From assembly GCF_020181595.1 (NCBI RefSeq), contig NZ_CP084028.1:315749-379748 (forward strand): DNA of 64,000 nt, written 5' to 3'. Made by a program: the position numbers and the translations under genes. Shown in pieces: positions 1 through 64,000 of the stretch. The notes under the pieces were generated by a model. The model made no database searches. It saw nothing but the letters and a program-made list of their open reading frames with translations, and was not told the DNA's origin. Each line of letters opens with the position of its first letter. The first letter of the stretch is position 1. The stretch comes from [Mycobacterium] vasticus (GTDB lineage Bacteria > Actinomycetota > Actinomycetes > Mycobacteriales > Mycobacteriaceae).

Positions 1-46
1 AACCGACGATCCGACTCCGGCTTACGCCAACCCGCACGAGGCATAA
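1..46 (+). CDS. possible C-terminal end of an upstream gene
   Basis: A reading frame that is open from the window edge (codons starting at base 2) ends at a TAA at 44-46 and would encode a tail ending in ANPHEA. In M. tuberculosis thiG lies just upstream of lpqL on the same strand, so this could be the end of that gene, but the tail is too short to recognise. Fourteen open codons can also occur by chance. Confidence 0.25.
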   Translation, partial: TDDPTPAYANPHEA

Positions 47-146
47 CCTACAAACTACACCCAAGTAGTCTTAACTGAACGGTATTGGGGCTAGGTGGCT
101 GCGGCGGGACCGACCCCAACGGCCACCGACACGCACACCCACTAAC

Positions 147-1655
147 GTGGACGCGGTGGATTACAAGTCGAAATTGATGCCAGTCCTCGGCGCCGTGCTA
201 CTCGCCACACTGTTCAGCGGTGGTTGCGCCCGAACCCCGGAGAACTCCGACGGGGCGCCGGACCCGGCGGCGGCCGTCGATTTCGCCAACGACCTGCGCG
301 ACAAGGTCGGCATCGACGCGATGATGGCGCACCTGCAGAAGTTGCAGGACATCGCCAACGCCCACGACAACACCCGCGCAATCGGCACCCCCGGATTCGA
401 CGCGAGCGTCGACTACGTGGCCACTACCCTGCGTGACCACGGGTTCGACGTACAGACCCCGGAGTTCGTGGCCCGAGTGTTCAAATCCGAGAAGGGCTCG
501 GTGCAACTCGGCGACAAGACCTTCGAGGCGCGAGCACTGCAGTACAGCCTCGGCGCCCCGCCCGAGGGCATCACCGGTCCGATCGTCGCCGCACCGACCG
601 ATGACACCCCGGGCTGCGGCCCGGAGGACTACGACGGGCTGACGGTCAAGGACGCCATTGTGCTGGTGAACCGCGGCAGTTGTCCGTTCAAGGACAAGAT
701 GGCCGTCGCCGTCGAGAAGGGCGCGGTGGCGCTGATCGTCGCCGACAGCGTCGACGAGGAGAAGATGGGCGGCACGCTGGGGGAGAAGACCGAGGTCAAG
801 ATCCCGGTGGTGAGCGTCACCAAAGCCGACGGTGCGGCGTTGCGCGACGGGCACGGCGAGCTGACCCTCAAGCTCGACGCCCACACCGACGACATCTCGG
901 CACGCAACGTGATCGCCCAGACCAAGACCGGCTCGACCGAGAACGTGGTCATGCTCGGTGCACACCTGGACAGCGTCCCGGAGGGCCCGGGTATCAACGA
1001 CAACGGATCCGGGGTTGCGGCAGCGCTGGAAACGGCTCTGCAGCTTGGCGATTCACCAAAGGTGCGCAATGCGGTGCGGTTCGGATTCTGGGGTGCCGAG
1101 GAGATCGGCCTGATCGGATCGCGCAACTATGTCGAGTCGCTCGACGCCGATCAGCTCAAGAACATCGCGCTGTATCTGAACTTCGACATGCTCGGCTCGC
1201 CGAACCCGGGCTACTTCACCTACGACGGCGACCAGTCGCTGGACGCCGACAAGCGCGGCCAGCCGGTGGTGCCCGAAGGCTCGGCCGGCATCGAGCGGAC
1301 GATGGTCGCCTATCTCAAGGCCGCGGGCAAAGAGCCGCAGGACACCTCATTCGACGGACGCTCCGACTACGACGCCTTCACCCAGGCCGGTATCCCGGCC
1401 GGTGGGTTGTTCTCCGGCGCCGAGGTGAAGAAGTCGCCCGAAGAGGCCAAGATCTGGGGCGGCGCCGTAGACGAGCCGTTCGACCCGAACTATCACCAGG
1501 CCGGCGACACCGTCGACAACATCGACCGTGACGAGCTGGCGATCAACGGCCGGGGCGTGCCGTACGCCGCGGGACTGTATTCCCAGGATCTCAGCGGACG
1601 CAACGGTGTGCCGATTCGGGAGGACCGCACCCGCCACGTCATCACCACGCCGTAG
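147..1655 (+). CDS. lpqL: M28-family lipoprotein aminopeptidase (LpqL-like)
   Basis: Probable zinc-dependent aminopeptidase tethered to the outer face of the membrane. The N-terminus has a basic, hydrophobic signal segment ending in the lipobox FSGGC, so Cys27 should be lipidated. A PA (protease-associated) domain lies at roughly residues 140-235, followed by the M28 peptidase core. That core contains GAHLDS and GINDNGSG, which supply zinc-binding His and Asp, then the catalytic pair in WGAEEIGLIGS, and a late HQAGDT that supplies another His ligand. The length of 502 aa matches LpqL (Rv0418). The GTG start at 147 places the signal peptide directly at the N-terminus. The gene stands alone ahead of a tandem TetR gene that is not part of the M. 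tuberculosis order. Confidence 0.88.
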   Translation: MDAVDYKSKLMPVLGAVLLATLFSGGCARTPENSDGAPDPAAAVDFANDLRDKVGIDAMMAHLQKLQDIANAHDNTRAIGTPGFDASVDYVATTLRDHGFDVQTPEFVARVFKSEKGSVQLGDKTFEARALQYSLGAPPEGITGPIVAAPTDDTPGCGPEDYDGLTVKDAIVLVNRGSCPFKDKMAVAVEKGAVALIVADSVDEEKMGGTLGEKTEVKIPVVSVTKADGAALRDGHGELTLKLDAHTDDISARNVIAQTKTGSTENVVMLGAHLDSVPEGPGINDNGSGVAAALETALQLGDSPKVRNAVRFGFWGAEEIGLIGSRNYVESLDADQLKNIALYLNFDMLGSPNPGYFTYDGDQSLDADKRGQPVVPEGSAGIERTMVAYLKAAGKEPQDTSFDGRSDYDAFTQAGIPAGGLFSGAEVKKSPEEAKIWGGAVDEPFDPNYHQAGDTVDNIDRDELAINGRGVPYAAGLYSQDLSGRNGVPIREDRTRHVITTP

Positions 1656-1731
1656 TCGCCCAAAGGCCGTGGGTGGGCCCGTTCGCTGTGATCTCCGAAG
1701 GCCTGTGTTAATAATGCTGTGCTAAGAGTGA

Positions 1732-1743
1732 CACCAGCTGGTG
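1732..1743. promoter_or_regulatory. 12-bp perfect palindrome CACCAGCTGGTG, probable operator
   Basis: CACCAGCTGGTG is a perfect dyad. It lies about 15 bp downstream of an AT-rich stretch (TTAATAATG, 1708-1716) that could be a -10 region, and it overlaps the first possible start codon of the TetR gene. This is the usual position for an autoregulatory operator. Assignment to the adjacent TetR protein is inference. Confidence 0.4.
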
Positions 1744-3045
1744 CGTTTTCAGAGTCGATTCGAGGTGGTTATCACGCTTGGTGCTACGAACGATCCAACC
1801 GGGCCGGCGAGCGCCCGGATCAAGCGACGTCCCAAGGATCGCAAAGCGCAGATCACCAGGGCGGCCGCTGAGACTTTCAGCTCGCAGGGCTACGTCGCGG
1901 CCAGTATGGAATCGATCGCCGCCAAGGTGGGGATCTCCGCGCCAGCGCTTTATCGCCATTACCCCAATAAATATGAGATGTTCTCCGTTGTAGTCCGCAT
2001 GCTCGGTGAGCATCTGGTCGAATGCACCGCGTTCGTCGACGACATCTCGGACGCCGAAATGCAGAACGACGCGGACGCGGTGCTGGATCGAGTGGTCGAC
2101 GCGCTCATCTCGTCGGCGATCCGCGACCAGGACGCCAGTGGCCTGTACCGCTGGCATCAGCGCTACCTGCAACCCGATGACGAGGCTGCGTTGATGGCGC
2201 AGGTTCACAAGGTGAACCGACGGCTGCAGCGTCCCCTTCTGGTGCTGCGCCCGGGGCTGAACGTATCGGAGCGCTGGACACTGTCCGCGGGTCTGCTCAG
2301 TGTGACCGGCAGCGTCATCGGGCACCGGCTCGGCCTTCACGACACCGAGATCAGGCCGCTGTTGATCAAGGCGGCGCGCGATATAGCAGCCACCGAACTG
2401 CCCAAGCAAGGCGCCGTCGAGGTCCCGCGACCCGCGGTGTGGCGCATCTTCACGCCGTCCGCCGGGCCGTACGAGGCGCTGTTGCACTCGGCGATCATGT
2501 TGTTCGGCCGGAAGGGCTACACCGAGACCAGTGTCACCGAGATCGCGGAAGCGGTCGGAGTTCCGGCTTCCGGCGTATATCGGTACTTCTCCAGCAAGAG
2601 CGACATCCTGACCACCGGCCTGCAACGTGCCATGGATCGGTTCGCCGGGGAGATGTCGGCTATCGCCGGCGTCTTCGTCGAACCGAAGGAGACGCTGTCC
2701 CGGTTGACCCAGGCATACGTGGCCACGGTGTTCGCCAATCCCGAGCTGACCGCGGTTCACGACACCGAGCGGGTGAACCTCGGGCCCGCCGAGCGGGAAC
2801 TGCTGCGGGACTCCGAGCGCGTGTTCATCGACACCTGGGCGAAACCGCTGATGCAGATCAGGCCGGAGCTGAGTTCGCTGGAAGCCCAGTTTCTGGTGCA
2901 TGCCCTGACCGAGGTGGTGGCCGACATCGGTCGGGTGGTCCGCGAGACGAATCTGGCGGGCAAGGCGGACCAGTCCGTCGACAGTGACTATGCCCAGGCG
3001 TGCCTGCGTGCGCTCATGGAGTCGATCGTGCTGGGTAGCAGCTGA
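1741..3045 (+). CDS. tandem-domain TetR-family transcriptional regulator
   Basis: The 434-aa protein has two complete TetR N-terminal DNA-binding domains. The first, at about residues 35-85, contains ISAPALYRHYPNKYEMF. The second, at about 240-290, contains VPASGVYRYFSSKSDIL. Each is followed by an all-helical region, so the gene looks like a fusion or internal duplication of a roughly 200-aa TetR regulator. Most family members carry one HTH and dimerise; this one carries two per chain. The first in-frame GTG (1741) overlaps the palindrome at 1732-1743. The in-frame GTG at 1765 is an equally good start and would leave the palindrome in the leader. The next gene, a convergent monooxygenase, is a candidate target, but the ligand is unknown. 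Confidence 0.8.
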   Translation: MRFQSRFEVVITLGATNDPTGPASARIKRRPKDRKAQITRAAAETFSSQGYVAASMESIAAKVGISAPALYRHYPNKYEMFSVVVRMLGEHLVECTAFVDDISDAEMQNDADAVLDRVVDALISSAIRDQDASGLYRWHQRYLQPDDEAALMAQVHKVNRRLQRPLLVLRPGLNVSERWTLSAGLLSVTGSVIGHRLGLHDTEIRPLLIKAARDIAATELPKQGAVEVPRPAVWRIFTPSAGPYEALLHSAIMLFGRKGYTETSVTEIAEAVGVPASGVYRYFSSKSDILTTGLQRAMDRFAGEMSAIAGVFVEPKETLSRLTQAYVATVFANPELTAVHDTERVNLGPAERELLRDSERVFIDTWAKPLMQIRPELSSLEAQFLVHALTEVVADIGRVVRETNLAGKADQSVDSDYAQACLRALMESIVLGSS

Positions 3046-3063
3046 CGCTGGACTGGCTACGGC

Positions 3064-4548
3064 TCAGGCGATCTCGTAGTCGTCCAGTGGGAACCGGGCG
3101 CCCTCGCGAACGGCGTTGCGCACCGTGGTGGGCCGCAGCAGCGTTGCCTCACCGCTCGGGTTGAAGTAGTACGAGCGCGAGCCGGCGCACTGGCCGGCGT
3201 AGAACACCGTGCGGTCCAGTCGCTTGGTCATGTCGTCGAGGAATCGGGTGTTGGCGGCTTCGGTCACCTCGAAGGTGGTCGCATTTCGACGCTGCACCTC
3301 ACCGAAGAGCCGGCCCATGTGCCGCATCTGGTATTCCATCGTGTTGAAGAACGACAGACCGCAGAACGCATACGGGCTGGCCAGGCTCAGGAAATTCGGG
3401 AAGGCCGGCACCGACACGCCCTGGTATGCCTGGAACCTGTTCTCCCGCCACCACTTTCCCAGATTCCGCCCATTGCGCCCGACGATCTCGATGGCCGGGA
3501 AGTTCGCCTCCCACATGTCGAAGCCGGTGGCCAGCACCAGCGTGTCGATTTCGGTCTTGCGCCCGTCGGTGGTGACGATCCCGTCCGGGTCGACTCGCTC
3601 GATTCCGACCGTCTCCAGGTGCACGTTCGGCTTGGTGAAGCTGCGGTAGTAGTCGTTGGACCAGCTGGGGCGCTTGCAGCCGATGTCGTAGCTCGGGGTC
3701 AGTTTGGCCCGCAGTTCCTTGTCCCGGATCGAGATGAATCGGTGGATCTTGCACAGGTCCATCGCGCCGATGGACAGCCGGCGGAAGTAGGGGAAGTTGA
3801 GGATCCCGACGAACGTCATGAACCCCAGCAGACCGTCGGTCACGTACCGCAGCCCCCGCTGGGCCAGCGGCATCCGGGCGAACAGGCGCTGTACCGCCGG
3901 CGAGATCCCGAAGTCCAGCTTGGGTGCCACCCAGATCGGGGTGCGCTGGTAGACGGTCAGGGCGCCGACGGTCTTGGCCAGCTCCGGTATGAGCTGCACG
4001 GCGGTGGCGCCCGTTCCGATCATGCCGACCCGGCGACCGTGGAAGTCGTGGGAGTCGTCCCAGGCGGTGGTGTGCACCACCTTGCCGTCGAAACCGGCGA
4101 TCCCGGGGATGTCCGGGGTGTGCGGCTGGGACAGGAATCCGGTCGCAGTGATCAGGTAGCGGGCGCTCAACGTCGTGCCGTCGGACAGGCTCACCTGCCA
4201 GCGCTGCGCCTCCTCATCCCAGCGGGCGCTCTGCACGGTGGTGTTGAACCGCATGTGGCGCCGCACGTCGTACTTGTCGGCGACGTGCTCGGCGTAGCCC
4301 TTGAGTTCCGAACCCGTGGCGAACAGCCGCGACCAGTTCGGGTTGGGCTCGAACCAGTAGGAGTAGGTGGTCGAGGGGATGTCGACGGCCAGGCCGGGGT
4401 AGCGGTTGACGTGCCAGGTCCCGCCGAGGTCGTCCTCGCGGTCGAGCACCACGATGTCGTCGTAGCCGAGCTTCTTCAGCTCGATCGCCGCACCCATCCC
4501 ACCGAAGCCCGCACCCACGATGACGACCTCGAACTGCTCCGTACTCAT
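3064..4548 (-). CDS. flavin-containing (Baeyer-Villiger-type) monooxygenase
   Basis: FAD- and NADPH-dependent monooxygenase that probably inserts oxygen next to a ketone or oxidises a heteroatom. The N-terminus has the FAD-binding GxGxxG motif (VGAGFGGMG). Mid-protein there is a full Baeyer-Villiger fingerprint FxGxxxHxxxW (FDGKVVHTTAW), followed by a second dinucleotide motif, GMIGTGATAVQ. The length of about 494 aa is normal for the family. The start was set at the ATG at 4548 (MSTEQFEVV), directly before the FAD motif; the frame is open 11 codons further. The neighbours are a tandem TetR regulator (convergent) and a FabH-like gene (divergent, 63 bp away). M. tuberculosis lacks this group at the locus, so it is a lineage-specific insert. 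The substrate cannot be read from sequence. Confidence 0.87.
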   Translation of the reverse strand: MSTEQFEVVIVGAGFGGMGAAIELKKLGYDDIVVLDREDDLGGTWHVNRYPGLAVDIPSTTYSYWFEPNPNWSRLFATGSELKGYAEHVADKYDVRRHMRFNTTVQSARWDEEAQRWQVSLSDGTTLSARYLITATGFLSQPHTPDIPGIAGFDGKVVHTTAWDDSHDFHGRRVGMIGTGATAVQLIPELAKTVGALTVYQRTPIWVAPKLDFGISPAVQRLFARMPLAQRGLRYVTDGLLGFMTFVGILNFPYFRRLSIGAMDLCKIHRFISIRDKELRAKLTPSYDIGCKRPSWSNDYYRSFTKPNVHLETVGIERVDPDGIVTTDGRKTEIDTLVLATGFDMWEANFPAIEIVGRNGRNLGKWWRENRFQAYQGVSVPAFPNFLSLASPYAFCGLSFFNTMEYQMRHMGRLFGEVQRRNATTFEVTEAANTRFLDDMTKRLDRTVFYAGQCAGSRSYYFNPSGEATLLRPTTVRNAVREGARFPLDDYEIA

Positions 4549-4611
4549 GAAAATCACGGTACCTGACCGGCGGGTAACCAACGAAGCTCGTCAACGCTAT
4601 CGTTAGACGCC

Positions 4612-5613
4612 GTGAGTGAGATTCGCCATCCCGCGGCCACCCGGCCGGTAGGCCTGCTCAGTGTCGGCGTGTGCCGGCCGTCGCGGGTGGTCACCAATGA
4701 CGAGATCTGCCGGGGCATCGACTCCTCCGATGAGTGGATCTTCTCCCGCACCGGCATCAAGTCCCGGCGCTTTGCCGCGCAGGGGGAGACCGCGGCCAGT
4801 CTGGCCATCGAGGCCGGCCGGCAGGCGTTGGCCAACGCGGGGCTCGACGGCTCCGGCGTCGACGCGGTGATCGTCGCGACCAGCACCAACTTCCGTCAGA
4901 CTCCATCGAGCGCGCCCGCGGTGGCCGTGGCCCTGGGGGCGGCCGGCGTCCCGGCGTTCGACGTGGCCACCGGGTGCGCCGGATTCGGCTACGCGCTGGG
5001 GATCGCCGCCGAGCTGCTGCGCGGACGGACCATGAACACCGCGCTGGTGATCGGCTCGGAGGTGCTCTCGACGACCATCGACATGGCGGACCGGTCGAAC
5101 TGCTTCATCTTCGGCGACGGTGCCGGTGCGGTGGTTCTCGGCGAGACCCCCGCCCACGGGATCGGGACGACGGTGTGGGGCAGCGACGGTGAGAACTGTG
5201 ATGCGATCCGTCAGGACATCGACTGGATCAGCTACACCGAGGCGCCCGACGGTCCCCGGCCGTATCTGCGGATGGACGGCGGCGCGGTATTCCGTTGGGC
5301 CGCATTCGAGATGAGCGGTGTGGGCAAGCGCGCCCTGGAGGCCGCCGGAGTCGGACCGCTCGACATCGACGTCTTCATTCCGCACCAGGCCAACAGCAGG
5401 ATCAACGCCCTGATCGCCAAGAGTCTGGAACTGCGTCCCGACGTGGTGATCGCCAATGACATCGAGACCACCGGCAACACCTCGGCGGCGTCCATACCGC
5501 TGGCCATGGAGCAGCTGCTCAGCTCCGGCGCCGCGAAATCCGGCGATCTGGCGCTGCTGATCGGATACGGCTCGGGCCTGAGCTACGCCGCCAGCGTTGT
5601 TCTGCTGCCCTGA
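4612..5613 (+). CDS. beta-ketoacyl-ACP synthase III (FabH-like)
   Basis: Thiolase-fold condensing enzyme of the KAS III family. It contains the Cys-His-Asn catalytic set: Cys122 in ATGCAGFG, His258 in PHQANSRI, and Asn289 in TTGNTSAAS. The length of 333 aa is typical. FabH normally condenses an acyl-CoA primer with malonyl-ACP to start fatty acid elongation. This copy sits apart from fatty acid synthesis genes and is divergent from a monooxygenase, so it could be a specialised KAS III working on unusual acyl primers rather than the housekeeping FabH. The GTG start at 4612 gives the conventional N-terminus. It is convergent with the following hydrolase, with one base between the stop codons. 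Confidence 0.85.
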
Positions 5614-5614
5614 A

Positions 5615-6241
5615 TCAACCCAGCAGTCGCAGCGCGGCGTCGACCGCCAGGGCCGGGACGTCGAGTGTCTTCGACGCCAGATCGTGTCGGGCACCGGTGA
5701 TTTCGACGACGTCGTGCGGCGCCGGGATCAGATCGGCCGCAGCGCGGATCTGCGTCGGCGCGCCGAACGGATCCGAGCTGCCGTGGGTGAACACGGTCGG
5801 CACGCCGATCGCGGGCAGATGCTCGGTGCGCAGTCGCTCCGGCTTGCCGGGCGGATGCAGCGGATAGGAGAACAGCGCCAGCAGGTCCACCGGGGTGTCC
5901 CCGGCGGCCACCACCATCGATGTCTGCCGGCCACCGTAGGAATGCCCTCCGGCGATCAACGGACCGTCCGAGAGCCCGCGTGCGTAGCCGATCGCCGCTG
6001 TGATGCCGTCGCGGTCGCCGGCGCCGGATCCTGACGGCGGGCCCTTGGGTCTGCGCCGCCGGAACGGCAGGTCGTAGCGGATCGCGAGAAATCCGCGCCG
6101 CGCCCACTCGTCGCAAAGCCGTTGCAGCATAGGCGAGTCACGGTTTCCCCCAGCGCCGTGCGTCAGCACCACCACGCCGGCGGGACTGCCTGCCGGGGCG
6201 TGGACGATCCCGGCGATCTCCGCCGGCTCGTCGCGGGTCAT
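5615..6241 (-). CDS. alpha/beta-hydrolase (Rv0421c-like)
   Basis: Small alpha/beta-hydrolase of about 208 aa. It shows the oxyanion-hole motif THGAGGNRDS near the N-terminus, the nucleophile elbow GHSYGG, a late acidic region (HGSSDPFG) and a C-terminal His (GARHDL), which together make up a Ser-Asp-His triad. It is the third gene of the leftward thiC-thiD operon. Its ATG at 6241 overlaps the thiD stop (ATGA), which implies translational coupling. The same order occurs in M. tuberculosis (Rv0421c). A role linked to thiamine is suggested only by position. The in-frame region upstream of 6241 lies inside thiD and is rejected as coding. Confidence 0.8.
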   Translation of the reverse strand: MTRDEPAEIAGIVHAPAGSPAGVVVLTHGAGGNRDSPMLQRLCDEWARRGFLAIRYDLPFRRRRPKGPPSGSGAGDRDGITAAIGYARGLSDGPLIAGGHSYGGRQTSMVVAAGDTPVDLLALFSYPLHPPGKPERLRTEHLPAIGVPTVFTHGSSDPFGAPTQIRAAADLIPAPHDVVEITGARHDLASKTLDVPALAVDAALRLLG

Positions 6242-7067
6242 GCCCACAGTCGGAACAGCGGCGAGACCGGGCCGTGCCCGTGTCCCAGCGGATAGGCGGC
6301 CCGCAGACACTCGGTCACCCAGCGCTTGCCGAACGCCACCGCCTCGGGCAGTGGCAAACCGTGTGCCAGTGCCGCCGTCGTCGCCGCAGCCAGGGTGTCG
6401 CCGGCGCCGTGGTCATCGGCGGTGGCCACCCGCGGCCCGGGGAACTCACGGAAGTCGTTGCCGTCGTAGAGCAGATCGGGACTGAACTGCGCCGAGGGAA
6501 GATGGCCGCCCTTGACAAGCACCCAACGTGGGCCGAGGGCATGCAGCGCGCGGGCCGCCGCCCGTTGGGATTCGGCATCGACGACATCGATGTCCACCAG
6601 CAGGCGTACCTCGTGCAGGTTCGGCGTGACCAGCGTTGCCAGTGGAAACAGGCTGTCGCGCAGGGCGTCCAGCGCCGAGGGGGCCAGCAGCGCATCGCCG
6701 TGCATGGATGCCGAGACCGGATCGACCACCAGTGGGATCGCAAGGTCGAGGTCTCGCCACGTTGCGGCCACCTGCGTGATGATCTGCGCCGAGGCGAGCA
6801 TCCCGGTCTTGGCCGCGGTGATCCCGATGTCGCCGACCACCGCCGTGATCTGTCCCGCGACCGTCTCGGCGGGGATCTCGTGAAAACCGCTGACGCCGAG
6901 GGTGTTCTGCACCGTGACGGCGGTGACCGCCACGCAGGCGTGTACGCCGAGCAGCGCGAAGGTGCGCATGTCCGCCTGGATGCCCGCGCCGCCGCCGGAA
7001 TCGGATCCGGCAATGGTCAGCACCCGCGCCGGTGTGGTCGCGGGTGCTGACAGCGGCAGGAACTCCA

Positions 7068-7068
<1 letters not shown>
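6238..7068 (-). CDS. thiD: hydroxymethylpyrimidine/phosphomethylpyrimidine kinase
   Basis: ThiD phosphorylates HMP and then HMP-phosphate to HMP-pyrophosphate, the pyrimidine half of thiamine. The 276-aa product opens with the ribokinase-fold signature [16 protein letters not shown]. It has QNTLGV and [13 protein letters not shown] in the substrate region, and the C-terminal anion-hole and catalytic motif [12 protein letters not shown]. The GTG start at 7068 overlaps the last base of the thiC TAG stop, and the protein begins shortly before the conserved motif. The longer open frame to 7347 runs inside thiC and is rejected. Expression should follow the TPP riboswitch in front of thiC. Confidence 0.93.
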
Positions 7069-10718
<3,650 letters not shown>

Positions 10719-10760
10719 TCCACCGATTCTCGGGTACGGCGGGACCGTCGGCACACAAGG

Positions 10761-10820
10761 TAGTTGACAAGACAACTATCTAGCCTCTAGGGTCTGGTTA
10801 GTTAGTTGACAACGAAACTA
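10761..10820. promoter_or_regulatory. two tandem MarR-type operators upstream of the DoxX gene
   Basis: TAGTTGACAAGACAACTA (10761-10778) and TAGTTGACAACGAAACTA (10803-10820) are two 18-bp near-identical dyads. The first is a perfect 6-6-6 inverted repeat; the second has one imperfect arm. Their centres are 42 bp apart, about four helical turns, so bound dimers would sit on one DNA face. TAGTTG/CAACTA half-sites are the classic form of MarR-family operators. The second site ends 22 bp before the DoxX GTG start. No marR gene lies in the window, so the regulator would act in trans. Confidence 0.7.
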
Positions 10821-10842
10821 CATTAACTGGAGGTATCAACTC

Positions 10843-11268
10843 GTGGACAGCGTGATTCTGATCGGCCGCATCCTGTTCGGCGCCGTGTTCATCGGCGGTG
10901 CGCTGGGGCACCTCACCCAGATCGAGCCGATGGCCGCCTACACCGAAAGCAAGGGGATCAGGCCCGGCAAGCTGGCCGTGGTGGCATCCGGTGCGTGGAT
11001 GCTCGCCGGTGCGACCCTGGTGATCCTGGGCGCCTGGGCCGACCTGGGCGCGCTGATGCTGGCGGCCTTCCTGCTGCCGACGGCGTTCATCATGCATCCT
11101 TACTGGGCTGAGCGGGACCCGCAGGCCAAGGTCAATGAGCAGAACCACTTCATGAAGGACGTCTCGCTGGCGGGCGCAGCCCTGGCATTGTTCGGGTTCT
11201 TCGTCACCGCCGGCGCCGGCACGGGATTGCAGCTGACCGGCCCGCTGTTCGCATCGCTGGCCGGCTAA
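10843..11268 (+). CDS. DoxX-family membrane protein
   Basis: Small integral membrane protein of 141 aa with four predicted helices. These start at about residue 3 (ILIGRILFGAVFIGGALGH), 42 (VVASGAWMLAGATLVILG), 65 (GALMLAAFLLPTAFIMH) and 105 (LAGAALALFGFFV). The short conserved motif KNHFMKD-like (NEQNHFMKDVSLAGA) is typical of the DoxX/SURF4-like family. Some DoxX proteins take part in oxidative or thiol stress responses; the role of this one is unknown. The GTG start has a strong AGGAGGT-like site (TGGAGGT) at 10829-10834. The two MarR-type palindromes upstream suggest inducible expression. Confidence 0.82.
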   Translation: MDSVILIGRILFGAVFIGGALGHLTQIEPMAAYTESKGIRPGKLAVVASGAWMLAGATLVILGAWADLGALMLAAFLLPTAFIMHPYWAERDPQAKVNEQNHFMKDVSLAGAALALFGFFVTAGAGTGLQLTGPLFASLAG

Positions 11269-11435
11269 GTCGGCACGGCCGCCGGTGCGGTCTCGATCTG
11301 GTACCAAAGTGACTGGCGTGACTACGCTGACGCCCCCTTCCGGGGACGATCAGTGCACGTCAGGGGCACTGGACACGCCCATGAGCTGTGGAGTTGACCG
11401 GGCCTCGTCCGTGGTGCACTATGGACCACGCAAGC

Positions 11436-11598
11436 ACCTCGTTAGGTGAGGCGTCTGCACGGACACAGGCCACTGACCCCGAACGTCGAAAGACGCCCCG
11501 GGTCAGGACAGCTCCTCCCGGCTTAAGGGTTGAGCCCAAGTGGCTTCCGGCCCCCTGGGGGCAGGACACGCCGTGCAGTGCCGAAGCTCTGACGAGAG
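11436..11598 (+). promoter_or_regulatory. M-box (ykoK) magnesium-sensing riboswitch
   Basis: The segment carries the M-box conserved elements in order. CTCGTTAGGTGAGGC is at the 5' side of P1/P2, GACACAGGCCACTG next, then GTCGAAAGACGCC, followed by GGGTCAGGACAG, AAGTGGCTTCC, and the 3' closing part GTGCCGAAGCTCTGACGAG. The ends CTCGT and ACGAG pair to close the element. In this family Mg2+ binding compacts the RNA and switches off the downstream gene. Downstream are a CCGAC/GTCGG hairpin (about 11611-11624), a GGCGCG/CGCGCC hairpin (11654-11669) and then a strong ribosome binding site, which make up a plausible expression platform. M. tuberculosis has M-boxes before Rv1535 and the PE20 operon, not at this locus. 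Confidence 0.88.
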
Positions 11599-11695
11599 GG
11601 GTGCGGTCTTCCGACAGTCGTCGGAACTGCCTCCCAAAGCATGCGGTGAAACCGGCGCGTCAACGCGCCCGCGACCGAGAGGAGGTGAGGGACGA

Positions 11696-11788
11696 ATGAG
11701 TTCCGGTGATAGTCCGAGTCGATATTCAAGCCGAATTCCGACTTCTGTTCCGTCCCCATCCGCACGGTCGCATACCGCCTCCAGCTAA
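11696..11788 (+). CDS. 30-codon ORF directly behind the M-box (possible leader peptide)
   Basis: An ATG at 11696 follows a very strong ribosome binding site (GAGGAGGTGAGGG) and opens a 30-residue frame rich in Ser, Pro and Arg (starts MSSGDSPSRYSSR). It has no hydrophobic segment and resembles no family I recognise. Its position between the Mg2+ riboswitch and the next small gene suggests either a regulatory upstream ORF, whose translation affects the downstream gene, or a genuine micropeptide. The quality of the ribosome site is the main evidence that it is translated. Confidence 0.45.
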   Translation: MSSGDSPSRYSSRIPTSVPSPSARSHTASS

Positions 11789-11845
11789 GCCACGATCTGG
11801 CCTCTGGCTCGTCGCGCAGCGCCGTTACGCGACTAGGAGGCCATC

Positions 11846-12040
11846 ATGGTTGCGATCGCATACACCGACATTCAGGCGCCGGCACCTCGTGCCATCAGCA
11901 CGCCGAAGAAGGTGGACAGCCGCCCGGCTGCCCCCGCCTCAGACCCGTTGGTCGACATGACCTCTCGGCTGCTCAGCGGTCCGCTGCACCAGATGTACGC
12001 ACTCCTGTGGCGCGTCGGGGTGCTGACCGTAAGCAACTGA
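11846..12040 (+). CDS. 64-aa small protein under M-box control, function unknown
   Basis: ATG 11846 is preceded by AGGAGG at six bases, an ideal site. The product has a Pro/Ala-rich, probably disordered first half and a more hydrophobic second half (DMTSRLLSGPLHQMYALLWRVGVLTVSN). That half could form one amphipathic or membrane-associated helix. No known domain is visible. Because it is the first full-length gene after the Mg2+ riboswitch, it is probably made when Mg2+ is scarce, and it may modulate a membrane transporter as other small Mg2+-starvation proteins do. It ends two bases before the convergent stop of the ctpH-linked gene. Confidence 0.65.
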   Translation: MVAIAYTDIQAPAPRAISTPKKVDSRPAAPASDPLVDMTSRLLSGPLHQMYALLWRVGVLTVSN

Positions 12041-12042
12041 GG

Positions 12043-12315
12043 TCAAACCTCTTCGAGCGCCTCACCGAGTTGCTCGAGCACTTCGTTGCGGTGGTTGCTG
12101 GCCAGAATGTGGCCGGCAGCCACCGCCACTGCTACCGGCCAATCGATGATCTCGAACGCGGCCAGCAGCGCCAATCCGCCGTAATAGGCCAGCTGCTCGG
12201 GCCGCGGAACCGTGACCTTGCCGAACAGCGGCAACTCCACCGCGAAGCCCTCCGCCTCCCGGATATGGGCCACCGCCTCGCGCTGCGACGACGAACGCCG
12301 CGGCTTGTCCGCCAT
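12043..12315 (-). CDS. small membrane-associated protein (Rv0424c-like)
   Basis: The 90-aa product has a charged N-terminus (MADKPRRSSSQREAVAHIREAEGF), a Pro-rich link with LFGKVTVPRPEQLAYYGGL, one or two hydrophobic stretches (LALLAAFEIIDWPVAVAVAAGHILA), and a C-terminal acidic end. The same gene follows ctpH in M. tuberculosis (Rv0424c). The ATG at 12315 was chosen because AGGAGG lies six bases upstream; the ATG at 12318, overlapping the ctpH stop (ATGATGA), is too close to that site. It probably works with CtpH. The layout, 10-aa VPRPEQLAYY motif then membrane helix, recurs in the product of the gene upstream of ctpH (hydrophobic LVEWPVLVAVGG), so the two small proteins may be related. Confidence 0.75.
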   Translation of the reverse strand: MADKPRRSSSQREAVAHIREAEGFAVELPLFGKVTVPRPEQLAYYGGLALLAAFEIIDWPVAVAVAAGHILASNHRNEVLEQLGEALEEV

Positions 12316-15300
12316 CATGAACCTCCTGCTGGCGACGGGTCGCCGGATGGGTGGGCCGCGGCCTTTCCGCGGCGCGAGCCAGTGTCCCCATTGTGCACAA
12401 GCCGCAGCACCGGTGCGGACTGGCCATCGGGCGCCGGAGTGCCGTCCGGCCGTCGCGGCCCCGGCACGATGAACTCGACGGGCGGCGCATCGTCGTCGTC
12501 CGGCGCGGACAGCAACCGGGGTACCACCGCCGCGCCGACGGTGGCCACCGTCGCGGTGCCCAGCGCCTGAGCCCAGCCCAGCGGGCCCAGCGGAGTGCAG
12601 CCCAGCAGCTGACTGATCCCCGGGATGGTGATCAAGGTCCCCATCACACCGAGTGAGCCCACGGCGGTTGCCACCACCAGCGGGTCGCGGGAATCCAGCA
12701 GTGTCTGGCCCAGTTGAGTGGCGACCAACGACACCAGCGCGACCGTCGACGCCCGCTGTTGGCGACCGGTGACCGAGGCCAGCGCCCATGCGCCCACCGC
12801 GGCCGACGCGGTCGTCACCCCGCGCACCGCCACCGTGCGCCACAGCGTGCGCTCGTCCGGGCCGCGCGCATCGGCGGCGGCCTCCTCGCTGAGCGAACTG
12901 ACCGCCAAGGCTGTGGCCGGCAGCGCATCGGTGAGCATGTTCACCAGCACCAGCTGGCGGGCGTTGAGCGGCGAGCTTCCGGTCAGCGCGCTGCCGATGA
13001 TCGCGAACGCCACCTCACCGGCGTTGCCGCCCAACAGGACTGCCACCGCCGCCTGGACCCGCTGCCACAGCTCGCGGCCCTCGTCCAAGGCGTCGAGCAG
13101 AGTGTCGATCCGCCCGTCGAGCAGCACCACGTCGGCGGCGCTGCTGGCCGCTTCGCTGCCGTGGGCCACCACGGCGATACCCACCGTTGCGGCGCGGATC
13201 GCCGCGGCGTCGTTGGCGCCGTCACCGACCATCGCTGTGACCTTGCCGGTGCGTTCCAGGGTCTGCACGATCTGCACCTTGTTCTCCGGTGACATCCGGG
13301 CGAACAACACCCGGTCGGCCACCGCACGTTCCTGACCCTTGCGGGACAACGCATCCCACTGCGTCCCGCTGATCACCTGGTCGGCCTCGACCGCCAGGCC
13401 CATCTCCCGTGCGATGGCGGTGGCGGTCAGCGGGTGGTCGCCGGTGATGAGCCGCACCGGGATGCGGCGGCGATCCAGATCGGCGAGCAGTTCGGTGGCC
13501 TCGTCGCGCGGAGTGTCGGACAACCCCAGCAGACCGACGAATGTCATCTGGTCGCCGCAGTATTGGGCGATCTCGTCGGGTTCGGGGTCATCACCCAGGG
13601 ATTCCAGCTGTACCGGTGTCAGGTCCCGGCGGGCCACCGCGATCACCCGCAGGCCGTTGGCGGCCAGCTCGGCCACCGACTTCCTGACGGCCGGGCTCGC
13701 GCCGGTGCACGCCAACACCACTTCCGGGGCGCCCTTGAGTGCCAACTCGGATCCGCGGACCGACGCCGAATACGGACGCCCCGAGCGGAACGGCAGGTGC
13801 GCGGCGGGGCCATTGGGTTCCGGTACGCCGGCGGCGAGCGCGCCCTCCACGATGGCGTTGTCGGTGGCGTGCACCCGAGGGGCGCCGTTGGACGCCGGCG
13901 CGGCGCCGGCGGCATAACGAAAAACATCTTCGTCGGTGAACCCCGGCGCCGGGTGCACCTGCGCGACCCGCAGTCGGTTCTTGCTCAGGGTCCCGGTCTT
14001 GTCGAAACACACCACGTCGACCCGGCCCAGCGCCTCCACGGAACGTGGAACACGCACCAGCACGCCGGCTTTGGTCAACCTGCGGGCCGACGACTGTTGC
14101 GCCAGGGTGGCCACCAGCGGCAGCCCTTCGGGAATGGCGGCGACGCTGACCGCGATGCCGCTGGCCACGGCCTGGCGCAGCCCGATCCGGCGCGCCATAC
14201 CCAGACCGGTCACCAGTGCGCCACCGGCCAGGCTGATCCGCCACGCCTTACGGGTGAGCAGGCTCAGCTGGTGCTGCAACCCGATCGCGGACTGATCGCC
14301 GGCCACCAGATCTGCGGCCCGGCGACCGTAGGTGTCGCCGCCGGTCGCGGTCACCAACGCCACCGCGGTCCCGGTCACCACGGTGGTGCCCGCGTAGACC
14401 ATGCATTCGCGCTCCGCCAGATCCGCGCCAGGAGTGGCCTCGACCTGCTTGACCACCGTCAGCGACTCACCGGTCAGCGATGACTCGTCGACCTCGAGGT
14501 CGACGGCCTCGATCAGCCGGCCGTCGGCGGGGATCACCTCGTGGGCCCGCACCTCGATCACCTCGCCGGGGCGCAGTTGCTCGGCGTCGACGTCGCAGTA
14601 GTCGCCGTCGGCGAGGACCTTGCGCGCGGCGGGAATCTGCTCGTTCAACAGGACACTGAGCCGGCGCTCGGCGACCAGACGCTGCGCGGCGGCGAGCATC
14701 GCGTTGCCGCCCAGCACCGAACCGACCAGCATGGCGTCCACGGGTGAACCCAGCACCGCGCTGGCCGCGGCCCCCAACGCCAGCACCGGCGTGATCGGGT
14801 CCGCCAGCTCCCCGCGCACCGCGTGGGCGAACTGCCAGAACAGACGTGGCGGTGCGGTCTGCGCGCCGCGGCGGGCCAGGTCGACCGCCGCCAGAGCGGC
14901 GGACGCAGCGGGTCCGTGCGGATGCTCACTCGGCACCACCAGTTCCGGCGGCGGCAGTATCGTGCGCACCTGGTCGACCGACATGGCATGCCATTCGTGG
15001 GTCGCCACCGGCCTGGGCACGGTGGCGTCCACCGCCCGGCGAGCCAGCCAGTAGCCGGACAGTGCGCCGGCCGCCGCGCCGGTGGTCACCGGTCCCGGTC
15101 CACGTCCGCGAACCCCGGGAAGCAACAGCAATGCACCCAATGTCGATGCCCCGGTGGCGATCTCGACGCCACGACGGCTGGCTGACCGAGCCGCCGGCAG
15201 CGCGTGCAGCACCCGCCACACCGCGGCCAGGTCGGTCAGCAGGACATCCGCGCACCACGGCGGGCAGCCCTGCTGCGGCAGCATTCCCAACGCCACGTCT

Positions 15301-16796
15301 GCCGCCGCCAGGGCCCGCACGGCGGTAGTGGAGAGCACCGCGACGTCGTGGCCGTCGGCTTGGTAGGCGGCGACCGTTGCGGCCAGCGCCTCGTCCACCG
15401 TTGCCCCGTCCAGCGGGCGAATGTCGTCGAAGATCGGACGCAGCTCCCCGAGCGTGTCGGACTCGACCGAGACCACCTCGACGTCGGCGTGCCGGGCCTC
15501 GGTGACCACCGCGGCGGCCAGCGGCAACAGCGCCGGCTGGAAAGACGCCTCAACGCCGGGTCGCGGGCCGATCCGGTGCCAGCCCGCCTCCAGCCCGGCA
15601 TCGCCGAGCCGGGACTGGGCCTGCGCCCATGCCGCTCGCAGTTCGTCGTCGTCGGCGCCGCGGACCTGCGCCACCCGCAGGGTCTCGCCGCACAGCACCC
15701 GCGGGTCGATGACCACGGTGTCGACTCGATCCAGCTCACGCAGACTGCCCGGCCGCAGCACCACCGCGCCGTGCTGGTCGGCCAGGCCGCGGCCCAGTGT
15801 CGAGGCGAATGACTCACGCGTGGTGCGGGTGGCCTTCGGCGCCATCACCGCCGCGGCGGTGCCGGCCAGGTCCGGGTTGCGGGTCGCCGCGGCGATCACC
15901 CCGGCGCCGACGGCCTGGACCACCGAAGCGCGGTCCAGGTGCCGTTCGATCGGGCCCGGGGGCCGGGGGACCGGCCGGCGCGGGACGGTCACCGGCGGGT
16001 GTTCGGCGTACTCGGCGAGCTCCGGTTCGCGGCGACGCCAGGCGCGCTCGGCGGCACGCTCCTCCCCCGCGCGCATCGCCTCGACCGACAAGTCCACCGC
16101 CAGCGAGGTGGGTGCGGTGTTGAGGGTGTGCACAGTGGCACTGGCCAGCGCCAACACCGCGTCGGTCGCCTGTTTGCCGATGTTGTCTTCCAACAGCGCG
16201 CGGAGCCGTGGCTGGTAGTTGACCACGGTGACGCCGGCCTCCAGGCCGAGCGGCAGGGCCGGCAGCCGCAGCAGCCGGCCCGCGGTCGCCAGGCCCAGAC
16301 CGGCGACGTTGGCGCCGACTGTGAACGCCCGCAGCATCTGCGTCATGCCGTCGCCGGGAAGGCTGGTGGGTGTGCTGTTGCGCGGGAAGGGGGACACCCG
16401 GCGGTACTGGTGCTCGATGTCGGTGACCACCCGCAACAGCTCACGCATTGACACGACGTCGGGGTCGGCTGGGTCGAGCCCGACCACCAGGCGTGACAGC
16501 GGATGGTTCAACCGGACCGAGGTGACCCCGGGCAGGCCGCGGGCTGCGGCCAGCACGGTGGTCGCCACCTCGTCTCCGTTGGCCCCGTCAAGCCCGCGAA
16601 CCTCGACCCAGGCCCGCTCCGGGCTGCGGAAACACCGCCGGTTCAGTGCCGGGCCGGTGTCATAAGCCGGTCGGAAGGCGCCGGCCACGCCGGTTACGGT
16701 CTGGACAGATGCGGTCAGCACTGCAGAGGTGGCCTGGACGCCGAAGTTCGCTGCTCGCAAAGGAAGTGAGTGCCGTATGGCACGGCCTAAATCCAC
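12315..16796 (-). CDS. ctpH: very large P-type ATPase, CtpH-like metal cation transporter
   Basis: A 1493-aa P-type ATPase about twice the usual length. The active half carries TGES near residue 775, PEGLPL in the ion-binding helix, the phosphorylation motif DKTGT at Asp932, TGDHPLTA, and the hinge GDGAND near residue 1190. The PEGLPL motif and overall layout fit P2-type (Ca2+/Mg2+-like) pumps. The N-terminal ~600 residues look like a second, degenerate ATPase-like module. It has helices and a HAD-like segment, but VVIDPRVLCGETL stands where DKTGT would be, so it cannot be phosphorylated. The GTG at 16796 follows Rv0426c-like by 10 bp. This matches the M. tuberculosis order Rv0426c-ctpH-Rv0424c. 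The substrate is not proven; the M-box unit next door makes Mg2+ worth testing. Confidence 0.88.
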   Translation of the reverse strand: MDLGRAIRHSLPLRAANFGVQATSAVLTASVQTVTGVAGAFRPAYDTGPALNRRCFRSPERAWVEVRGLDGANGDEVATTVLAAARGLPGVTSVRLNHPLSRLVVGLDPADPDVVSMRELLRVVTDIEHQYRRVSPFPRNSTPTSLPGDGMTQMLRAFTVGANVAGLGLATAGRLLRLPALPLGLEAGVTVVNYQPRLRALLEDNIGKQATDAVLALASATVHTLNTAPTSLAVDLSVEAMRAGEERAAERAWRRREPELAEYAEHPPVTVPRRPVPRPPGPIERHLDRASVVQAVGAGVIAAATRNPDLAGTAAAVMAPKATRTTRESFASTLGRGLADQHGAVVLRPGSLRELDRVDTVVIDPRVLCGETLRVAQVRGADDDELRAAWAQAQSRLGDAGLEAGWHRIGPRPGVEASFQPALLPLAAAVVTEARHADVEVVSVESDTLGELRPIFDDIRPLDGATVDEALAATVAAYQADGHDVAVLSTTAVRALAAADVALGMLPQQGCPPWCADVLLTDLAAVWRVLHALPAARSASRRGVEIATGASTLGALLLLPGVRGRGPGPVTTGAAAGALSGYWLARRAVDATVPRPVATHEWHAMSVDQVRTILPPPELVVPSEHPHGPAASAALAAVDLARRGAQTAPPRLFWQFAHAVRGELADPITPVLALGAAASAVLGSPVDAMLVGSVLGGNAMLAAAQRLVAERRLSVLLNEQIPAARKVLADGDYCDVDAEQLRPGEVIEVRAHEVIPADGRLIEAVDLEVDESSLTGESLTVVKQVEATPGADLAERECMVYAGTTVVTGTAVALVTATGGDTYGRRAADLVAGDQSAIGLQHQLSLLTRKAWRISLAGGALVTGLGMARRIGLRQAVASGIAVSVAAIPEGLPLVATLAQQSSARRLTKAGVLVRVPRSVEALGRVDVVCFDKTGTLSKNRLRVAQVHPAPGFTDEDVFRYAAGAAPASNGAPRVHATDNAIVEGALAAGVPEPNGPAAHLPFRSGRPYSASVRGSELALKGAPEVVLACTGASPAVRKSVAELAANGLRVIAVARRDLTPVQLESLGDDPEPDEIAQYCGDQMTFVGLLGLSDTPRDEATELLADLDRRRIPVRLITGDHPLTATAIAREMGLAVEADQVISGTQWDALSRKGQERAVADRVLFARMSPENKVQIVQTLERTGKVTAMVGDGANDAAAIRAATVGIAVVAHGSEAASSAADVVLLDGRIDTLLDALDEGRELWQRVQAAVAVLLGGNAGEVAFAIIGSALTGSSPLNARQLVLVNMLTDALPATALAVSSLSEEAAADARGPDERTLWRTVAVRGVTTASAAVGAWALASVTGRQQRASTVALVSLVATQLGQTLLDSRDPLVVATAVGSLGVMGTLITIPGISQLLGCTPLGPLGWAQALGTATVATVGAAVVPRLLSAPDDDDAPPVEFIVPGPRRPDGTPAPDGQSAPVLRLVHNGDTGSRRGKAAAHPSGDPSPAGGS

Positions 16797-16806
16797 GCCT
16801 GCCCGA

Positions 16807-17319
16807 TCAGCTGCGTGCGCGAGCGTTGCCGCCGGCGCTGCCGCGCGGCTGACGTGCGGTGCTCTTCTTGGCCTGCGGGCTGCGCCGCGAACCAGAGCTC
16901 CCGGACCCTGACGTCGCTGATGCCGTCGACTTCACGGCCTTGAGCGGACGCGCCGGGGTAGTGGTCTTCTTGTCGGACTTGGTGCCCGGCTCCGCCGCCA
17001 CCGAAGCGGTGGACGCCTTCGATTCCTTGGACCGGTTGTTCAACTGCTTGATCACCAGTGCGGTGCCGCCGACGGCTACCAGCACCGGCCACTCGACCAA
17101 CCCGGCGGCGCCGAGCGCACCCAGCGTGAGTGCGGCTGCGGGGGTGGAGTGGCTGCCATCGCTCAGGCCGCGCTGTACGCCGCCGGCCACTCCCTTCACA
17201 CCGCCGATCACCCCGCCGACCGCCGCACCGCCGACTGCGCCGGCCGCTTCGGTGGTCATGGTCACCGCGCGGTTCGCCGCCCGGGTCAACTGTCGTACCG
17301 TCCCTGCGACGGCGTTCAT
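16807..17319 (-). CDS. conserved membrane-associated protein (Rv0426c-like)
   Basis: A protein of about 170 aa in three parts. First comes a Gly/Ala-rich segment (VGGAAVGGVIGGVKGVAGG) reminiscent of small glycine-zipper helices. A hydrophobic span follows (LTLGALGAAGLVEWPVLVAVGGTALV). The third part is a very basic Lys/Ser/Thr tail (SDKKTTTPARPLKAVKS...RRSPQAKKSTARQP), probably disordered. The start at 17319 has GCAGGGA at a suitable distance. It is the first gene of the operon leading into ctpH, as in M. tuberculosis (Rv0426c). Its function is unknown. The arrangement suggests an accessory subunit or chaperone for CtpH. Confidence 0.72.
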   Translation of the reverse strand: MNAVAGTVRQLTRAANRAVTMTTEAAGAVGGAAVGGVIGGVKGVAGGVQRGLSDGSHSTPAAALTLGALGAAGLVEWPVLVAVGGTALVIKQLNNRSKESKASTASVAAEPGTKSDKKTTTPARPLKAVKSTASATSGSGSSGSRRSPQAKKSTARQPRGSAGGNARARS

Positions 17320-17437
17320 GGTGATTCCCTGCCCTTCAATGTGAGGCAAAATGCGTAATCAGACCATCCTAGGCGCAGTTCGGCGGACGCCGCGGAATCC
17401 ACACTGAATTCATAACTTCCGCAAATTGATGCGGCGG

Positions 17438-18250
17438 TCAAGCCGGATTGATCTCCACCATCACCGGGGCGTGATCACTGGGCTGTTTGCCCTTGCGCTC
17501 GTCGCGCACGATCTCGGCGTGGGCCACTCGGGACGCCAGCGCGGGCGACCCCAGGATGAAATCGATGCGCATGCCCTGCTTCTTGGGGAACCGCAACTGC
17601 GTGTAGTCCCAGTAGGTGTAGACGCCGGGCCCAGGGGTGAACGGACGCACCACGTCGAGGTACTGGGCATCGATCATCGCGTTGAACGCCGCACGTTCGG
17701 GTTCGGAGACGTGCGTGGCGCCGGCGAAGTACTCCATGCTCCACACGTCGTCGTCGCGCGGGGCGATGTTCCAGTCACCGACCAGTGCGATCGGCGCCGA
17801 CGGGTCGTCGCGCAGCCAGTCCTGCGAGGTATTGTGCAGCGCGGCAAGCCATTCCAGCTTGTAGGTGTAGTGCGGATCATGCAGCGCGCGGCCGTTGGGG
17901 ACATACAGGCTCCACACCCGAACCCCGCCGCAGGTAGCGCCCAGCGCCCGCGCCTCCACGAGGGGATCGGCGTCGCCCTTGGCCCAGGACGGCTGCCCGG
18001 GAAAGCCGATCTCGACGTCGTCGAGGCCCACCCGGGAGGCGATCGCCACCCCGTTCCACTGGTTGAGGCCCACGTGAGCGACTTCGTAGCCCAACTCGTG
18101 AAACGGCAGCGCGGGGAACTGCGCGTCGGTGCACTTGGTCTCCTGCATGGCCAGTACGTCGACGTCGGCGCGGGCCAGCCAGTCCGTCACCCGGTCCACC
18201 CGGGTTCGGATGGAGTTGACGTTCCAGGTGGCCAGTCGCAGTGCAGTCAC
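17438..18250 (-). CDS. xthA: exodeoxyribonuclease III / AP endonuclease
   Basis: Base-excision repair enzyme that cleaves DNA 5' to abasic sites and removes 3'-blocking groups. The 270-aa product has the EEP-fold signatures TWNVNSIR near the N-terminus, QETKC with the metal-binding Glu, GDWNIAP with catalytic Asp and Asn, and SDHAPVMVEI at the C-terminus with the catalytic Asp-His pair. The length is normal. The GTG start at 18250 follows the upstream acetyltransferase by 9 bp. The order matches M. tuberculosis (Rv0427c-Rv0428c-Rv0429c). Confidence 0.95.
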   Translation of the reverse strand: MTALRLATWNVNSIRTRVDRVTDWLARADVDVLAMQETKCTDAQFPALPFHELGYEVAHVGLNQWNGVAIASRVGLDDVEIGFPGQPSWAKGDADPLVEARALGATCGGVRVWSLYVPNGRALHDPHYTYKLEWLAALHNTSQDWLRDDPSAPIALVGDWNIAPRDDDVWSMEYFAGATHVSEPERAAFNAMIDAQYLDVVRPFTPGPGVYTYWDYTQLRFPKKQGMRIDFILGSPALASRVAHAEIVRDERKGKQPSDHAPVMVEINPA

Positions 18251-18259
18251 GCAGCCACC

Positions 18260-19096
18260 CTAGATCGTGCGGGCATCGAGGTAGCGGGTGCGATGCTGGC
18301 CGGCGAAACCGATCGCCTCGAAGAAGCCGAACGCCTCGGTGCCGGCCTGGGCGTAGCCGCGGGTGGCGCCGCGATCGGCTCCCCAGGACTGCAACGCCGC
18401 GCAGATCGCCCGCCCGTGGCCCTGTCCGCGGCTGCCTTCGGCCACCCGAAGACTCCTCACCCCCAGCCACCGGGTGCTGTCCGGGCCTTCGGTGACCGCA
18501 CCCCGGCCGAACGCCACCCCGGGTATCCAGGCGAACGCCACCTCGCTGTCGGCCAGAACGGTCAGTGCCACCGTGGGGGGCATCGTCTCGACGGCCAAGT
18601 CGCGCACCAGGGTGCGGGTCTGATGTACCGCGGGCAGGTCCTCGGGCAGTCGCAGCAACCGCTCCGGGACCGCCAGTATCGGCGGAAGGCCCCGCTGCGC
18701 ATACCAGTCGATGATCGCCGGGATGGTGTTGGTGTGGGCGAACATATCAAGGGGTACAGCGGAATTGGCGGCCAAATCGGCACCGGGCGCGGCACGCAGA
18801 AACCAGCCGTCCAGCCACTGGTGTTCGCTGCCCGGCCAGGCCAGTGCGGCGGCGTGTTCCACCGACCGGATCGCGGAGTTCTTCACCGGCCGATCGGTAA
18901 GCCGGCGTACGTAGAGCACGTCGGTGTGCCGGAACTCATGCACCGTGCCGTCCGCCGAGCGGACCCGCACCCTCGGCCCGGCCTCCATGAGACGGCCGAT
19001 CACATCGCCCATCGGCGGCTCGGAACCCGGGGGACGCAGATACCGCAGACTCACCCGGACGCCGATCTCGGGGAGTTCGGGGGGCTGGGCCATCAC
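18260..19096 (-). CDS. GNAT-family acetyltransferase (Rv0428c-like)
   Basis: A 278-aa protein. The N-terminal ~75 residues form a small beta-rich domain (GVRVSLRYL...TDVLYVRRL), and a GNAT acetyltransferase domain occupies the C-terminal two thirds. The acetyl-CoA-binding motif A is RVAEGSRGQGHGRAICAAL, with the Q/RxxGxG/A pattern, followed by GFFEAIGF (motif B). The substrate is unknown. The gene lies between def and xthA, as in M. tuberculosis; linkage to def invites the idea of acting on N-termini exposed by deformylase, but that is inference. Tandem GTG (19096) and ATG (19093) starts are possible. Confidence 0.82.
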   Translation of the reverse strand: MMAQPPELPEIGVRVSLRYLRPPGSEPPMGDVIGRLMEAGPRVRVRSADGTVHEFRHTDVLYVRRLTDRPVKNSAIRSVEHAAALAWPGSEHQWLDGWFLRAAPGADLAANSAVPLDMFAHTNTIPAIIDWYAQRGLPPILAVPERLLRLPEDLPAVHQTRTLVRDLAVETMPPTVALTVLADSEVAFAWIPGVAFGRGAVTEGPDSTRWLGVRSLRVAEGSRGQGHGRAICAALQSWGADRGATRGYAQAGTEAFGFFEAIGFAGQHRTRYLDARTI

Positions 19097-19118
19097 AGGA
19101 GATTCAGTACCGGATAGC

Positions 19119-19712
19119 TCAGTGGCCGAACGGATCCGGCACTTCGCCGGGCATCCAGGACAGGCCGGGCACTCCCCAGCCGTTGGACTTCACCGTGCGC
19201 TTCGCCGCGCGGGCATGCCGGCCGACCAGCATGTCCAGGTACAGCAGGCCGTCCAGGTGGCCGGTCTCGTGCTGCAGCATCCGGGCGAACAGCCCCGTGC
19301 CCTCCAAGGTGACCGGGTTGCCGTCGCCGTCCAGGCCGGTGACCCGAGCCCAGTCCGCCCGTCCGGTCGGAAACGCCTCGCCGGGCACCGACAGGCAGCC
19401 CTCGTCGTCTTCGTCGGGGTCGGGCATGGTCTCGGGCCGATCCGAGGTCTCCAGGACCGGATTGATCACCACACCGCGGCGGCGCGTCGTCGAGCGCCGG
19501 TCGTCGGCACAGTCGTAGACGAACAGCCGCAACCCCACGCCGATCTGGTTGGCGGCCAAGCCCACCCCGTTGGCGGCGTCCATGGTCTCGTACATCGACC
19601 TGATCAACTCGCCCAGGTCGGCCGGCAGCGACCCGTCGTCGCCGACGGGAACCGGGCTGGTCCGGTTGTGCAGGACGGGATCGCCCACAATGCGGATCGG
19701 TACGACGGCCAT
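19119..19712 (-). CDS. def: peptide deformylase
   Basis: Removes the formyl group from nascent N-formyl-methionine; a metal hydrolase essential in most bacteria. All three signature motifs are present in the 197-aa product: [11 protein letters not shown] (GxGLAAxQ), EGCLSVPG with the metal-binding Cys, and HETGHLDG (HExxH). The length and the mycobacterial-style long insertion between motifs 1 and 2 fit Rv0429c. The ATG at 19712 gives the start [14 protein letters not shown]. It is divergent from the DUF3263 gene, and the 159-bp gap between them must hold both promoters. Confidence 0.96.
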
Positions 19713-19871
19713 GACCGAAAATCTTAGGCGGGCGGTGGTGGCTACCGCGACGCGCGGGGCGGGCTCCCGGTTCAGCGGGGACGGGCGTGATTGAATTGTC
19801 GCCGGAACACGCCGCCGAGTAGCACGGACGTTTCAGCCAGAGAACTTTCCGGAAGGGTCCAGGAAACGATT

Positions 19872-20180
19872 ATGGACGGCGCTATGGCGCAGGCGAATCG
19901 CTCAGGGGACGATTCGGAGCCCACCGACGGACTGAGCCGTCGCGAACACGACATCCTGTCCTTCGAACGGGACTGGTGGAAGTACGCCGGTGCCAAGGAA
20001 GAGGCCATCAGGGAGCGGTTCGCGCTGTCGGCGACCCGCTACTACCAGGTGCTCAATGCGCTCGTGGACCGGCCCGAGGCCCTGGCCGCCGACCCGATGC
20101 TGGTCAAGCGACTGCGTCGACTGCGGTCCAGCCGCCAGAAGGCGCGTGCCGCGCGGCGGCTCGGATTCGACATCACCTGA
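19872..20180 (+). CDS. DUF3263 protein with probable HTH (Rv0430-like)
   Basis: A 102-aa protein matching Rv0430 in length. The core LSRREHDILSFERDWWKYAGAKE...RFALSATRYYQVLNALVD has the character of a helix-turn-helix (the segment ALSATRYYQVLNAL reads like a recognition helix) and marks the DUF3263 family. The C-terminus is very basic (KRLRRLRSSRQKARAARRLG). A DNA-binding role is likely by inference. ATG 19872 was chosen because AGGAAA precedes it; the open frame continues 27 codons upstream without similarity. First gene of a rightward run Rv0430-virR-sodC. Confidence 0.78.
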   Translation: MDGAMAQANRSGDDSEPTDGLSRREHDILSFERDWWKYAGAKEEAIRERFALSATRYYQVLNALVDRPEALAADPMLVKRLRRLRSSRQKARAARRLGFDIT

Positions 20181-20255
20181 GCCCCGTGAATCGCCTGGAC
20201 CGATGATTGCTGGGCGTTTATCGGTGACGGCCCACTTCTCGATACAGTTGTCGCG

Positions 20256-20726
20256 ATGAACGACCACGTTCCCGACTCCTCCCGACTCCCACTGCGCGCC
20301 ATGGTGATGGTGCTGCTGTTCCTGGGCACGATCTTCTTGCTGGTCGGGTTGCAGGCGCTCGGCTCGTCGAACAGCGACGAGGACAGCGCGCACACCGCGA
20401 CGTCGAAGGCGGTGGCCACCAGCTCGGCGGAGGCCAAGCCCGAACGCGTCGTCCACAAGCCGGAGGTGCGGGTCTACAACATCTCCGAGCAGGCCGGACT
20501 GGCGGGCCGCACCGCCGACCAACTGCGCGAGGCGGGTTGGAACGTGACCGACGTCAGCAATCTCGAGCTGCCCCAGGTCACCGAGAACACCGTGTACTTC
20601 AGCGACGCCGAGGGCGAGCACGAGGCGGCCAATTCGGTGGGCGAATTGCTGCACGCCGTCGTCGAACCGCGCATCCCGGATGTGGCGGAGCAACCACCGG
20701 GCATCATCGTGGTGGTCGCGGGTTAA
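20256..20726 (+). CDS. virR: VirR-like membrane protein with LytR C-terminal domain
   Basis: A 156-aa protein with a cytoplasmic N-terminus, one transmembrane helix (residues 16-37, MVMVLLFLGTIFLLVGLQAL), a disordered linker, and a LytR_C-type domain at about 65-155 (PEVRVYNISEQAGLAGRTADQLREAGW). It corresponds to Rv0431 of M. tuberculosis, known as VirR and implicated in vesicle production and cell-wall integrity. The domain probably acts in the periplasm near cell-wall ligases of the LytR-CpsA-Psr group. It is followed 10 bp later by sodC, so co-transcription is likely. Confidence 0.85.
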   Translation: MNDHVPDSSRLPLRAMVMVLLFLGTIFLLVGLQALGSSNSDEDSAHTATSKAVATSSAEAKPERVVHKPEVRVYNISEQAGLAGRTADQLREAGWNVTDVSNLELPQVTENTVYFSDAEGEHEAANSVGELLHAVVEPRIPDVAEQPPGIIVVVAG

Positions 20727-20735
20727 GCTCCTCGC

Positions 20736-21449
20736 ATGGTCGTGTCAGCTCACCGCAGAGCCTTTGCCTCCGTCGTCTTCGCCACCCCGGTCGTGCTGCT
20801 GGCGGCGTGCAGTCCCCCCAACGAGCAGGCGTCGGATGTTCCGGGCACCACGCCGTCGGTCTGGACCGCCTCGCCGGCTCCGTCGGGTGCGGCGCACGAG
20901 CCGGGCGGCTCCGGCGGCTCGGACAACCTCGTCGCACGGCTGGCCACCCCCGAAGGCGGCCAGGCCGCCACGGCGACGTTTGAGTTCAGCAAGGCCGGTG
21001 GCAAGGAGTTCGTCACCATCACCGTGCAGACCACCAGCACCGGCATCCTCAAGCCCGGTTTCCACGGGCTGCACATCCACGGCGTCGGCAAGTGCGAGGC
21101 CGACTCGGTCGCACCCAGCGGCGGGGCGTCCGGCAACTTCCTGTCGGCCGGTGGGCACTTCCAGGCTCCGGGTCACAACGAGCACCCGCAGAGCGGTGAC
21201 CTGACCTCGTTGCAGGTGCGCTCCGACGGCAGCGCGGTGCTGGTGACCACCACGGACGCGTTCACCAAGGCCGAACTGCTGGACGGCGACGGGACGTCGC
21301 TGATCATCCACGCCGACGACGACAACTTCGCGAACATCCCGGCGGAGCGCTACACCCAGGTCAACGGCACTCCCGGCCCGGACCAGACCACGCTGACCAC
21401 CGGAGATGCCGGCAAACGGGTTGCCTGTGGTGTCATCGGCGCCGGATAA
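20736..21449 (+). CDS. sodC: superoxide dismutase [Cu-Zn], lipoprotein
   Basis: Dismutates superoxide outside the cytoplasm. The N-terminal signal ends in the lipobox LAAC, making Cys25 the lipid anchor. The metal-site motifs are [28 protein letters not shown] and LIIHADDDN, which provide the Cu/Zn His ligands and the bridging region. A C-terminal VACGVIG carries the second Cys of the conserved disulfide. The 237-aa length matches Rv0432. The gene end overlaps the start of the YbdK-type ligase gene, so the two are probably translated from one message. Confidence 0.94.
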
Positions 21450-22569
21450 CCGTCCAGCCCGGATCGAGTTCGCCCACAGTGCTCGGCCCACCATCGGGGT
21501 GGAGTGGGAGCTCGCCCTCGTCGACGCGCAGACCCGCGACCTGAGCAACGAGGCCAGCGCAGTGTTGGCCGAGCTCGGCGAAAACCCGCGCGTGCACAAG
21601 GAATTGCTGCGCAACACCGTCGAACTGGTCACGGGCATCTGCGCCGACACCGGCGAGGCCATGGACGACCTGCGGCAGACCTTGGCGGCCACCCAGCCCA
21701 TCGTGCACAGCCGGGGCATGGAACTGTTCGGCGCAGGCACCCACCCGTTCGCCCAGTGGTCGGCGCAGAAGCTCACCACCGGGCCGCGCTACGCGGAACT
21801 GATCAAACGCACCCAGTGGTGGGGCCGGCAGATGATGATCTGGGGAGTGCACGTCCACGTCGGCATCTCCTCGGCGCGCAAGGTGATGCCGATCATCTCG
21901 TCGCTGCTCAACTACTACCCGCACCTGCTGGCGCTGTCCGCGTCGTCACCGTGGTGGGCCGGCGAGGACACCGGCTACGCCAGCAATCGGGCGATGATGT
22001 TTCAGCAGCTGCCGACCGCCGGGCTGCCATTCCAATTCCAGACCTGGTCGGAGTTCGAGGGCTTCGTAGACGACCAGAAGAAGACCGGGATCATCGATCA
22101 CACCAACGAGATCCGTTGGGACATCAGGCCGTCACCGCACCTGGGGACCATCGAGGTCCGGGTCTGCGACGGGGTGTCCAATCTGCGGGAGCTCGGCGCG
22201 CTGGTGGCGCTGACCCATTGCCTGATCGTCGATCTGGACCGCCGGCTGGACGCCGACCAGAACCTGCCGACCATGCCGCCCTGGCATGTGCAGGAGAACA
22301 AGTGGCGCGCGGCCCGATACGGGCTGGACGCCGAGATCATCCTCGACGCCGACAGCCGGCAGCGGCTGGTCACCGAGGATCTCGACGAGCTGCTCAACCG
22401 TTTGGAGCCGACAGCGGCACGTCTGAACTGCTCCGACGAGTTGGCGGGCGTGGCTGACATCTATCGGACAGGTGCGTCATATCAGCGGCAGCGCAGGGTC
22501 GCCGAGGAGCACGACGGCGACCTGCGGGCGGTGGTCGATGCGCTGGTCGCCGAACTGGACGTCCACTGA
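21430..22569 (+). CDS. YbdK-type carboxylate-amine ligase (Rv0433-like)
   Basis: A GCS2-family ATP-grasp-like ligase of about 379 aa related to glutamate-cysteine ligase; the family has weak or unknown in vivo substrates. Family motifs include [12 protein letters not shown] at the N-terminus, [20 protein letters not shown], and [21 protein letters not shown] near the active site. The start is ambiguous because the frame overlaps sodC: GTG at 21427 or 21430 precedes [13 protein letters not shown]. The upstream ATG 21406 lies deep inside sodC. In M. tuberculosis the same gene (Rv0433) follows sodC. Confidence 0.87.
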
Positions 22570-22582
22570 TGGAACCGGCCTG

Positions 22583-23221
22583 ATGGAACTGCCGATGTTC
22601 CCGCTGGAATGGGTGCTGCTGCCCGGCGAGGAACTGGCGTTGCGGATCTTCGAGAGGCGCTACACGGTGCTGGTCGGCGACCTGATGCGCAGTGGCGACC
22701 CACGTTTCGGGGTGGTGCTGATCGCCCGCGGCCGTGAGGTGGGCGGTGGTGAGCAGCGCAACGTCGTGGGCACCATGACCAGCATCACCAACTGCGCCGA
22801 ACTGGGTGCCGGCCGTTACGCGTTGCGCTGTCTGACCGGGGAGCGGATCCGGGTCGCCGGGTGGCTTGTCGACGATCCCTACCCGCGCGCCGATGTCGAG
22901 CTGTGGCCGGATGAGCCCGGAGAACCGGTGAGTGACAGCAGGTTTCGTGAGCTGGAAGATCGGATCGTCGCGCTGCACAAGCAGATGGCGGTGGCCCAGC
23001 GGCGCTGGCTGGCGCCGGGACGCAACGCCATGCTGGGTGGTCGCAGGATGCGGTCGCTGGAGCCGACGCAGCGGTTGTACTCGCTGGCCTGCCGGGTTCC
23101 GATGGGCGAGGCCGATCGGTACGCGGTGCTGGCGGCGCCGTCGCTGCACGAGCGGCTCACGGCGCTGCACGAGGCGATCGAGACCGTCTCGGCCCGAGTC
23201 GAATTCGAATCACCTCGCTGA
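22583..23221 (+). CDS. Lon N-terminal substrate-binding domain protein (Rv0434-like)
   Basis: A stand-alone Lon-N (LAN/PUA-like) domain protein of 212 aa with no ATPase or protease part. It begins LPMFPLEWVLLPGEELALRIFERRY, the hallmark opening of this domain, and has RCLTGERIRVAGW in the second beta-rich half. Stand-alone Lon-N proteins are thought to bind protein or peptide substrates; the partner is unknown. ATG 22583 starts 13 bases after the ligase stop, consistent with translational coupling in the sodC-ligase-LonN run. It corresponds to Rv0434. Confidence 0.83.
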   Translation: MELPMFPLEWVLLPGEELALRIFERRYTVLVGDLMRSGDPRFGVVLIARGREVGGGEQRNVVGTMTSITNCAELGAGRYALRCLTGERIRVAGWLVDDPYPRADVELWPDEPGEPVSDSRFRELEDRIVALHKQMAVAQRRWLAPGRNAMLGGRRMRSLEPTQRLYSLACRVPMGEADRYAVLAAPSLHERLTALHEAIETVSARVEFESPR

Positions 23222-23242
23222 TCTTCCCCCCCTCCCCCCCCG

Positions 23243-23306
23243 GCGCGAGCGTGCGTGTTTGCACACGACACGCCGCTTTCTGACGTGCAACTGCGCACGC
23301 TCGCGG
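23243..23306. repeat. intergenic inverted repeat (REP-like), GCGAGCGTGCG arms
   Basis: GCGAGCGTGCG (23245-23255) and CGCACGCTCGC (23294-23304) are perfect inverse copies around a 38-base centre that contains its own small hairpin (CGTGT/ACACG). A poly-C tract precedes it. The element fills most of the 109-bp gap between the Lon-N gene and the convergent SDR gene. From memory, very similar sequences recur between genes in mycobacterial chromosomes, so it is probably a dispersed palindromic repeat that may also act as a bidirectional terminator. Confidence 0.6.
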
Positions 23307-23330
23307 CAGGGACCGAGGCCGGGGCCGGGG

Positions 23331-24170
23331 CTACTTCAGGCAGCTTCCCGCGTCGACGGTGAGTGGAAGCCCGGTGACATAACGGGATTCGTCTGAGGCC
23401 AGGAACAGCACCGCGTTGCTGATGTCCACCGGCTCCACCCACCCGATGGGCAGCACGTGCATGAACTGCGCGGCGACGGCCATGTCGTCGGGACCGGGGT
23501 TCTCCAGGTCCGGGCGGAACAGCTTCATCGTGCCCTCATTCATGAACAACGGGGTGTTCACGTTGGTGGGGTGCACCGAGTTGACCCGGATGAAGTGCTG
23601 ACCGAGCTCGACGGCGAAGGTCCGCATCAGCCCGACGACGCCGTGCTTGGCCGCGATGTAGTGACCAGTGTGCGGGTAAGCCTTCAAACCGCCCACCGAG
23701 CTGGTCAGGATGATCGACCCACCGTTGCCACCGGCAATCAGGTGCGGCACACCGGCTTTGACGGTCTTCCAGACGCCCGAAAGGTTGACGTCGATCATGT
23801 CCTGCCAGTCGGCCTCGGAGGTCTTGTCCAGGGTCTGCCCGCCGTTGCCGATACCGGCGTTGGCGACGATGATGTCGAGCCGGCCGAGCTGTTCAACCCC
23901 GCTGTCCACCGCCGCCTTGAGGGCGTCGAAGTCGCGGACGTCGACCTGCGCGGTGACGATGCGCCGGTTGCAGCCCTTGACCAGGTCGGCGGTCTCCGCC
24001 AGATCGTCTGGGGTCGCCGCCGGAATCTCCGCGCTGCTGCTGATCCGGGCGCAGACATCGACGGCGATGATGTCCGCACCCTCCTGCGCGAGTCGCACCG
24101 CGTGGCTGCGGCCCTGCCCGCGCGCCGCGCCGGTGATCAGCGCGACCTTTCCTGCTACCCGTCCACCCAT
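23331..24170 (-). CDS. mycofactocin-type short-chain dehydrogenase (SDR) 1
   Basis: Rossmann-fold SDR of 279 aa. It has the cofactor motif TGAARGQGRSHAVRLAQEGAD followed by VDVCA and an inserted segment (ARISSSAEIPAATPDDLAET). That combination typifies the mycofactocin-coupled SDR group, in which NAD(H) stays bound and electrons pass to the peptide-derived cofactor mycofactocin. The catalytic motif is YIAAK with an upstream Ser (TSSVGGLK). It probably oxidises an alcohol to a ketone or aldehyde. ATG 24170 has GAGGT upstream. A TetR-type palindrome sits in its promoter at 24196-24209. Confidence 0.88.
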   Translation of the reverse strand: MGGRVAGKVALITGAARGQGRSHAVRLAQEGADIIAVDVCARISSSAEIPAATPDDLAETADLVKGCNRRIVTAQVDVRDFDALKAAVDSGVEQLGRLDIIVANAGIGNGGQTLDKTSEADWQDMIDVNLSGVWKTVKAGVPHLIAGGNGGSIILTSSVGGLKAYPHTGHYIAAKHGVVGLMRTFAVELGQHFIRVNSVHPTNVNTPLFMNEGTMKLFRPDLENPGPDDMAVAAQFMHVLPIGWVEPVDISNAVLFLASDESRYVTGLPLTVDAGSCLK

Positions 24171-24195
24171 GTCTGCACCTCGTCTCCGATTGTGT

Positions 24196-24209
24196 TGGTC
24201 GATCGATCA
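24196..24209. promoter_or_regulatory. palindromic operator TGGTCGATCGATCA upstream of SDR 1
   Basis: The 14-mer matches the palindrome in front of the P450 gene (reverse complement TGATCGGTCGATCA) at 12 of 14 positions. It is centred about 32 bp before the SDR start codon. Two near-identical dyads on either side of one tetR gene indicate a shared local operator; the link to that TetR protein is inference. Confidence 0.55.
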
Positions 24210-24252
24210 GCAAGGCTGGCATCGAAGGGCGGCGTTGTCAACTACGCGGGAG

Positions 24253-24846
24253 TCAGGAGCGAGGGGTGGGATCCGCCAGCCGATGCAGCTGACGCTCGAT
24301 CAGCGCCCGCAGTTCGGCATGGCCGTGGGTGACGCCGACGGTGTCTTCGTTGCACAGGCTGCGTGCGGTCTGCGCGATCAGCATCGAGATCGCGACGGGC
24401 GGATATTCCTCGAGGTCGACGCCGCGGGCGCGCAATGCCACCGTGACGGCTGCGGTCTCGATGTCGCGGACCCGTTCGGCGTAGGTCTTGAGTTCGGTGC
24501 GGATCGCCTTGCGATGGTTGGCCAGCGCCATGAATTCAGTGTTCAGGCTGGTCACTCGGGCGTCGCTGTTGATCGCCCACAACACCTGAAGCGGATCGTC
24601 GTCGGTCAGCGCGGCGCGCATCCGGTGCAGTGCGACATCCGCGCCAGCCCGCAGCACCTCCACGAACAGGTCGTCCATGGTGGGGAAGTAGTAGTAGACC
24701 AGGGCCTGCTTCACCCCGGCCTCGGCGGCCACCCGCCGCGATGTCGCCGCGGCGTAGCCCTCGTCGCGCATCACCCGCGCCGTCGCCTCGATCAGCCGGC
24801 GCCGGGTGGCGTTGTCGGTGGATTTGGCCTTGCGTGGCGCTGCCAT
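24253..24846 (-). CDS. TetR-family transcriptional regulator
   Basis: A 197-aa regulator. The N-terminal HTH is at about residues 14-60 (NATRRRLIEATARVMRDEGY, then VKQALVYYYFPTMDDLFVEVL), and a helical ligand-binding domain follows. It lies between the SDR 1 gene it is co-directional with and the divergent P450-ALDH pair. Palindromes TGATCGACCGATCA (24921-24934) and TGGTCGATCGATCA (24196-24209) flank it. It is therefore the best candidate repressor for the P450, ALDH and SDR genes, released by the pathway substrate. The start ATG is at 24846. Confidence 0.87.
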   Translation of the reverse strand: MAAPRKAKSTDNATRRRLIEATARVMRDEGYAAATSRRVAAEAGVKQALVYYYFPTMDDLFVEVLRAGADVALHRMRAALTDDDPLQVLWAINSDARVTSLNTEFMALANHRKAIRTELKTYAERVRDIETAAVTVALRARGVDLEEYPPVAISMLIAQTARSLCNEDTVGVTHGHAELRALIERQLHRLADPTPRS

Positions 24847-24920
24847 TCAGGACGTCCCCGCGCTGTGAATGCTTGACCGTCCGTCGCCGCGCGTGGTAGG
24901 CATGACGCATTCTAGCAATT

Positions 24921-24934
24921 TGATCGACCGATCA
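24921..24934. promoter_or_regulatory. palindromic operator TGATCGACCGATCA between tetR and P450 genes
   Basis: A perfect dyad: arms TGATCG and CGATCA around AC. It lies 74 bp before the tetR start and 43 bp before the P450 start, the usual place for an operator that controls both divergent genes. A near copy occurs at 24196-24209. Confidence 0.65.
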
Positions 24935-24976
24935 GCACGACGAGGTCGTGACACGAACGAAAGGGCGCATCGGGCG

Positions 24977-26257
24977 ATGACGGATCTCGCGGCGGTGGAC
25001 TACTTCTCCGACGAAGCCGTAACCCAGGATCCCTACCCCTATTACGAATACCTGCGGTCGAACGGGCCGGTCTTCACCGAACCGCACCACGGCGTCGTCG
25101 CCGTCACCGGCTACGAGGAGGTGCACGCCGCGTTCAAAGACCATGACTCGTTCTCGGCGGTCAACGCCATCGGCGGCCCGTTCCCGCCGCTGCCGTTCGA
25201 ACCCGAAGGTGACGACATCACCGAGCAGATCGAGGCGCACCGGCATCTGTTCCCGATCTTCGAGCACGTCGTCGTTCAGGATCCGCCGAACCACGAGCGG
25301 ACCCGGGCGCTGCTGGGCCGCATTCTCACCCCGGTCCGCCTGAAGGAGAACGAGGACTTCATCTGGCGACTCGCTGATCTGCAGCTCGACGAATTCATTG
25401 CCAACGGCGAGTGCGAATTCCTAATGGACTACGCCAAACCCTTTGCGACGCTGGCGATTGCTGACCTGCTCGGGGTCCCCGACGATGACCGTGCCGAGTT
25501 CCGCCGGGCGTTGGGTGCCGGTGAGCGGCCGGGGACGCGCGTCGGTGCGCTCGACGGAGAACCGGTGGGGCTCAACCCGCTGGAGTATCTCGACGAGAAG
25601 TTCAACGGCTACCTCACCGATCGGCGCAGCAACCCCCGTGCCGACGTGCTGACGATGCTGGCCGAGGCCACCTACCCCGACGGGTCGATCCCGGAGGTCA
25701 TGGAGGTGGTGCGCCCGGCGACCTTCCTGTTCGGCGCCGGCCAGGAGACCGTCACCAAGTTGCTCGGGACCATGGTGCAGATTCTCGGCGAGCAGCCCGA
25801 ACTGCAGCAGCGGCTGCGGGAGAACCGCGATCTGATTCCGCGCTTCATCGAGGAGGCGCTGCGCATCCAGAGCCCGACGAAGATCGACTTCCGGCTGGCG
25901 CGCAAGACCACCACCTTGGCAGGGGTGCCGATCAAAGCCGGCACGGTGCTGATGCTGTGTCTGGGTGCGGCCAACCGTGACCCACGCAAGTTCTCCAATC
26001 CCGACGAATTCGACATGGACCGCAAGAACGTTCGCGAACATATCGCCTTCGGCCGCGGAATCCACACGTGCCCCGGGGCGCCGCTGGTGCGTGTCGAGGG
26101 CCGGATCACCGCCAACCGCATGCTGGACCGGATGCGCGACATCAGGATCAGTGAGGAGCGCCACGGTCCGGCGGGCGCGCGGCACTACTCCTACGAGCCC
26201 ACGTTCCTGCTGCGCGGTCTGAGCAAGCTGCACATCGAGTTCGAACCGGTTGCGTAA
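24977..26257 (+). CDS. cytochrome P450
   Basis: A heme-thiolate monooxygenase of 426 aa. It shows the I-helix oxygen-activation motif AGQET (254-258), the K-helix ExxR (Glu293-Arg296), and the heme-binding loop FGRGIHTCPG with ligand Cys365. The class is a soluble bacterial P450 that needs a separate ferredoxin and reductase; none is encoded nearby. It would hydroxylate a hydrophobic substrate that the SDR and ALDH genes around it then oxidise. ATG 24977 was chosen at the family N-terminus (MTDLAAVDYF); the frame is open 36 codons further through the operator. The CYP family was not assigned. Confidence 0.92.
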   Translation: MTDLAAVDYFSDEAVTQDPYPYYEYLRSNGPVFTEPHHGVVAVTGYEEVHAAFKDHDSFSAVNAIGGPFPPLPFEPEGDDITEQIEAHRHLFPIFEHVVVQDPPNHERTRALLGRILTPVRLKENEDFIWRLADLQLDEFIANGECEFLMDYAKPFATLAIADLLGVPDDDRAEFRRALGAGERPGTRVGALDGEPVGLNPLEYLDEKFNGYLTDRRSNPRADVLTMLAEATYPDGSIPEVMEVVRPATFLFGAGQETVTKLLGTMVQILGEQPELQQRLRENRDLIPRFIEEALRIQSPTKIDFRLARKTTTLAGVPIKAGTVLMLCLGAANRDPRKFSNPDEFDMDRKNVREHIAFGRGIHTCPGAPLVRVEGRITANRMLDRMRDIRISEERHGPAGARHYSYEPTFLLRGLSKLHIEFEPVA

Positions 26258-26285
26258 CAGGGTCGAGCAATCCGAAAGGCTGACA

Positions 26286-27740
26286 ATGTCTCTCAATTCC
26301 GTATTGGATGAAGTGCGCCTGCGTCCCGGTTCCGGTGAGGTGATCCCGATCATCGACCCGGCGACCGAGGAGCAGATCGGCGAATTCAACGACGGCGGCG
26401 CCGAAGCCGTCGACAACGCGGTCGCCAATGCCCGGGCGACCTTCGAATCCGGTGTCTGGAGCCAGATCCCGGCCCGCGAGCGCGCCAAAGTGCTGTGGCG
26501 CGTGGCCGATCTGATCGACGAGCACGCCGAGGAACTGGCCCTGATCGACTCGGCCAACACCGGTATGCCCCTGCTGCAGGCGCAGATGATCGTGCCGACG
26601 TGCGCCGAGATCTTCCGCTACTACGCCGGGTGGTGCACCAAGCTCAACGGGGATGCCTACCAGGTGCAGATGACCGGTGGCATCACCGGCGCCCACGCCG
26701 ATCTGCACGCCTACACCCTCAAGGAACCCTATGGGGTGGTCGGGCTGATCTTCCCGTGGAACGGTCCGATCTTCAACGCCTGCACCAAGCTGGCCCCGGC
26801 GCTGGCGGCGGGTTGCAGCAGCGTGGCCAAACCCGCTGAGGAGACGCCCCTTTCGGTGCTGGTGCTGGAACGGCTGCTCACCCAGGCGGGCGTGCCCGAC
26901 GGCGTCGTCAACCTGGTGACTGGTTACGGGCATACCGCGGGCGCAGCGCTGGTCGAGCACCCCGATGTGGAGAAGATCGCGTTCACCGGGTCCACCGAGG
27001 TCGGCCGTCGGATCGTGGCGGCGTCGGCCGGCAACCTCAAGCGGGTCAGCCTCGAACTCGGCGGCAAGTCACCGGTGCTGATCTATGACGACGCCGACCT
27101 GAACTCCGCCATCACGATGGCGGCGATGGGCATTTTCATCCACTCCGGGCAGGGGTGTATCTGCGGATCGCGGATCTTCGTGCAGCGCGGCGTCTACGAC
27201 CAGGTGGTCGACGGTATCGCCATGGTGGCCAACAACCTTCAACTGGGCGGCCCCAAGGACGACGGTGCCGTGATCGGTCCGCTGATCAGCGAGAAGCAGC
27301 TTAACCGGGTGATGGGGTTCATCGACGAGGGCAGGCGCGACAGTGTCGACGTCATCACCGGCGGGCACCGGCTGGATCGCAGCGGGTACTTCGTGCACCC
27401 GACCGTGCTGGCCAACGTCGACCAGGGCATGCGGCTGTCCCAGCAGGAGATCTTCGGTCCGGTGGTCACGGTGCTGCCGTTCGACGACGACGACGAAGCG
27501 GTGGCGCTGGCCAACAACTCCGAGTACGGTCTGGCCGCCACCGCCTGGACCCGGGATCTGGGCCGCGCGCATCGTCTGGCCCGGCGCCTGCAGGCCGGAA
27601 CCGTCTCGCTGAACTGCCAATTGGTGTTCGACCACTCGGTGCCGTTCGGCGGGTACAAGCAGTCCGGCTGGGGTCACGAGTGGGGCCGCGAGGGTGTCGA
27701 GTCCTTCCTGCAGACCAAGTCGGTGTACACGCAGCTCTGA
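26286..27740 (+). CDS. NAD(P)-dependent aldehyde dehydrogenase
   Basis: A 484-aa ALDH-superfamily enzyme that oxidises an aldehyde to the acid. The catalytic Cys291 is in GQGCICGSR, the general base Glu257 is in LELGGKSP, and the cofactor motif FTGSTEVG is present. ATG 26286 lies 28 bp after the P450 stop, with GAAAGGCT upstream, so the two are one transcription unit. The pairing suggests the P450 and SDRs create an alcohol and then an aldehyde that this enzyme finishes to a carboxylate. Confidence 0.92.
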   Translation: MSLNSVLDEVRLRPGSGEVIPIIDPATEEQIGEFNDGGAEAVDNAVANARATFESGVWSQIPARERAKVLWRVADLIDEHAEELALIDSANTGMPLLQAQMIVPTCAEIFRYYAGWCTKLNGDAYQVQMTGGITGAHADLHAYTLKEPYGVVGLIFPWNGPIFNACTKLAPALAAGCSSVAKPAEETPLSVLVLERLLTQAGVPDGVVNLVTGYGHTAGAALVEHPDVEKIAFTGSTEVGRRIVAASAGNLKRVSLELGGKSPVLIYDDADLNSAITMAAMGIFIHSGQGCICGSRIFVQRGVYDQVVDGIAMVANNLQLGGPKDDGAVIGPLISEKQLNRVMGFIDEGRRDSVDVITGGHRLDRSGYFVHPTVLANVDQGMRLSQQEIFGPVVTVLPFDDDDEAVALANNSEYGLAATAWTRDLGRAHRLARRLQAGTVSLNCQLVFDHSVPFGGYKQSGWGHEWGREGVESFLQTKSVYTQL

Positions 27741-27893
27741 ACCTGCCTAGGCCGCCGGTGCGCCCGATCCATTACCGTTGTGCTTCGCGCGCTGCGGTCA
27801 CCGCCTGGCCGATCTCTGCTGCGCCGGCCAGTGCGGCGGTGGCGTTCGGTTGGCCGGTGGCCGGATGGATATGCGCGTGCGTGGCGGGCACTG

Positions 27894-28688
27894 TCAAGCA
27901 ACCCCTTCGGTCGCCCACTCATCGGTGACCCGCTGTTTCTGCTCCTCGATCACCTGCATCAGGCGGGAGGCCTTGGGCCACCCGTAGTACGCGCCGAACT
28001 GCAATGCCGCCTCGTCGATTTCGCTGAACGAAATCTCGCGGCTCTTCAACGCGGCGTAGACATGGCTCATGATCGGGAGCGGCGCGTCCTGAAAGGCGAC
28101 GCACGCCAACGTGATCAGCCGGCGTTCCTTCATGCCGAGTCCGGGCCGCAGCCACATCTCACCGAAGACGAAGTTCAAGATGCCCGCACCCGAATAAGGG
28201 TTGTCGCGAATCGGTTCATACGGAACACAGTTGATGTCGCGGAAGGCCTGTTCCCCCACGAGTAGACGGGCTTCGGGGTCACTGGGCGTGGTCAGCGGCA
28301 GCAGCGGTGTCGGTTCCGGTACCGGTTCGCCGCGGTCGCGGTGGATGCGTTCCCACTGCTCATCCACGGTCATGTTGAACAGCGAGGCCTTCGGCCAGCC
28401 GGAGTAGACTGCGAAATGCAGTACAGCCTCCCGCATTTCATCGATGGTCAGATCTCCGCTGACGAGCGCAGCGTAGACATGCTCGCGCAGTGGCCCTTCC
28501 GCGTCGGCCGCCGCCACGCAGGGCAGGGCGACGAACCACCGGTCGCGCCGGCTGAGTCCCGGCCGCTGCCATACCTGCGCGAAGACAAAATCGAGGAGCG
28601 GGTCGGGTGCAGGTGGAGCAGGCACGGCCATCAGCGCGGCGAACGCGCGCCCGCCGGGCCCCGGCTCAGCGGAGGGTTGCACCGGCAT
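27894..28688 (-). CDS. tandem carboxymuconolactone decarboxylase (CMD/AhpD-like) protein
   Basis: A 264-aa protein with two CMD-type helical repeats: residues ~35-120 (QRPGLSRRDRWFVALPCVAAADAE...HVYAALVSGDLTIDEMREAVLHFAVYSGWPKA) and ~165-250 (RPGLGMKERRLITLACVAFQDAP...GAYYGWPKA). The redox CxxC of AhpD is absent, so it is not an alkylhydroperoxidase. It resembles the decarboxylase/lactonase side of the family, or CMD proteins attached to mycofactocin-era catabolic clusters. The ATG at 28688 overlaps the upstream SDR 2 gene end by 23 bp, which means strong coupling. Third gene of the leftward SDR3-SDR2-CMD operon. Confidence 0.8.
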   Translation of the reverse strand: MPVQPSAEPGPGGRAFAALMAVPAPPAPDPLLDFVFAQVWQRPGLSRRDRWFVALPCVAAADAEGPLREHVYAALVSGDLTIDEMREAVLHFAVYSGWPKASLFNMTVDEQWERIHRDRGEPVPEPTPLLPLTTPSDPEARLLVGEQAFRDINCVPYEPIRDNPYSGAGILNFVFGEMWLRPGLGMKERRLITLACVAFQDAPLPIMSHVYAALKSREISFSEIDEAALQFGAYYGWPKASRLMQVIEEQKQRVTDEWATEGVA

Positions 28689-29472
28689 CGACCTTGAACT
28701 CCAGTCCGGTCACGTGCCGGGACTCGTCGGAGACCAGGAACAGCACCGCGTTGCTGACATCGCGGGCCTCGGTCATCACGATCGGCAGCGCGTTCATGAA
28801 GATCGGGCCCAGACCCATGTGCTCGCTGCGCTGCAGCAGGTTCATCAGCTTGTCCGGGCGCATCCCGGTCTCCACCCCGGTGGGGTGCACGGTGTTGACC
28901 CGAACATTCACTGAGGCAAGCTCATTGGCCAGTGCGCGGCTCATGCCGACCACACCGTGCTTGGATGCGGTGTATGGGGTGTGCAGCGGGATGCCCTTGA
29001 GGCCCGCAACCGAGCTGATGTTGATCAGGCTGCCGCCGCGCTCCACCAGATGCGGCAGCGCCGCCGAGCAGGTGTTCCAGGTCCCGATCAGGTTCACGTC
29101 GATGACGGTGCGCCACTGCTCGGAGGTGGTGGTGTCCCAGGTTCCGGCGGTCAGCACCCCGGCGTTGGCCACCGAGGCGTCCAGGCCGCCGAGCTGGGCG
29201 ACCCCGTCGTCGACCGCGGCAGCCAGCGCGGCGGCGTCGCGCACGTCGACCACGTGGGTGACCGCGCGGCGGCCGTGTTCGGCGACCAGGCGAGCGGTCT
29301 CCTCGAGTTCTTCGGGGGTGGACAACCGATATTCGATGTCGGGCAGCGATGCGCAGATGTCGACCAGGATCAGGTCGGCGCCCTCCTCGGCCAACCGGAC
29401 CGCGTGACTGCGCCCCATGCCGCGAGCGGCCCCGGTCAACAGGACGCGCTTGCCGGCAACGCGGCCGCTCAT
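28666..29472 (-). CDS. mycofactocin-type short-chain dehydrogenase (SDR) 2
   Basis: A 268-aa SDR with TGAARGMGRSHAVRLAEEGAD, then VDICASLPDIEYRLSTPEELEE. This is the insertion typical of mycofactocin-coupled SDRs. Catalytic residues are Ser in NISSVAGLK and YTASK. The start was placed at ATG 29472, which overlaps the SDR 3 stop (ATGA); the longer open frame to 29937 lies inside SDR 3 and is rejected. It sits in one operon with SDR 3 and the CMD protein, so the two SDRs probably catalyse successive or alternative oxidations of the same compound class. Confidence 0.88.
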   Translation of the reverse strand: MSGRVAGKRVLLTGAARGMGRSHAVRLAEEGADLILVDICASLPDIEYRLSTPEELEETARLVAEHGRRAVTHVVDVRDAAALAAAVDDGVAQLGGLDASVANAGVLTAGTWDTTTSEQWRTVIDVNLIGTWNTCSAALPHLVERGGSLINISSVAGLKGIPLHTPYTASKHGVVGMSRALANELASVNVRVNTVHPTGVETGMRPDKLMNLLQRSEHMGLGPIFMNALPIVMTEARDVSNAVLFLVSDESRHVTGLEFKVDAGATLR

Positions 29473-30299
29473 AGCTTGTTGTTGAAGCCGGCGTCGACGG
29501 GGAAGGTCACCCCGGTGACGTAGCGGGCGCCGTCGGAGACCAGATAGGCGACGGCTTCGCTGATGTCCTCGGGCTCGAGCATCTGTACCGGCATCGGGTT
29601 CTGCAGGTGCGGACCGCCGCCGGGGTAGTTCGCCAGGAACTCGGTGATGGCCGGATTCACCGCCATCATGGTGTTGACCCCGGTCGGGTGCACGGTGTTG
29701 ACCCGAATGCTGTGCGGCGCCAGTGCATTGGCCAGGGTTCGCATCAGACCGACGATGCCGTGTTTGGATGCCGCGTAGCCCAGGCCGCCGCCCTGCAGCC
29801 CGCCGAAACCCTTGAGGCCCGCCGTCGAGCTGGTGAACACGATCGCGCCACCGCGTTCGCCGGCGATCAGGTGCGGTATCACGGCTTTGGCGGTGTGGAA
29901 CGCGCCGACCAGGTTGACGTCGAGTACGTCGGTCCACTGTTCGAGGTCTTCGGCGTCGGTGAGCTCCCGGAACGCCATGGTGGCGATGCCCGCGTTGACA
30001 CAGACGATGTCGAGGCGGCCGAAGTGCTCCACCCCGGCGTCCACGGCGGCCTTGAGTGCGGCGTAGTCGCGGACATCGGCCACCGAGGCGATCATCTTGC
30101 CGCCCTGGGCTTCCACCAGTTCGACGGTCTCGTCGAGTTCGGCGCGCGATCCCATCGGGTAACCGCTGGATGCGATGTCGGCGCAGATGTCCACTCCGAT
30201 GATGTCGGCGCCCTCCCGCGCGAGCCGCACGGCGTGACTTCGCCCCTGCCCCCGTGCCGCGCCGGTGATGAATGCGACTTGTCCGTCCAATGAACCCAT
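29469..30299 (-). CDS. mycofactocin-type short-chain dehydrogenase (SDR) 3
   Basis: A 276-aa SDR. Cofactor motif TGAARGQGRSHAVRLAREGAD, then VDICADIASSGYPMGSRAELDE, marks the mycofactocin-coupled type. The catalytic set is Ser in TSSTAGLKG and YAASK. The start was placed at ATG 30299 (MGSLDGQVAF); the upstream in-frame codons run through the operator. First gene of the leftward operon SDR3-SDR2-CMD. It is divergent from a tetR gene, with the palindrome AGTAACTGTGTTACT 10 bp before its start codon, so repression by that regulator is expected. Confidence 0.88.
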   Translation of the reverse strand: MGSLDGQVAFITGAARGQGRSHAVRLAREGADIIGVDICADIASSGYPMGSRAELDETVELVEAQGGKMIASVADVRDYAALKAAVDAGVEHFGRLDIVCVNAGIATMAFRELTDAEDLEQWTDVLDVNLVGAFHTAKAVIPHLIAGERGGAIVFTSSTAGLKGFGGLQGGGLGYAASKHGIVGLMRTLANALAPHSIRVNTVHPTGVNTMMAVNPAITEFLANYPGGGPHLQNPMPVQMLEPEDISEAVAYLVSDGARYVTGVTFPVDAGFNNKL

Positions 30300-30308
30300 G
30301 GGCGTTAC

Positions 30309-30323
30309 AGTAACTGTGTTACT
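30309..30323. promoter_or_regulatory. operator AGTAACTGTGTTACT between SDR 3 and tetR
   Basis: A perfect 6-3-6 inverted repeat, AGTAAC and GTTACT, with an overlapping second dyad GTTACAGTAAC (30304-30314). It lies between the divergent SDR 3 (start 30299) and tetR (start 30347) genes. The position is standard for a TetR repressor that controls itself and its neighbour. Confidence 0.7.
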
Positions 30324-30346
30324 CATCGGCGGCAAGGGGTTGATCA

Positions 30347-30913
30347 GTGCTCAGTTCGCAGGAGCGGATCCTGGCGATCGTCGTCGAGATCCTCGAAACA
30401 GACGGCTACGACGCGGTGCAGTTGCGCGAGGTCGCGCGCCGCGCCCGGATGTCGCTGACGACCATCTACAAGCACTACGCCACCCGCGACGAGCTGATCT
30501 TGGCCGCGCTGGACGCCTGGATGCTGGCGAACCGCTACGCGGGTATCACTCCGCAGGGCCGCGAACCCGGGGAGCCGATCTATCCGGCGCTGATGCGGAT
30601 CTACCGGAGCATCTTCGAGCCGTGGGAGCGGCATCCGGCGATGCTCACCGCCTACGTGCGGGCCCGCTCCGCGCCGGGCGGAGACAAGCTGGCACGCCGG
30701 GGATTCGACGTCGTGGTCCCCGCGGCGATGGCGGTGCTCGCCGACGTCGACGAAGGATTCGTCGCCGACCTGGACCTCGTCATCTCCAACCTGGTGTACG
30801 GATCATGGGGGCGCTATGCGGCCGGCGAGATCGCCATCACCGAGATCCTGTCCGGACTCGACCGCGCGGTGTACTGGATGACCAGCGGATACGAGAGGGG
30901 CGACGGTGCTTAG
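30347..30913 (+). CDS. TetR-family transcriptional regulator
   Basis: A 188-aa regulator. The N-terminal HTH comprises helix 1 RILAIVVEILETDGYDAVQLREVARRA and recognition part MSLTTIYKHYATRDELILAAL. A C-terminal ligand-binding domain contains VRARSAPGGDKLARRGF. The GTG at 30347 has AAGGGG nine bases upstream. It is divergent from the SDR3-SDR2-CMD operon and probably binds the 15-bp palindrome between them. The stop overlaps the convergent nitroreductase-family gene by four bases. Confidence 0.87.
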   Translation: MLSSQERILAIVVEILETDGYDAVQLREVARRARMSLTTIYKHYATRDELILAALDAWMLANRYAGITPQGREPGEPIYPALMRIYRSIFEPWERHPAMLTAYVRARSAPGGDKLARRGFDVVVPAAMAVLADVDEGFVADLDLVISNLVYGSWGRYAAGEIAITEILSGLDRAVYWMTSGYERGDGA

Positions 30914-31422
30914 CGTCTGATCAACGCGAACACATGGATGTCGCGGTCGGTCCGGTGCTGGTAGGTGGCGTAGTTGCTGACGTAGTCGACGAACATCTGG
31001 TAGACGCGGTCGTGCTCGGCACCGGTGAGCTCGGTGGCCAGAACCGGAATCTCGGTGCCGCCCATCGTGACCCAGGCATTCGGGTCGGCCAGCAGGTTCA
31101 ACACCCACGCCGGATGGTGGGCCTGCCCGAAGTTGCTGCCCACCAGGAACAGTCGGTTGTCCTCGCGCATATAGGCCAGCGGGATCTGCCGGCGCTGCCC
31201 GGACTTTCGCCCCGTGGTGCTCAGCAGCAGCAGCGGGACCGCCATCGGGCCCAGAATGGTCAGCCGCCCGCCGCTTTTGGCGAGCAGCCAGCGATCCAGC
31301 GGAGTGCCCTGGCGGATGAGCCACGCGACAGGCTTCGTCCCGACGACTGCCCCCACCACCCGTCGTGCGCGTGATCCCGGGTCACGTCCCCACCGCACAT
31401 CCGGGAAGGTGTCTTCGGCCAT
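30910..31422 (-). CDS. deazaflavin (F420)-dependent nitroreductase-family protein
   Basis: A 170-aa split-beta-barrel protein of the DDN type, common in mycobacteria, that probably uses reduced F420. Family features are LLLSTTGRKSGQRRQIPLAYMREDNRLFLVGSNFGQAHHPAWVLNLLADPNAWV, in which the TGRKSG and SNFG...HPAWxxNL segments bind F420. A hydrophobic basic N-terminus (RRVVGAVVGTKPVAWLIRQGTPLDRWLL) may sit on the membrane. ATG 31422 is chosen; the open frame above it (to 32148) is antisense to the next gene and rejected. Confidence 0.85.
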   Translation of the reverse strand: MAEDTFPDVRWGRDPGSRARRVVGAVVGTKPVAWLIRQGTPLDRWLLAKSGGRLTILGPMAVPLLLLSTTGRKSGQRRQIPLAYMREDNRLFLVGSNFGQAHHPAWVLNLLADPNAWVTMGGTEIPVLATELTGAEHDRVYQMFVDYVSNYATYQHRTDRDIHVFALIRR

Positions 31423-31470
31423 GTCCAGATCCTGCCATTTCGCGGGCTGGGGCCGTGTGAGACTGACGCA

Positions 31471-32265
31471 ATGCCGGAAATCGCCTTCACCGCCGTCGCA
31501 CCCGTCATCCCGGTGCGGGACCTCGACGCCGCGCTGGACCGCTACCGCCGACTCGGGTTCACCGCCCAGCCCTACGACGGGCCGGCCCGGTACGGGTTCG
31601 TCGAACGTGGGCCGGTCTCGCTGCACCTGTCCGAGTGGGCCGAGCACGATCCGCTGCGGACCGCCTCCAGCGTGTACTTCTACGTCGACGACGCCGACGC
31701 CCTCTACGCGCAGTGGACCGCCGCGGGCGTGCCGGGCAAGTTCGCGGAACCGAGGGACACCGAGTATCAGCTGCGGGAATTCGCCTACGTCGACCCCGAA
31801 GGCACCCTGCACCGGGTCGGCTCGCCGGCCAAGGTCGCCCATGCCAGCCGCGACATCGCCGCACCGGCGGCGCGGATCTTCGAGTTGATCGCCGACCCGG
31901 CGCAACAGCCCCGCTGGGACGGCAACGACAACCTGTCCGAAGCGGCTGCCGGGCAACGGGTTACCGAGGTCGGCGCGATGTTCACCATGGCACTGACCAT
32001 GGGTGTAGTCCGGGAGAACCACGTGGTGGAGTTCGAGGAGGGCCGCCGTATCGCCTGGTTCCCCGCCGAGCCCGGCAAACAACCACCGGGGCATCTGTGG
32101 CGCTGGGAGCTGGAGGCGTTGGACGCGACCCACACCCGGGTCACCCACACCTACGACTGGACGCAGCTGAGCGACCCCAAACGTCTTGAGCGGGCACGCT
32201 GGACCACCGCTGACCGGCTCGCGGAGTCGCTGGCCAGGCTCGCCGCGCTGGCCGAGGGTTCCTGA
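31471..32265 (+). CDS. VOC (glyoxalase/bleomycin-resistance) and SRPBCC fusion protein
   Basis: A 264-aa protein with two domains that normally occur apart. Residues ~5-115 form a vicinal-oxygen-chelate domain (VAPVIPVRDLDAALDRYRRLGF, FYVDDADALYAQW, FAYVDPEGTLHRVG). From about residue 125 there is an SRPBCC/polyketide-cyclase-like domain (SRDIAAPAARIFELIADPAQQPRWDG, ending in HTYDWTQLS). VOC domains bind small ligands or metals, and SRPBCC domains bind hydrophobic ligands in a deep cavity. Whether it is an enzyme or a binding protein cannot be told. It ends four bases before the convergent AAA ATPase gene. Confidence 0.75.
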   Translation: MPEIAFTAVAPVIPVRDLDAALDRYRRLGFTAQPYDGPARYGFVERGPVSLHLSEWAEHDPLRTASSVYFYVDDADALYAQWTAAGVPGKFAEPRDTEYQLREFAYVDPEGTLHRVGSPAKVAHASRDIAAPAARIFELIADPAQQPRWDGNDNLSEAAAGQRVTEVGAMFTMALTMGVVRENHVVEFEEGRRIAWFPAEPGKQPPGHLWRWELEALDATHTRVTHTYDWTQLSDPKRLERARWTTADRLAESLARLAALAEGS

Positions 32266-32269
32266 CGGC

Positions 32270-34465
32270 TCACCGATTGTCGGCGAAGGCGCGCAGCGCG
32301 TCGACCTGAGCCGGATCCAGTGAAGGACGGACGTTTTCGCGGGCCGCGGCCACGTCGGCCACCGTGACGTCGGCGGCGTCGATCGAGCGGCGCATCGCGG
32401 TCAGGGCCGCCTCGCGCAACAGGGCCACGCAGTCCGCGGCGCTGTAGCCGTCCAAGTCGGCGGCCAGCGCATCGAGGTCGACATCGTCATGCAGCGGCAC
32501 CGATTTTCCGGCCACCTTCAGGATCTGCCGACGGGCGTCGGCGTCCGGCGGCTCGACGAACACCAGCTTCTCCAGCCGCCCCGGCCGGGTCAGCGCCGGG
32601 TCGATCAGATCGGGACGGTTGGTGGCGCCGACGACCACCACGTCGCGCAGCGGGTTGGCGCCGTCGAGTTCGGTGAGCAGCGCGGCCACCACCCGGTCGG
32701 TGACGCCGGAATCGAAGCTCTGGCCGCGGCGCGGTGCCAGCGCGTCGATCTCGTCGAGGAACACCAGCGAGGGAGCCGAGTCGCGGGCCCGCTGGAACAG
32801 GTCCCGCACCGCACGCTCACTGCTGCCCACCCACTTGTCCATCAGCTCGGCGCCCTTGACCGAATGCACGCTGACCCGACCGGAACCGGCCAGGGCGCGC
32901 ACCACGAAGGTCTTGCCGCAGCCCGGCGGGCCGTAGAGCAGCACCCCGTGCGGTGGGTCGACACCGAGCCGGGTGAAGGTGTCGGGATGTTGCAGCGGCC
33001 ACAGGATCGCTTCGGTCAGTGCCTGTTTGGTGGCCACCATGTCGCCGACGTCATCGAGGGTGACCGATCCGACGGACACCTCCGCGGCCGCTGAGCGCGA
33101 CAGCGGACGGATCACGCTGAGCGCCCCGACCAGATCTTCCTGGGTGAGGGTGGGTGTCTCGTCGTTGTCGCTGGCGCGCGAGGCCGCCCGCAGCGCCGCC
33201 TCGCGCACCAGCGCGGCAAGGTCGGCGGCCACGAAACCCGGTGTGCGCTCGGCGACCTCCTTGAGATCGAGGTCGGTGCTGGGGACCGAGATGAGCAGGG
33301 TGGCCAGCAGTGCCGCCCGAGTCGCGCTGTCGGGCAGGCTCAGCCGGATCTCCCGGTCGCACAGTTCAGGTGCCCGCAATCGGGGGTCGACGCGATCGGG
33401 AAGCGCCGACGTCGCGATGAACGCCACGCCTTCGGTGGCCACGACGTTGCGCAGTTCGGCAAGTATCAGCGACGCCACCGGCTCGGCCGGTTCGGGCAAC
33501 AGGGCGTCGATGTCGGCGATCAGCAACACCCCGCCGCCGTCGCACGCCCGCGCCGCCGCGGAACGCACCGCGGTCAGTCGCTCATCGGCAGCCAGCGCCC
33601 CGATCTCCGGGCTGTCCACCTCGATCAGTCGCCGGCCCTCACACACAGCCCGGACCAGGGTTGTCTTGCCGACACCGGCCGGACCGGACACCAACACACC
33701 GAGATTCGTTCCGGCGCGCAGGGTTTTCAACAGCGCGGGTTCGTCGAGGGCGAGCTTGAGCCATTCGGCGAGCTTGGCTGCTTGGGCCTCGCAGCCCTTG
33801 AGTTCGTCGATGGCGATCCGGACCGGAGCAGCCGGCTTGGCGACGGTCGACACAGGGGCGGTGGTGGCATCGGCGAAGGTGACCAGCGAGTTGGGTTGCA
33901 CGCTGACCGGCCCGGCCGGATCCACACCGGTGACCGTCAGTAGCTCCGAGGTCCAGCTGATCCCGACCGCAGAGGCCAGCGCGGTGGTCGCCGCCGAGGT
34001 GGACGTGCCCGGGCCCAGGTCGCGGGGCAGCAGCGACACCGCGTCGCCGACGGTCAGCACCTTGCCCAACAATGCCTGGCGCAGCGTGGCCGCCGACACC
34101 GATTCGGACGCCAGCTTCGACCCGCTCAACGTCACCGAGCGTGCGCCGTAGACGGTGACCGCAGCCACCACCACCTCGGTGCCGTCGCGCAGGCCGGCGT
34201 TGGACAGCGTCACGTCGTCGAGCAGTACCACCCCGGCGGGCGTGTCCGCCCTGCTCAGCGCGGCCACCGCCGACGTTGTTCGCGAACCGGTCAGCGACAC
34301 CGCATCCCACTCCCGAATGCCAAGGGCAGCAACCGCTTCAGGATGCAGCCGGATCACGCCACGGCGGGCGTCGACGGCCGCGGTGTTGAGCCGGGCGATC
34401 AGGGTCAGGTGTCGTGACGAGGCCAGGGAAGCATCGCCGTTCCGGTGCTCTTCAATAGAACCCAT
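32270..34465 (-). CDS. Cdc48/p97-like tandem AAA ATPase (Rv0435c-like)
   Basis: A 731-aa protein with an N-terminal double-psi barrel-type domain (to ~200) and two AAA modules. D1 has Walker A GPAGVGKTT (261-269), but its Walker B reads LLIADID, lacking the usual Asp-Glu pair, so D1 may bind but not hydrolyse ATP well. D2 has Walker A GPPGCGKT (514-521), Walker B FLDEID (Asp573, Glu574), sensor 1 GATNRP and an arginine-finger region (TRPGRLEK). The family unfolds or extracts proteins; M. smegmatis Msm0858 is a studied homologue. ATG 34465 overlaps the start of the divergent chorismate mutase gene on the other strand. Confidence 0.87.
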   Translation of the reverse strand: MGSIEEHRNGDASLASSRHLTLIARLNTAAVDARRGVIRLHPEAVAALGIREWDAVSLTGSRTTSAVAALSRADTPAGVVLLDDVTLSNAGLRDGTEVVVAAVTVYGARSVTLSGSKLASESVSAATLRQALLGKVLTVGDAVSLLPRDLGPGTSTSAATTALASAVGISWTSELLTVTGVDPAGPVSVQPNSLVTFADATTAPVSTVAKPAAPVRIAIDELKGCEAQAAKLAEWLKLALDEPALLKTLRAGTNLGVLVSGPAGVGKTTLVRAVCEGRRLIEVDSPEIGALAADERLTAVRSAAARACDGGGVLLIADIDALLPEPAEPVASLILAELRNVVATEGVAFIATSALPDRVDPRLRAPELCDREIRLSLPDSATRAALLATLLISVPSTDLDLKEVAERTPGFVAADLAALVREAALRAASRASDNDETPTLTQEDLVGALSVIRPLSRSAAAEVSVGSVTLDDVGDMVATKQALTEAILWPLQHPDTFTRLGVDPPHGVLLYGPPGCGKTFVVRALAGSGRVSVHSVKGAELMDKWVGSSERAVRDLFQRARDSAPSLVFLDEIDALAPRRGQSFDSGVTDRVVAALLTELDGANPLRDVVVVGATNRPDLIDPALTRPGRLEKLVFVEPPDADARRQILKVAGKSVPLHDDVDLDALAADLDGYSAADCVALLREAALTAMRRSIDAADVTVADVAAARENVRPSLDPAQVDALRAFADNR

Positions 34466-35030
34466 GCGGTCATTATCGACATACACCCGTGTGCTGATGC
34501 CGGTGATCGGGTCGGTTGCCCTCCTGGCGCCCCCGGTCGCCCACGCCGACACCACCCTTACCGACCTGGTCGACGCGGCCGCCGGACGCCTGCAGGTCGC
34601 CGACGACGTCGCGGCAGCCAAGTGGCACTCCGGTGCCGCCATCGAAGATCCGGCCCGGGTACACCAACAACTGGTGGCACTGGCGTCGGCCGCGCAGGTC
34701 GAGCACCTCGACCCCGACTACGTGACACGGGTTTTCACCGATCAGATCGACGCCACCGAGGCGGCCGAGCATTACCGGTTCGCGCAGTGGAAGCTCGACC
34801 CGGCCGCTGCGCCGGCTGCAGGCCCCGACCTGGCGGCCCCACGAGCGAAGATCGACGGCTTCAACCGCGTCATGCTCACCCAGATCGGCCTGCAGTGGCA
34901 GCAGCTGCACGCACCGGACTGCGCGGCGCGGCGAGACGAGGCGGTCCGAGACGTCGGCGCCGCAAGGCAACTCGACGAGTTCTACCGGCAGGCACTGACC
35001 GCGGCCACGCGGGACTACTGCGCCGGGTAG
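34464..35030 (+). CDS. secreted chorismate mutase, AroQ-gamma type
   Basis: An exported all-helical chorismate mutase of 188 aa, of the type represented by Rv1885c, which converts chorismate to prephenate outside the cytoplasm. A signal peptide with Arg2 and Arg9, hydrophobic core and AHA-D cleavage (residues 1-28) precedes the mature domain. Catalytic-type residues are in LVDAAAGRLQVADDVAAAKW, and DQIDATEAAEHYRFAQW follows. Cys in LHAPDCAARR and in the C-terminal RDYCAG can form the family disulfide. The ATG at 34464 shares bases with the divergent AAA ATPase start (CATG), and no ribosome site precedes it, so leaderless translation is likely. ATG 34497 is an alternative but would remove the basic n-region. 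Confidence 0.82.
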   Translation: MRSLSTYTRVLMPVIGSVALLAPPVAHADTTLTDLVDAAAGRLQVADDVAAAKWHSGAAIEDPARVHQQLVALASAAQVEHLDPDYVTRVFTDQIDATEAAEHYRFAQWKLDPAAAPAAGPDLAAPRAKIDGFNRVMLTQIGLQWQQLHAPDCAARRDEAVRDVGAARQLDEFYRQALTAATRDYCAG

Positions 35031-35031
35031 C

Positions 35032-35934
35032 TCAGCGGCCGGGTTTGCGCAGCCGCAGCCGGGCCATCGACTGCCCACTGGGACGCCGGATACCGCGCCG
35101 CACTCCGGGCAGCCGACCCGGCTGCGCCCGGCGGATCGCCCGCCGCGCGGCCCGGCGCTCCTTGGGGGCGTCCTCCCAGGCCTCCGGATGCGCGGCCACC
35201 CAGCGCTGGCTGCGGACCGAGAACGGAATGGTGCACAGGTAGGCCCCGATGAGCACCAGCACCAGCACGTAGGGGAACTGGAAGGCCGCCGCGGCCACCA
35301 GCGCCAGCACCGCCAGCAGCACCGCGGCCAGATGCGGCGGCACCGACACCGCGTGCATCTTGCGCATCGGGATCCGGCTGACCAGCAGCATCGAGGTAGC
35401 CACCACCCAGGCGCAGGTGAACCACGGCGAGGTCCACCAACCGTCGCCGAACTGCAGTTTGGCGGCCAGCAGGCCCATCAGCGTGATCGCGCCGGCCGGG
35501 GCGGGCATCCCGACGAAGAACTCCCGGGTGTAGGCCGGCAGGGTGGCGTCGTCGAGCAGGGTGTTGAACCGGGCCAGCCGCAGCACCACGCACACCGCGT
35601 AGACCAGCACCACGATCCAGCCCGCCGGCTGCGTCGACAGCAGCGTCACATAGATGACCACCGCCGGGGCCACGCCGAAGTCGACGGCGTCAGCCAGGGA
35701 GTCGATCTCGGCGCCCATTCGCGACTCGGCGTTGAGGATGCGTGCCACCCGGCCGTCGAGGCCGTCGAGGATGGCGGCCGCGGCGATCAGCGCCATCGCC
35801 AGTTGCGGCTCCCCGTCCAGGGCGTACTTGATCGAGGTCAGCCCGGCGCAGATCGCCAGCACCGTCATGGAACTGGGCAGGATGTGCAGGCCCACCGGGC
35901 GACGGTTGGGGGCCTGCTGCGCGGAACCTGTCAC
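35032..35934 (-). CDS. pssA: CDP-diacylglycerol-serine O-phosphatidyltransferase
   Basis: Integral membrane enzyme that makes phosphatidylserine from CDP-diacylglycerol and serine. The CDP-alcohol phosphatidyltransferase motif DGx2ARx8Gx3Dx3D is complete ([23 protein letters not shown]). Several hydrophobic helices follow, and a basic cytoplasmic tail ends the 300-aa protein ([17 protein letters not shown]...RLRLRKPGR). GTG 35934 overlaps the psd stop (GTGA), so the pair is translationally coupled and PS passes straight to the decarboxylase. Matches Rv0436c. Confidence 0.94.
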
Positions 35935-36638
35935 GGCAGCACGGCCAGCACGGTCTCGCCGGCGACCATTCGCTGGCCGATGCCGACCAGCGGTTGCGTC
36001 CCAGGCGGAAAATAGGTGTCCAGCCGCGAACCGAACCGGATCAACCCGTAGGTGTCGCCGATCGCCAGATGGTCACCGGGCCGGGCGTCGCAGATGATCC
36101 GCCGGGCCACCAGGCCGGCGATCTGAACCGCGATCACCTCGGCACCCTCGGCGGTGCGGAACCGCACACTGTTGCGCTCGTTGTCCTCGCTGGCCTCGGC
36201 GCGATCGGCCGACCCGAACCGGCCGGCGCGATGCAGCACCTCGATCACCTCGCCGCCGATCGGGGCGCGCTGCACATGGGCGTCGAACACCGACATGAAG
36301 ATGCTGACCCGCGGCAGCGGGGTGTCGGGCAGATCCAGCTCCGGCGGGGGGCTGGCGGTGTCCACCAGGCAGACCGCGCCGTCGGCGGGGGCCACCACCA
36401 CACCGGGACGCGTGGGCGGCACCCGGTGGGGATGCCGGAAGAAGCCGGCACTGGCTCCGGCGGCCAGCAGTCCCGCGCTACGCAGCCAGCCGCGGTTGCG
36501 GCCCAGCGCCGCAATGCTGAGCCCTCCCGCGACGAACGGCAACCCGGCCTGGTGCATCGGCGGCACCGTCGAACGCACCAACTCAAGGAGGTGTCTCAGA
36601 CCGCCGGGGTCGTCGGCGGCGCGGGGTCTTCTGGCCAT
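35931..36638 (-). CDS. psd: phosphatidylserine decarboxylase proenzyme
   Basis: Converts phosphatidylserine to phosphatidylethanolamine. A 235-aa proenzyme of the short type with one or two N-terminal membrane segments ([26 protein letters not shown]). Self-cleavage is expected between Gly203 and Ser204 in LIRFGSRLD, giving the pyruvoyl cofactor. The conserved ADGxV ([10 protein letters not shown]) and [12 protein letters not shown] motifs are present. It lies between moeA (16 bp upstream) and pssA (overlapping), as in M. tuberculosis Rv0437c. Confidence 0.94.
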
Positions 36639-36654
36639 CCGGCCATCTTAGAAG

Positions 36655-37881
36655 CTAGCCGGTACACCCGGTGAGGTCCCAGACCTCCACCTCGGTGCCC
36701 TGCGGCAGCTCGGTCACGTCGTCGGCGATGTCGAGCAGGCAGTTCGCCGAGGCCAGGAAGCGCAGATGGTGCGACGCCGGGGGGCCGTAATTGGTGACGG
36801 TTCCGGTCTCGTGGTCGAACAGACCGCGCCGGAACTGCCGCTTGCCGGGCGGGGAGGTCAGGGTCTCGCTGAGGATGGCGGTGCGGCGCGGGCGGTCCGG
36901 CGCCGGCAGATCCATCGCGCGGCGCAGGGCGGGACGCACGAACACCTCGAAGGACACCTGGGCGCTGACCGGGTTGCCGGGCAGGGTGATGATGGCCGCC
37001 GCACCCACCCGACCGATGCCCTGCGGCATACCGGGCTGCATCGCGACCTTGACGAAGTCCACGCCCTGATCGCCTTCGCGGCCGAAGACGTCCTTGACCA
37101 CCTCGTAGGCACCCGCGCTTACGCCGCCGCTGGTGATGATCAGGTCCACCGCGCCGTCGCGCACGCCGTAGCGGTCGAGCACCGCGCTGAACTCGGCGGT
37201 GTCGTCGGAGACGGTGGGTGCGGCCACCACCTCGGCTCCGGCGTCGCGCACCGCGGCGGCCAGCATCACCCCGTTGGACTCGTAGATCTGGCCGGGTGCC
37301 AATGGCGTGCCGGGGTGGATCAGCTCGGAGCCGGTGGAGATCACCAGCACCCGCTGCCGGGGCCGCACGGTCAGTTGGGCCAGGCCGAGTGCCGAGGCCA
37401 GGCCCACCGCCGGCGGGTTGACGCGTTGGCCGGCCCACAGCACGGTGGCACCCTCGGCGACGTCGCCGCCAGCCCGGCGGATGTGGCGGCCCTGGGCGGT
37501 TGCGGCGTTGATCGTCACCACGTCGATCCCGCCGTCGGTGGCCTCGACCGGCACCACCCCGTCGGCGCCGAAGGGCATCGGCGCACCGGTCATGATGCGG
37601 TGCGCGGTTCCGGCCACCAGCGTCGGAATGTCGGTGCGGCCGGCCGGAATGTCCTCGGCCACCGGCAATCTCACCGGGCTCTCGGGCGTCGCGCCGGCCA
37701 CGTCGGCGGCCAGCACGGCGTAGCCGTCCATTCCAGAGTTGTCGAAGACGGGAAGACAGATCGGTGCGGTGACGTCGGCGGCCAGCACCAGACCCTCGGC
37801 CTCGTGGAGCGAAACCGCGACAGGCGGGCGGGGATGGATCAGGTCGGCGACAGCGCGCTGGTGTTCTTCGACAGATCGCAT
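36655..37881 (-). CDS. moeA: molybdopterin molybdenumtransferase (MoeA)
   Basis: Inserts molybdate into adenylated molybdopterin to complete the molybdenum cofactor. The 408-aa product shows the MoeA core: FDNSGMDGYAV, AGTAHRIMTGAPMPFGADGVVPVE, STGSELIHPG, IITSGGVSAGAYEVVKDV and LPGNPVSAQVSFEVFVRP. ATG 37881 (MRSVEEHQRAVADLI) is the usual N-terminus; the frame is open 20 codons more. It precedes psd by 16 bp in the leftward SDR-moeA-psd-pssA unit and matches Rv0438c (moeA2) by position. Confidence 0.93.
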   Translation of the reverse strand: MRSVEEHQRAVADLIHPRPPVAVSLHEAEGLVLAADVTAPICLPVFDNSGMDGYAVLAADVAGATPESPVRLPVAEDIPAGRTDIPTLVAGTAHRIMTGAPMPFGADGVVPVEATDGGIDVVTINAATAQGRHIRRAGGDVAEGATVLWAGQRVNPPAVGLASALGLAQLTVRPRQRVLVISTGSELIHPGTPLAPGQIYESNGVMLAAAVRDAGAEVVAAPTVSDDTAEFSAVLDRYGVRDGAVDLIITSGGVSAGAYEVVKDVFGREGDQGVDFVKVAMQPGMPQGIGRVGAAAIITLPGNPVSAQVSFEVFVRPALRRAMDLPAPDRPRRTAILSETLTSPPGKRQFRRGLFDHETGTVTNYGPPASHHLRFLASANCLLDIADDVTELPQGTEVEVWDLTGCTG

Positions 37882-37895
37882 CCCCACAGTTTGGC

Positions 37896-38819
37896 CTAGA
37901 CGGGGTAGCTGATTCCTGTCAGCTCCTCCGACAGCGCCCACAACCGTTGCTGGAGCTCGACCTCGTGAGCCTGCTTGCTGGCCTCGACCAACTTCGGGTG
38001 GCCGCGCTGCTCGCCGAGACCGCTGGGGCCGTAGTACTGCCCGCCCCGCACGCCGGCGTCGGTCGCGGCGCGCAACGTCGGCAGCGCGCCCATGGCAGCG
38101 CTCTGAACGACAAGGGGCGTCAGCAGCCGGTCAGCTGGACGCAGCAGCGGCGGCAGGTAGCGGGTCAGCTCGGTATTGGCGGTGCCGGGATGTGCGGCGA
38201 CGGCGATGGTCGAGCGGCGTTTGGCGGCCAGCCGGCGCTGCAACTCGAAGGTGAACATCAGATTGGCCAACTTGGACTGGCCGTAGGCGGCGATCCGGTT
38301 GTAGCCGTGCTCCCACTGCGGGTCGTCGAAGTGGATGGCCGCCATGATCCGGTGCGCCGTGCTGCTCACGGTCACCACCCGGGAACCCTTGACCCGCATC
38401 ATCTTGGGCAGCAGCAGTCCGGTCAGGGCGAAATGACCGAGGTGATTGGTGCCGAACTGCAGCTCGAAACCGTCGACGGTGGTCTGCTTGGGGGTGTACA
38501 TCACCCCGGCGTTGTTGATCAGCAGATGGATGCGCGAGTGGGCCGTGGTCAACGCCGCGGCGGCTTCGCGGACCGACGCCAGCGAACTCAGATCGAGCTC
38601 ACGCAGCTCGACGTCGGCCTCCGGGTGGGCCTTGGTGATCCGTTCCGCGGCCGCGTTGCCCTTCTCGAGGTCGCGAACCGCCAGCACCACCCGTGCGCCG
38701 CGCTGCGCCAGCGCCTTGGCGGTGTGATAGCCGATTCCGGTGTTGGCGCCGGTGATCACCGCGACGCGCCCGGCCTGATCCGGTATCTGCTCGGCAGTCC
38801 ACCTGTCCCGGCTGCTCAT
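37896..38819 (-). CDS. short-chain dehydrogenase (Rv0439c-like)
   Basis: A 307-aa classical SDR resembling retinol dehydrogenase/protochlorophyllide-reductase-like proteins. Cofactor motif TGANTGIGYHTA, then NNAGVM, the catalytic Ser in VTVSSTAHRI, and YGQSK. The longer C-terminal part forms a substrate lid. ATG 38819 (MSSRDRWTAEQIPDQAG) is the expected start; upstream open codons run into the divergent PH-domain gene. It belongs to the conserved block next to moeA. The substrate is unknown. Confidence 0.88.
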   Translation of the reverse strand: MSSRDRWTAEQIPDQAGRVAVITGANTGIGYHTAKALAQRGARVVLAVRDLEKGNAAAERITKAHPEADVELRELDLSSLASVREAAAALTTAHSRIHLLINNAGVMYTPKQTTVDGFELQFGTNHLGHFALTGLLLPKMMRVKGSRVVTVSSTAHRIMAAIHFDDPQWEHGYNRIAAYGQSKLANLMFTFELQRRLAAKRRSTIAVAAHPGTANTELTRYLPPLLRPADRLLTPLVVQSAAMGALPTLRAATDAGVRGGQYYGPSGLGEQRGHPKLVEASKQAHEVELQQRLWALSEELTGISYPV

Positions 38820-38865
38820 GAGGATGACGATACGCAGACGGCCGGGCCCTGACATCCTGTCCTGC

Positions 38866-39378
38866 ATGGCTCCGCATGCAGACCGCTCCCCGGCGATCAC
38901 CCTGGTCGACCCCACCAACCCGCCGAGCTCCCGCGCTCCGCTGGTGTGGGCGCTGGTCGGTGCGGTGCCCTGGCTGGTGCTGGCCGTGGTGCAGCTGGGA
39001 TGGGCGATGACCGATCAGCGGCTCGCGTGGCTGCATGTGGCGGCCCTGGCCTTCACCGGGGCGGGTCTGCTGGTCTCGACGGTGGTGGCCCCGCTGTGGC
39101 GTTACCGGGTGCATCGCTGGGACGTCAGCGACCAGGCGGTCTACACCCGAACCGGCTGGCTGGTGCAGGAGCGCCGGATCGCGCCGATCTCGCGGGTGCA
39201 GACCGTCGACACCTACCGAGGCCCGCTGGACCGGCTGCTGGGGCTGGCCAACGTGCGGGTGACCACCGCGTCGTCGGCCGGGGCGGTGCACATCGTGGCG
39301 CTGGACGCCCCGGTGGCCGACCGGGTGGTGGCGCATCTGACCGACATCGCCGCGCTGGGCAGCGAGGACGCCACGTGA
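38866..39378 (+). CDS. bacterial PH-domain (bPH2/DUF304) membrane protein
   Basis: A 170-aa protein with two membrane helices (LVWALVGAVPWLVLAVVQLGWA and LAWLHVAALAFTGAGLLVST) and a bacterial PH (YdbS-type) domain: YRVHRWDVSDQAVYTRTGWLVQERRIAPISRVQTVDTYRGPLDRLLGLANVRVTTAS. It pairs with the next gene (overlapping GTGA), which has more PH-domain copies, like the YdbS-YdbT pair of Bacillus. In that species the pair is linked to resistance to antimicrobial peptides; a similar cell-envelope role is inference here. The ATG 38866 start is preferred over the upstream 38818. Confidence 0.82.
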   Translation: MAPHADRSPAITLVDPTNPPSSRAPLVWALVGAVPWLVLAVVQLGWAMTDQRLAWLHVAALAFTGAGLLVSTVVAPLWRYRVHRWDVSDQAVYTRTGWLVQERRIAPISRVQTVDTYRGPLDRLLGLANVRVTTASSAGAVHIVALDAPVADRVVAHLTDIAALGSEDAT

Positions 39379-40853
39379 GCACCGCCGAGCCGTCCTGGCA
39401 GCGGCTGAGCCCGCGGATGCTGCTGGTGCATCCGCTGCACGAGGCACTGCGGGAGCTGCCGTTGCTGATCGCCGTGGTGGTGTTCGGTTCGGCGACCGAC
39501 AACCGGGTCTGGGTGGTGGCGATGGTGTGGGTGATCGCCGTCGTCGGTGTGACGCGATGGTTCACCACCACCTACCGCATCGAACCGGATCCGGAGAACG
39601 GCCGGGTGCAGCTGCGCTCGGGACTGTTGCGCCGGAACCTGCTTTCGGTGCCGCGCAACAGGATTCGTTCGGTAGAGACCGATGCCCGGCTGTTGCACCG
39701 GCTGTTGGGCCTGACAGTGCTGCGGGTCAGCACCGGCCAGCACGCGCAGGGTGACGGGGCATTCGAACTCAATGCCGTTGAGAGCAGCCAGGTTCCACAG
39801 CTGCGCGCGATCCTGCTGGCGCACACCGGTCAGCCTGACCGCGCGGCGGCGCAATCCGCCAAGCCGACGGTGCTGGCGCGGTGGCAGCCGTCCTGGTTGC
39901 GCTACAGCCCGCTGAGCCTGTCCGGGCTGCTGACCATCGGAGCGGCCACCGGAGCGCTGCTGCAGAGCGGAGCCTGGGCGGCGCTGCAGGATTCGCCGAT
40001 GAGCCGGGCGTGGGTGGATGCCGCGGAGCGGTTCGGCAGGCAGCAGAGCGTGACGGTGACGGTCGCGGTGCTGGTGGCCGCGGTGCTGCTGGCGGTGCTG
40101 AGATCCCTGCTGACCTACGGAAACCTGGTGCTGTCACGCAGTTCCGGGAAGGGCGGTGACGTGCTGGGGTTGAGCTACGGGCTGCTGCGGGTGCGTGAGC
40201 ACACCTACGACATGCGCCGGCTGCGCGGTGGCACACTGCGGCGTCCGTTGCTGGTGCGGATGTTCGGCGGGGCGCGGCTGGACGCGGCGATGACCGGGGT
40301 CAACGGAGAAGGCGAATCCTCGATCCTGTTGCCGCCGTGCCCCAAAGCCACCGCCGAGCAGGTGCTGACCGGGCTGGTGGCCGACCCGGTGGTGGTCACC
40401 GGCCCGCTGCGCCGGCACGGGCCGGCCGCCACGCGGCGACGCTGGACCCGGGCGATGCTGCTGCCGCTGGCCGCCGGGGCCGGGCTGGCGGTCGCGACGG
40501 CATTCATCGACTTGCCGCAGTGGAGCTGGCCGGCCTGGGTGGTGATGACGCTGGGTGCCGCACTGTTGGCCGCCGATCGTGTGCGCGCCCTGGGGCACCG
40601 CGTCGACGCCCGGTGGCTCACCGCCCGCACCGGCAGTTGGGAGCAGCGCCGCTATGCCATCTCCACCGACGGCATCATCGGATGGACGGTGCGCCAGAGC
40701 TGGTTTCAGCGTCGCGCCGGCGTGGCGACCCTGATCGCGGCCACCGCCGCCGGGGTCAAGGCGTACCGGGTGATCGACGTGCCGGAGGCCTGGGCGTGGT
40801 CGGTGGCCGGGCAGGCCTCGCCGTGGGTGGCGGGCAGCCGCTGGACCCGCTGA
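39375..40853 (+). CDS. bacterial PH-domain (YdbT-like) multi-repeat membrane protein
   Basis: A 492-aa partner of the previous gene. It contains several PH-like modules separated by helix pairs. The first is after WVVAMVWVIAVVGVTRWFTTTYRIEPDPENGRVQLRSGLLRRNLLSVPRNRIRSVETDARLLHRLLGL, the second around YGLLRVREHTYDMRRLRGGTLRRPLLVRMFGGARLDA, and a last one (RRYAISTDGIIGWTVRQSWFQRRAGVATL). GTG 39375 overlaps the upstream stop (GTGA), indicating coupled translation of an interacting pair. The function is probably in cell-envelope stress, inferred only. Confidence 0.8.
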   Translation: MSTAEPSWQRLSPRMLLVHPLHEALRELPLLIAVVVFGSATDNRVWVVAMVWVIAVVGVTRWFTTTYRIEPDPENGRVQLRSGLLRRNLLSVPRNRIRSVETDARLLHRLLGLTVLRVSTGQHAQGDGAFELNAVESSQVPQLRAILLAHTGQPDRAAAQSAKPTVLARWQPSWLRYSPLSLSGLLTIGAATGALLQSGAWAALQDSPMSRAWVDAAERFGRQQSVTVTVAVLVAAVLLAVLRSLLTYGNLVLSRSSGKGGDVLGLSYGLLRVREHTYDMRRLRGGTLRRPLLVRMFGGARLDAAMTGVNGEGESSILLPPCPKATAEQVLTGLVADPVVVTGPLRRHGPAATRRRWTRAMLLPLAAGAGLAVATAFIDLPQWSWPAWVVMTLGAALLAADRVRALGHRVDARWLTARTGSWEQRRYAISTDGIIGWTVRQSWFQRRAGVATLIAATAAGVKAYRVIDVPEAWAWSVAGQASPWVAGSRWTR

Positions 40854-40856
40854 GCC

Positions 40857-42542
40857 CTACAACTCCCGGATCGCCACGATGCGCGCCCGCAGCTGATCCG
40901 ACGTCGCCGCCGCCACCGGCGGGCCGCCGCAGATCCGGCGCAGCTCGTTGTGGATCCAGCCGTGCGGCTTGCCGAGGCGGTGATGGGTCGCCGACACCAA
41001 CGCGTTGAGTTCGTGGCGCAGCGCGCGCAGCTGACCGTGGGTGGTCACCGGTACCGGAGCCCCGCCGGCCACCTTGGAACGTCGGTCCAGCTGCTCCTCC
41101 TGGCGCTGACGCAGCAGATCCCGCATCTGGTCGGCGTCGAGCAGACCGGGGATGCCCAGATAGTCGGCCTCTTCGTCGCTGCCGGCCGGGGTGGCCGTGC
41201 CGAACGAGGCACCGTCGAAGATCACCTGGTCCAGCTCGGCGTCCGCGCCCAGCGACTCGAAGCCGTTCTCCAGCTCGGAGGGCTCATCACGTCGGCGCTG
41301 GGCCTCGTCGAACTCGTCGCGTTCGGACTCCCGGTGCGGCTTGCCCAGCACATGGTTGCGCTGTGCCTCCAGCTCACTGGCCAGCTGCAGCAGCGTCAAC
41401 ACCGACGGCAGGAAGATGCTGGCGGTCTCACCCGGCCGGCGCGACCGTACGAAACGGCCGATGGCCTGGGCGAAGAACAACGGGGTCGACGCGCTGGTGG
41501 CGTACACCCCGACGGCCAGCCGCGGCACGTCGACGCCTTCGGAGACCATGCGTACCGCCACCAGCCAGCGGCTGGTGGCCGCGGAGAACTGCGCGATCTT
41601 GTCCGAGGCGCCCGCGTCGTCGGAGAGCACCACGGTGGGCGTCTCGCCGGTGAGCGTGGTCAGCAGCTTGGCGTAGGCCCGGGCGTTCTTCTGATCCGAG
41701 GCGATGATCATGCCGCCGGCATCAGCCATGCCGCCGTCACGCAGCTGGCGCAGCCGGGTGTCCGCGGCGGTGATCACCGCCGGCATCCACTGCCCGGCCG
41801 GATCCAGTGCGGTGCGCCAGGCCCGGGCGGTGTGCTCGGCGGTCAGCGGCTCACCGAGCCGGGCCGAGTGCTCCTCGCCGGCACTGTCACGCCAGCGGGC
41901 CTCGCCGGAATAAGCCATGAACACCACCGGGCGCACCACGCCGTCGGCGAGCGCGTCGGTGTAGCCGTAGCTGTCGTCGGCCACCGAGCGCAGGTGGCCG
42001 GCGCCGTCGGGTTCGTAGGTGACGAACGGGATGGGGCTGTCGTCGCTGCGGAACGGGGTACCGGTCAGCGCCAGCCGGCGGGTGGCATCGGAGAACGCCT
42101 CCCGGATCCCGTCGCCCCAACTCTTCGCGTCACCGCCGTGGTGGATCTCGTCGAAGATCACCAATGTCTTGGCGGCCTCAGTACGCACCCGGTGCCGGGC
42201 CGGGTGACTGGCCACCTGGGCGTAGGTGACGACGACGCCGTGGTACTCCGAACTGGTCTGGGAGTCGGAGTTGGAAAAGCGCGGGTCCAGCGCGATGCCG
42301 TGCTCGGCGGCGGCCGACGCCCACTGCACTTTCAGGTGTTCGGTGGGCACCACGATCGTGATGCGCTCGACGGAACGGTCGGCCAGCAGCTCGGCGACGA
42401 TGCGTAGCGCGAACGTCGTCTTGCCGGCACCGGGGGTGGCGACCATCAAAAAATCGCGTGGCTTGGCCGTCAGATAGCGCACCAAAGCTCGGCGTTGCCA
42501 GCCCCGCAAAGCCCGGGTGCTGGGCGCTGCGTCAGCCCGCAC
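40857..42542 (-). CDS. DEAD/DEAH-box superfamily 2 helicase
   Basis: An SF2 helicase of 561 aa. Motif I is VATPGAGKTTFAL, motif II is the DEIH-type (FDEIHHGG), motif III is TGTPFRSD, motif V is SEGVDVPRLAVGVYATS, and motif VI is FFAQAIGRFVRSRR. The GTG at 42542 was chosen because AGAGGAG lies five bases upstream; the ATG at 42590 and GTG at 42605 are also in frame, but they leave almost no room for the divergent gene's promoter. The C-terminal 180 residues are acidic and coiled-coil-like (ELEAQRNHVLGKPHRESERDEFDEAQRRR). The partner and nucleic-acid role are not visible from sequence. Confidence 0.83.
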   Translation of the reverse strand: MRADAAPSTRALRGWQRRALVRYLTAKPRDFLMVATPGAGKTTFALRIVAELLADRSVERITIVVPTEHLKVQWASAAAEHGIALDPRFSNSDSQTSSEYHGVVVTYAQVASHPARHRVRTEAAKTLVIFDEIHHGGDAKSWGDGIREAFSDATRRLALTGTPFRSDDSPIPFVTYEPDGAGHLRSVADDSYGYTDALADGVVRPVVFMAYSGEARWRDSAGEEHSARLGEPLTAEHTARAWRTALDPAGQWMPAVITAADTRLRQLRDGGMADAGGMIIASDQKNARAYAKLLTTLTGETPTVVLSDDAGASDKIAQFSAATSRWLVAVRMVSEGVDVPRLAVGVYATSASTPLFFAQAIGRFVRSRRPGETASIFLPSVLTLLQLASELEAQRNHVLGKPHRESERDEFDEAQRRRDEPSELENGFESLGADAELDQVIFDGASFGTATPAGSDEEADYLGIPGLLDADQMRDLLRQRQEEQLDRRSKVAGGAPVPVTTHGQLRALRHELNALVSATHHRLGKPHGWIHNELRRICGGPPVAAATSDQLRARIVAIREL

Positions 42543-42597
42543 CCGGTCTCCTCTTCTGTCGAGATGGAGTCTAGGGCAAGCGGATAGCATCGCTGGC

Positions 42598-43299
42598 GTG
42601 TCCACCCCGGGCGAGCCGGAATCGATTCGCGTCGAGCGTCTCCTCGACGCTCAGGCCAGAGCCATCGCACTGTTCGACGAGATCGAGCGGCGCGGCCTGG
42701 TCCGCCCCGGTGTCGGCGAGCGGCAGCTCTCCGACGAGATCCGGGACCTGGCCGCCGACATGTTCGGCGTGACGCGGCACTGGCACAAGCGGGTGATCCG
42801 CGCCGGGGAGAACACCCTGCTGCCGTTTCACGCCGACCCGCCGGACCGCGTGATGGCAGACGACGACATCGCCTACCTCGATCTGGGGCCGATCTTCGAA
42901 GAGTGGGAGGCCGACTTCGGCCGCACCTTCGTGCTCGGGGATGACCCGGACAAGCTCGCGCTGCGTGACGCGCTGCCGCGGGTCTGGCAGGCCGGGCGGG
43001 CGTTCTTCGACGCCCACCCCGACGTGACCGGCGCCCAGCTCTACGCCCACGTCGGGCTACTGGCGCGCACCGAGGGGTTCGAGTTCGGCGCCCCGATCGC
43101 CGGGCACCTGCTCGGGGAGTTCCCGCACAAGAAGATCTCCGGCGACGACGCCCGGTTCTACGTCGCACCCGGATCGGACGAGCCGATGCGCCGCACCGAC
43201 CCGACCGGCCGGATCTGCCACTGGATCCTGGAGGTTCACCTGGTGAACCGGGCCCGGGGGTTCGGCGGCTTCTACGAGCAGCTGCTGGACTTGGGCTGA
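42598..43299 (+). CDS. M24-like (aminopeptidase P fold) protein
   Basis: A 233-aa protein with the pita-bread fold of the M24 family. Near the middle it has AYLDLGPIFEEWEADFGRTF, where two Asp residues ten apart resemble the metal-binding pair, then GHLLGEFPHKK and ILEVHLV, which provide His and Glu. It lacks the prolidase N-terminal domain. Members of this group can be peptidases or lack clear peptidase activity; the motif spacing is compatible with a functional metal site. GTG 42598 is supported by the MSTPGEPESIRVERLLDAQ start. It is convergent with the RelE-type toxin gene. Confidence 0.75.
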   Translation: MSTPGEPESIRVERLLDAQARAIALFDEIERRGLVRPGVGERQLSDEIRDLAADMFGVTRHWHKRVIRAGENTLLPFHADPPDRVMADDDIAYLDLGPIFEEWEADFGRTFVLGDDPDKLALRDALPRVWQAGRAFFDAHPDVTGAQLYAHVGLLARTEGFEFGAPIAGHLLGEFPHKKISGDDARFYVAPGSDEPMRRTDPTGRICHWILEVHLVNRARGFGGFYEQLLDLG

Positions 43300-43305
43300 T
43301 TTGGA

Positions 43306-43557
43306 TCAGCGGTACGCATCGCTGCGTTTGGCAACGGTGAAGATCGTGATGGTGTCCGCCGAGTCGTCGACCTGGTAGACGATGCGGTACTGGCCGAATC
43401 TGATCCGCCAGTCGTCGCGGGCGCCGAGGAGTTTTTTCGCACCGGCCGGACGCGGGTTCTCGGCCAGGCTGATGATCGCCAGGAGTGCCGTCTCGAAAGC
43501 GTCGCGAGGTAGGCGTTGCAGCTGTTTCAGAACGTCCGGGTGGAAGACGATCTTCAC
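43306..43557 (-). CDS. RelE/ParE-family toxin
   Basis: An 83-aa protein of the RelE superfamily. It has the usual layout: beta strand and helix KIVFHPDVLKQLQRLP, then KKLLGARDDWRIRFGQYRIVYQVDD, and a C-terminal TIFTVAKRSDAYR with the conserved Arg-Tyr end. RelE toxins usually cut mRNA on the ribosome; ParE relatives hit gyrase, and sequence alone cannot separate them here, though the RIRFGQYRIVYQV core is closer to RelE. GTG 43557 overlaps the antitoxin stop (GTGA). Confidence 0.85.
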   Translation of the reverse strand: MKIVFHPDVLKQLQRLPRDAFETALLAIISLAENPRPAGAKKLLGARDDWRIRFGQYRIVYQVDDSADTITIFTVAKRSDAYR

Positions 43558-43826
43558 GGTGCGGCGAGTGCTGCGGCGTCGATGCCCAGGGCGTCGAGCA
43601 TCTCCGACATCGACATGGTGGCGAACTCACCGGCCCGAAGGGCCCGCAACCGCAGCGCGTCGGCCACGTCGGCGTGCTCATGCAGTCGTTCGTAGTCGGC
43701 TATCGAGATGATTACCGCGATCTCGGTGCCGCTGTCGGTGATGATGGCCTCTTCGCCGGTTGCCGCAACGCCGCGGACGACGAGGCCGAGCCGGGACCGC
43801 AGTTCCCGCAGGCTGTGTGTACTCAT
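43554..43826 (-). CDS. Phd/YefM-type antitoxin
   Basis: A 90-aa antitoxin. The N-terminal Phd-like DNA-binding part is STHSLRELRSRLGLVVRGVAATGEEAIITDSGTEIAVIISIADYERL, with the conserved T(D)xGxxxAVIxS pattern. An acidic, probably disordered C-terminus wraps the toxin. The start was set at ATG 43826; ATG 43835 is also in frame. The palindrome CATGTTGAACATG covers the start codon, so the antitoxin or complex probably represses its own gene there. The upstream open frame to 44057 is antisense to groEL2 and rejected. Confidence 0.83.
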   Translation of the reverse strand: MSTHSLRELRSRLGLVVRGVAATGEEAIITDSGTEIAVIISIADYERLHEHADVADALRLRALRAGEFATMSMSEMLDALGIDAAALAAP

Positions 43827-43836
43827 GTTGAACATG
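43824..43836. promoter_or_regulatory. palindrome CATGTTGAACATG at the antitoxin start, probable operator
   Basis: A perfect dyad (arms CATGTT and AACATG, single-base centre). It contains the antitoxin start codon (CAT at 43824-43826 on the minus strand). Autoregulatory operators of TA systems commonly overlap the start region. Confidence 0.5.
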
Positions 43837-43886
43837 TTAGTTAGACGTTGGTAGCGCAGGCCAGGTTCCTTGCACTCTCCAGGGCC

Positions 43887-43930
43887 GAGTGCTAAAAATG
43901 ACGTTGGCACTCGCGACCGGTGAGTGCTAG
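43887..43930 (+). promoter_or_regulatory. CIRCE element (HrcA operator) upstream of groEL2, plus an extra half-site
   Basis: TTGGCACTC (43904-43912) and GAGTGCTAG (43922-43930), separated by nine bases, match the CIRCE consensus TTAGCACTC-N9-GAGTGCTAA with one mismatch in each arm. Another half GAGTGCTAA (43887-43895) lies eight bases before the first arm in the opposite relative orientation, which creates a second, everted pairing. HrcA binding here would repress groEL2 at normal temperature. Confidence 0.88.
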
Positions 43931-43943
43931 GTCGGGACAGTGA

Positions 43944-45671
<1,728 letters not shown>

Positions 45672-45688
45672 GTCTGGTTGCACGAAAG

Positions 45689-45719
45689 AGCCCGGCCTCC
45701 TTTAGGGGCCGGGCTTTTT
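45689..45719 (+). terminator. Rho-independent terminator of groEL2
   Basis: Stem AGCCCGGCC (45689-45697) pairs with GGCCGGGCT (45707-45715) around a nine-base loop, followed by TTTTT. It starts 18 bases after the groEL2 stop, a textbook intrinsic terminator of the kind that is uncommon in mycobacteria. Confidence 0.93.
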
Positions 45720-45736
45720 CGATTGTCGTATAGGTT

Positions 45737-45791
45737 GACTCTGCGTACACCAGGTGAAAGTTCGAGTGGTGTGTCTGGTGGACGCAGAGTC
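45737..45791 (+). promoter_or_regulatory. 17-bp-stem hairpin in the leader of the MBL-CobU gene
   Basis: GACTCTGCGTACACCAG (45737-45753) and CTGGTGGACGCAGAGTC (45775-45791) pair over 17 bases with a single mismatch, with a 21-base loop. There is no T tract, so it is not an obvious terminator. It lies 15 bases before the ATG and could be an RNA control element or a long operator. No B12-riboswitch core was recognised. Confidence 0.6.
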
Positions 45792-45806
45792 GATGAGGGT
45801 GGGTGC

Positions 45807-47132
45807 ATGGAGATTCTGCTGCTGGGCACCGGCAGCGCGGACGGCTGGCCGAATCCGTTCTGCCGGTGCGACTCCTGTCGGTCCGCGGAGGTAGTTCGCG
45901 GCCAGACCGCCGCGCTGGTCGACGACGTCCTGTTGCTGGATTGCGGTCCGGAGGCGCCGCGGGCGGCGGTGCGGTATGGGCGCTCGCTGGATACGGTGCG
46001 CCACATCCTGTTCACCCATGGCCACTGGGACCACGTCGGGCCGATGGCGCTGTTGATGCGGCACTGGACCGGGGCCGGCGCGCCCCTGGATGTGGTCGGG
46101 CCGGCCAGTGCACTCGTGCTATGCCGGGACTGGGTGGGTCCGGACGACCCGGTCCGCTTCGTCGAGGTGGCCCCCGGCGACGACGTGCGGCTGGGCGACT
46201 ACCGGGTGCGGGTTCTGGCGGCCGCCCACGGTTCCGACCTCGGCGCCGACGCGGTGCTGTACGACGTGAGCCGCGGTGCCGACCGGATCTTCTGGGCCAC
46301 CGACACCGGACCGTTACCGGACGCCACGCTTGCTGCGGTCGCCGGGGCCGGCTACGACGCGGTGTTCCTGGAGGAGACCTTCGGCAACCACACCGGGCAC
46401 GGCACCGAACATCACGATCTGCCGTCTTTCGCGGCGACGGTGGCGCAGCTGCGTGCTTCGGGAGCTGTCGTCGAGGGCACCGACGTCGTCGCGGTACACC
46501 TGAGTCATCACAACCCGAATGAGGTGGAATTGACTGCGGTACTGGCTGATTCGGGCGCGCGACCGGGACGTGACGGCGAAGTGGTGACGCCCGGGCAGCG
46601 ACGGGCGACCCGCACCCTGGTGCTGGGCGGGGTGCGTTCAGGCAAATCCGCGCACGCCGAGGGGCTGTTGGCCGGGGAGGCGAAGGTGACCTACCTGGCC
46701 ACCGGCGGGGTCCGCGAAGGGGATACGGAGTGGGCCGAGCGGGTACGGCTACACCGGGCGCGGCGCCCGGCCTCCTGGCAGACCGTCGAAACCATCGAGG
46801 TTGCCGAAGCGCTGCGAGCCGCGGAAAGCCCTGTGCTGCTGGACTGTTTGGGTACCTGGCTGACCGCACGGATGGATCTGCACCGGGTGTGGGACGACGG
46901 CGCGCTGGACGGCGTGAATCGCGACATCGACGAATTCGTCGACGCCTGGCGGGCCTGCCCGACGGTCGCGGTCGCGGTCAGCAACGAAGTCGGCAGCGGG
47001 GTGGTGCCACCGGCCGCATCCGGACGGCTGTTCCGTGATCTGCTGGGCGTCCTCAACGCGCGGATCGCCGCAGAGTCGGACGACGTGGTGCTGATGGTGG
47101 CCGGTCGGCCGCTACGACTCCCCGCGCAGTAA
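45807..47132 (+). CDS. metallo-beta-lactamase fold fused to CobU (adenosylcobinamide kinase/guanylyltransferase)
   Basis: A 441-aa two-domain protein. Residues 1-260 are an MBL-fold hydrolase with the motif HGHWDH (His71, His73, Asp75, His76), later His141 and the TDTG segment, and the cysteine pair FCRCDSC. From about 268 there is a CobU domain, with P-loop LGGVRSGKSAHAE (274-281), HRARRP containing the guanylyl-accepting His316, and DCLGTWLT. CobU phosphorylates adenosylcobinamide and adds GMP in late cobalamin assembly. The MBL part may provide a linked hydrolytic step, possibly like a phosphoesterase. The fusion occurs in other actinobacteria. ATG 45807 was chosen for the MEILLLGTGS start. 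Confidence 0.82.
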   Translation: MEILLLGTGSADGWPNPFCRCDSCRSAEVVRGQTAALVDDVLLLDCGPEAPRAAVRYGRSLDTVRHILFTHGHWDHVGPMALLMRHWTGAGAPLDVVGPASALVLCRDWVGPDDPVRFVEVAPGDDVRLGDYRVRVLAAAHGSDLGADAVLYDVSRGADRIFWATDTGPLPDATLAAVAGAGYDAVFLEETFGNHTGHGTEHHDLPSFAATVAQLRASGAVVEGTDVVAVHLSHHNPNEVELTAVLADSGARPGRDGEVVTPGQRRATRTLVLGGVRSGKSAHAEGLLAGEAKVTYLATGGVREGDTEWAERVRLHRARRPASWQTVETIEVAEALRAAESPVLLDCLGTWLTARMDLHRVWDDGALDGVNRDIDEFVDAWRACPTVAVAVSNEVGSGVVPPAASGRLFRDLLGVLNARIAAESDDVVLMVAGRPLRLPAQ

Positions 47133-47150
47133 GCGCCGGAGCGCCTCCCG

Positions 47151-47603
47151 TCAGGAATGTTGGTCGGGTCGCGCCACCGGAACAACGGTCAGCAGTCCGT
47201 CCAGCCCGTGGAAGTCCTGCGGGTTGGTGGTGAACAGCGGCAGCTCTTCGGCGATCGCCACGGCGGCGATCATCAGATCGGCGACGCGCCGACGTGGTTT
47301 GCGTCCGGTGCCGATGACCGCGGCGCACACCCGGCCGTAGGACCGCGCGGCTTCGGTGGCGAAAGGGATTGGGTCGAACTCGTTTTCGGCACGCTGGAGC
47401 ACGTCGAGGCGGCGAGCGCGCTCGGCATATTCGTCGTATTGGCCTTGTTCACTGTTTCGGCGCACCTCGTGCGGTCCGACCGACAGTTCGGCGAGAGTTA
47501 TTGCGCTGATCGCCATCGTCTCCGGCAACTGCTGCGGATCGATCCACCGGCGCAGAATCATGATGTTGGTGTCGAGGAGGCCGTACTGATGATCAGCGGG
47601 CAT
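47151..47603 (-). CDS. VapC-family PIN-domain toxin
   Basis: A 150-aa PIN-domain ribonuclease. The acidic cluster is Asp in LLDTNIMI, Glu in LAELSVG, Asp in VADLMIAAVA, and the final Asn/Asp region LFTTNPQDFHGL. VapC toxins cut structured RNA such as initiator tRNA or rRNA. ATG 47603 overlaps the upstream antitoxin gene by 11 bp. Longer open frames upstream are antisense or inside the antitoxin and are rejected. The gene is convergent with MBL-CobU. Confidence 0.85.
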   Translation of the reverse strand: MPADHQYGLLDTNIMILRRWIDPQQLPETMAISAITLAELSVGPHEVRRNSEQGQYDEYAERARRLDVLQRAENEFDPIPFATEAARSYGRVCAAVIGTGRKPRRRVADLMIAAVAIAEELPLFTTNPQDFHGLDGLLTVVPVARPDQHS

Positions 47604-47862
47604 ACGGGTCGCTCGTCTCCTGATCGGCAGTGGCGCGCTGGTCGGCGCGGAAGGCATCAATCGAAATGTCCGGTGCACCACGCGACATCGCCGCGAACTC
47701 GGCGCGGGACACGAACCGCCTGCGCTGGCGCAGCGGAATCAGTTCACCGATCGGATGGCCGTCGCGGGTGACGGTGAACGCCTGCCCGTGCTGGACGGCG
47801 TCCATGATCTCCTTCGACCGGTTCCGTAGGTCGCGCTGGGTGATCTCAGACTGTGCCGGCAT
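47593..47862 (-). CDS. Phd-type antitoxin partner of the PIN toxin
   Basis: An 89-aa antitoxin: SEITQRDLRNRSKEIMDAVQHGQAFTVTRDGHPIGELIPL is the Phd/YefM DNA-binding pattern (ITQRDLRN...G..F.VTR.G.PIGEL). The acidic C-terminus (DISIDAFRADQRATADQETSDPYAR) binds the toxin. It directly precedes and overlaps vapC. Four GTGCTAC copies surround the promoter, including a 7-3-7 inverted pair about 32 bp before the start codon, which suggests autoregulation. Confidence 0.84.
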   Translation of the reverse strand: MPAQSEITQRDLRNRSKEIMDAVQHGQAFTVTRDGHPIGELIPLRQRRRFVSRAEFAAMSRGAPDISIDAFRADQRATADQETSDPYAR

Positions 47863-47883
47863 GGGCTCGATAATACGCCGATT

Positions 47884-47910
47884 GTGCTACCACGTGCTAC
47901 GAAGTAGCAC
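47884..47910. promoter_or_regulatory. operator with GTGCTAC repeats, GTGCTACGAAGTAGCAC
   Basis: GTGCTAC (47894-47900) and GTAGCAC (47904-47910) form a perfect 7-3-7 dyad. A direct copy GTGCTAC lies at 47884-47890 and another at 47951-47957. The position, 22-48 bp before the antitoxin start, fits a TA-complex operator. Confidence 0.65.
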
Positions 47911-47953
47911 CACTTCGTGATGGGTTTCGCATCGGCTGACCGGGCCGGGAGTG

Positions 47954-48343
47954 CTACGTGAGCTTCAAGTCCACACAGTCGCTGTAGCAAGGGGTTTCGC
48001 CCGGCGACGATGGTGTGGCGACCCGGATCAGCACCGCGCGGCTGGCGGCGATCTTCAGGCTGGCCAACTCGCCGCCGTCGGACACTTCGGCGGTGCCGTC
48101 GACGATCACGGTGTAGCCGCCCGGCGCCGGCGGCGGCCACATCACCGTGACATCGGCGCTGCGGGCGAGGTTGTTTCGGCTGCGCCGCCCGCCCAGTGCA
48201 CCGATGTGCACGGTGTCGCCCTGCAGGGTCGGCATCACCGGCACCGGATGCGGCCGGTTCTCGGCGTCGACGGTGATCAGGTAGGCGTAGTCGTAGCCCA
48301 CCAATTTCTCGGCGAGCCTGGTGAAATCCACGTTCGAGGTCAT
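47954..48343 (-). CDS. PNPOx-like FDOR protein (pair member 2)
   Basis: A 129-aa split-barrel protein of the pyridoxamine-phosphate-oxidase-like FDOR family, members of which use F420, FMN or heme-breakdown ligands. Core: LVGYDYAYLITVDAENRPHPVPVMPTLQGDTVHIGALGGRRSRNNLARSADVTVMWPPPAPGGYTVIVDGTAEV. It is a close paralogue of the next gene upstream, with aligned motifs (YAYLITV, NLARSADVTVMWP, VDGTAEV). The two lie 10 bp apart and are probably co-transcribed. Substrate unknown. Confidence 0.78.
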   Translation of the reverse strand: MTSNVDFTRLAEKLVGYDYAYLITVDAENRPHPVPVMPTLQGDTVHIGALGGRRSRNNLARSADVTVMWPPPAPGGYTVIVDGTAEVSDGGELASLKIAASRAVLIRVATPSSPGETPCYSDCVDLKLT

Positions 48344-48353
48344 ACCGGCGAGA

Positions 48354-48734
48354 TTAGTCGGCCTTGAGCTGTACGCAGTCGTGCACGGTGCCGACGGCCC
48401 GACCGTCGGTGAACACCGGCCGATGCAGCAGGGCCTTGGTGGGCGTCACCAGCACCGGGGCGGCCGGGTCGTCGGGAAGTTCGGCGAGACCGTCGACCAT
48501 CAGCGAGTACTCGCTGACGTCGGGTGCCGGCCAGACCAGCGTGACGTCGGCGCGCGCCGACATGTTCTCCCGGCCGTGCGCGCCGACCGGGCCGACGTCC
48601 ACTCGGGCGCCGTCGAAGGTCGGGGTGATCGCGGTGGTGCGCACCCGGTAGTCGTCGCCGACGGTCACCAGGAAGGCGAAGCTGTAGCCGGACAACAGAT
48701 CCCCGAGGCGGGCGAGGTCGACAGGCTTGGCCAT
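48354..48734 (-). CDS. PNPOx-like FDOR protein (pair member 1)
   Basis: A 126-aa split-barrel protein and paralogue of its neighbour: LLSGYSFAFLVTVGDDYRVRTTAITPTF...GRENMSARADVTLVWPAPDVSEYSLMVDGLAEL. ATG 48734 (MAKPVDLARLG) aligns with the MTSNVDFTRLA start of the sister protein, which supports both starts. It probably arose by tandem duplication, with the two products forming a homodimer each or a heterodimer. Ends in HDCVQLKAD, as the sister ends in SDCVDLKLT. Confidence 0.78.
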   Translation of the reverse strand: MAKPVDLARLGDLLSGYSFAFLVTVGDDYRVRTTAITPTFDGARVDVGPVGAHGRENMSARADVTLVWPAPDVSEYSLMVDGLAELPDDPAAPVLVTPTKALLHRPVFTDGRAVGTVHDCVQLKAD

Positions 48735-48768
48735 GGAGTCCAGGATAGGTGCCGCCGCGGGAAAGTGC

Positions 48769-49197
48769 TTATGCGGCAACGATGCGGAGCTGGCGGAGTT
48801 CGGGAACGGCGCGCTGCAGAGTGAGGAAGTCGGTGTCGTTGTGCACCACCACCGCATTGTGTCGGAGGGCTGTTGCGGCGATCAGCACGCCGGTTGTCTG
48901 AGCGCCACGCCCGGCGCCGAGTTGCCACAGGGCGGTGCGGACGTCGGCGACGATCTGCTCGGCCGCTTCGTCAAAAGCGAGCCAGAAGAACTGCTTTCGG
49001 TACACATCGGTGAGGAACCCGAGGTCCTTCTTGCTGCGCGCGCTGAATCGGGCCTCGTCCATGGTGACCATGGAGGAACACAGGATGCCGGTACCGGCGA
49101 GCCGGTCGATCTCCGCCTTCATCACCGGAGACGACCAATAGTGCGACATGGCCGAATGGTCGACCAAGTAGTGGGGCCGCGCTGTTGGTGACGTCAC
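48769..49197 (-). CDS. VapC-family PIN-domain toxin
   Basis: A 142-aa PIN-domain toxin. YLVDHSAMSHYW gives the first Asp, then DEARFSARSKKD, the second acidic cluster FDEAAEQIVADV, and a late VVVHNDTDFL gives the last Asp. The pattern VDxSAxxxY is common for VapC of the mycobacterial PIN group. ATG 49197 overlaps the antitoxin stop by four bases. It is followed by the FDOR gene pair on the same strand. Target RNA unknown. Confidence 0.83.
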   Translation of the reverse strand: MTSPTARPHYLVDHSAMSHYWSSPVMKAEIDRLAGTGILCSSMVTMDEARFSARSKKDLGFLTDVYRKQFFWLAFDEAAEQIVADVRTALWQLGAGRGAQTTGVLIAATALRHNAVVVHNDTDFLTLQRAVPELRQLRIVAA

Positions 49198-49403
49198 CGC
49201 TGCGGCGTCTCGGTGGCGAGTTCCTCCTCGGTCAAGAAGGGGTTGTGGTCCATCTGGGTGAGCCGGGACAGTGCGTCGCGTTGGCGATAACTCTGCAGCA
49301 ATTCAGACATCGCCAGATTGACGACGGCCTTCTTGGTCGGCAGGCCGGTCAGGCGCTGGGCTTCGGCAAGCACGTCCTCCGGGATGTCGACCGTCGTTGC
49401 CAT
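49194..49403 (-). CDS. VapB-family ribbon-helix-helix antitoxin
   Basis: A 69-aa antitoxin: MATTVDIPEDVLAEAQRLTGLPTKKAVVNLAMSELL reads as a ribbon-helix-helix (beta strand TTVDIP, then two helices), and the tail NPFLTEEELATETPQR is acidic and disordered. It overlaps the PIN toxin gene. A large dyad at 49415-49459 covers its promoter, 12-56 bp before the start. Confidence 0.84.
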   Translation of the reverse strand: MATTVDIPEDVLAEAQRLTGLPTKKAVVNLAMSELLQSYRQRDALSRLTQMDHNPFLTEEELATETPQR

Positions 49404-49414
49404 GAGATCCTCCG

Positions 49415-49459
49415 ATATTGCAGATTGATGATATTTAGAATATCAGGCTTCCGCAATAT
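49415..49459. promoter_or_regulatory. nested palindrome at the vapB promoter, probable TA operator
   Basis: Outer arms ATATTGC (49415-49421) and GCAATAT (49453-49459) surround an inner dyad TGATATT-TAG-AATATCA (49429-49445). The 45-bp element is AT-rich in a GC-rich setting and immediately precedes vapB. Two symmetric sites with one centre suggest cooperative binding of RHH dimers. Confidence 0.65.
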
Positions 49460-49468
49460 GGGTCGTCG

Positions 49469-52400
49469 TCAGCCGCCGGTGCCGCCGGCCCCGCCGGGCA
49501 GGCCAGCAGCGCCGCCGCCACCGCCGCCGCCACCACCGAGGATGGCGCCCGCGCCGCCGGTACCACCGCCATCGGAGCCGCTGCCGCCGTCGCTGCCGGT
49601 GCCGCCGGAAGGGCTGCCGCCGCCACCGCCACCACCGGAGACGGGTCCGCCGGAGCCACCTCCGCCGCCTTGGTAGCCGGATCCGCCGGCGCCACCAGTG
49701 GTGCCGCCACCGCCGGCGCCGCCGCCACCACCACCGCCGCCGGGGTTATCGCCGCCTTCGGATTCCCCGGGACCGCCGCTGCTACCGGTGGCGGCGCCAC
49801 CGCCACCGGTGCCGCCGACGCCGGCGATACCGCTGCCGCTCCCGCCGCCACCACCGCCGCCGTTGACGCCGTTGCCCTGGCCACCAGAACCGCCAGCGGC
49901 AAAGCCGCCGCCGCCGTCGCCGCCATCACCGCCGAGGCCGTCGTGCCCGCTGCCGTGACCCAAGCCGCCGCCACCACCTCCGCCACCACCACCGCATGCG
50001 GCTGCCATGCCGCATGAGCCGCCGTCGCCGCCGTCACCTCCGTCGCCGCCGCTGCCTGAGGTCCCGCCATTGCCGCCCGATCCCCCTGCTCCGCCGGCTG
50101 CGCCCTGACTGGTGGCGTCGAAACCGTTGCCGCCGTCCCCGCCATTGCCGACCGGGCCGGTGAAGCTGCTGCTGCCGGGGCCTCCTTGTGTGCCGGCGTT
50201 ACCACCGGTGCCCGACGTGCCGGCCGTGCCTGCGTTGCCGCCGTGACCGACACTGCCCGGGTTGCCGCCCTTGCCGCCGTTGCCGCCGTTGATGTGGGTC
50301 GCGTCTCCGTTTGCGCCGTTGCCGCCGTTGCCGGGTGTGCCTGCCGCGCCGCCGTCACCGCCGTCACCGCCGTTGCCGTTGGTGCCGACGTCGCCTGCAA
50401 CCGCACTGCCGCCGTTGCCTCCGTGGCCTCCCGCGCCGCCCGTTCCGCCATTGCCGCCGTCTTCGCCGTCGCCACCGTTGGCGCCTGCGACGTAGGTGGT
50501 GGCGGTGGCGGCGTCGAAGCCGTCGTTTCCGGTCGCACCGGCGCCGCCGTCACCGCCCTGCCCGCCGGTACCGCCGTCACCGCCGTTGCCGGAGATCGAA
50601 CCCCCGGCGCCGCCGGCGCCGCCGGAGCCGCCATCGCTGCCGTCGACATTCATGTCGACATAGCCGACCGGGGCTTGGGTGGCATCGAAGCCACCGCCCC
50701 CGTTGCCCCCGTTGCCGCCGTCGCCGACCCGCCCGGCGTCACCGCCGGCGCCCCCGCTGCCGCCGTTGACGCCCGACGTGGCGGAGTCGGAGCCGTTGCC
50801 GCCGTCACCGCCGTCACCGCCGCCGCCGGGTCCGGTATCGGCCGCGGTCAGGCCGGAGGCCGCCCGGGTGCCGCCACCGCTGTCGCCGCCCAGACCGCCG
50901 GTCCCGCCGGCGCCGGGGTCACCGCCGTCGCCACCCTTGCCGCCGTTGCCCGACAGGTAACCGGGCCCGCCGTCGCCGCCGCGGCCGCCGTCACCGGCCG
51001 CGCCGCCCAGTGCACCGTCCCCACCTGAACCGCCGCCGCCGTGCGCGCCGTCGTGGAAGCCGGCGGCCGATGCCTGACCCCCGGCGCCGCCGTCACCGCC
51101 GAGGCCCCCGGCTCCGCCACCGCCGCCATTGCCGCCTGTGCCGCCGTTGCCGCCGGTGCCGCTGGGGTCATCCTGGGTGCCGAAACCGCCGAGGCCACCG
51201 TTGCCGCCGTCGCCACCGTTGGCGCCACTGCCACCGGCTGCCCCCAGGCCGCCGTGCCCGCCGGCGCCGCCGTTGCCCGCCAGAGCGCCACCGGCCCCGC
51301 CGGCCCCGCCTGCGCCGCCGTTGCCGCCGGCCTGTCCGGCCGCGCCGACTCCGCCGGTGCCGCCGTTCCCGCCATTGCCGCCGTCGCCGCTGAAACCGGG
51401 CGGGACGTTGTCGCCGCCTTCACCGCCGTTGCCGCCGTTCGCGCCGGTGCCGCCGGTTCCACCGTTGCCGCCGTTGCCGCCGACGCTGCCGGGGGCCCCG
51501 GCCCCGGTACCGCCGTGGCCGCCGTCGCCGCCGGGAGCGCCCGCGCCGCCGTCGCCGCCGTTGCCACCGGCGCCTCCGGTGCCGGCGATGTTGATGCCGA
51601 GGGTCACCCCGCCGTAGCCGCCGTTGCCGCCGGGCGCCCCGGGACCGCCGTTGCCGCCATCGCCACCGCTCGCACCGACGGTGGGCGGCGCGTCGGGGAA
51701 ACTGCGGCCCGCGTTGCCTCCGGTGCCGCCGGCCTGGCCGGCTGTGGTGCCGGGGTCGCCGTTGCCGCCGGGGGTGCCGATGCCGTGGGTGTTTTGGTGC
51801 CCGTCGCTGCCGTTGGCCGCCGGCGCGACGGGGGTTACCGGGACGGGGTTGACGGCGTTGGCGCCTGTGATGCCGTTGCCGCCGTTGCCGCCTGTTCCGC
51901 CGTTGCCGACCAGTCCGGCGTTTCCGCCGTTGCCGCCCTTGCCGCCGGAGGCTCCGGCGGTGGTGGGGGTGTAGCCGGCCCCGCCGTTTCCGCCGTTTCC
52001 GCCGCTGATGGGGGTGGCGCCGGCTGTGCCGGTGGCCCCGGTGGTGGCGCCGTGTCCGGGTGTGCCGGCTGCGCCGCCGGTGCCGGGGTTGCCGCCCTTG
52101 CCGCCGGCGCCGCCGTCGAGGGTGGTGGCGTCACCGCCTGCGCCGTTGCCGCCGTTTCCGGGTGTGCCGCCGGCTCCGCCATCACCGGCATCACCGCCGG
52201 TGCCGGTGGCTCCGGTGGCGCCGAACAGGCCGCCGCGGCCGCCGTTGCCGGCATTGCCGCCGTTTCCGCCGTTGCCTCCGTTTCCGCCGTTGCCGCCGTT
52301 GCCGCCGGCGGTTCCGGCGATGGTGGCGTTGAGGCCGCCGCTGCCGTTTCCGCCGTTGCCGCCCGTGCCTCCGGTCCCGCCGGTTCCTCCGGTGCCGCCG

Positions 52401-53137
52401 GAGCCGATCAGCCAGCCGGCGGCGCCCCCGAGGCCGCCGCTGCCGCCGGTCCCGCCGGTGGCCCCGGTGGCGCCGTCGGCACCGTTGCCGCCGTCGGCAC
52501 CTGTGCCGCCGGCGCCACCGGCACCGCCGTTGCCGAACAGCCAGCCGGTGGCGTCGCCGCCGGCTCCACCGTTGGCGCCCGTTCCGGCGGCCCCACCGTT
52601 GCCGGCGATGCCGAAGGCGGTGTCGCCGCCGGCCCCGCCGTCGGCGCCGGCACCGCCGCTGCCGCCGTCGCCGCCGTCACCGAAGTAGGCTGCGCCGCCG
52701 TTGCCCCCGGCCTCCCCGACGACGGTGCTGTCCCAGCCGGCGCCGCCGTCACCGAACCACAGCCCGCCCGCACCGCCGTTGGGATCGGCGGCGGTGCCGG
52801 CGTCACCGTTGCCGATCAACAGATCGGTGCCCAACAGCGGTGCCAGGTATTGGTTGATGGCGGCATCGACCTGGGAACCGAAGGCGCTGGCGATCCAGTC
52901 CTGCCCGGCGTCGTGGATCGGGTCGTAGATCCACTGGTCGAACAGTGCTGCCCAGTCGGTGAGATCGCCGGAGGCCGGTGCGGCACCCACCGTCAGGGCC
53001 TGCCACGCCGAGGGATCGAAAAGGTCTTCGATCCAGGCGAAGTCATCGGCATGGGCGGCGGGAGCCATCCCGAATGCCAAGAACGCGCTCACCGCGCTAC
53101 AAGCACCCACCACCCGAACGCGACGATGACCAGACAT
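49469..53137 (-). CDS. PGRS-repeat protein with a Sec signal peptide (no PE domain)
   Basis: A 1222-aa glycine-rich protein. MSGHRRVRVVGACSAVSAFLAFGMAPAAHADDFAW is a basic, hydrophobic Sec signal peptide with AHA-D cleavage. A nonrepetitive region (to about 105) ends in LLIGNGDAGTAADPNGGAGGLWFGDGG, which resembles the LIGNG linker that normally joins a PE domain to a PGRS domain. Then come more than 1000 residues of GGxGGx repeats (GGNGGNGG, GGAGG, GDGG) with few hydrophobic islands. No PE domain is present, so export by ESX-5 is not implied. ATG 53137 has GGGGAGGT six bases upstream. The function is unknown; a calcium-binding or surface role is only by analogy with PE_PGRS proteins. Confidence 0.82.
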   Translation of the reverse strand: MSGHRRVRVVGACSAVSAFLAFGMAPAAHADDFAWIEDLFDPSAWQALTVGAAPASGDLTDWAALFDQWIYDPIHDAGQDWIASAFGSQVDAAINQYLAPLLGTDLLIGNGDAGTAADPNGGAGGLWFGDGGAGWDSTVVGEAGGNGGAAYFGDGGDGGSGGAGADGGAGGDTAFGIAGNGGAAGTGANGGAGGDATGWLFGNGGAGGAGGTGADGGNGADGATGATGGTGGSGGLGGAAGWLIGSGGTGGTGGTGGTGGNGGNGSGGLNATIAGTAGGNGGNGGNGGNGGNGGNAGNGGRGGLFGATGATGTGGDAGDGGAGGTPGNGGNGAGGDATTLDGGAGGKGGNPGTGGAAGTPGHGATTGATGTAGATPISGGNGGNGGAGYTPTTAGASGGKGGNGGNAGLVGNGGTGGNGGNGITGANAVNPVPVTPVAPAANGSDGHQNTHGIGTPGGNGDPGTTAGQAGGTGGNAGRSFPDAPPTVGASGGDGGNGGPGAPGGNGGYGGVTLGINIAGTGGAGGNGGDGGAGAPGGDGGHGGTGAGAPGSVGGNGGNGGTGGTGANGGNGGEGGDNVPPGFSGDGGNGGNGGTGGVGAAGQAGGNGGAGGAGGAGGALAGNGGAGGHGGLGAAGGSGANGGDGGNGGLGGFGTQDDPSGTGGNGGTGGNGGGGGAGGLGGDGGAGGQASAAGFHDGAHGGGGSGGDGALGGAAGDGGRGGDGGPGYLSGNGGKGGDGGDPGAGGTGGLGGDSGGGTRAASGLTAADTGPGGGGDGGDGGNGSDSATSGVNGGSGGAGGDAGRVGDGGNGGNGGGGFDATQAPVGYVDMNVDGSDGGSGGAGGAGGSISGNGGDGGTGGQGGDGGAGATGNDGFDAATATTYVAGANGGDGEDGGNGGTGGAGGHGGNGGSAVAGDVGTNGNGGDGGDGGAAGTPGNGGNGANGDATHINGGNGGKGGNPGSVGHGGNAGTAGTSGTGGNAGTQGGPGSSSFTGPVGNGGDGGNGFDATSQGAAGGAGGSGGNGGTSGSGGDGGDGGDGGSCGMAAACGGGGGGGGGGLGHGSGHDGLGGDGGDGGGGFAAGGSGGQGNGVNGGGGGGGSGSGIAGVGGTGGGGAATGSSGGPGESEGGDNPGGGGGGGGAGGGGTTGGAGGSGYQGGGGGSGGPVSGGGGGGGSPSGGTGSDGGSGSDGGGTGGAGAILGGGGGGGGGAAGLPGGAGGTGG

Positions 53138-53210
53138 GTCGACCTCCCCGGTGAACCCAACCAAACCCCAAGTTCACTCAGCTTGCGCTCAGCACGACCC
53201 GACCAGCCCC

Positions 53211-53286
53211 GTAGCGCACTACCTGTTCTCGCGCCCGCCGCAGCGCCGACTACTCAGTCCACCGCCGCCGGGCAGTCGAGTAGTCG
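53211..53286. promoter_or_regulatory. inverted repeats in the PGRS/small-protein intergenic region
   Basis: CCGACTACTC (53246-53255) and GAGTAGTCGG (53278-53287) are perfect inverse 10-mers 22 bases apart. GTAGCGCACTAC (53211-53222) is a second dyad sharing the GTAG/CTAC half, and another GGTAGTCG occurs at 53311-53318. They lie in the 243-bp gap between the divergent PGRS and small-protein genes. Possible regulator sites; the regulator is not known. Confidence 0.4.
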
Positions 53287-53380
53287 GGGCCGTCGCGCGG
53301 TCCGGAATCGGGTAGTCGTCCACGGACGCCGCGGGCCGCCGGACCGGTCACAGTGGGTGTCGACCGAATCGAGGGCAGAT

Positions 53381-53593
53381 GTGACCGCTTTTCACGAGAC
53401 CGGGCGCCGGTACGAGGCGGCGCTGCGGCGGCTACCGGATGCGCATTCGCTGGCCCTGCGGCTGCGTGATGCCGGTGTCGCCGACGAGGTGATCTGCGGG
53501 TACCTGCAGATCGAACCCGAAGGACTGGACAGCGTCATCGAGCTGGCACAACAGAAGCTGGACGCCGAGTTGACCAGGATTCCTGAGTATTGA
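53381..53593 (+). CDS. 70-aa small protein with sigma-region-4-like helices
   Basis: A GTG at 53381 with GAGGG upstream opens a 70-codon frame. It encodes RRYEAALRRLPDAHSLAL, then LRDAGVADEVICGYLQIEPEGLDSVIELAQQKLDAEL. The second half has the look of a helix-turn-helix of the sigma-region-4/LuxR kind. It is buried inside a long glycine-repeat antisense frame and is easily missed. It lies 34 bp before a LuxR-family gene. Function unknown; a DNA-binding or anti-regulator role is a guess. Confidence 0.6.
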   Translation: MTAFHETGRRYEAALRRLPDAHSLALRLRDAGVADEVICGYLQIEPEGLDSVIELAQQKLDAELTRIPEY

Positions 53594-53627
53594 CCGTCGG
53601 AGTCTCGGGTCTGCTTACTATCGACCA

Positions 53628-56246
53628 ATGAGCGACCGCTGGCCGTTGACGGGTCGCGGAGAAGAGCTTCAGCTGGTCACCGAGGCACTCGCCGACCATG
53701 AGTGGCGGGGTGTTTTGATCGCCGGCCGAGCCGGTGTGGGCAAATCCCGGCTGGCCCGCGAAGCCGCAGACGCCATGGCCGCTGCGGGCTGGGCGGTCAG
53801 CCGGCTTTCCGGGACGGCGACCGGACGCTCGGTTCCGCTGGGTGCGTTCGCGCCCTGGGTCGACGACTTCGACGCCAACCCGATGGCCATGGCACGCCAG
53901 GTCATCACCGAGCTTCGGGCGCGCGCCGGGGACGCACCGCTGCTGCTGGTGGTCGACGACGCGCACCTGCTCGACGATCTGTCGGCGCTGGCCCTGCATC
54001 AACTCGTGGGGCATGGTGCCGCTTCGGCGGTGGGCGTCATCGCCACCGTCCGTAACGGCGAACGCCCACCCGATGCGGTGACGACGCTGTGGAAGGACGG
54101 TGTGCTGCGACGACTCGAACTGCAACCGCTGTCGCGCCCGGAATCCGACGAGCTGATGGCCGCGGCCCTGGGCGCCGTCAGCCCGGACTGCCTGACCCGG
54201 ATGTGGAAACTGACTCGCGGAAACGTGCTGTACCTGCGCCATCTCGTCGACCAGGAACGCGCGGCGGGCCGACTGGTGTGCGAGTCCGGGCAGTGGCACT
54301 GGACGGCTGGATTGTCGGTGTCACCGACCTTGGTCGAGTTGGTCGAATCCCAGATCGGCACCGTGCCCGAAGATGTGAGCGAGGTCGTCGACCTGGTGGC
54401 GGTCGCCGAACCCATCGATCGGTCCTGCCTGATGACACTGGCCAGCCCGCACGCCGTCGAGATGGCTGAGGAGCGCGGACTGATCCGGGTGGCGCCGAGC
54501 GCCGACGCGGTCTATGTGGGCCACCCGCTGTACGGGGAGATCCGGCTGCAGCAGTGCGGCCCGCTGCGACTGCGGCGCCTACGCGGCGAGGTGGCGACCG
54601 CGATGGCACGCGAGCCCGCGCGGGTGGACCCGCTTCGACTCGGCCTGATGTGGATGGAATCGGATCTGCTGCCCGACGCGATGGTGCTGTCGCGGGCCGC
54701 CAACATCGCCCGCTCGCGGCTCGATCTCGCGCTGGCCGAGCGGTTTGCGCGCGCGGCCGTCGAGGCTGGGGGTGGGCCGATGGCCGAACTGCTCCTCGCC
54801 TACGTGCTGTTCATGCTCGAGCAGGGCCCGGAAACCGAGAAGATCCTCAGCGCCGTAGACGTATCAAGGCTTCCCGCAGCGGGTTTCGTCACCCCGGTGA
54901 TCCTGCGCTCGGCGAACCTGCTGTGGGTGCTACGACAACCCGAGCAGGCTCGAGAGGTGACCGAACAGGCGCTGCACGATGGCGACGACGCCGGGTTGCG
55001 CACCTTCCAGGCGGTCCAGCAGGTGTTGGGCGGAAAGCCGGCCGAAACCGTCGACACGCTGGCCAGGGTGGACCTCGATCGGCTCGACGCATTCGGTCAG
55101 ACCCTCGGCCGCTGCGCCGACGTCATCGCACTCGGTGATCTGGGCCGGACCAGCCGGGCCGTGGAGCAGGCCGAGGCCGGGTACGCGGTGATCACCCAAT
55201 CGCCCCAGGACAGTTTCCAGGGCAGCGGGCTTGCCGAGTTCCACGCCTACGCGCTGCTGGCTGCCGGCTACATCCAGGACGCCGCCGCCGTTGCCGAAGC
55301 CCGCTACCGGCTCTGCGCCGACCTGCCCGGGATGGTGAGCGCCATGGCCGCCGCAACTGTCGGCATGACCGCCCTCGGCCAGGGGGATCTGCCGACCGCT
55401 CTGCGCCGGCTCGGTGGGGCCGCCGCCGGAATCGGCAGCTACGGCGAGATCAGCGGCCTGTTCTATCGGTTCAAGATCCTGAACACCGAGGCGCTGGCCC
55501 GCAGTGGGCAGGTCGATGCCGCCGACACCCAGCTGGCAGCCGTCCGGGACAACCATCATCCCGCCTACGCCTATGTCGAGACGGGCTACCTGCTGGCCGG
55601 TGCGTGGGTGGCGGCGGCTCGCGGCCGGGCCGGTGAGGCACGCCGAATCGCTTCAGGCGCAGCGAAATTCGCCCGTGACCACGGACAGCTCACCCGCGAG
55701 GTGATCGCTTTGCAGACCGCGGTGCAGTTCGGCGACCCCTCGGTCGCCGACCGCTTGGACGAACTGGCGGGCACGGTCGAGGGTCCTCGGGCGCCGCTCG
55801 CGGCCCGCTATGCGCACGCATTGGCCGACGGCGACAACGACGCCCTGGAGGCGGTGTCCCAGGAGTTCGAAGCCATCGGTGACGTGCTGGCCGCTGCCGA
55901 CGCCGTGGCGCAGGCCTCCGCGGGTTACCGCCAGGCCGGCCTTCGTGGCAGCGCGCTGTCGGCCAGTGCCCGCGCCCGCCAACTCGCCGAGCGCTGCGGC
56001 GGGGCCACCAGTCCGGCGCTGGCCGCGGCCAGGATGACGCTTCCGCTGACCGGGCGCGAGCGCGAGATAGCGCTGCTGGTGGCCCAGGGCCTGTCCAACC
56101 GCGACATCGCCGAGGCGATGTCGTTGTCGGTGCGCACGGTGGAGGGCCACGTCTACCGGGCGACGGTCAAAGCCGGTGTCGCCACCCGAGCCGAATTATC
56201 CACAATGGTCCAGCAATTCGACCAGACGCCGGTGCCGCCCGGCTGA
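53628..56246 (+). CDS. LuxR-family ATP-binding regulator (LAL type)
   Basis: An 872-aa regulator of the large ATP-binding LuxR class. Walker A is AGRAGVGKSRLA (residues 32-43), Walker B is LLLVVDDAHLLD (near 105). A long helical middle part of repeats resembling TPR/MalT-type sensor modules follows, and a C-terminal LuxR HTH (LTGREREIALLVAQGLSNRDIAEAMSLSVRTVEGHVYRATVKAG) ends the protein. Such proteins activate transcription after binding an inducer and ATP. ATG 53628 directly gives MSDRWPLTGRGEELQLV. It probably controls neighbours to the right or the PGRS gene; no target site was identified. Confidence 0.88.
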   Translation: MSDRWPLTGRGEELQLVTEALADHEWRGVLIAGRAGVGKSRLAREAADAMAAAGWAVSRLSGTATGRSVPLGAFAPWVDDFDANPMAMARQVITELRARAGDAPLLLVVDDAHLLDDLSALALHQLVGHGAASAVGVIATVRNGERPPDAVTTLWKDGVLRRLELQPLSRPESDELMAAALGAVSPDCLTRMWKLTRGNVLYLRHLVDQERAAGRLVCESGQWHWTAGLSVSPTLVELVESQIGTVPEDVSEVVDLVAVAEPIDRSCLMTLASPHAVEMAEERGLIRVAPSADAVYVGHPLYGEIRLQQCGPLRLRRLRGEVATAMAREPARVDPLRLGLMWMESDLLPDAMVLSRAANIARSRLDLALAERFARAAVEAGGGPMAELLLAYVLFMLEQGPETEKILSAVDVSRLPAAGFVTPVILRSANLLWVLRQPEQAREVTEQALHDGDDAGLRTFQAVQQVLGGKPAETVDTLARVDLDRLDAFGQTLGRCADVIALGDLGRTSRAVEQAEAGYAVITQSPQDSFQGSGLAEFHAYALLAAGYIQDAAAVAEARYRLCADLPGMVSAMAAATVGMTALGQGDLPTALRRLGGAAAGIGSYGEISGLFYRFKILNTEALARSGQVDAADTQLAAVRDNHHPAYAYVETGYLLAGAWVAAARGRAGEARRIASGAAKFARDHGQLTREVIALQTAVQFGDPSVADRLDELAGTVEGPRAPLAARYAHALADGDNDALEAVSQEFEAIGDVLAAADAVAQASAGYRQAGLRGSALSASARARQLAERCGGATSPALAAARMTLPLTGREREIALLVAQGLSNRDIAEAMSLSVRTVEGHVYRATVKAGVATRAELSTMVQQFDQTPVPPG

Positions 56247-56264
56247 GTTGGGCAAGATGAACCT

Positions 56265-57281
56265 ATGGAATTCCGCTACCTGGGCAACTCCGGCCTGCAG
56301 ATCTCCGAGATCACCTACGGCAACTGGCTCACCCACGGCTCGCAGGTCGAGAACGACGTCGCCACCGAGTGCGTGCATGCCGCGCTGGACGCCGGTATCA
56401 CCACCTTCGACACCGCCGACGTCTACGCCAACGGGCGTGCCGAGGAGGTGCTCGGCGCTGCGTTGAATGGTCAACGACGCGAGTCGCTGGAGATCTTCAC
56501 CAAGGTGTACTGGCCGATCGGCCCGGCCCCGCTCGGCAAGAACGACACCGGCCTGTCCCGCAAGCACATGATGGACGCCATCGACGGGTCGCTGCGCCGG
56601 CTGGGCACCGACTACGTCGACCTCTACCAGGCACACCGCTACGACTCCTTCACCCCGCTGGAGGAGACCATGCAGGCCTTCGCCGACATCGTCCGGGCCG
56701 GTAAGGCGCGCTACATCGGGGTCAGCGAGTGGACGCCCGAGCAGATCCGCAACGCGCACGGGCTGGCCCGCCAGCTCGGCGTCTCGCTGATCTCCAGCCA
56801 GCCGCAGTACTCGATGCTGTGGCGGATCATCGAACCCGAGGTGGTCCCGACCTGTCGGGAACTGGGCCTGAGTCAGATCGTCTGGTCGCCGATGGCCCAG
56901 GGCGTGCTGTCGGGCAAGTACCTGCCGGGCCGGCCGCCGCCGGCCGGGTCGCGGGCCACCGACGAGAAGGGCGGTGCGAACTTCATCAAACGGTTCATGA
57001 CCGACGACGTGCTGAGCAGGGTGCAGCAGCTGGCGCCGATCGCCGCAGAGCTGGAGCTCACCACCGCACAGTTGGCGATCGCCTGGGTGCTGCAGAACGA
57101 CAATGTCGCCGCCGCGCTGGTCGGGGCGTCGCGCCCGGAGCAGGTCACCGAGAACGTCAAGGCATCCGGGGTGCGGATCCCGGACGAAATCCTGGCCCGC
57201 ATCGACGTGGTGCTGGGTGACGCGGTGACCGCTGACGGCGAATTAGTGGCGAAATCCACTCCACCGCAACGGATGCTCTGA
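56265..57281 (+). CDS. aldo/keto reductase
   Basis: A 338-aa TIM-barrel NADPH-dependent oxidoreductase close to the voltage-gated K+-channel beta-subunit/YghZ-like branch. Catalytic residues are in FDTADVYANGRAEEVLG (Asp, Tyr), IFTKVYW (Lys) and LYQAHRYD (His). The C-terminal cofactor loop is QNDNVAAALVGASRPEQV. It reduces carbonyl compounds; the substrate is unknown. It lies 18 bp after the LuxR gene and could be under its control. Convergent with the D-aminoacylase gene, 6 bp apart. Confidence 0.9.
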   Translation: MEFRYLGNSGLQISEITYGNWLTHGSQVENDVATECVHAALDAGITTFDTADVYANGRAEEVLGAALNGQRRESLEIFTKVYWPIGPAPLGKNDTGLSRKHMMDAIDGSLRRLGTDYVDLYQAHRYDSFTPLEETMQAFADIVRAGKARYIGVSEWTPEQIRNAHGLARQLGVSLISSQPQYSMLWRIIEPEVVPTCRELGLSQIVWSPMAQGVLSGKYLPGRPPPAGSRATDEKGGANFIKRFMTDDVLSRVQQLAPIAAELELTTAQLAIAWVLQNDNVAAALVGASRPEQVTENVKASGVRIPDEILARIDVVLGDAVTADGELVAKSTPPQRML

Positions 57282-57287
57282 TCCGGG

Positions 57288-59021
57288 TCAGGCCGGCGCT
57301 GGTTGCCGGCCCCGCACCAGCCTGCCGGGCCGCGCGGCGGTGGGTTTGCCGTTCTCGGCGATGATCTCGCCGGCAACCACCGTCGCGACGTAGCCATCTG
57401 CGGTCTGATCGAGCCGACGCCCGCCGGCGGGCAGGTCGTAGGTGACCACCGGCCTGTGCAGACGCAGGTTCTGGTGATCGATCACGTTGAGGTCGGCCTT
57501 GTAGCCCACCGCGATCCGGCCCCGGTCCGCAAGGCCCGCGACCTGGGCGGGTACGGACGTCAATTCGCGGACCGCCACCTCGACGCTGAGGCGCCCGGAA
57601 GCGCGGTCGCGTGCCCAGTGCGTCAGAACGTAGGTGGGAAAGCTGGAGTCGCAGATCATCCCGTAGTGCGCGCCACCGTCACCGAGGCCCAGCACCACGT
57701 CATCGCGGCGCATCAGGGTGCCGACGGTGTCCAGGGAGTTGTTCTCGAAGTTGGCCAGTGCGTCGAGCAGGATCGCGCGGCCGTCGTCGTCGAGCAGCCG
57801 ATCATAGGCTTCCTCGACGGGGGAGACGCCGCGGGCTTTGGCCCGTGCCGCAATGCTTTTCGCTTCCTCGGGCTCGTAGTCGGCGTCGTCGTCCAGCGGG
57901 AAGGTCCAGTCCCAGGACTGGGCCATGTAGGCGAGCGGATTGGTCGGGACGATACTGGGCGAGTCGGCCAGAATCTGCTGGCGGACCTCGGGTTTGCGCA
58001 TTTCGGCGACGCGCTCGGCCAGTGGCAGGCCCGCGATTCTGCGGTAGCTGGGGTACAGCACGAACGGGTGGATGCTCAAGTCCAGGCCGACCATGAGGCC
58101 GATCGGGCGGGGGAAGACCTGCGCGGTGATCGCGGCGCCGGACCCGTTGGCCGCCTCCACCATGGCCATGGCGTCTTGCCAGAGCGGCGGGCCGGTGTTG
58201 CCGATCAGCAGGCTGAAGGTCACCGACAGACTTGATTCGATTGCCGCGTCGAAAACCTGTTGCAGCACAGGCTGATATGCACCGGCGGGCAGATCGGGGA
58301 CGAACTGGATCAGGCCGCCCCCGCCGTCGGCCAGGCCGCGGCTGATCGCCTGGATCTCGGCGAATGAGGCGTCGTAGCTGGGGATCTGTGAACCGGCTTT
58401 TGTACGGTGGGTCATCAGTCGCGACGACGAGAACCCAAGCGCCCCAGCCTCGGCCGCTTCGCGGGCCAGCCGGCGCATGTGCTCAAGATCCTCTGGAGTT
58501 GCGGGCTCGCGGTCGGCACCGCGCTGGCCCATCACGTAGACCCGCAGCGGTGAATGCGGCAGGAACGCCGCAACGTCGATGTCCCGGTGACGTTGGTCGA
58601 CGGCATCCATGAACTGCGGGAACGTCTCCCAGGTCCACGGCAGGCCGTCGGTCATCACCACACCGGGAATGTCTTCGACGCCGGACATCAGGTCCACCAG
58701 CACGTCGTGGTCGGCCAACCGGCACGGCGCGAAACCCACCCCGCAGTTGCCCATCAACGCGGTCGTCACGCCATGGGCCGACGAGGGATTGAGGCGATCC
58801 GACCAGATCGACTGCCCGTCGTAGTGGGTGTGCAGATCGATGAAACCCGGTGTCACCAGAAGCCCGGTCGCATCGATCACGTGCTGGGCCCCGCCGGCCC
58901 TACCGACCGCCGAACCGATCTCGACGATCACCCCGTCGCGCACCGCGACGTCACCGACGAACGGGCTGCCGCCCAGCCCGTCGACGATCGTCCCGTTTCG
59001 GACGATGAGGTCGAAACTCAC
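57288..59021 (-). CDS. N-acyl-D-amino-acid deacylase-like amidohydrolase
   Basis: A 577-aa metal-dependent hydrolase of the amidohydrolase superfamily. The N-terminal small beta domain (FDLIVRNGTIVDGLGGSPFVGDVAV) leads to the metal motif PGFIDLHTHYDGQ, then HGVTTALMGNCGVGFAP and late GDGGAHYGMICDSSF (His-Asp). The C-terminus FAEGYKADLNVID-type (RIAVGYKADLNVIDHQNLRL) restores the small domain. This layout is that of D-aminoacylases, which release D-amino acids from N-acyl forms. The GTG at 59021 starts MSFDLIVRNG. A true substrate assignment needs biochemical tests. Confidence 0.86.
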   Translation of the reverse strand: MSFDLIVRNGTIVDGLGGSPFVGDVAVRDGVIVEIGSAVGRAGGAQHVIDATGLLVTPGFIDLHTHYDGQSIWSDRLNPSSAHGVTTALMGNCGVGFAPCRLADHDVLVDLMSGVEDIPGVVMTDGLPWTWETFPQFMDAVDQRHRDIDVAAFLPHSPLRVYVMGQRGADREPATPEDLEHMRRLAREAAEAGALGFSSSRLMTHRTKAGSQIPSYDASFAEIQAISRGLADGGGGLIQFVPDLPAGAYQPVLQQVFDAAIESSLSVTFSLLIGNTGPPLWQDAMAMVEAANGSGAAITAQVFPRPIGLMVGLDLSIHPFVLYPSYRRIAGLPLAERVAEMRKPEVRQQILADSPSIVPTNPLAYMAQSWDWTFPLDDDADYEPEEAKSIAARAKARGVSPVEEAYDRLLDDDGRAILLDALANFENNSLDTVGTLMRRDDVVLGLGDGGAHYGMICDSSFPTYVLTHWARDRASGRLSVEVAVRELTSVPAQVAGLADRGRIAVGYKADLNVIDHQNLRLHRPVVTYDLPAGGRRLDQTADGYVATVVAGEIIAENGKPTAARPGRLVRGRQPAPA

Positions 59022-59068
59022 CCAACCAATCTACGACCGTGTCGGCATCTCGTGCCAGGATGGCTGAA

Positions 59069-59446
59069 ATGATCGACCACTTCGGCATCAACTGCACCGA
59101 CTACGCCGCATCGCAGCAGTTCTACGACACGGTGCTGGCCGTACTCGGCTACACCCGGCAGCTCGATTTCGGGCCGGCCATCGGGTACGGCCGCGACGGT
59201 CACCCGGCATTCTGGATCGCCGACGCCGCCGCGGGTGACGCCTCGGGTCCCAACCGGGAGATTCACGTCGCGTTCGCCGCCGCCGACCACGCCCAGGTGC
59301 AGGCGTTCTACGACACCGCACTGGCGCTCGGCGCCGAATCGCTGCACGCCCCGCGACTGTGGCCCGAGTACCACCCCGCCTACTACGGGGCCTTCGTCCG
59401 CGATCCCGACGGCAACAACGTCGAGGCCGTCTGCCACCAGGCGTAG
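59069..59446 (+). CDS. VOC-family (glyoxalase-like) protein
   Basis: A 125-aa vicinal-oxygen-chelate protein made of two beta-alpha-beta-beta-beta units: IDHFGINCTDYAASQQFYDTVLAVLGY, then AFVRDPDGNNVEAVC (end motif with Glu). His in IDHFGIN and in REIHVAFAA, plus the final Glu, are possible metal ligands. The start was chosen at ATG 59069, with AGGA eight bases upstream; ATG 59060 is possible. It is followed 11 bp later by the DinB-like gene. Substrate unknown. Confidence 0.82.
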   Translation: MIDHFGINCTDYAASQQFYDTVLAVLGYTRQLDFGPAIGYGRDGHPAFWIADAAAGDASGPNREIHVAFAAADHAQVQAFYDTALALGAESLHAPRLWPEYHPAYYGAFVRDPDGNNVEAVCHQA

Positions 59447-59457
59447 CGTCAGCCGGT

Positions 59458-59979
59458 ATGACCGGTACCGACCCGACGGTGGCCCTGCGGGATCTTCTCC
59501 GTGACGCGTTCACCCGGCTGATCGAGCACAGCGACGCAGTCACCGACGGACTCACCGAGGAGGTGGCCCGGTACCGGCCGACGCCGAAGGCCAACAGCAT
59601 CGCGTGGCTGGTGTGGCACAGCGCCCGGGTGCAGGACATCCAGGTGGCCCAGGTCGCAGGCGTCGAGCAGGCCTGGACCCGCGACGGCTGGGTGGGCCGG
59701 TTCGCCCTTGACCTGCCGCCCGATGACAGCGGGTACGGCCACGGCCCGGCCGAAGTCGCCAAGGTCGAAGCACCCGCGGAACTGCTGGCCGGCTATTACC
59801 GCGGCGTGCACCAGCTGACGCTGGACTACCTCGACGGTGTCACCGCCGACGAGCTGGCCCGGGTCGTCGACACCCACTGGGACCCGCCCGTCACCGCCGG
59901 TGTGCGGCTGGTCAGCGTCATCGACGACTGCGCCCAGCACCTGGGTCAGGCCGCGTATCTACGGGGCCTGCAGGACTGA
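59458..59979 (+). CDS. DinB-superfamily (DUF664/mycothiol-dependent type) protein
   Basis: A 173-aa four-helix bundle of the DinB superfamily. Metal-binding His are in AWLVWHSARVQD, the middle helix GVHQLTLDYL, and DDCAQHLGQAAYLRGLQD near the C-terminus (H-x3-YLRG typical of DinB). Many relatives in actinobacteria use mycothiol as a cofactor in detoxification, so a thiol-dependent transferase or isomerase is plausible. ATG 59458 is close after the VOC gene, so the two may be co-transcribed. Confidence 0.82.
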   Translation: MTGTDPTVALRDLLRDAFTRLIEHSDAVTDGLTEEVARYRPTPKANSIAWLVWHSARVQDIQVAQVAGVEQAWTRDGWVGRFALDLPPDDSGYGHGPAEVAKVEAPAELLAGYYRGVHQLTLDYLDGVTADELARVVDTHWDPPVTAGVRLVSVIDDCAQHLGQAAYLRGLQD

Positions 59980-60038
59980 CTTGACACCTGTCGAGACCCG
60001 GTGCGATCCGGATCACAAACCGGACTAGCATTGCGCCC

Positions 60039-61559
60039 ATGACCACCACGAATCCAGCCCCCACCTTCTCGGGCACCGACACCGTGCTCAACCCCGCCAG
60101 CGGTGAGGTCGCCGGCGAGGTGCGTTGGACCGATGCGTCAGACGTCGAAGGCATTGCCACCGGCCTGCGCGCCGCCCAGCGCGAATGGGAGCGCCGCGGC
60201 GCCAAGAGCCGGGCCAAGGTGCTGTCCCGTTTCGCGATCTGGCTGGGCGACAACCGCGACGAGATCGAGAAGCTGCTGATCGCCGAGACCGGCAAGTCCA
60301 GCACCGACGCCGCCCAGGAGGTGCCGCTGCTGATCATGATCCTGTCGTACGTGATCAAGGTGATGGGCGACGCGGTGGCGCCCGAGGTCCGCCCGGCTTC
60401 GCTGCCGGTGATGGCGATCAAGAAGATCGCCATCCACTTCCGGCCGCGCCCGGTGGTCGGCGTGATCGCGCCGTGGAACTACCCGGTGGCCAACGCACTC
60501 ATGGATGCCATCGGCGCGCTGGCGGCCGGCTGCGCGGTGCTGCTCAAGCCGTCCGAGCAGACCCCGCTCACCGCCGAGCTGCTGGTCCAGGGCTGGCAGG
60601 CCGCCGGCGGCCCGGACGTGTTCGCGGTGGTTCAGGGCGCCCGCGAGGTCGCTGAAGCGGTGATCGACAACTCCGACTACGTGCAGTTCACCGGCTCCAC
60701 CGCCACCGGCCGCAAGGTCGCCGAGCGGGCCGCGAGCCGGCTGGTGCCCTACAGCCTGGAACTGGGCGGCAAAGACCCGATGATCGTCTGCGAGGACGCT
60801 GACATCGACCTGGCCGCGCACGCCGCGGTCTGGGGCGCGATGTTCAACGCCGGTCAGACCTGCGTGTCCGTCGAGCGGGTGTATGTGCTCGACGCCGTCT
60901 ACGACAAGTTCGTCGCCGCGGTGGTCCGCGACGTGGAGGCGCTGGAGATGGGCTCCGGTGAGGGGAAGCACTTCGGGTCGCTGATCAGCGATGCGCAGCT
61001 GGCCATCGCCGAGCGCCACGTCAACGAGGCGGTCGCCGCCGGGGCGCGTGCGCTGACCGGCGGTAAGCGTGCGGCGGGTCCGGGTGCCTTCTTCGAGCCC
61101 ACCGTGCTTGTCGACGTCGATCACTCGATGGCCTGCATGACCGAGGAGACCTTCGGCCCGACGCTGCCGATCATGAAGGTCAGCAGCGTCGACGAGGCGA
61201 TCCGGCTCGCCAACGACAGCGTCTACGGGCTGAGCGCCTCGGTGTTCTCCCGCGATGTCGCTCGGGCCAAAGACATTGCCCTGCAACTGGATTGTGGAGC
61301 GGTGAACGTCAACGACGTGATCTCCAACCTGATGTGCACCACGGCGCCGATGGGCGGCTGGAAGACCTCGGGTATCGGCGCGCGGTTCGGCGGCGTCGAC
61401 GGAATCCGCAAGTTCTGCCGGCAGGAGACCGTCGTCGCGCCGCGTACCAACGTGGGGGCCGGCGGCAACTACTACCACAATTCTCTCAAGGCACTGGCGC
61501 GGATGAACGGGCTGATGACCCGGATGGCGCTGGCGCGTCCGCGCCGCACCGCCAAATAG
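60039..61559 (+). CDS. aldehyde dehydrogenase (succinate-semialdehyde-type)
   Basis: A 506-aa ALDH with general base Glu241 in ELGGKDP, catalytic Cys275 in GQTCVSVER, and cofactor motif FTGSTATG. Comparison with known sequences from memory places it near mycobacterial broad-range or succinate-semialdehyde dehydrogenases; substrate specificity cannot be set from sequence. ATG 60039 lies in a 59-bp gap after DinB. The stop TAG overlaps the start of the following membrane-protein gene by one base. Confidence 0.87.
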   Translation: MTTTNPAPTFSGTDTVLNPASGEVAGEVRWTDASDVEGIATGLRAAQREWERRGAKSRAKVLSRFAIWLGDNRDEIEKLLIAETGKSSTDAAQEVPLLIMILSYVIKVMGDAVAPEVRPASLPVMAIKKIAIHFRPRPVVGVIAPWNYPVANALMDAIGALAAGCAVLLKPSEQTPLTAELLVQGWQAAGGPDVFAVVQGAREVAEAVIDNSDYVQFTGSTATGRKVAERAASRLVPYSLELGGKDPMIVCEDADIDLAAHAAVWGAMFNAGQTCVSVERVYVLDAVYDKFVAAVVRDVEALEMGSGEGKHFGSLISDAQLAIAERHVNEAVAAGARALTGGKRAAGPGAFFEPTVLVDVDHSMACMTEETFGPTLPIMKVSSVDEAIRLANDSVYGLSASVFSRDVARAKDIALQLDCGAVNVNDVISNLMCTTAPMGGWKTSGIGARFGGVDGIRKFCRQETVVAPRTNVGAGGNYYHNSLKALARMNGLMTRMALARPRRTAK

Positions 61560-62392
61560 TGCGTGCGCTGACGGCGGCGCTGTTCTGGTTGCTGGCCACC
61601 GTGAGTCTGGCGGCCGCGGTGCCGACCGCGTGGGCGCAGTACAACCTGATCGACGGTGACGGCTATGCGCGCCTTGCCGAACGGGCCGCCGGCCAGCCGG
61701 GTCTGCAGGACGCGGTCGCGGCCGAACTCAGCGCCCAGGCCGTGCAGTTGATCCGCGGCGCGGGTTTCTCCGTCGACCCGTCATCGGTGCGGCGGGCGGC
61801 TCGCGAATACACCGCCGGGCCGTCGTTTCCGACGCAGTTCGTCCGCGTCAACCGGGACGGGCACGCGTGGCTGCTCAACGTCGGCGACCCCGGGCCCTGG
61901 GAGATCGACGTGGCGCCGATGCTGCGCGACGACGCGTTCGCCCAACTGCTGTCGGACTACCCGGTCACGGTGCCCGCCTCGATGACGGTGCCGTTGACAT
62001 CGACCTCGACGGAGGTGATACGCCCCGCCGGACTGCACCGGCTTCCGGTGTGGGGACCGATGCTCAGCGTGGTGCTGGCCGCAATGACCGGGTTGTGCGC
62101 CGTATGCACCCTGGTCGGCGCGCGTCATCGCGGGCGGGCCTTGGCCGGTCTGGGTGTCTCGGCACTGCTGGTGGGGGCCGGCGCCTGGTCGGTGATAGAA
62201 GTGGGGCGGCGCTACCTCGACCAGCTGCTCAACCAGGCCACCGGCGACATTCGCCGGATCGCCGACGCCATGGTGGACGCCGCCGAGGGCAGCCTGCATC
62301 TGTGGCTGAGCCTCACGCTGGCGACCGGCGGGGCGCTGGTGCTGGTGGGCGTGGGTGTCGCGCTCATGGGTGGGCTGCGCAAGTCCAAATAG
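61559..62392 (+). CDS. two- to three-TM membrane protein with periplasmic domain
   Basis: A 277-aa protein. The N-terminus RALTAALFWLLATVSLAAAVPTAWA is a signal/anchor helix. An external alpha-helical region of about 130 residues follows (starting YNLIDGDGYARLAERAAGQPGLQDAVAAEL), then helices LSVVLAAMTGLCAVCTLVG, RGRALAGLGVSALLVGAG and LWLSLTLATGGALVLVGVGVALMG. No named family was recognised. GTG 61559 overlaps the ALDH stop (TAGTG), so the gene is coupled to it. The role is unknown. Confidence 0.7.
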   Translation: MRALTAALFWLLATVSLAAAVPTAWAQYNLIDGDGYARLAERAAGQPGLQDAVAAELSAQAVQLIRGAGFSVDPSSVRRAAREYTAGPSFPTQFVRVNRDGHAWLLNVGDPGPWEIDVAPMLRDDAFAQLLSDYPVTVPASMTVPLTSTSTEVIRPAGLHRLPVWGPMLSVVLAAMTGLCAVCTLVGARHRGRALAGLGVSALLVGAGAWSVIEVGRRYLDQLLNQATGDIRRIADAMVDAAEGSLHLWLSLTLATGGALVLVGVGVALMGGLRKSK

Positions 62393-62405
62393 CCACCCAA
62401 AGACA

Positions 62406-62425
62406 TGTCGACTGAACGATCGACA
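62406..62425. promoter_or_regulatory. small inverted repeat TGTCGA-N8-TCGACA
   Basis: Perfect 6-bp arms (62406-62411 and 62420-62425), in the 91-bp gap between the two membrane-protein genes, about 60 bp before the second one. It may be an operator or chance; no regulator is adjacent. Confidence 0.25.
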
Positions 62426-62483
62426 CCCGTGGGCCGCGCTGATTGCCATAATTGACGATCAACCACGGGAGGTTGACACGTCC

Positions 62484-63584
62484 ATGAGCAAGCCCGACAC
62501 GGCACGATTCGACTTCCGGCCGCACCATGCGATGTGTGCCCTGGCCGTGTTGTGGGTGGTGCTGGCGCTGCTCACCTGGCCGGGTATCGGCTGCTGGTTC
62601 GCCGCCGCGGCCTACCTCTGCGCTTGGGCATACACCCGCCACCACCAGACCGTCTGGCCGGCCGACGTCCAGGCGGCGTGCGCGAACCGCGGCTGGGCGC
62701 TACCGCGTGACGAGCCGGCCCCGGACGACCGCAATCCCCCGATCCCGTTTCGCCCCATGACGATTGCCGAACTGTACGCCGGCGTCGTCAAGATCGTGTG
62801 GCGGAACTGGCCGACGCTGATCGGAGTACCCGCAGTCATTCTCACCGGCCTGGTGGTGGCACTGGTCGCAGCCACCCAGACTGTCGAGAAGGTCATGGGT
62901 TCACCGCAGCTGGCCGGCATGGTCGTCGGCGGCGGCGGGGATCTGCGCCCCGGTGCGGTCGCACTGATCGTGGTGGTGGCCTTGGCGTTCCTCGCAGCCA
63001 TGCTGCCCGGTGACGGGCTGATGATCAGCATCGCCACCAAGGGAGCCGACTGTGCGGTGCGTGGCGAGCCGATCCGATTCGACGAGATGTTTCACCGTGC
63101 CAAGCGACGCAAGTATGCGGTCGGCCGGTTGACCGGCACCTACTACCTGATCTTGACGGCCATGCTGGTGGTTCAGGTCGTCGCGGCTTCCAGCGTGTTC
63201 TACACCGCCCTGGTGCCCACGCTGGTGATCGGTGGCCTGGTGTCGGTGTTCGTCTCCATTCTGCTGTGCCTGTCGCCGGTGGTGCTGGTTCTCGAAAAGC
63301 GTGGAGTCGCAGACTCATTCCGGCGTTCGATCGAGATCTGCCGGCCGGCTGTGGGACGAGTCATCGCGATCAACCTGGTGTGGATCGTCGCCGTGACGCC
63401 GGTGGTGGTGTTGTCGGTGCTGTTCCCCACGGTCACCCCGGCGGTGGTCCTCGTCGTCGTGCCGGTGGTGTTCGGCGTGGTCCGCTGCCTGCAGATGCTG
63501 GTCTACGCCGACCTGCGTATGCGCCAGGACAACTACGGGCAGGAACTACGTACCGCGTGGGCCCGCAACACCGGGGCCGGGTAA
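62484..63584 (+). CDS. polytopic membrane protein of unknown function
   Basis: A 366-aa protein with an N-terminal region of two helices (ALAVLWVVLALLTW, IGCWFAAAAYLCAW). A soluble link (TRHHQTVWPADVQAACANRGWALP, IPFRPMTIAELYAGVVKIVWRN) follows, then about five further helices. The pattern (conserved PMTIxELYxGVVxIVWRNWPTLxG, and LEKRGVADSFRRSIEICRP in a late loop) resembles the glycerophosphoryl-diester-phosphodiesterase membrane domain (DUF7544/GDPDase membrane-like) family of actinobacterial proteins. The assignment is tentative. A GGGAGG site precedes ATG 62484 at a slightly long distance. Confidence 0.65.
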   Translation: MSKPDTARFDFRPHHAMCALAVLWVVLALLTWPGIGCWFAAAAYLCAWAYTRHHQTVWPADVQAACANRGWALPRDEPAPDDRNPPIPFRPMTIAELYAGVVKIVWRNWPTLIGVPAVILTGLVVALVAATQTVEKVMGSPQLAGMVVGGGGDLRPGAVALIVVVALAFLAAMLPGDGLMISIATKGADCAVRGEPIRFDEMFHRAKRRKYAVGRLTGTYYLILTAMLVVQVVAASSVFYTALVPTLVIGGLVSVFVSILLCLSPVVLVLEKRGVADSFRRSIEICRPAVGRVIAINLVWIVAVTPVVVLSVLFPTVTPAVVLVVVPVVFGVVRCLQMLVYADLRMRQDNYGQELRTAWARNTGAG

Positions 63585-63587
63585 CGC

Positions 63588-64000
63588 TCAGCCCTTGCCG
63601 CCCAGCATCCGCCACAGGAACGAGAAACTCAGCGCGGACTTGAACGCCGCTTGGGCGTTGTCGGCGGCACCGCCGTGGCCACCCTCGATGTTCTCGTAGT
63701 AGGCGACTCGGTGACCGGCGTCATGCAATGCGGCGGCCATCTTGCGGGCATGCCCCGGGTGAACGCGGTCGTCGCGGGTGGAGGTGGTGAGCAGCACCGG
63801 CGGGTAGTCACGTGAATCCGAAATATTCTGGTACGGAGAGTATTTGGAGATGAACTCCCAGTCCTGGGGGTTGTCCGGGTCGCCGTACTCGGCGACCCAG
63901 GACGCACCGGCGAGCAACAGGTGGTAGCGGCGCATGTCCAACAGCGGTACCTGGCAGACCAGTGCGCCGAACAGCTCGGGATAGGCGGTGAGCATGATGC
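63588..64000 (-). CDS. prolyl oligopeptidase family protein, C-terminal part
   Basis: The C-terminal ~137 residues of an S9-family serine peptidase; the gene runs off the right edge. Visible parts are LFGALVCQVPLLDMRRYHLL, WEFISKYSPYQNI, the catalytic Asp region TRDDRVHPGHARKMAAALH, and the catalytic His in ENIEGGHGGAAD. The nucleophile Ser should lie upstream in the missing part. In M. tuberculosis a prolyl oligopeptidase (Rv0457c) lies beside an aldehyde dehydrogenase (Rv0458), and here too an ALDH is nearby. The ATG at 63995 is only an internal Met and not a real start. Confidence 0.86.
   Translation of the reverse strand, partial: IMLTAYPELFGALVCQVPLLDMRRYHLLLAGASWVAEYGDPDNPQDWEFISKYSPYQNISDSRDYPPVLLTTSTRDDRVHPGHARKMAAALHDAGHRVAYYENIEGGHGGAADNAQAAFKSALSFSFLWRMLGGKG

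What the first reader, a model, noticed from the sequence alone, without database searches (positions are those of the whole stretch)
49469..53137. A 1222-aa PGRS protein with a Sec signal peptide in place of a PE domain
PGRS repeats are normally attached to a PE domain and exported by ESX-5. Here the N-terminus is a classic Sec signal peptide (basic n-region, hydrophobic core, AHA-D cleavage), followed by about 80 unique residues and an LIGNG-type linker, then more than 1000 residues of GGxGGx. This suggests that the repeat domain can be exported through Sec, and that the repeat module moves independently of PE. It could be an ancestor of, or parallel route to, surface PGRS proteins.
Basis: partly seen in the sequence, partly recalled or inferred. 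Interest (0 to 1): 0.75.

Follow-up and report, generated by a model that had tools for sequence, protein, structure and literature searches.

The report
PGRS surface proteins carrying Sec signals
The glycine-rich repeat domain known from tuberculosis-type PE_PGRS surface proteins sits here behind an ordinary secretion signal, as it does in many sister genes of this bacterium and in relatives, which suggests the repeat may have existed before it was joined to the PE export domain.

Summary
On the minus strand (ATG 53137, stop 49471-49469) lies a 1222-aa protein: signal peptide (cut AHA|D, 30/31), about 80 unique residues, then 1110 residues, 49% glycine, starting with a curated PGRS match. No PE domain is present or encoded upstream in frame.

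It is not a lone oddity. The genome is most likely a Mycolicibacter (M. terrae clade); 31 ORFs in it share the N-terminal module. In four such genomes none of 136 listed PGRS matches has a same-strand PE domain within 48 kb upstream, although ESX-5 (EccB5) and PE genes exist. The same module (YxPxH...W...IN...IGNG) joins signal-type N-termini to PGRS in Mycolicibacterium and Gordonia. In 11 PE_PGRS-bearing genomes all 19 module matches lie behind PE, some in proteins matching the published description of PE_PGRS11.

Best reading: PGRS is a portable surface domain exported by Sec in some lineages and by ESX-5 where PE stands in front. Export route and direction of evolution are inferred. A signal-peptide/PE swap is known for LipY; my searches showed none for PGRS.

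The parts
49469..53137 (-). whole coding sequence, 1222 aa plus stop
53143..53149 (-). GGGGAGG, probable ribosome-binding site, 5 bases before the ATG
   Evidence: read from the sequence
53048..53137 (-). Sec-type signal peptide, residues 1-30, predicted cut AHA|D
   Evidence: hydropathy and AxA rule, SignalP not available
52955..53047 (-). residues 31-61, mature N-terminus before the module
52817..52954 (-). residues 62-107, helical module WAALFDQWIYDPIHDAGQDWI...INQ...; predicted helices 62-83, 85-97, 99-102
52619..52816 (-). residues 108-173, cap (IGNG...GGAGGLWFGDGG) and first repeats; Pfam PGRS PF21526, 37.9 bits
   Evidence: mean pLDDT of blocks 111-190 above 90
49472..52801 (-). residues 113-1222, PGRS repeat domain, 49% Gly; residues 115-224 modelled as a polyproline/polyglycine-II bundle

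Best explanation
This is one member of a large family of Sec-exported PGRS proteins. A cleavable signal peptide takes the chain through SecYEG and signal peptidase cuts at AHA|D (inferred from sequence). The mature protein starts with a short helical module that leads into and probably caps the first strands of the repeat. The roughly 1100-residue glycine repeat then folds outside the membrane into a polyglycine-II bundle and lodges in or on the envelope (inferred from the model and from the published PGRS model). In this protein the repeat makes up nearly all of the mature part; in paralogs it also carries an enzyme (GH5 glycosidase, aspartyl peptidase-like domain) or an NHL-type match. The PGRS domain is therefore a portable envelope scaffold whose export route is set by what is in front of it: Sec signals in Mycolicibacter, Mycolicibacterium-type species and Gordonia, PE domains and hence ESX-5 in the PE_PGRS-bearing slow growers. 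The Sec form is probably older.
For: Signal, module and PGRS without PE. 0 of 136 listed PGRS matches in four Mycolicibacter genomes have a same-strand PE domain within 48 kb upstream (138 were found, two not listed), although the own genome has 17 PE matches and EccB5 (765 bits to EccB5 against 259 to EccB3). A hydropathy rule limited to the start of the frame finds a signal in 119 of 130 Mycolicibacter-type, 25 of 32 Mycolicibacterium-type and 12 of 13 other-genus proteins, but in 3 of 25 PE proteins. The helical part alone, modelled from 136 non-PE sequences, hits nine distinct PE hybrids at 39-53 bits; of 5600 shuffles 4055 got a score, the best 7.4. All 19 matches of module plus IGNG in 11 PE_PGRS-bearing genomes are on PE proteins. 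PE-PGRS_C stands behind both kinds of N-terminus (L021, L035; P0083, P0086, P0109). PF21526 is over cut-off in 9 of 10 genomes of other genera chosen for a module match, never in a PE frame. Structure.
Against: No bench data on export, cleavage or location. Signals were judged by a home-made rule. The family is patchy: 183 of 297 genomes of the genus and 359 of 401 of the family had no match (few candidates scored per genome), so Sec first needs many losses or transfers. The tree has 115 columns and open deep forks; Gordonia sequences fall among mycobacterial ones (Mycobacterium-only clade rejected, p 0.021), so transfer could mimic age. Classical PE_PGRS linkers (13) show no significant match to the helical part (at most 4.6 bits), so their descent from it rests on the hybrids.
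Confidence: 0.8

Rival explanations
1. PE first: PGRS arose on PE proteins, and Mycolicibacter, Mycolicibacterium-type species and Gordonia acquired the repeat later and replaced PE by Sec signals.
For: The published view that PGRS is a recent event within slow growers (PMC1660551, passages). The family is patchy and the tree does not resolve deep forks.
Against: The Sec form is found in several lineages including other genera. The module, complete in most Sec forms, is complete in only some PE forms and degenerate or absent in others. The tree, rooted on cap-only proteins of other genera, needs 2 changes between Sec and PE states.
Confidence: 0.2
2. Tat rather than Sec: some n-regions are long and arginine-rich, so the folded repeat may cross by Tat.
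For: RR pairs occur in many n-regions.
Against: 0 of 29 own-genome signals, read with 45 residues upstream, have the strict motif [ST]RRx[FLIVM][LIVMF]; 3 have a loose form. A PGRS of over 1000 residues folded in the cytoplasm is an unlikely Tat cargo (inference).
Confidence: 0.07
3. The protein is still an ESX substrate and the N-terminal hydrophobic stretch is incidental.
For: The genome has an EccB5 gene.
Against: No PE domain and no YxxxD/E in this protein; YxxxD/E in 27 of 130 Mycolicibacter-type, 5 of 32 Mycolicibacterium-type and 0 of 13 other-genus members against 23 of 25 PE proteins. The A30 and D31 of the cleavage site are invariant in 30 aligned sequences.
Confidence: 0.04
4. Low-complexity artefact: an open frame in GC-rich repeat DNA, not a real gene.
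For: Long spurious frames exist on the other strand.
Against: Curated PGRS match, ribosome site, conserved N-domain with few replacements against L071, 31 ORFs with the module in this genome.
Confidence: 0.02

Closest known systems
PE_PGRS proteins of slow-growing mycobacteria
   Same: PGRS domain of the same Pfam family, LIGNG cap, published polyglycine-II fold, some shared C-terminal domains (PE-PGRS_C)
   Different: Signal peptide and helical module instead of the PE domain and short GRPLI linker
PE_PGRS11 type (PE + long linker + GRDLI + short PGRS + phosphoglycerate mutase)
   Same: Its long linker would be the same helical module; hybrids L155, L158, L160 and L166 have PE, module, PGRS and His_Phos_1
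   Different: PE in front, so ESX-5 export expected. That my hybrids are PE_PGRS11 orthologs is inferred from the published description (PMC7550000, passages), not from direct comparison
PGRS proteins of Mycolicibacterium smegmatis and relatives (PMC11939664, section 2.2 read)
   Same: PGRS domain in fast growers, N-terminus said to be questionable
   Different: Named Mycolicibacterium proteins with module, PGRS and GH5 have no PE; three of four show a signal stretch as deposited (P0056, P0069, P0107) and one is deposited with a start further in (P0066). The M. smegmatis genes themselves were not examined
LipY
   Same: One domain exported behind PE, PPE or a signal peptide depending on species (PMC7550000 passage; PE or PPE in PMC7028111 passage)
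   Different: A lipase, not a repeat; expansion to dozens of copies is not described in the passages I saw
Springtail and snow flea antifreeze proteins (7jjv, 2pne)
   Different: No sign of common descent; glycine-rich bundles can converge

Membership tests
PGRS domain (PF21526) | match over the curated cut-off | tested here: met
   37.9 bits against 27, residues 108-173
PE_PGRS | N-terminal PE domain | tested here: not met
   no PF00934 match; in-frame stop upstream with 12 codons between it and the ATG
PE_PGRS | YxxxD/E ESX secretion motif | tested here: not met
   none in the first 130 residues
PE_PGRS | GRPLI linker motif | tested here: inconclusive
   GTDLLIGNG: LIGNG present, GRP not; GRDLI or GRALI in some Sec relatives (L015, L072, L196)
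PE_PGRS | secretion by ESX-5 with PPE38 | not testable with these tools
   needs mutants; EccB5 is present, PPE38 was not looked for
Sec-secreted proteins | basic n-region, hydrophobic core, AxA cleavage | tested here: met
   by a simple rule; SignalP not available
Tat substrates | twin-arginine motif | tested here: not met
   0 of 29 own-genome signals strict, window included
Sec-PGRS family described here | YxPxH...W...IN...IGNG module between signal and PGRS | tested here: met
   window 105.4 bits; the window is itself one of the 18 rows of the model
Polyglycine-II sandwich (published PGRS model) | bundle of PII helices | tested here: met
   prediction only, residues 115-224:

The most novel reading that the evidence does not exclude
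PGRS did not arise on PE proteins. It began as the Gly-rich scaffold of Sec-exported envelope proteins, perhaps of a GH5 glycosidase, in an ancestor of Mycobacterium and Gordonia. The PE_PGRS-bearing slow growers joined PE to the module once or twice. PE_PGRS11-type proteins keep the old module; classical PE_PGRS kept only its end, the GRPLI linker. Mycolicibacter shows the alternative outcome: a large PGRS repertoire without PE_PGRS although ESX-5 is present.
Probability: 0.55. Interest if true: 0.85.

Novelty: new variant of a known kind. Interest (0 to 1): 0.7.

Why it matters
PE_PGRS proteins are a large and poorly understood group in pathogenic mycobacteria, and the reviews I saw tie them to PE, ESX-5 and virulence. 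A clade that appears to display PGRS through Sec, together with Mycolicibacterium species and Gordonia, would separate the function of the repeat from ESX-5 and from virulence and give harmless laboratory species in which to study it. It offers an explanation for the long linker of PE_PGRS11 and for the doubtful N-termini reported for M. smegmatis PGRS proteins, and it makes the origin of PE_PGRS testable.

Tried and rejected
NCBIfam gave no family for the protein. The N-terminal 127 aa match no PDB sequence, and the module modelled alone (mean pLDDT 70) has no Foldseek match; this does not show a new fold. A chance frame, Tat export and an upstream PE domain were considered and set aside. My first module search missed several long Gly-rich frames, apparently through HMMER's bias filter; it was repeated with --max. 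The first PE labels were too strict and were corrected; Pfam agrees for the five hybrids tested. A first signal-peptide count (125 of 130, 25 of 32, 12 of 13; PE 3 of 25) let in some internal stretches, and some starts chosen cut off the n-region; both were redone. One PE clade is not rejected (p 0.41), so two separate captures are not shown. The direct claim that the classical PE_PGRS linker matches the helical module failed.

Limits: in the wide searches only 13-14 candidates per genome were scored, so copy numbers there are lower bounds and some misses may be false; one search hits include PE_PGRS because the query held the cap. under-represents pure repeat members: 74 of 75 hits carry a GH5 domain. 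The tree used 107 of 193 deduplicated rows: 45 of 124 Mycolicibacter-type, 24 of 31 Mycolicibacterium-type and all of the other groups; frames that run off a locus, hold X or score low had been dropped before. In one search two genomes had 150 of 152 and 150 of 172 candidates scored.
Full report
What is there. The gene lies on the minus strand, 53137 to 49469, and encodes 1222 residues. It starts MSGHRRVRVVGACSAVSAFLAFGMAPAAHA|DDFAWIEDLFDPSAW, has GGGGAGG just upstream, and 12 codons separate its ATG from the nearest in-frame stop upstream. Pfam finds PGRS repeats (PF21526, 37.9 bits, cut-off 27) from residue 108 and no PE domain. From residue 113 to the end 49% of residues are glycine.

It belongs to a family. 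Searching the window's own genome (one contig, 4.55 Mb) with residues 1-127 gave 47 matches at E 10 or better, some frames twice. In the stretches I fetched, 31 ORFs carry the module at E 1e-4 or better; four more (L025, L033, L035, L036) have a signal and a divergent N-domain. The closest named records are Mycolicibacter, the ortholog L071 being M. heraklionensis. One search warns that records of the window's own genome may be left out, so the genus is an inference.

PE and PGRS are separate here. The genome has 27 PF21526 matches, 25 over cut-off, and 17 PE matches. In it and three named Mycolicibacter genomes (MYC098, MYC340, MYC123) the nearest same-strand PE domain upstream of any of 136 listed PGRS matches is over 48 kb away; two further matches were not listed by the tool. 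A fourth named genome, M. icosiumassiliensis, was searched too but not put through the distance script. ESX-5 is indicated: one EccB scores 765 bits to EccB5 and 259 to EccB3; a second is nearest EccB3 (622 bits); a third is nearest EccB5 at only 288 bits and not assigned.

Three architectures. Most genomes here are unnamed, so the labels fast grower and PE_PGRS-bearing slow grower are mine. (a) Signal + module + PGRS in Mycolicibacter, sometimes with a C-terminal GH5 glycosidase (L015, L023, L024), an aspartyl peptidase-like domain (L021) or an NHL match (L020). (b) Signal-type N-terminus + Pro/Ala-rich stretch + module + PGRS in Mycolicibacterium-type genomes: GH5 in 5 of 7 loci scanned, PE in 0 of 7 (loci cut at their ends). 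Named holders of module, PGRS and GH5 are Mycolicibacterium sphagni, mucogenicum and setense, with a signal stretch as deposited, and farcinogenes, deposited with a later start. (c) PE + module + PGRS: Pfam gives PE and PGRS in 5 of 5 hybrids tested and His_Phos_1 in 4 of 5 (L154, a short frame, lacks it); nine distinct hybrids come from eight genomes. Outside Mycobacterium, PGRS without PE occurs in four other genera of the family. Gordonia (L196, G. alkaliphila) has forms with the module and forms with the cap only; the other three genera have only the cap in the loci I saw. In an order-wide sample PF21526 appears in 33 of 397 genomes and 2 of 85 genera.

Controls. An HMM of the helical part alone, built from 136 non-PE sequences with cap and repeats removed, scores 39-53 bits on the nine PE hybrids and 23-32 on three degenerate ones of G203; of 5600 shuffles 4055 got a score, at most 7.4; 13 classical PE_PGRS reach 4.6 at most, three of them with no hit. 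Module plus IGNG (A5) gave 19 matches in 9 of 11 genomes chosen for their many PE_PGRS genes, all 19 on PE proteins; the choice makes this no random sample. A signal rule limited to the first 100 residues of the frame is positive in 119 of 130 Mycolicibacter-type, 25 of 32 Mycolicibacterium-type and 12 of 13 other-genus proteins and in 3 of 25 PE proteins. YxxxD/E occurs in 23 of 25 PE proteins and in 27 of 130, 5 of 32 and 0 of 13 of the others. No strict Tat motif in 29 own-genome signals. Among the 111 proteins found by the protein searches, 99 have the helical part over 20 bits and none of the 8 with PE does.

History. A 107-row, 115-column tree rooted on cap-only proteins of other genera groups nine PE hybrids with Gordonia L196 and L203 and Mycolicibacter L072 and L132 (SH-aLRT 95) and classical with degenerate PE forms elsewhere (92). 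The Sec/PE label needs two changes; one PE clade is not rejected (p 0.41); a Mycobacterium-only clade is rejected (p 0.021), so old paralogs or transfer with Gordonia are likely. Against an old origin, 183 of 297 genomes of the genus and 359 of 401 of the family gave no match (few candidates scored). I read this as Sec first, PE captured once or twice, at about two in three.

Literature. PMC1660551 (passages) places PGRS as a recent event within slow growers; its species list also counts M. terrae and M. nonchromogenicum as slow. PMC11939664 (passages; section 2.2 read) reports PGRS proteins in M. smegmatis with questionable N-termini. PMC7550000 (passages) notes that PE_PGRS11 has an unusually long linker and a substituted GRPLI, and that LipY's domain occurs behind PE, PPE or a signal peptide. 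PMC6819658 (passages) states that PE and PPE proteins lack a classical signal peptide. In the listings I saw no paper on Sec-type PGRS families; I opened six papers, and the library lacks most subscription papers. NCBI already names one fast-grower protein 'PGRS repeat-containing protein' (P0080), so PGRS without PE is known to annotators.

Shown: architecture, family size in the fetched stretches, absence of PE, homology of the module across Sec and PE forms. Inferred: Sec export, cleavage, envelope location, direction of evolution, orthology of the hybrids to PE_PGRS11, and the growth-type labels.

Noticed in passing
L206 (G203:C1:6052300-6067000): Three PE_PGRS genes within about 13 kb keep a degenerate module (for instance GDPLE in place of YGPVH), intermediate between full and absent.
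   Followed up: partly
L194, L196, L203: Gordonia PGRS proteins fall among mycobacterial ones in the tree; transfer or old paralogs.
   Followed up: partly
L035:1386-2621: Signal peptide followed by a PE-PGRS_C aspartyl peptidase-like domain with neither PE nor PGRS; possible Sec counterpart of PecA.
   Followed up: no
L015, minus strand: Three neighbouring signal + module genes; the one scanned has PGRS and GH5. Similar proteins are named endoglycosylceramidase by a source.
   Followed up: partly
G000:C1:3410024-3411019: A fourth EccB match falls in two pieces of one 378-aa frame with a model gap between them; it looks truncated.
   Followed up: no
window 48769-49197 and 47151-47681, minus strand: Two short ORFs look like PIN-type toxin genes by eye (recalled resemblance), one just downstream of the PGRS gene.
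   Followed up: no
table: G568, G453, G429, G596, G555: Eight PE matches in short ORFs (96-162 aa) of other genera, and an E. coli control also rings for PF00934.
   Followed up: no
L058, L059, L060, L215: A second N-terminus (GKHS...AGPIATAGLASVALAGAGVMLLLGPDSPTMRSVTADV) shared by some module-PGRS proteins; may be an uncleaved anchor.
   Followed up: no
P0055, P0060, P0066: Deposited starts lie inside or after the signal stretch, so public records can hide the signal peptide of these proteins.
   Followed up: partly
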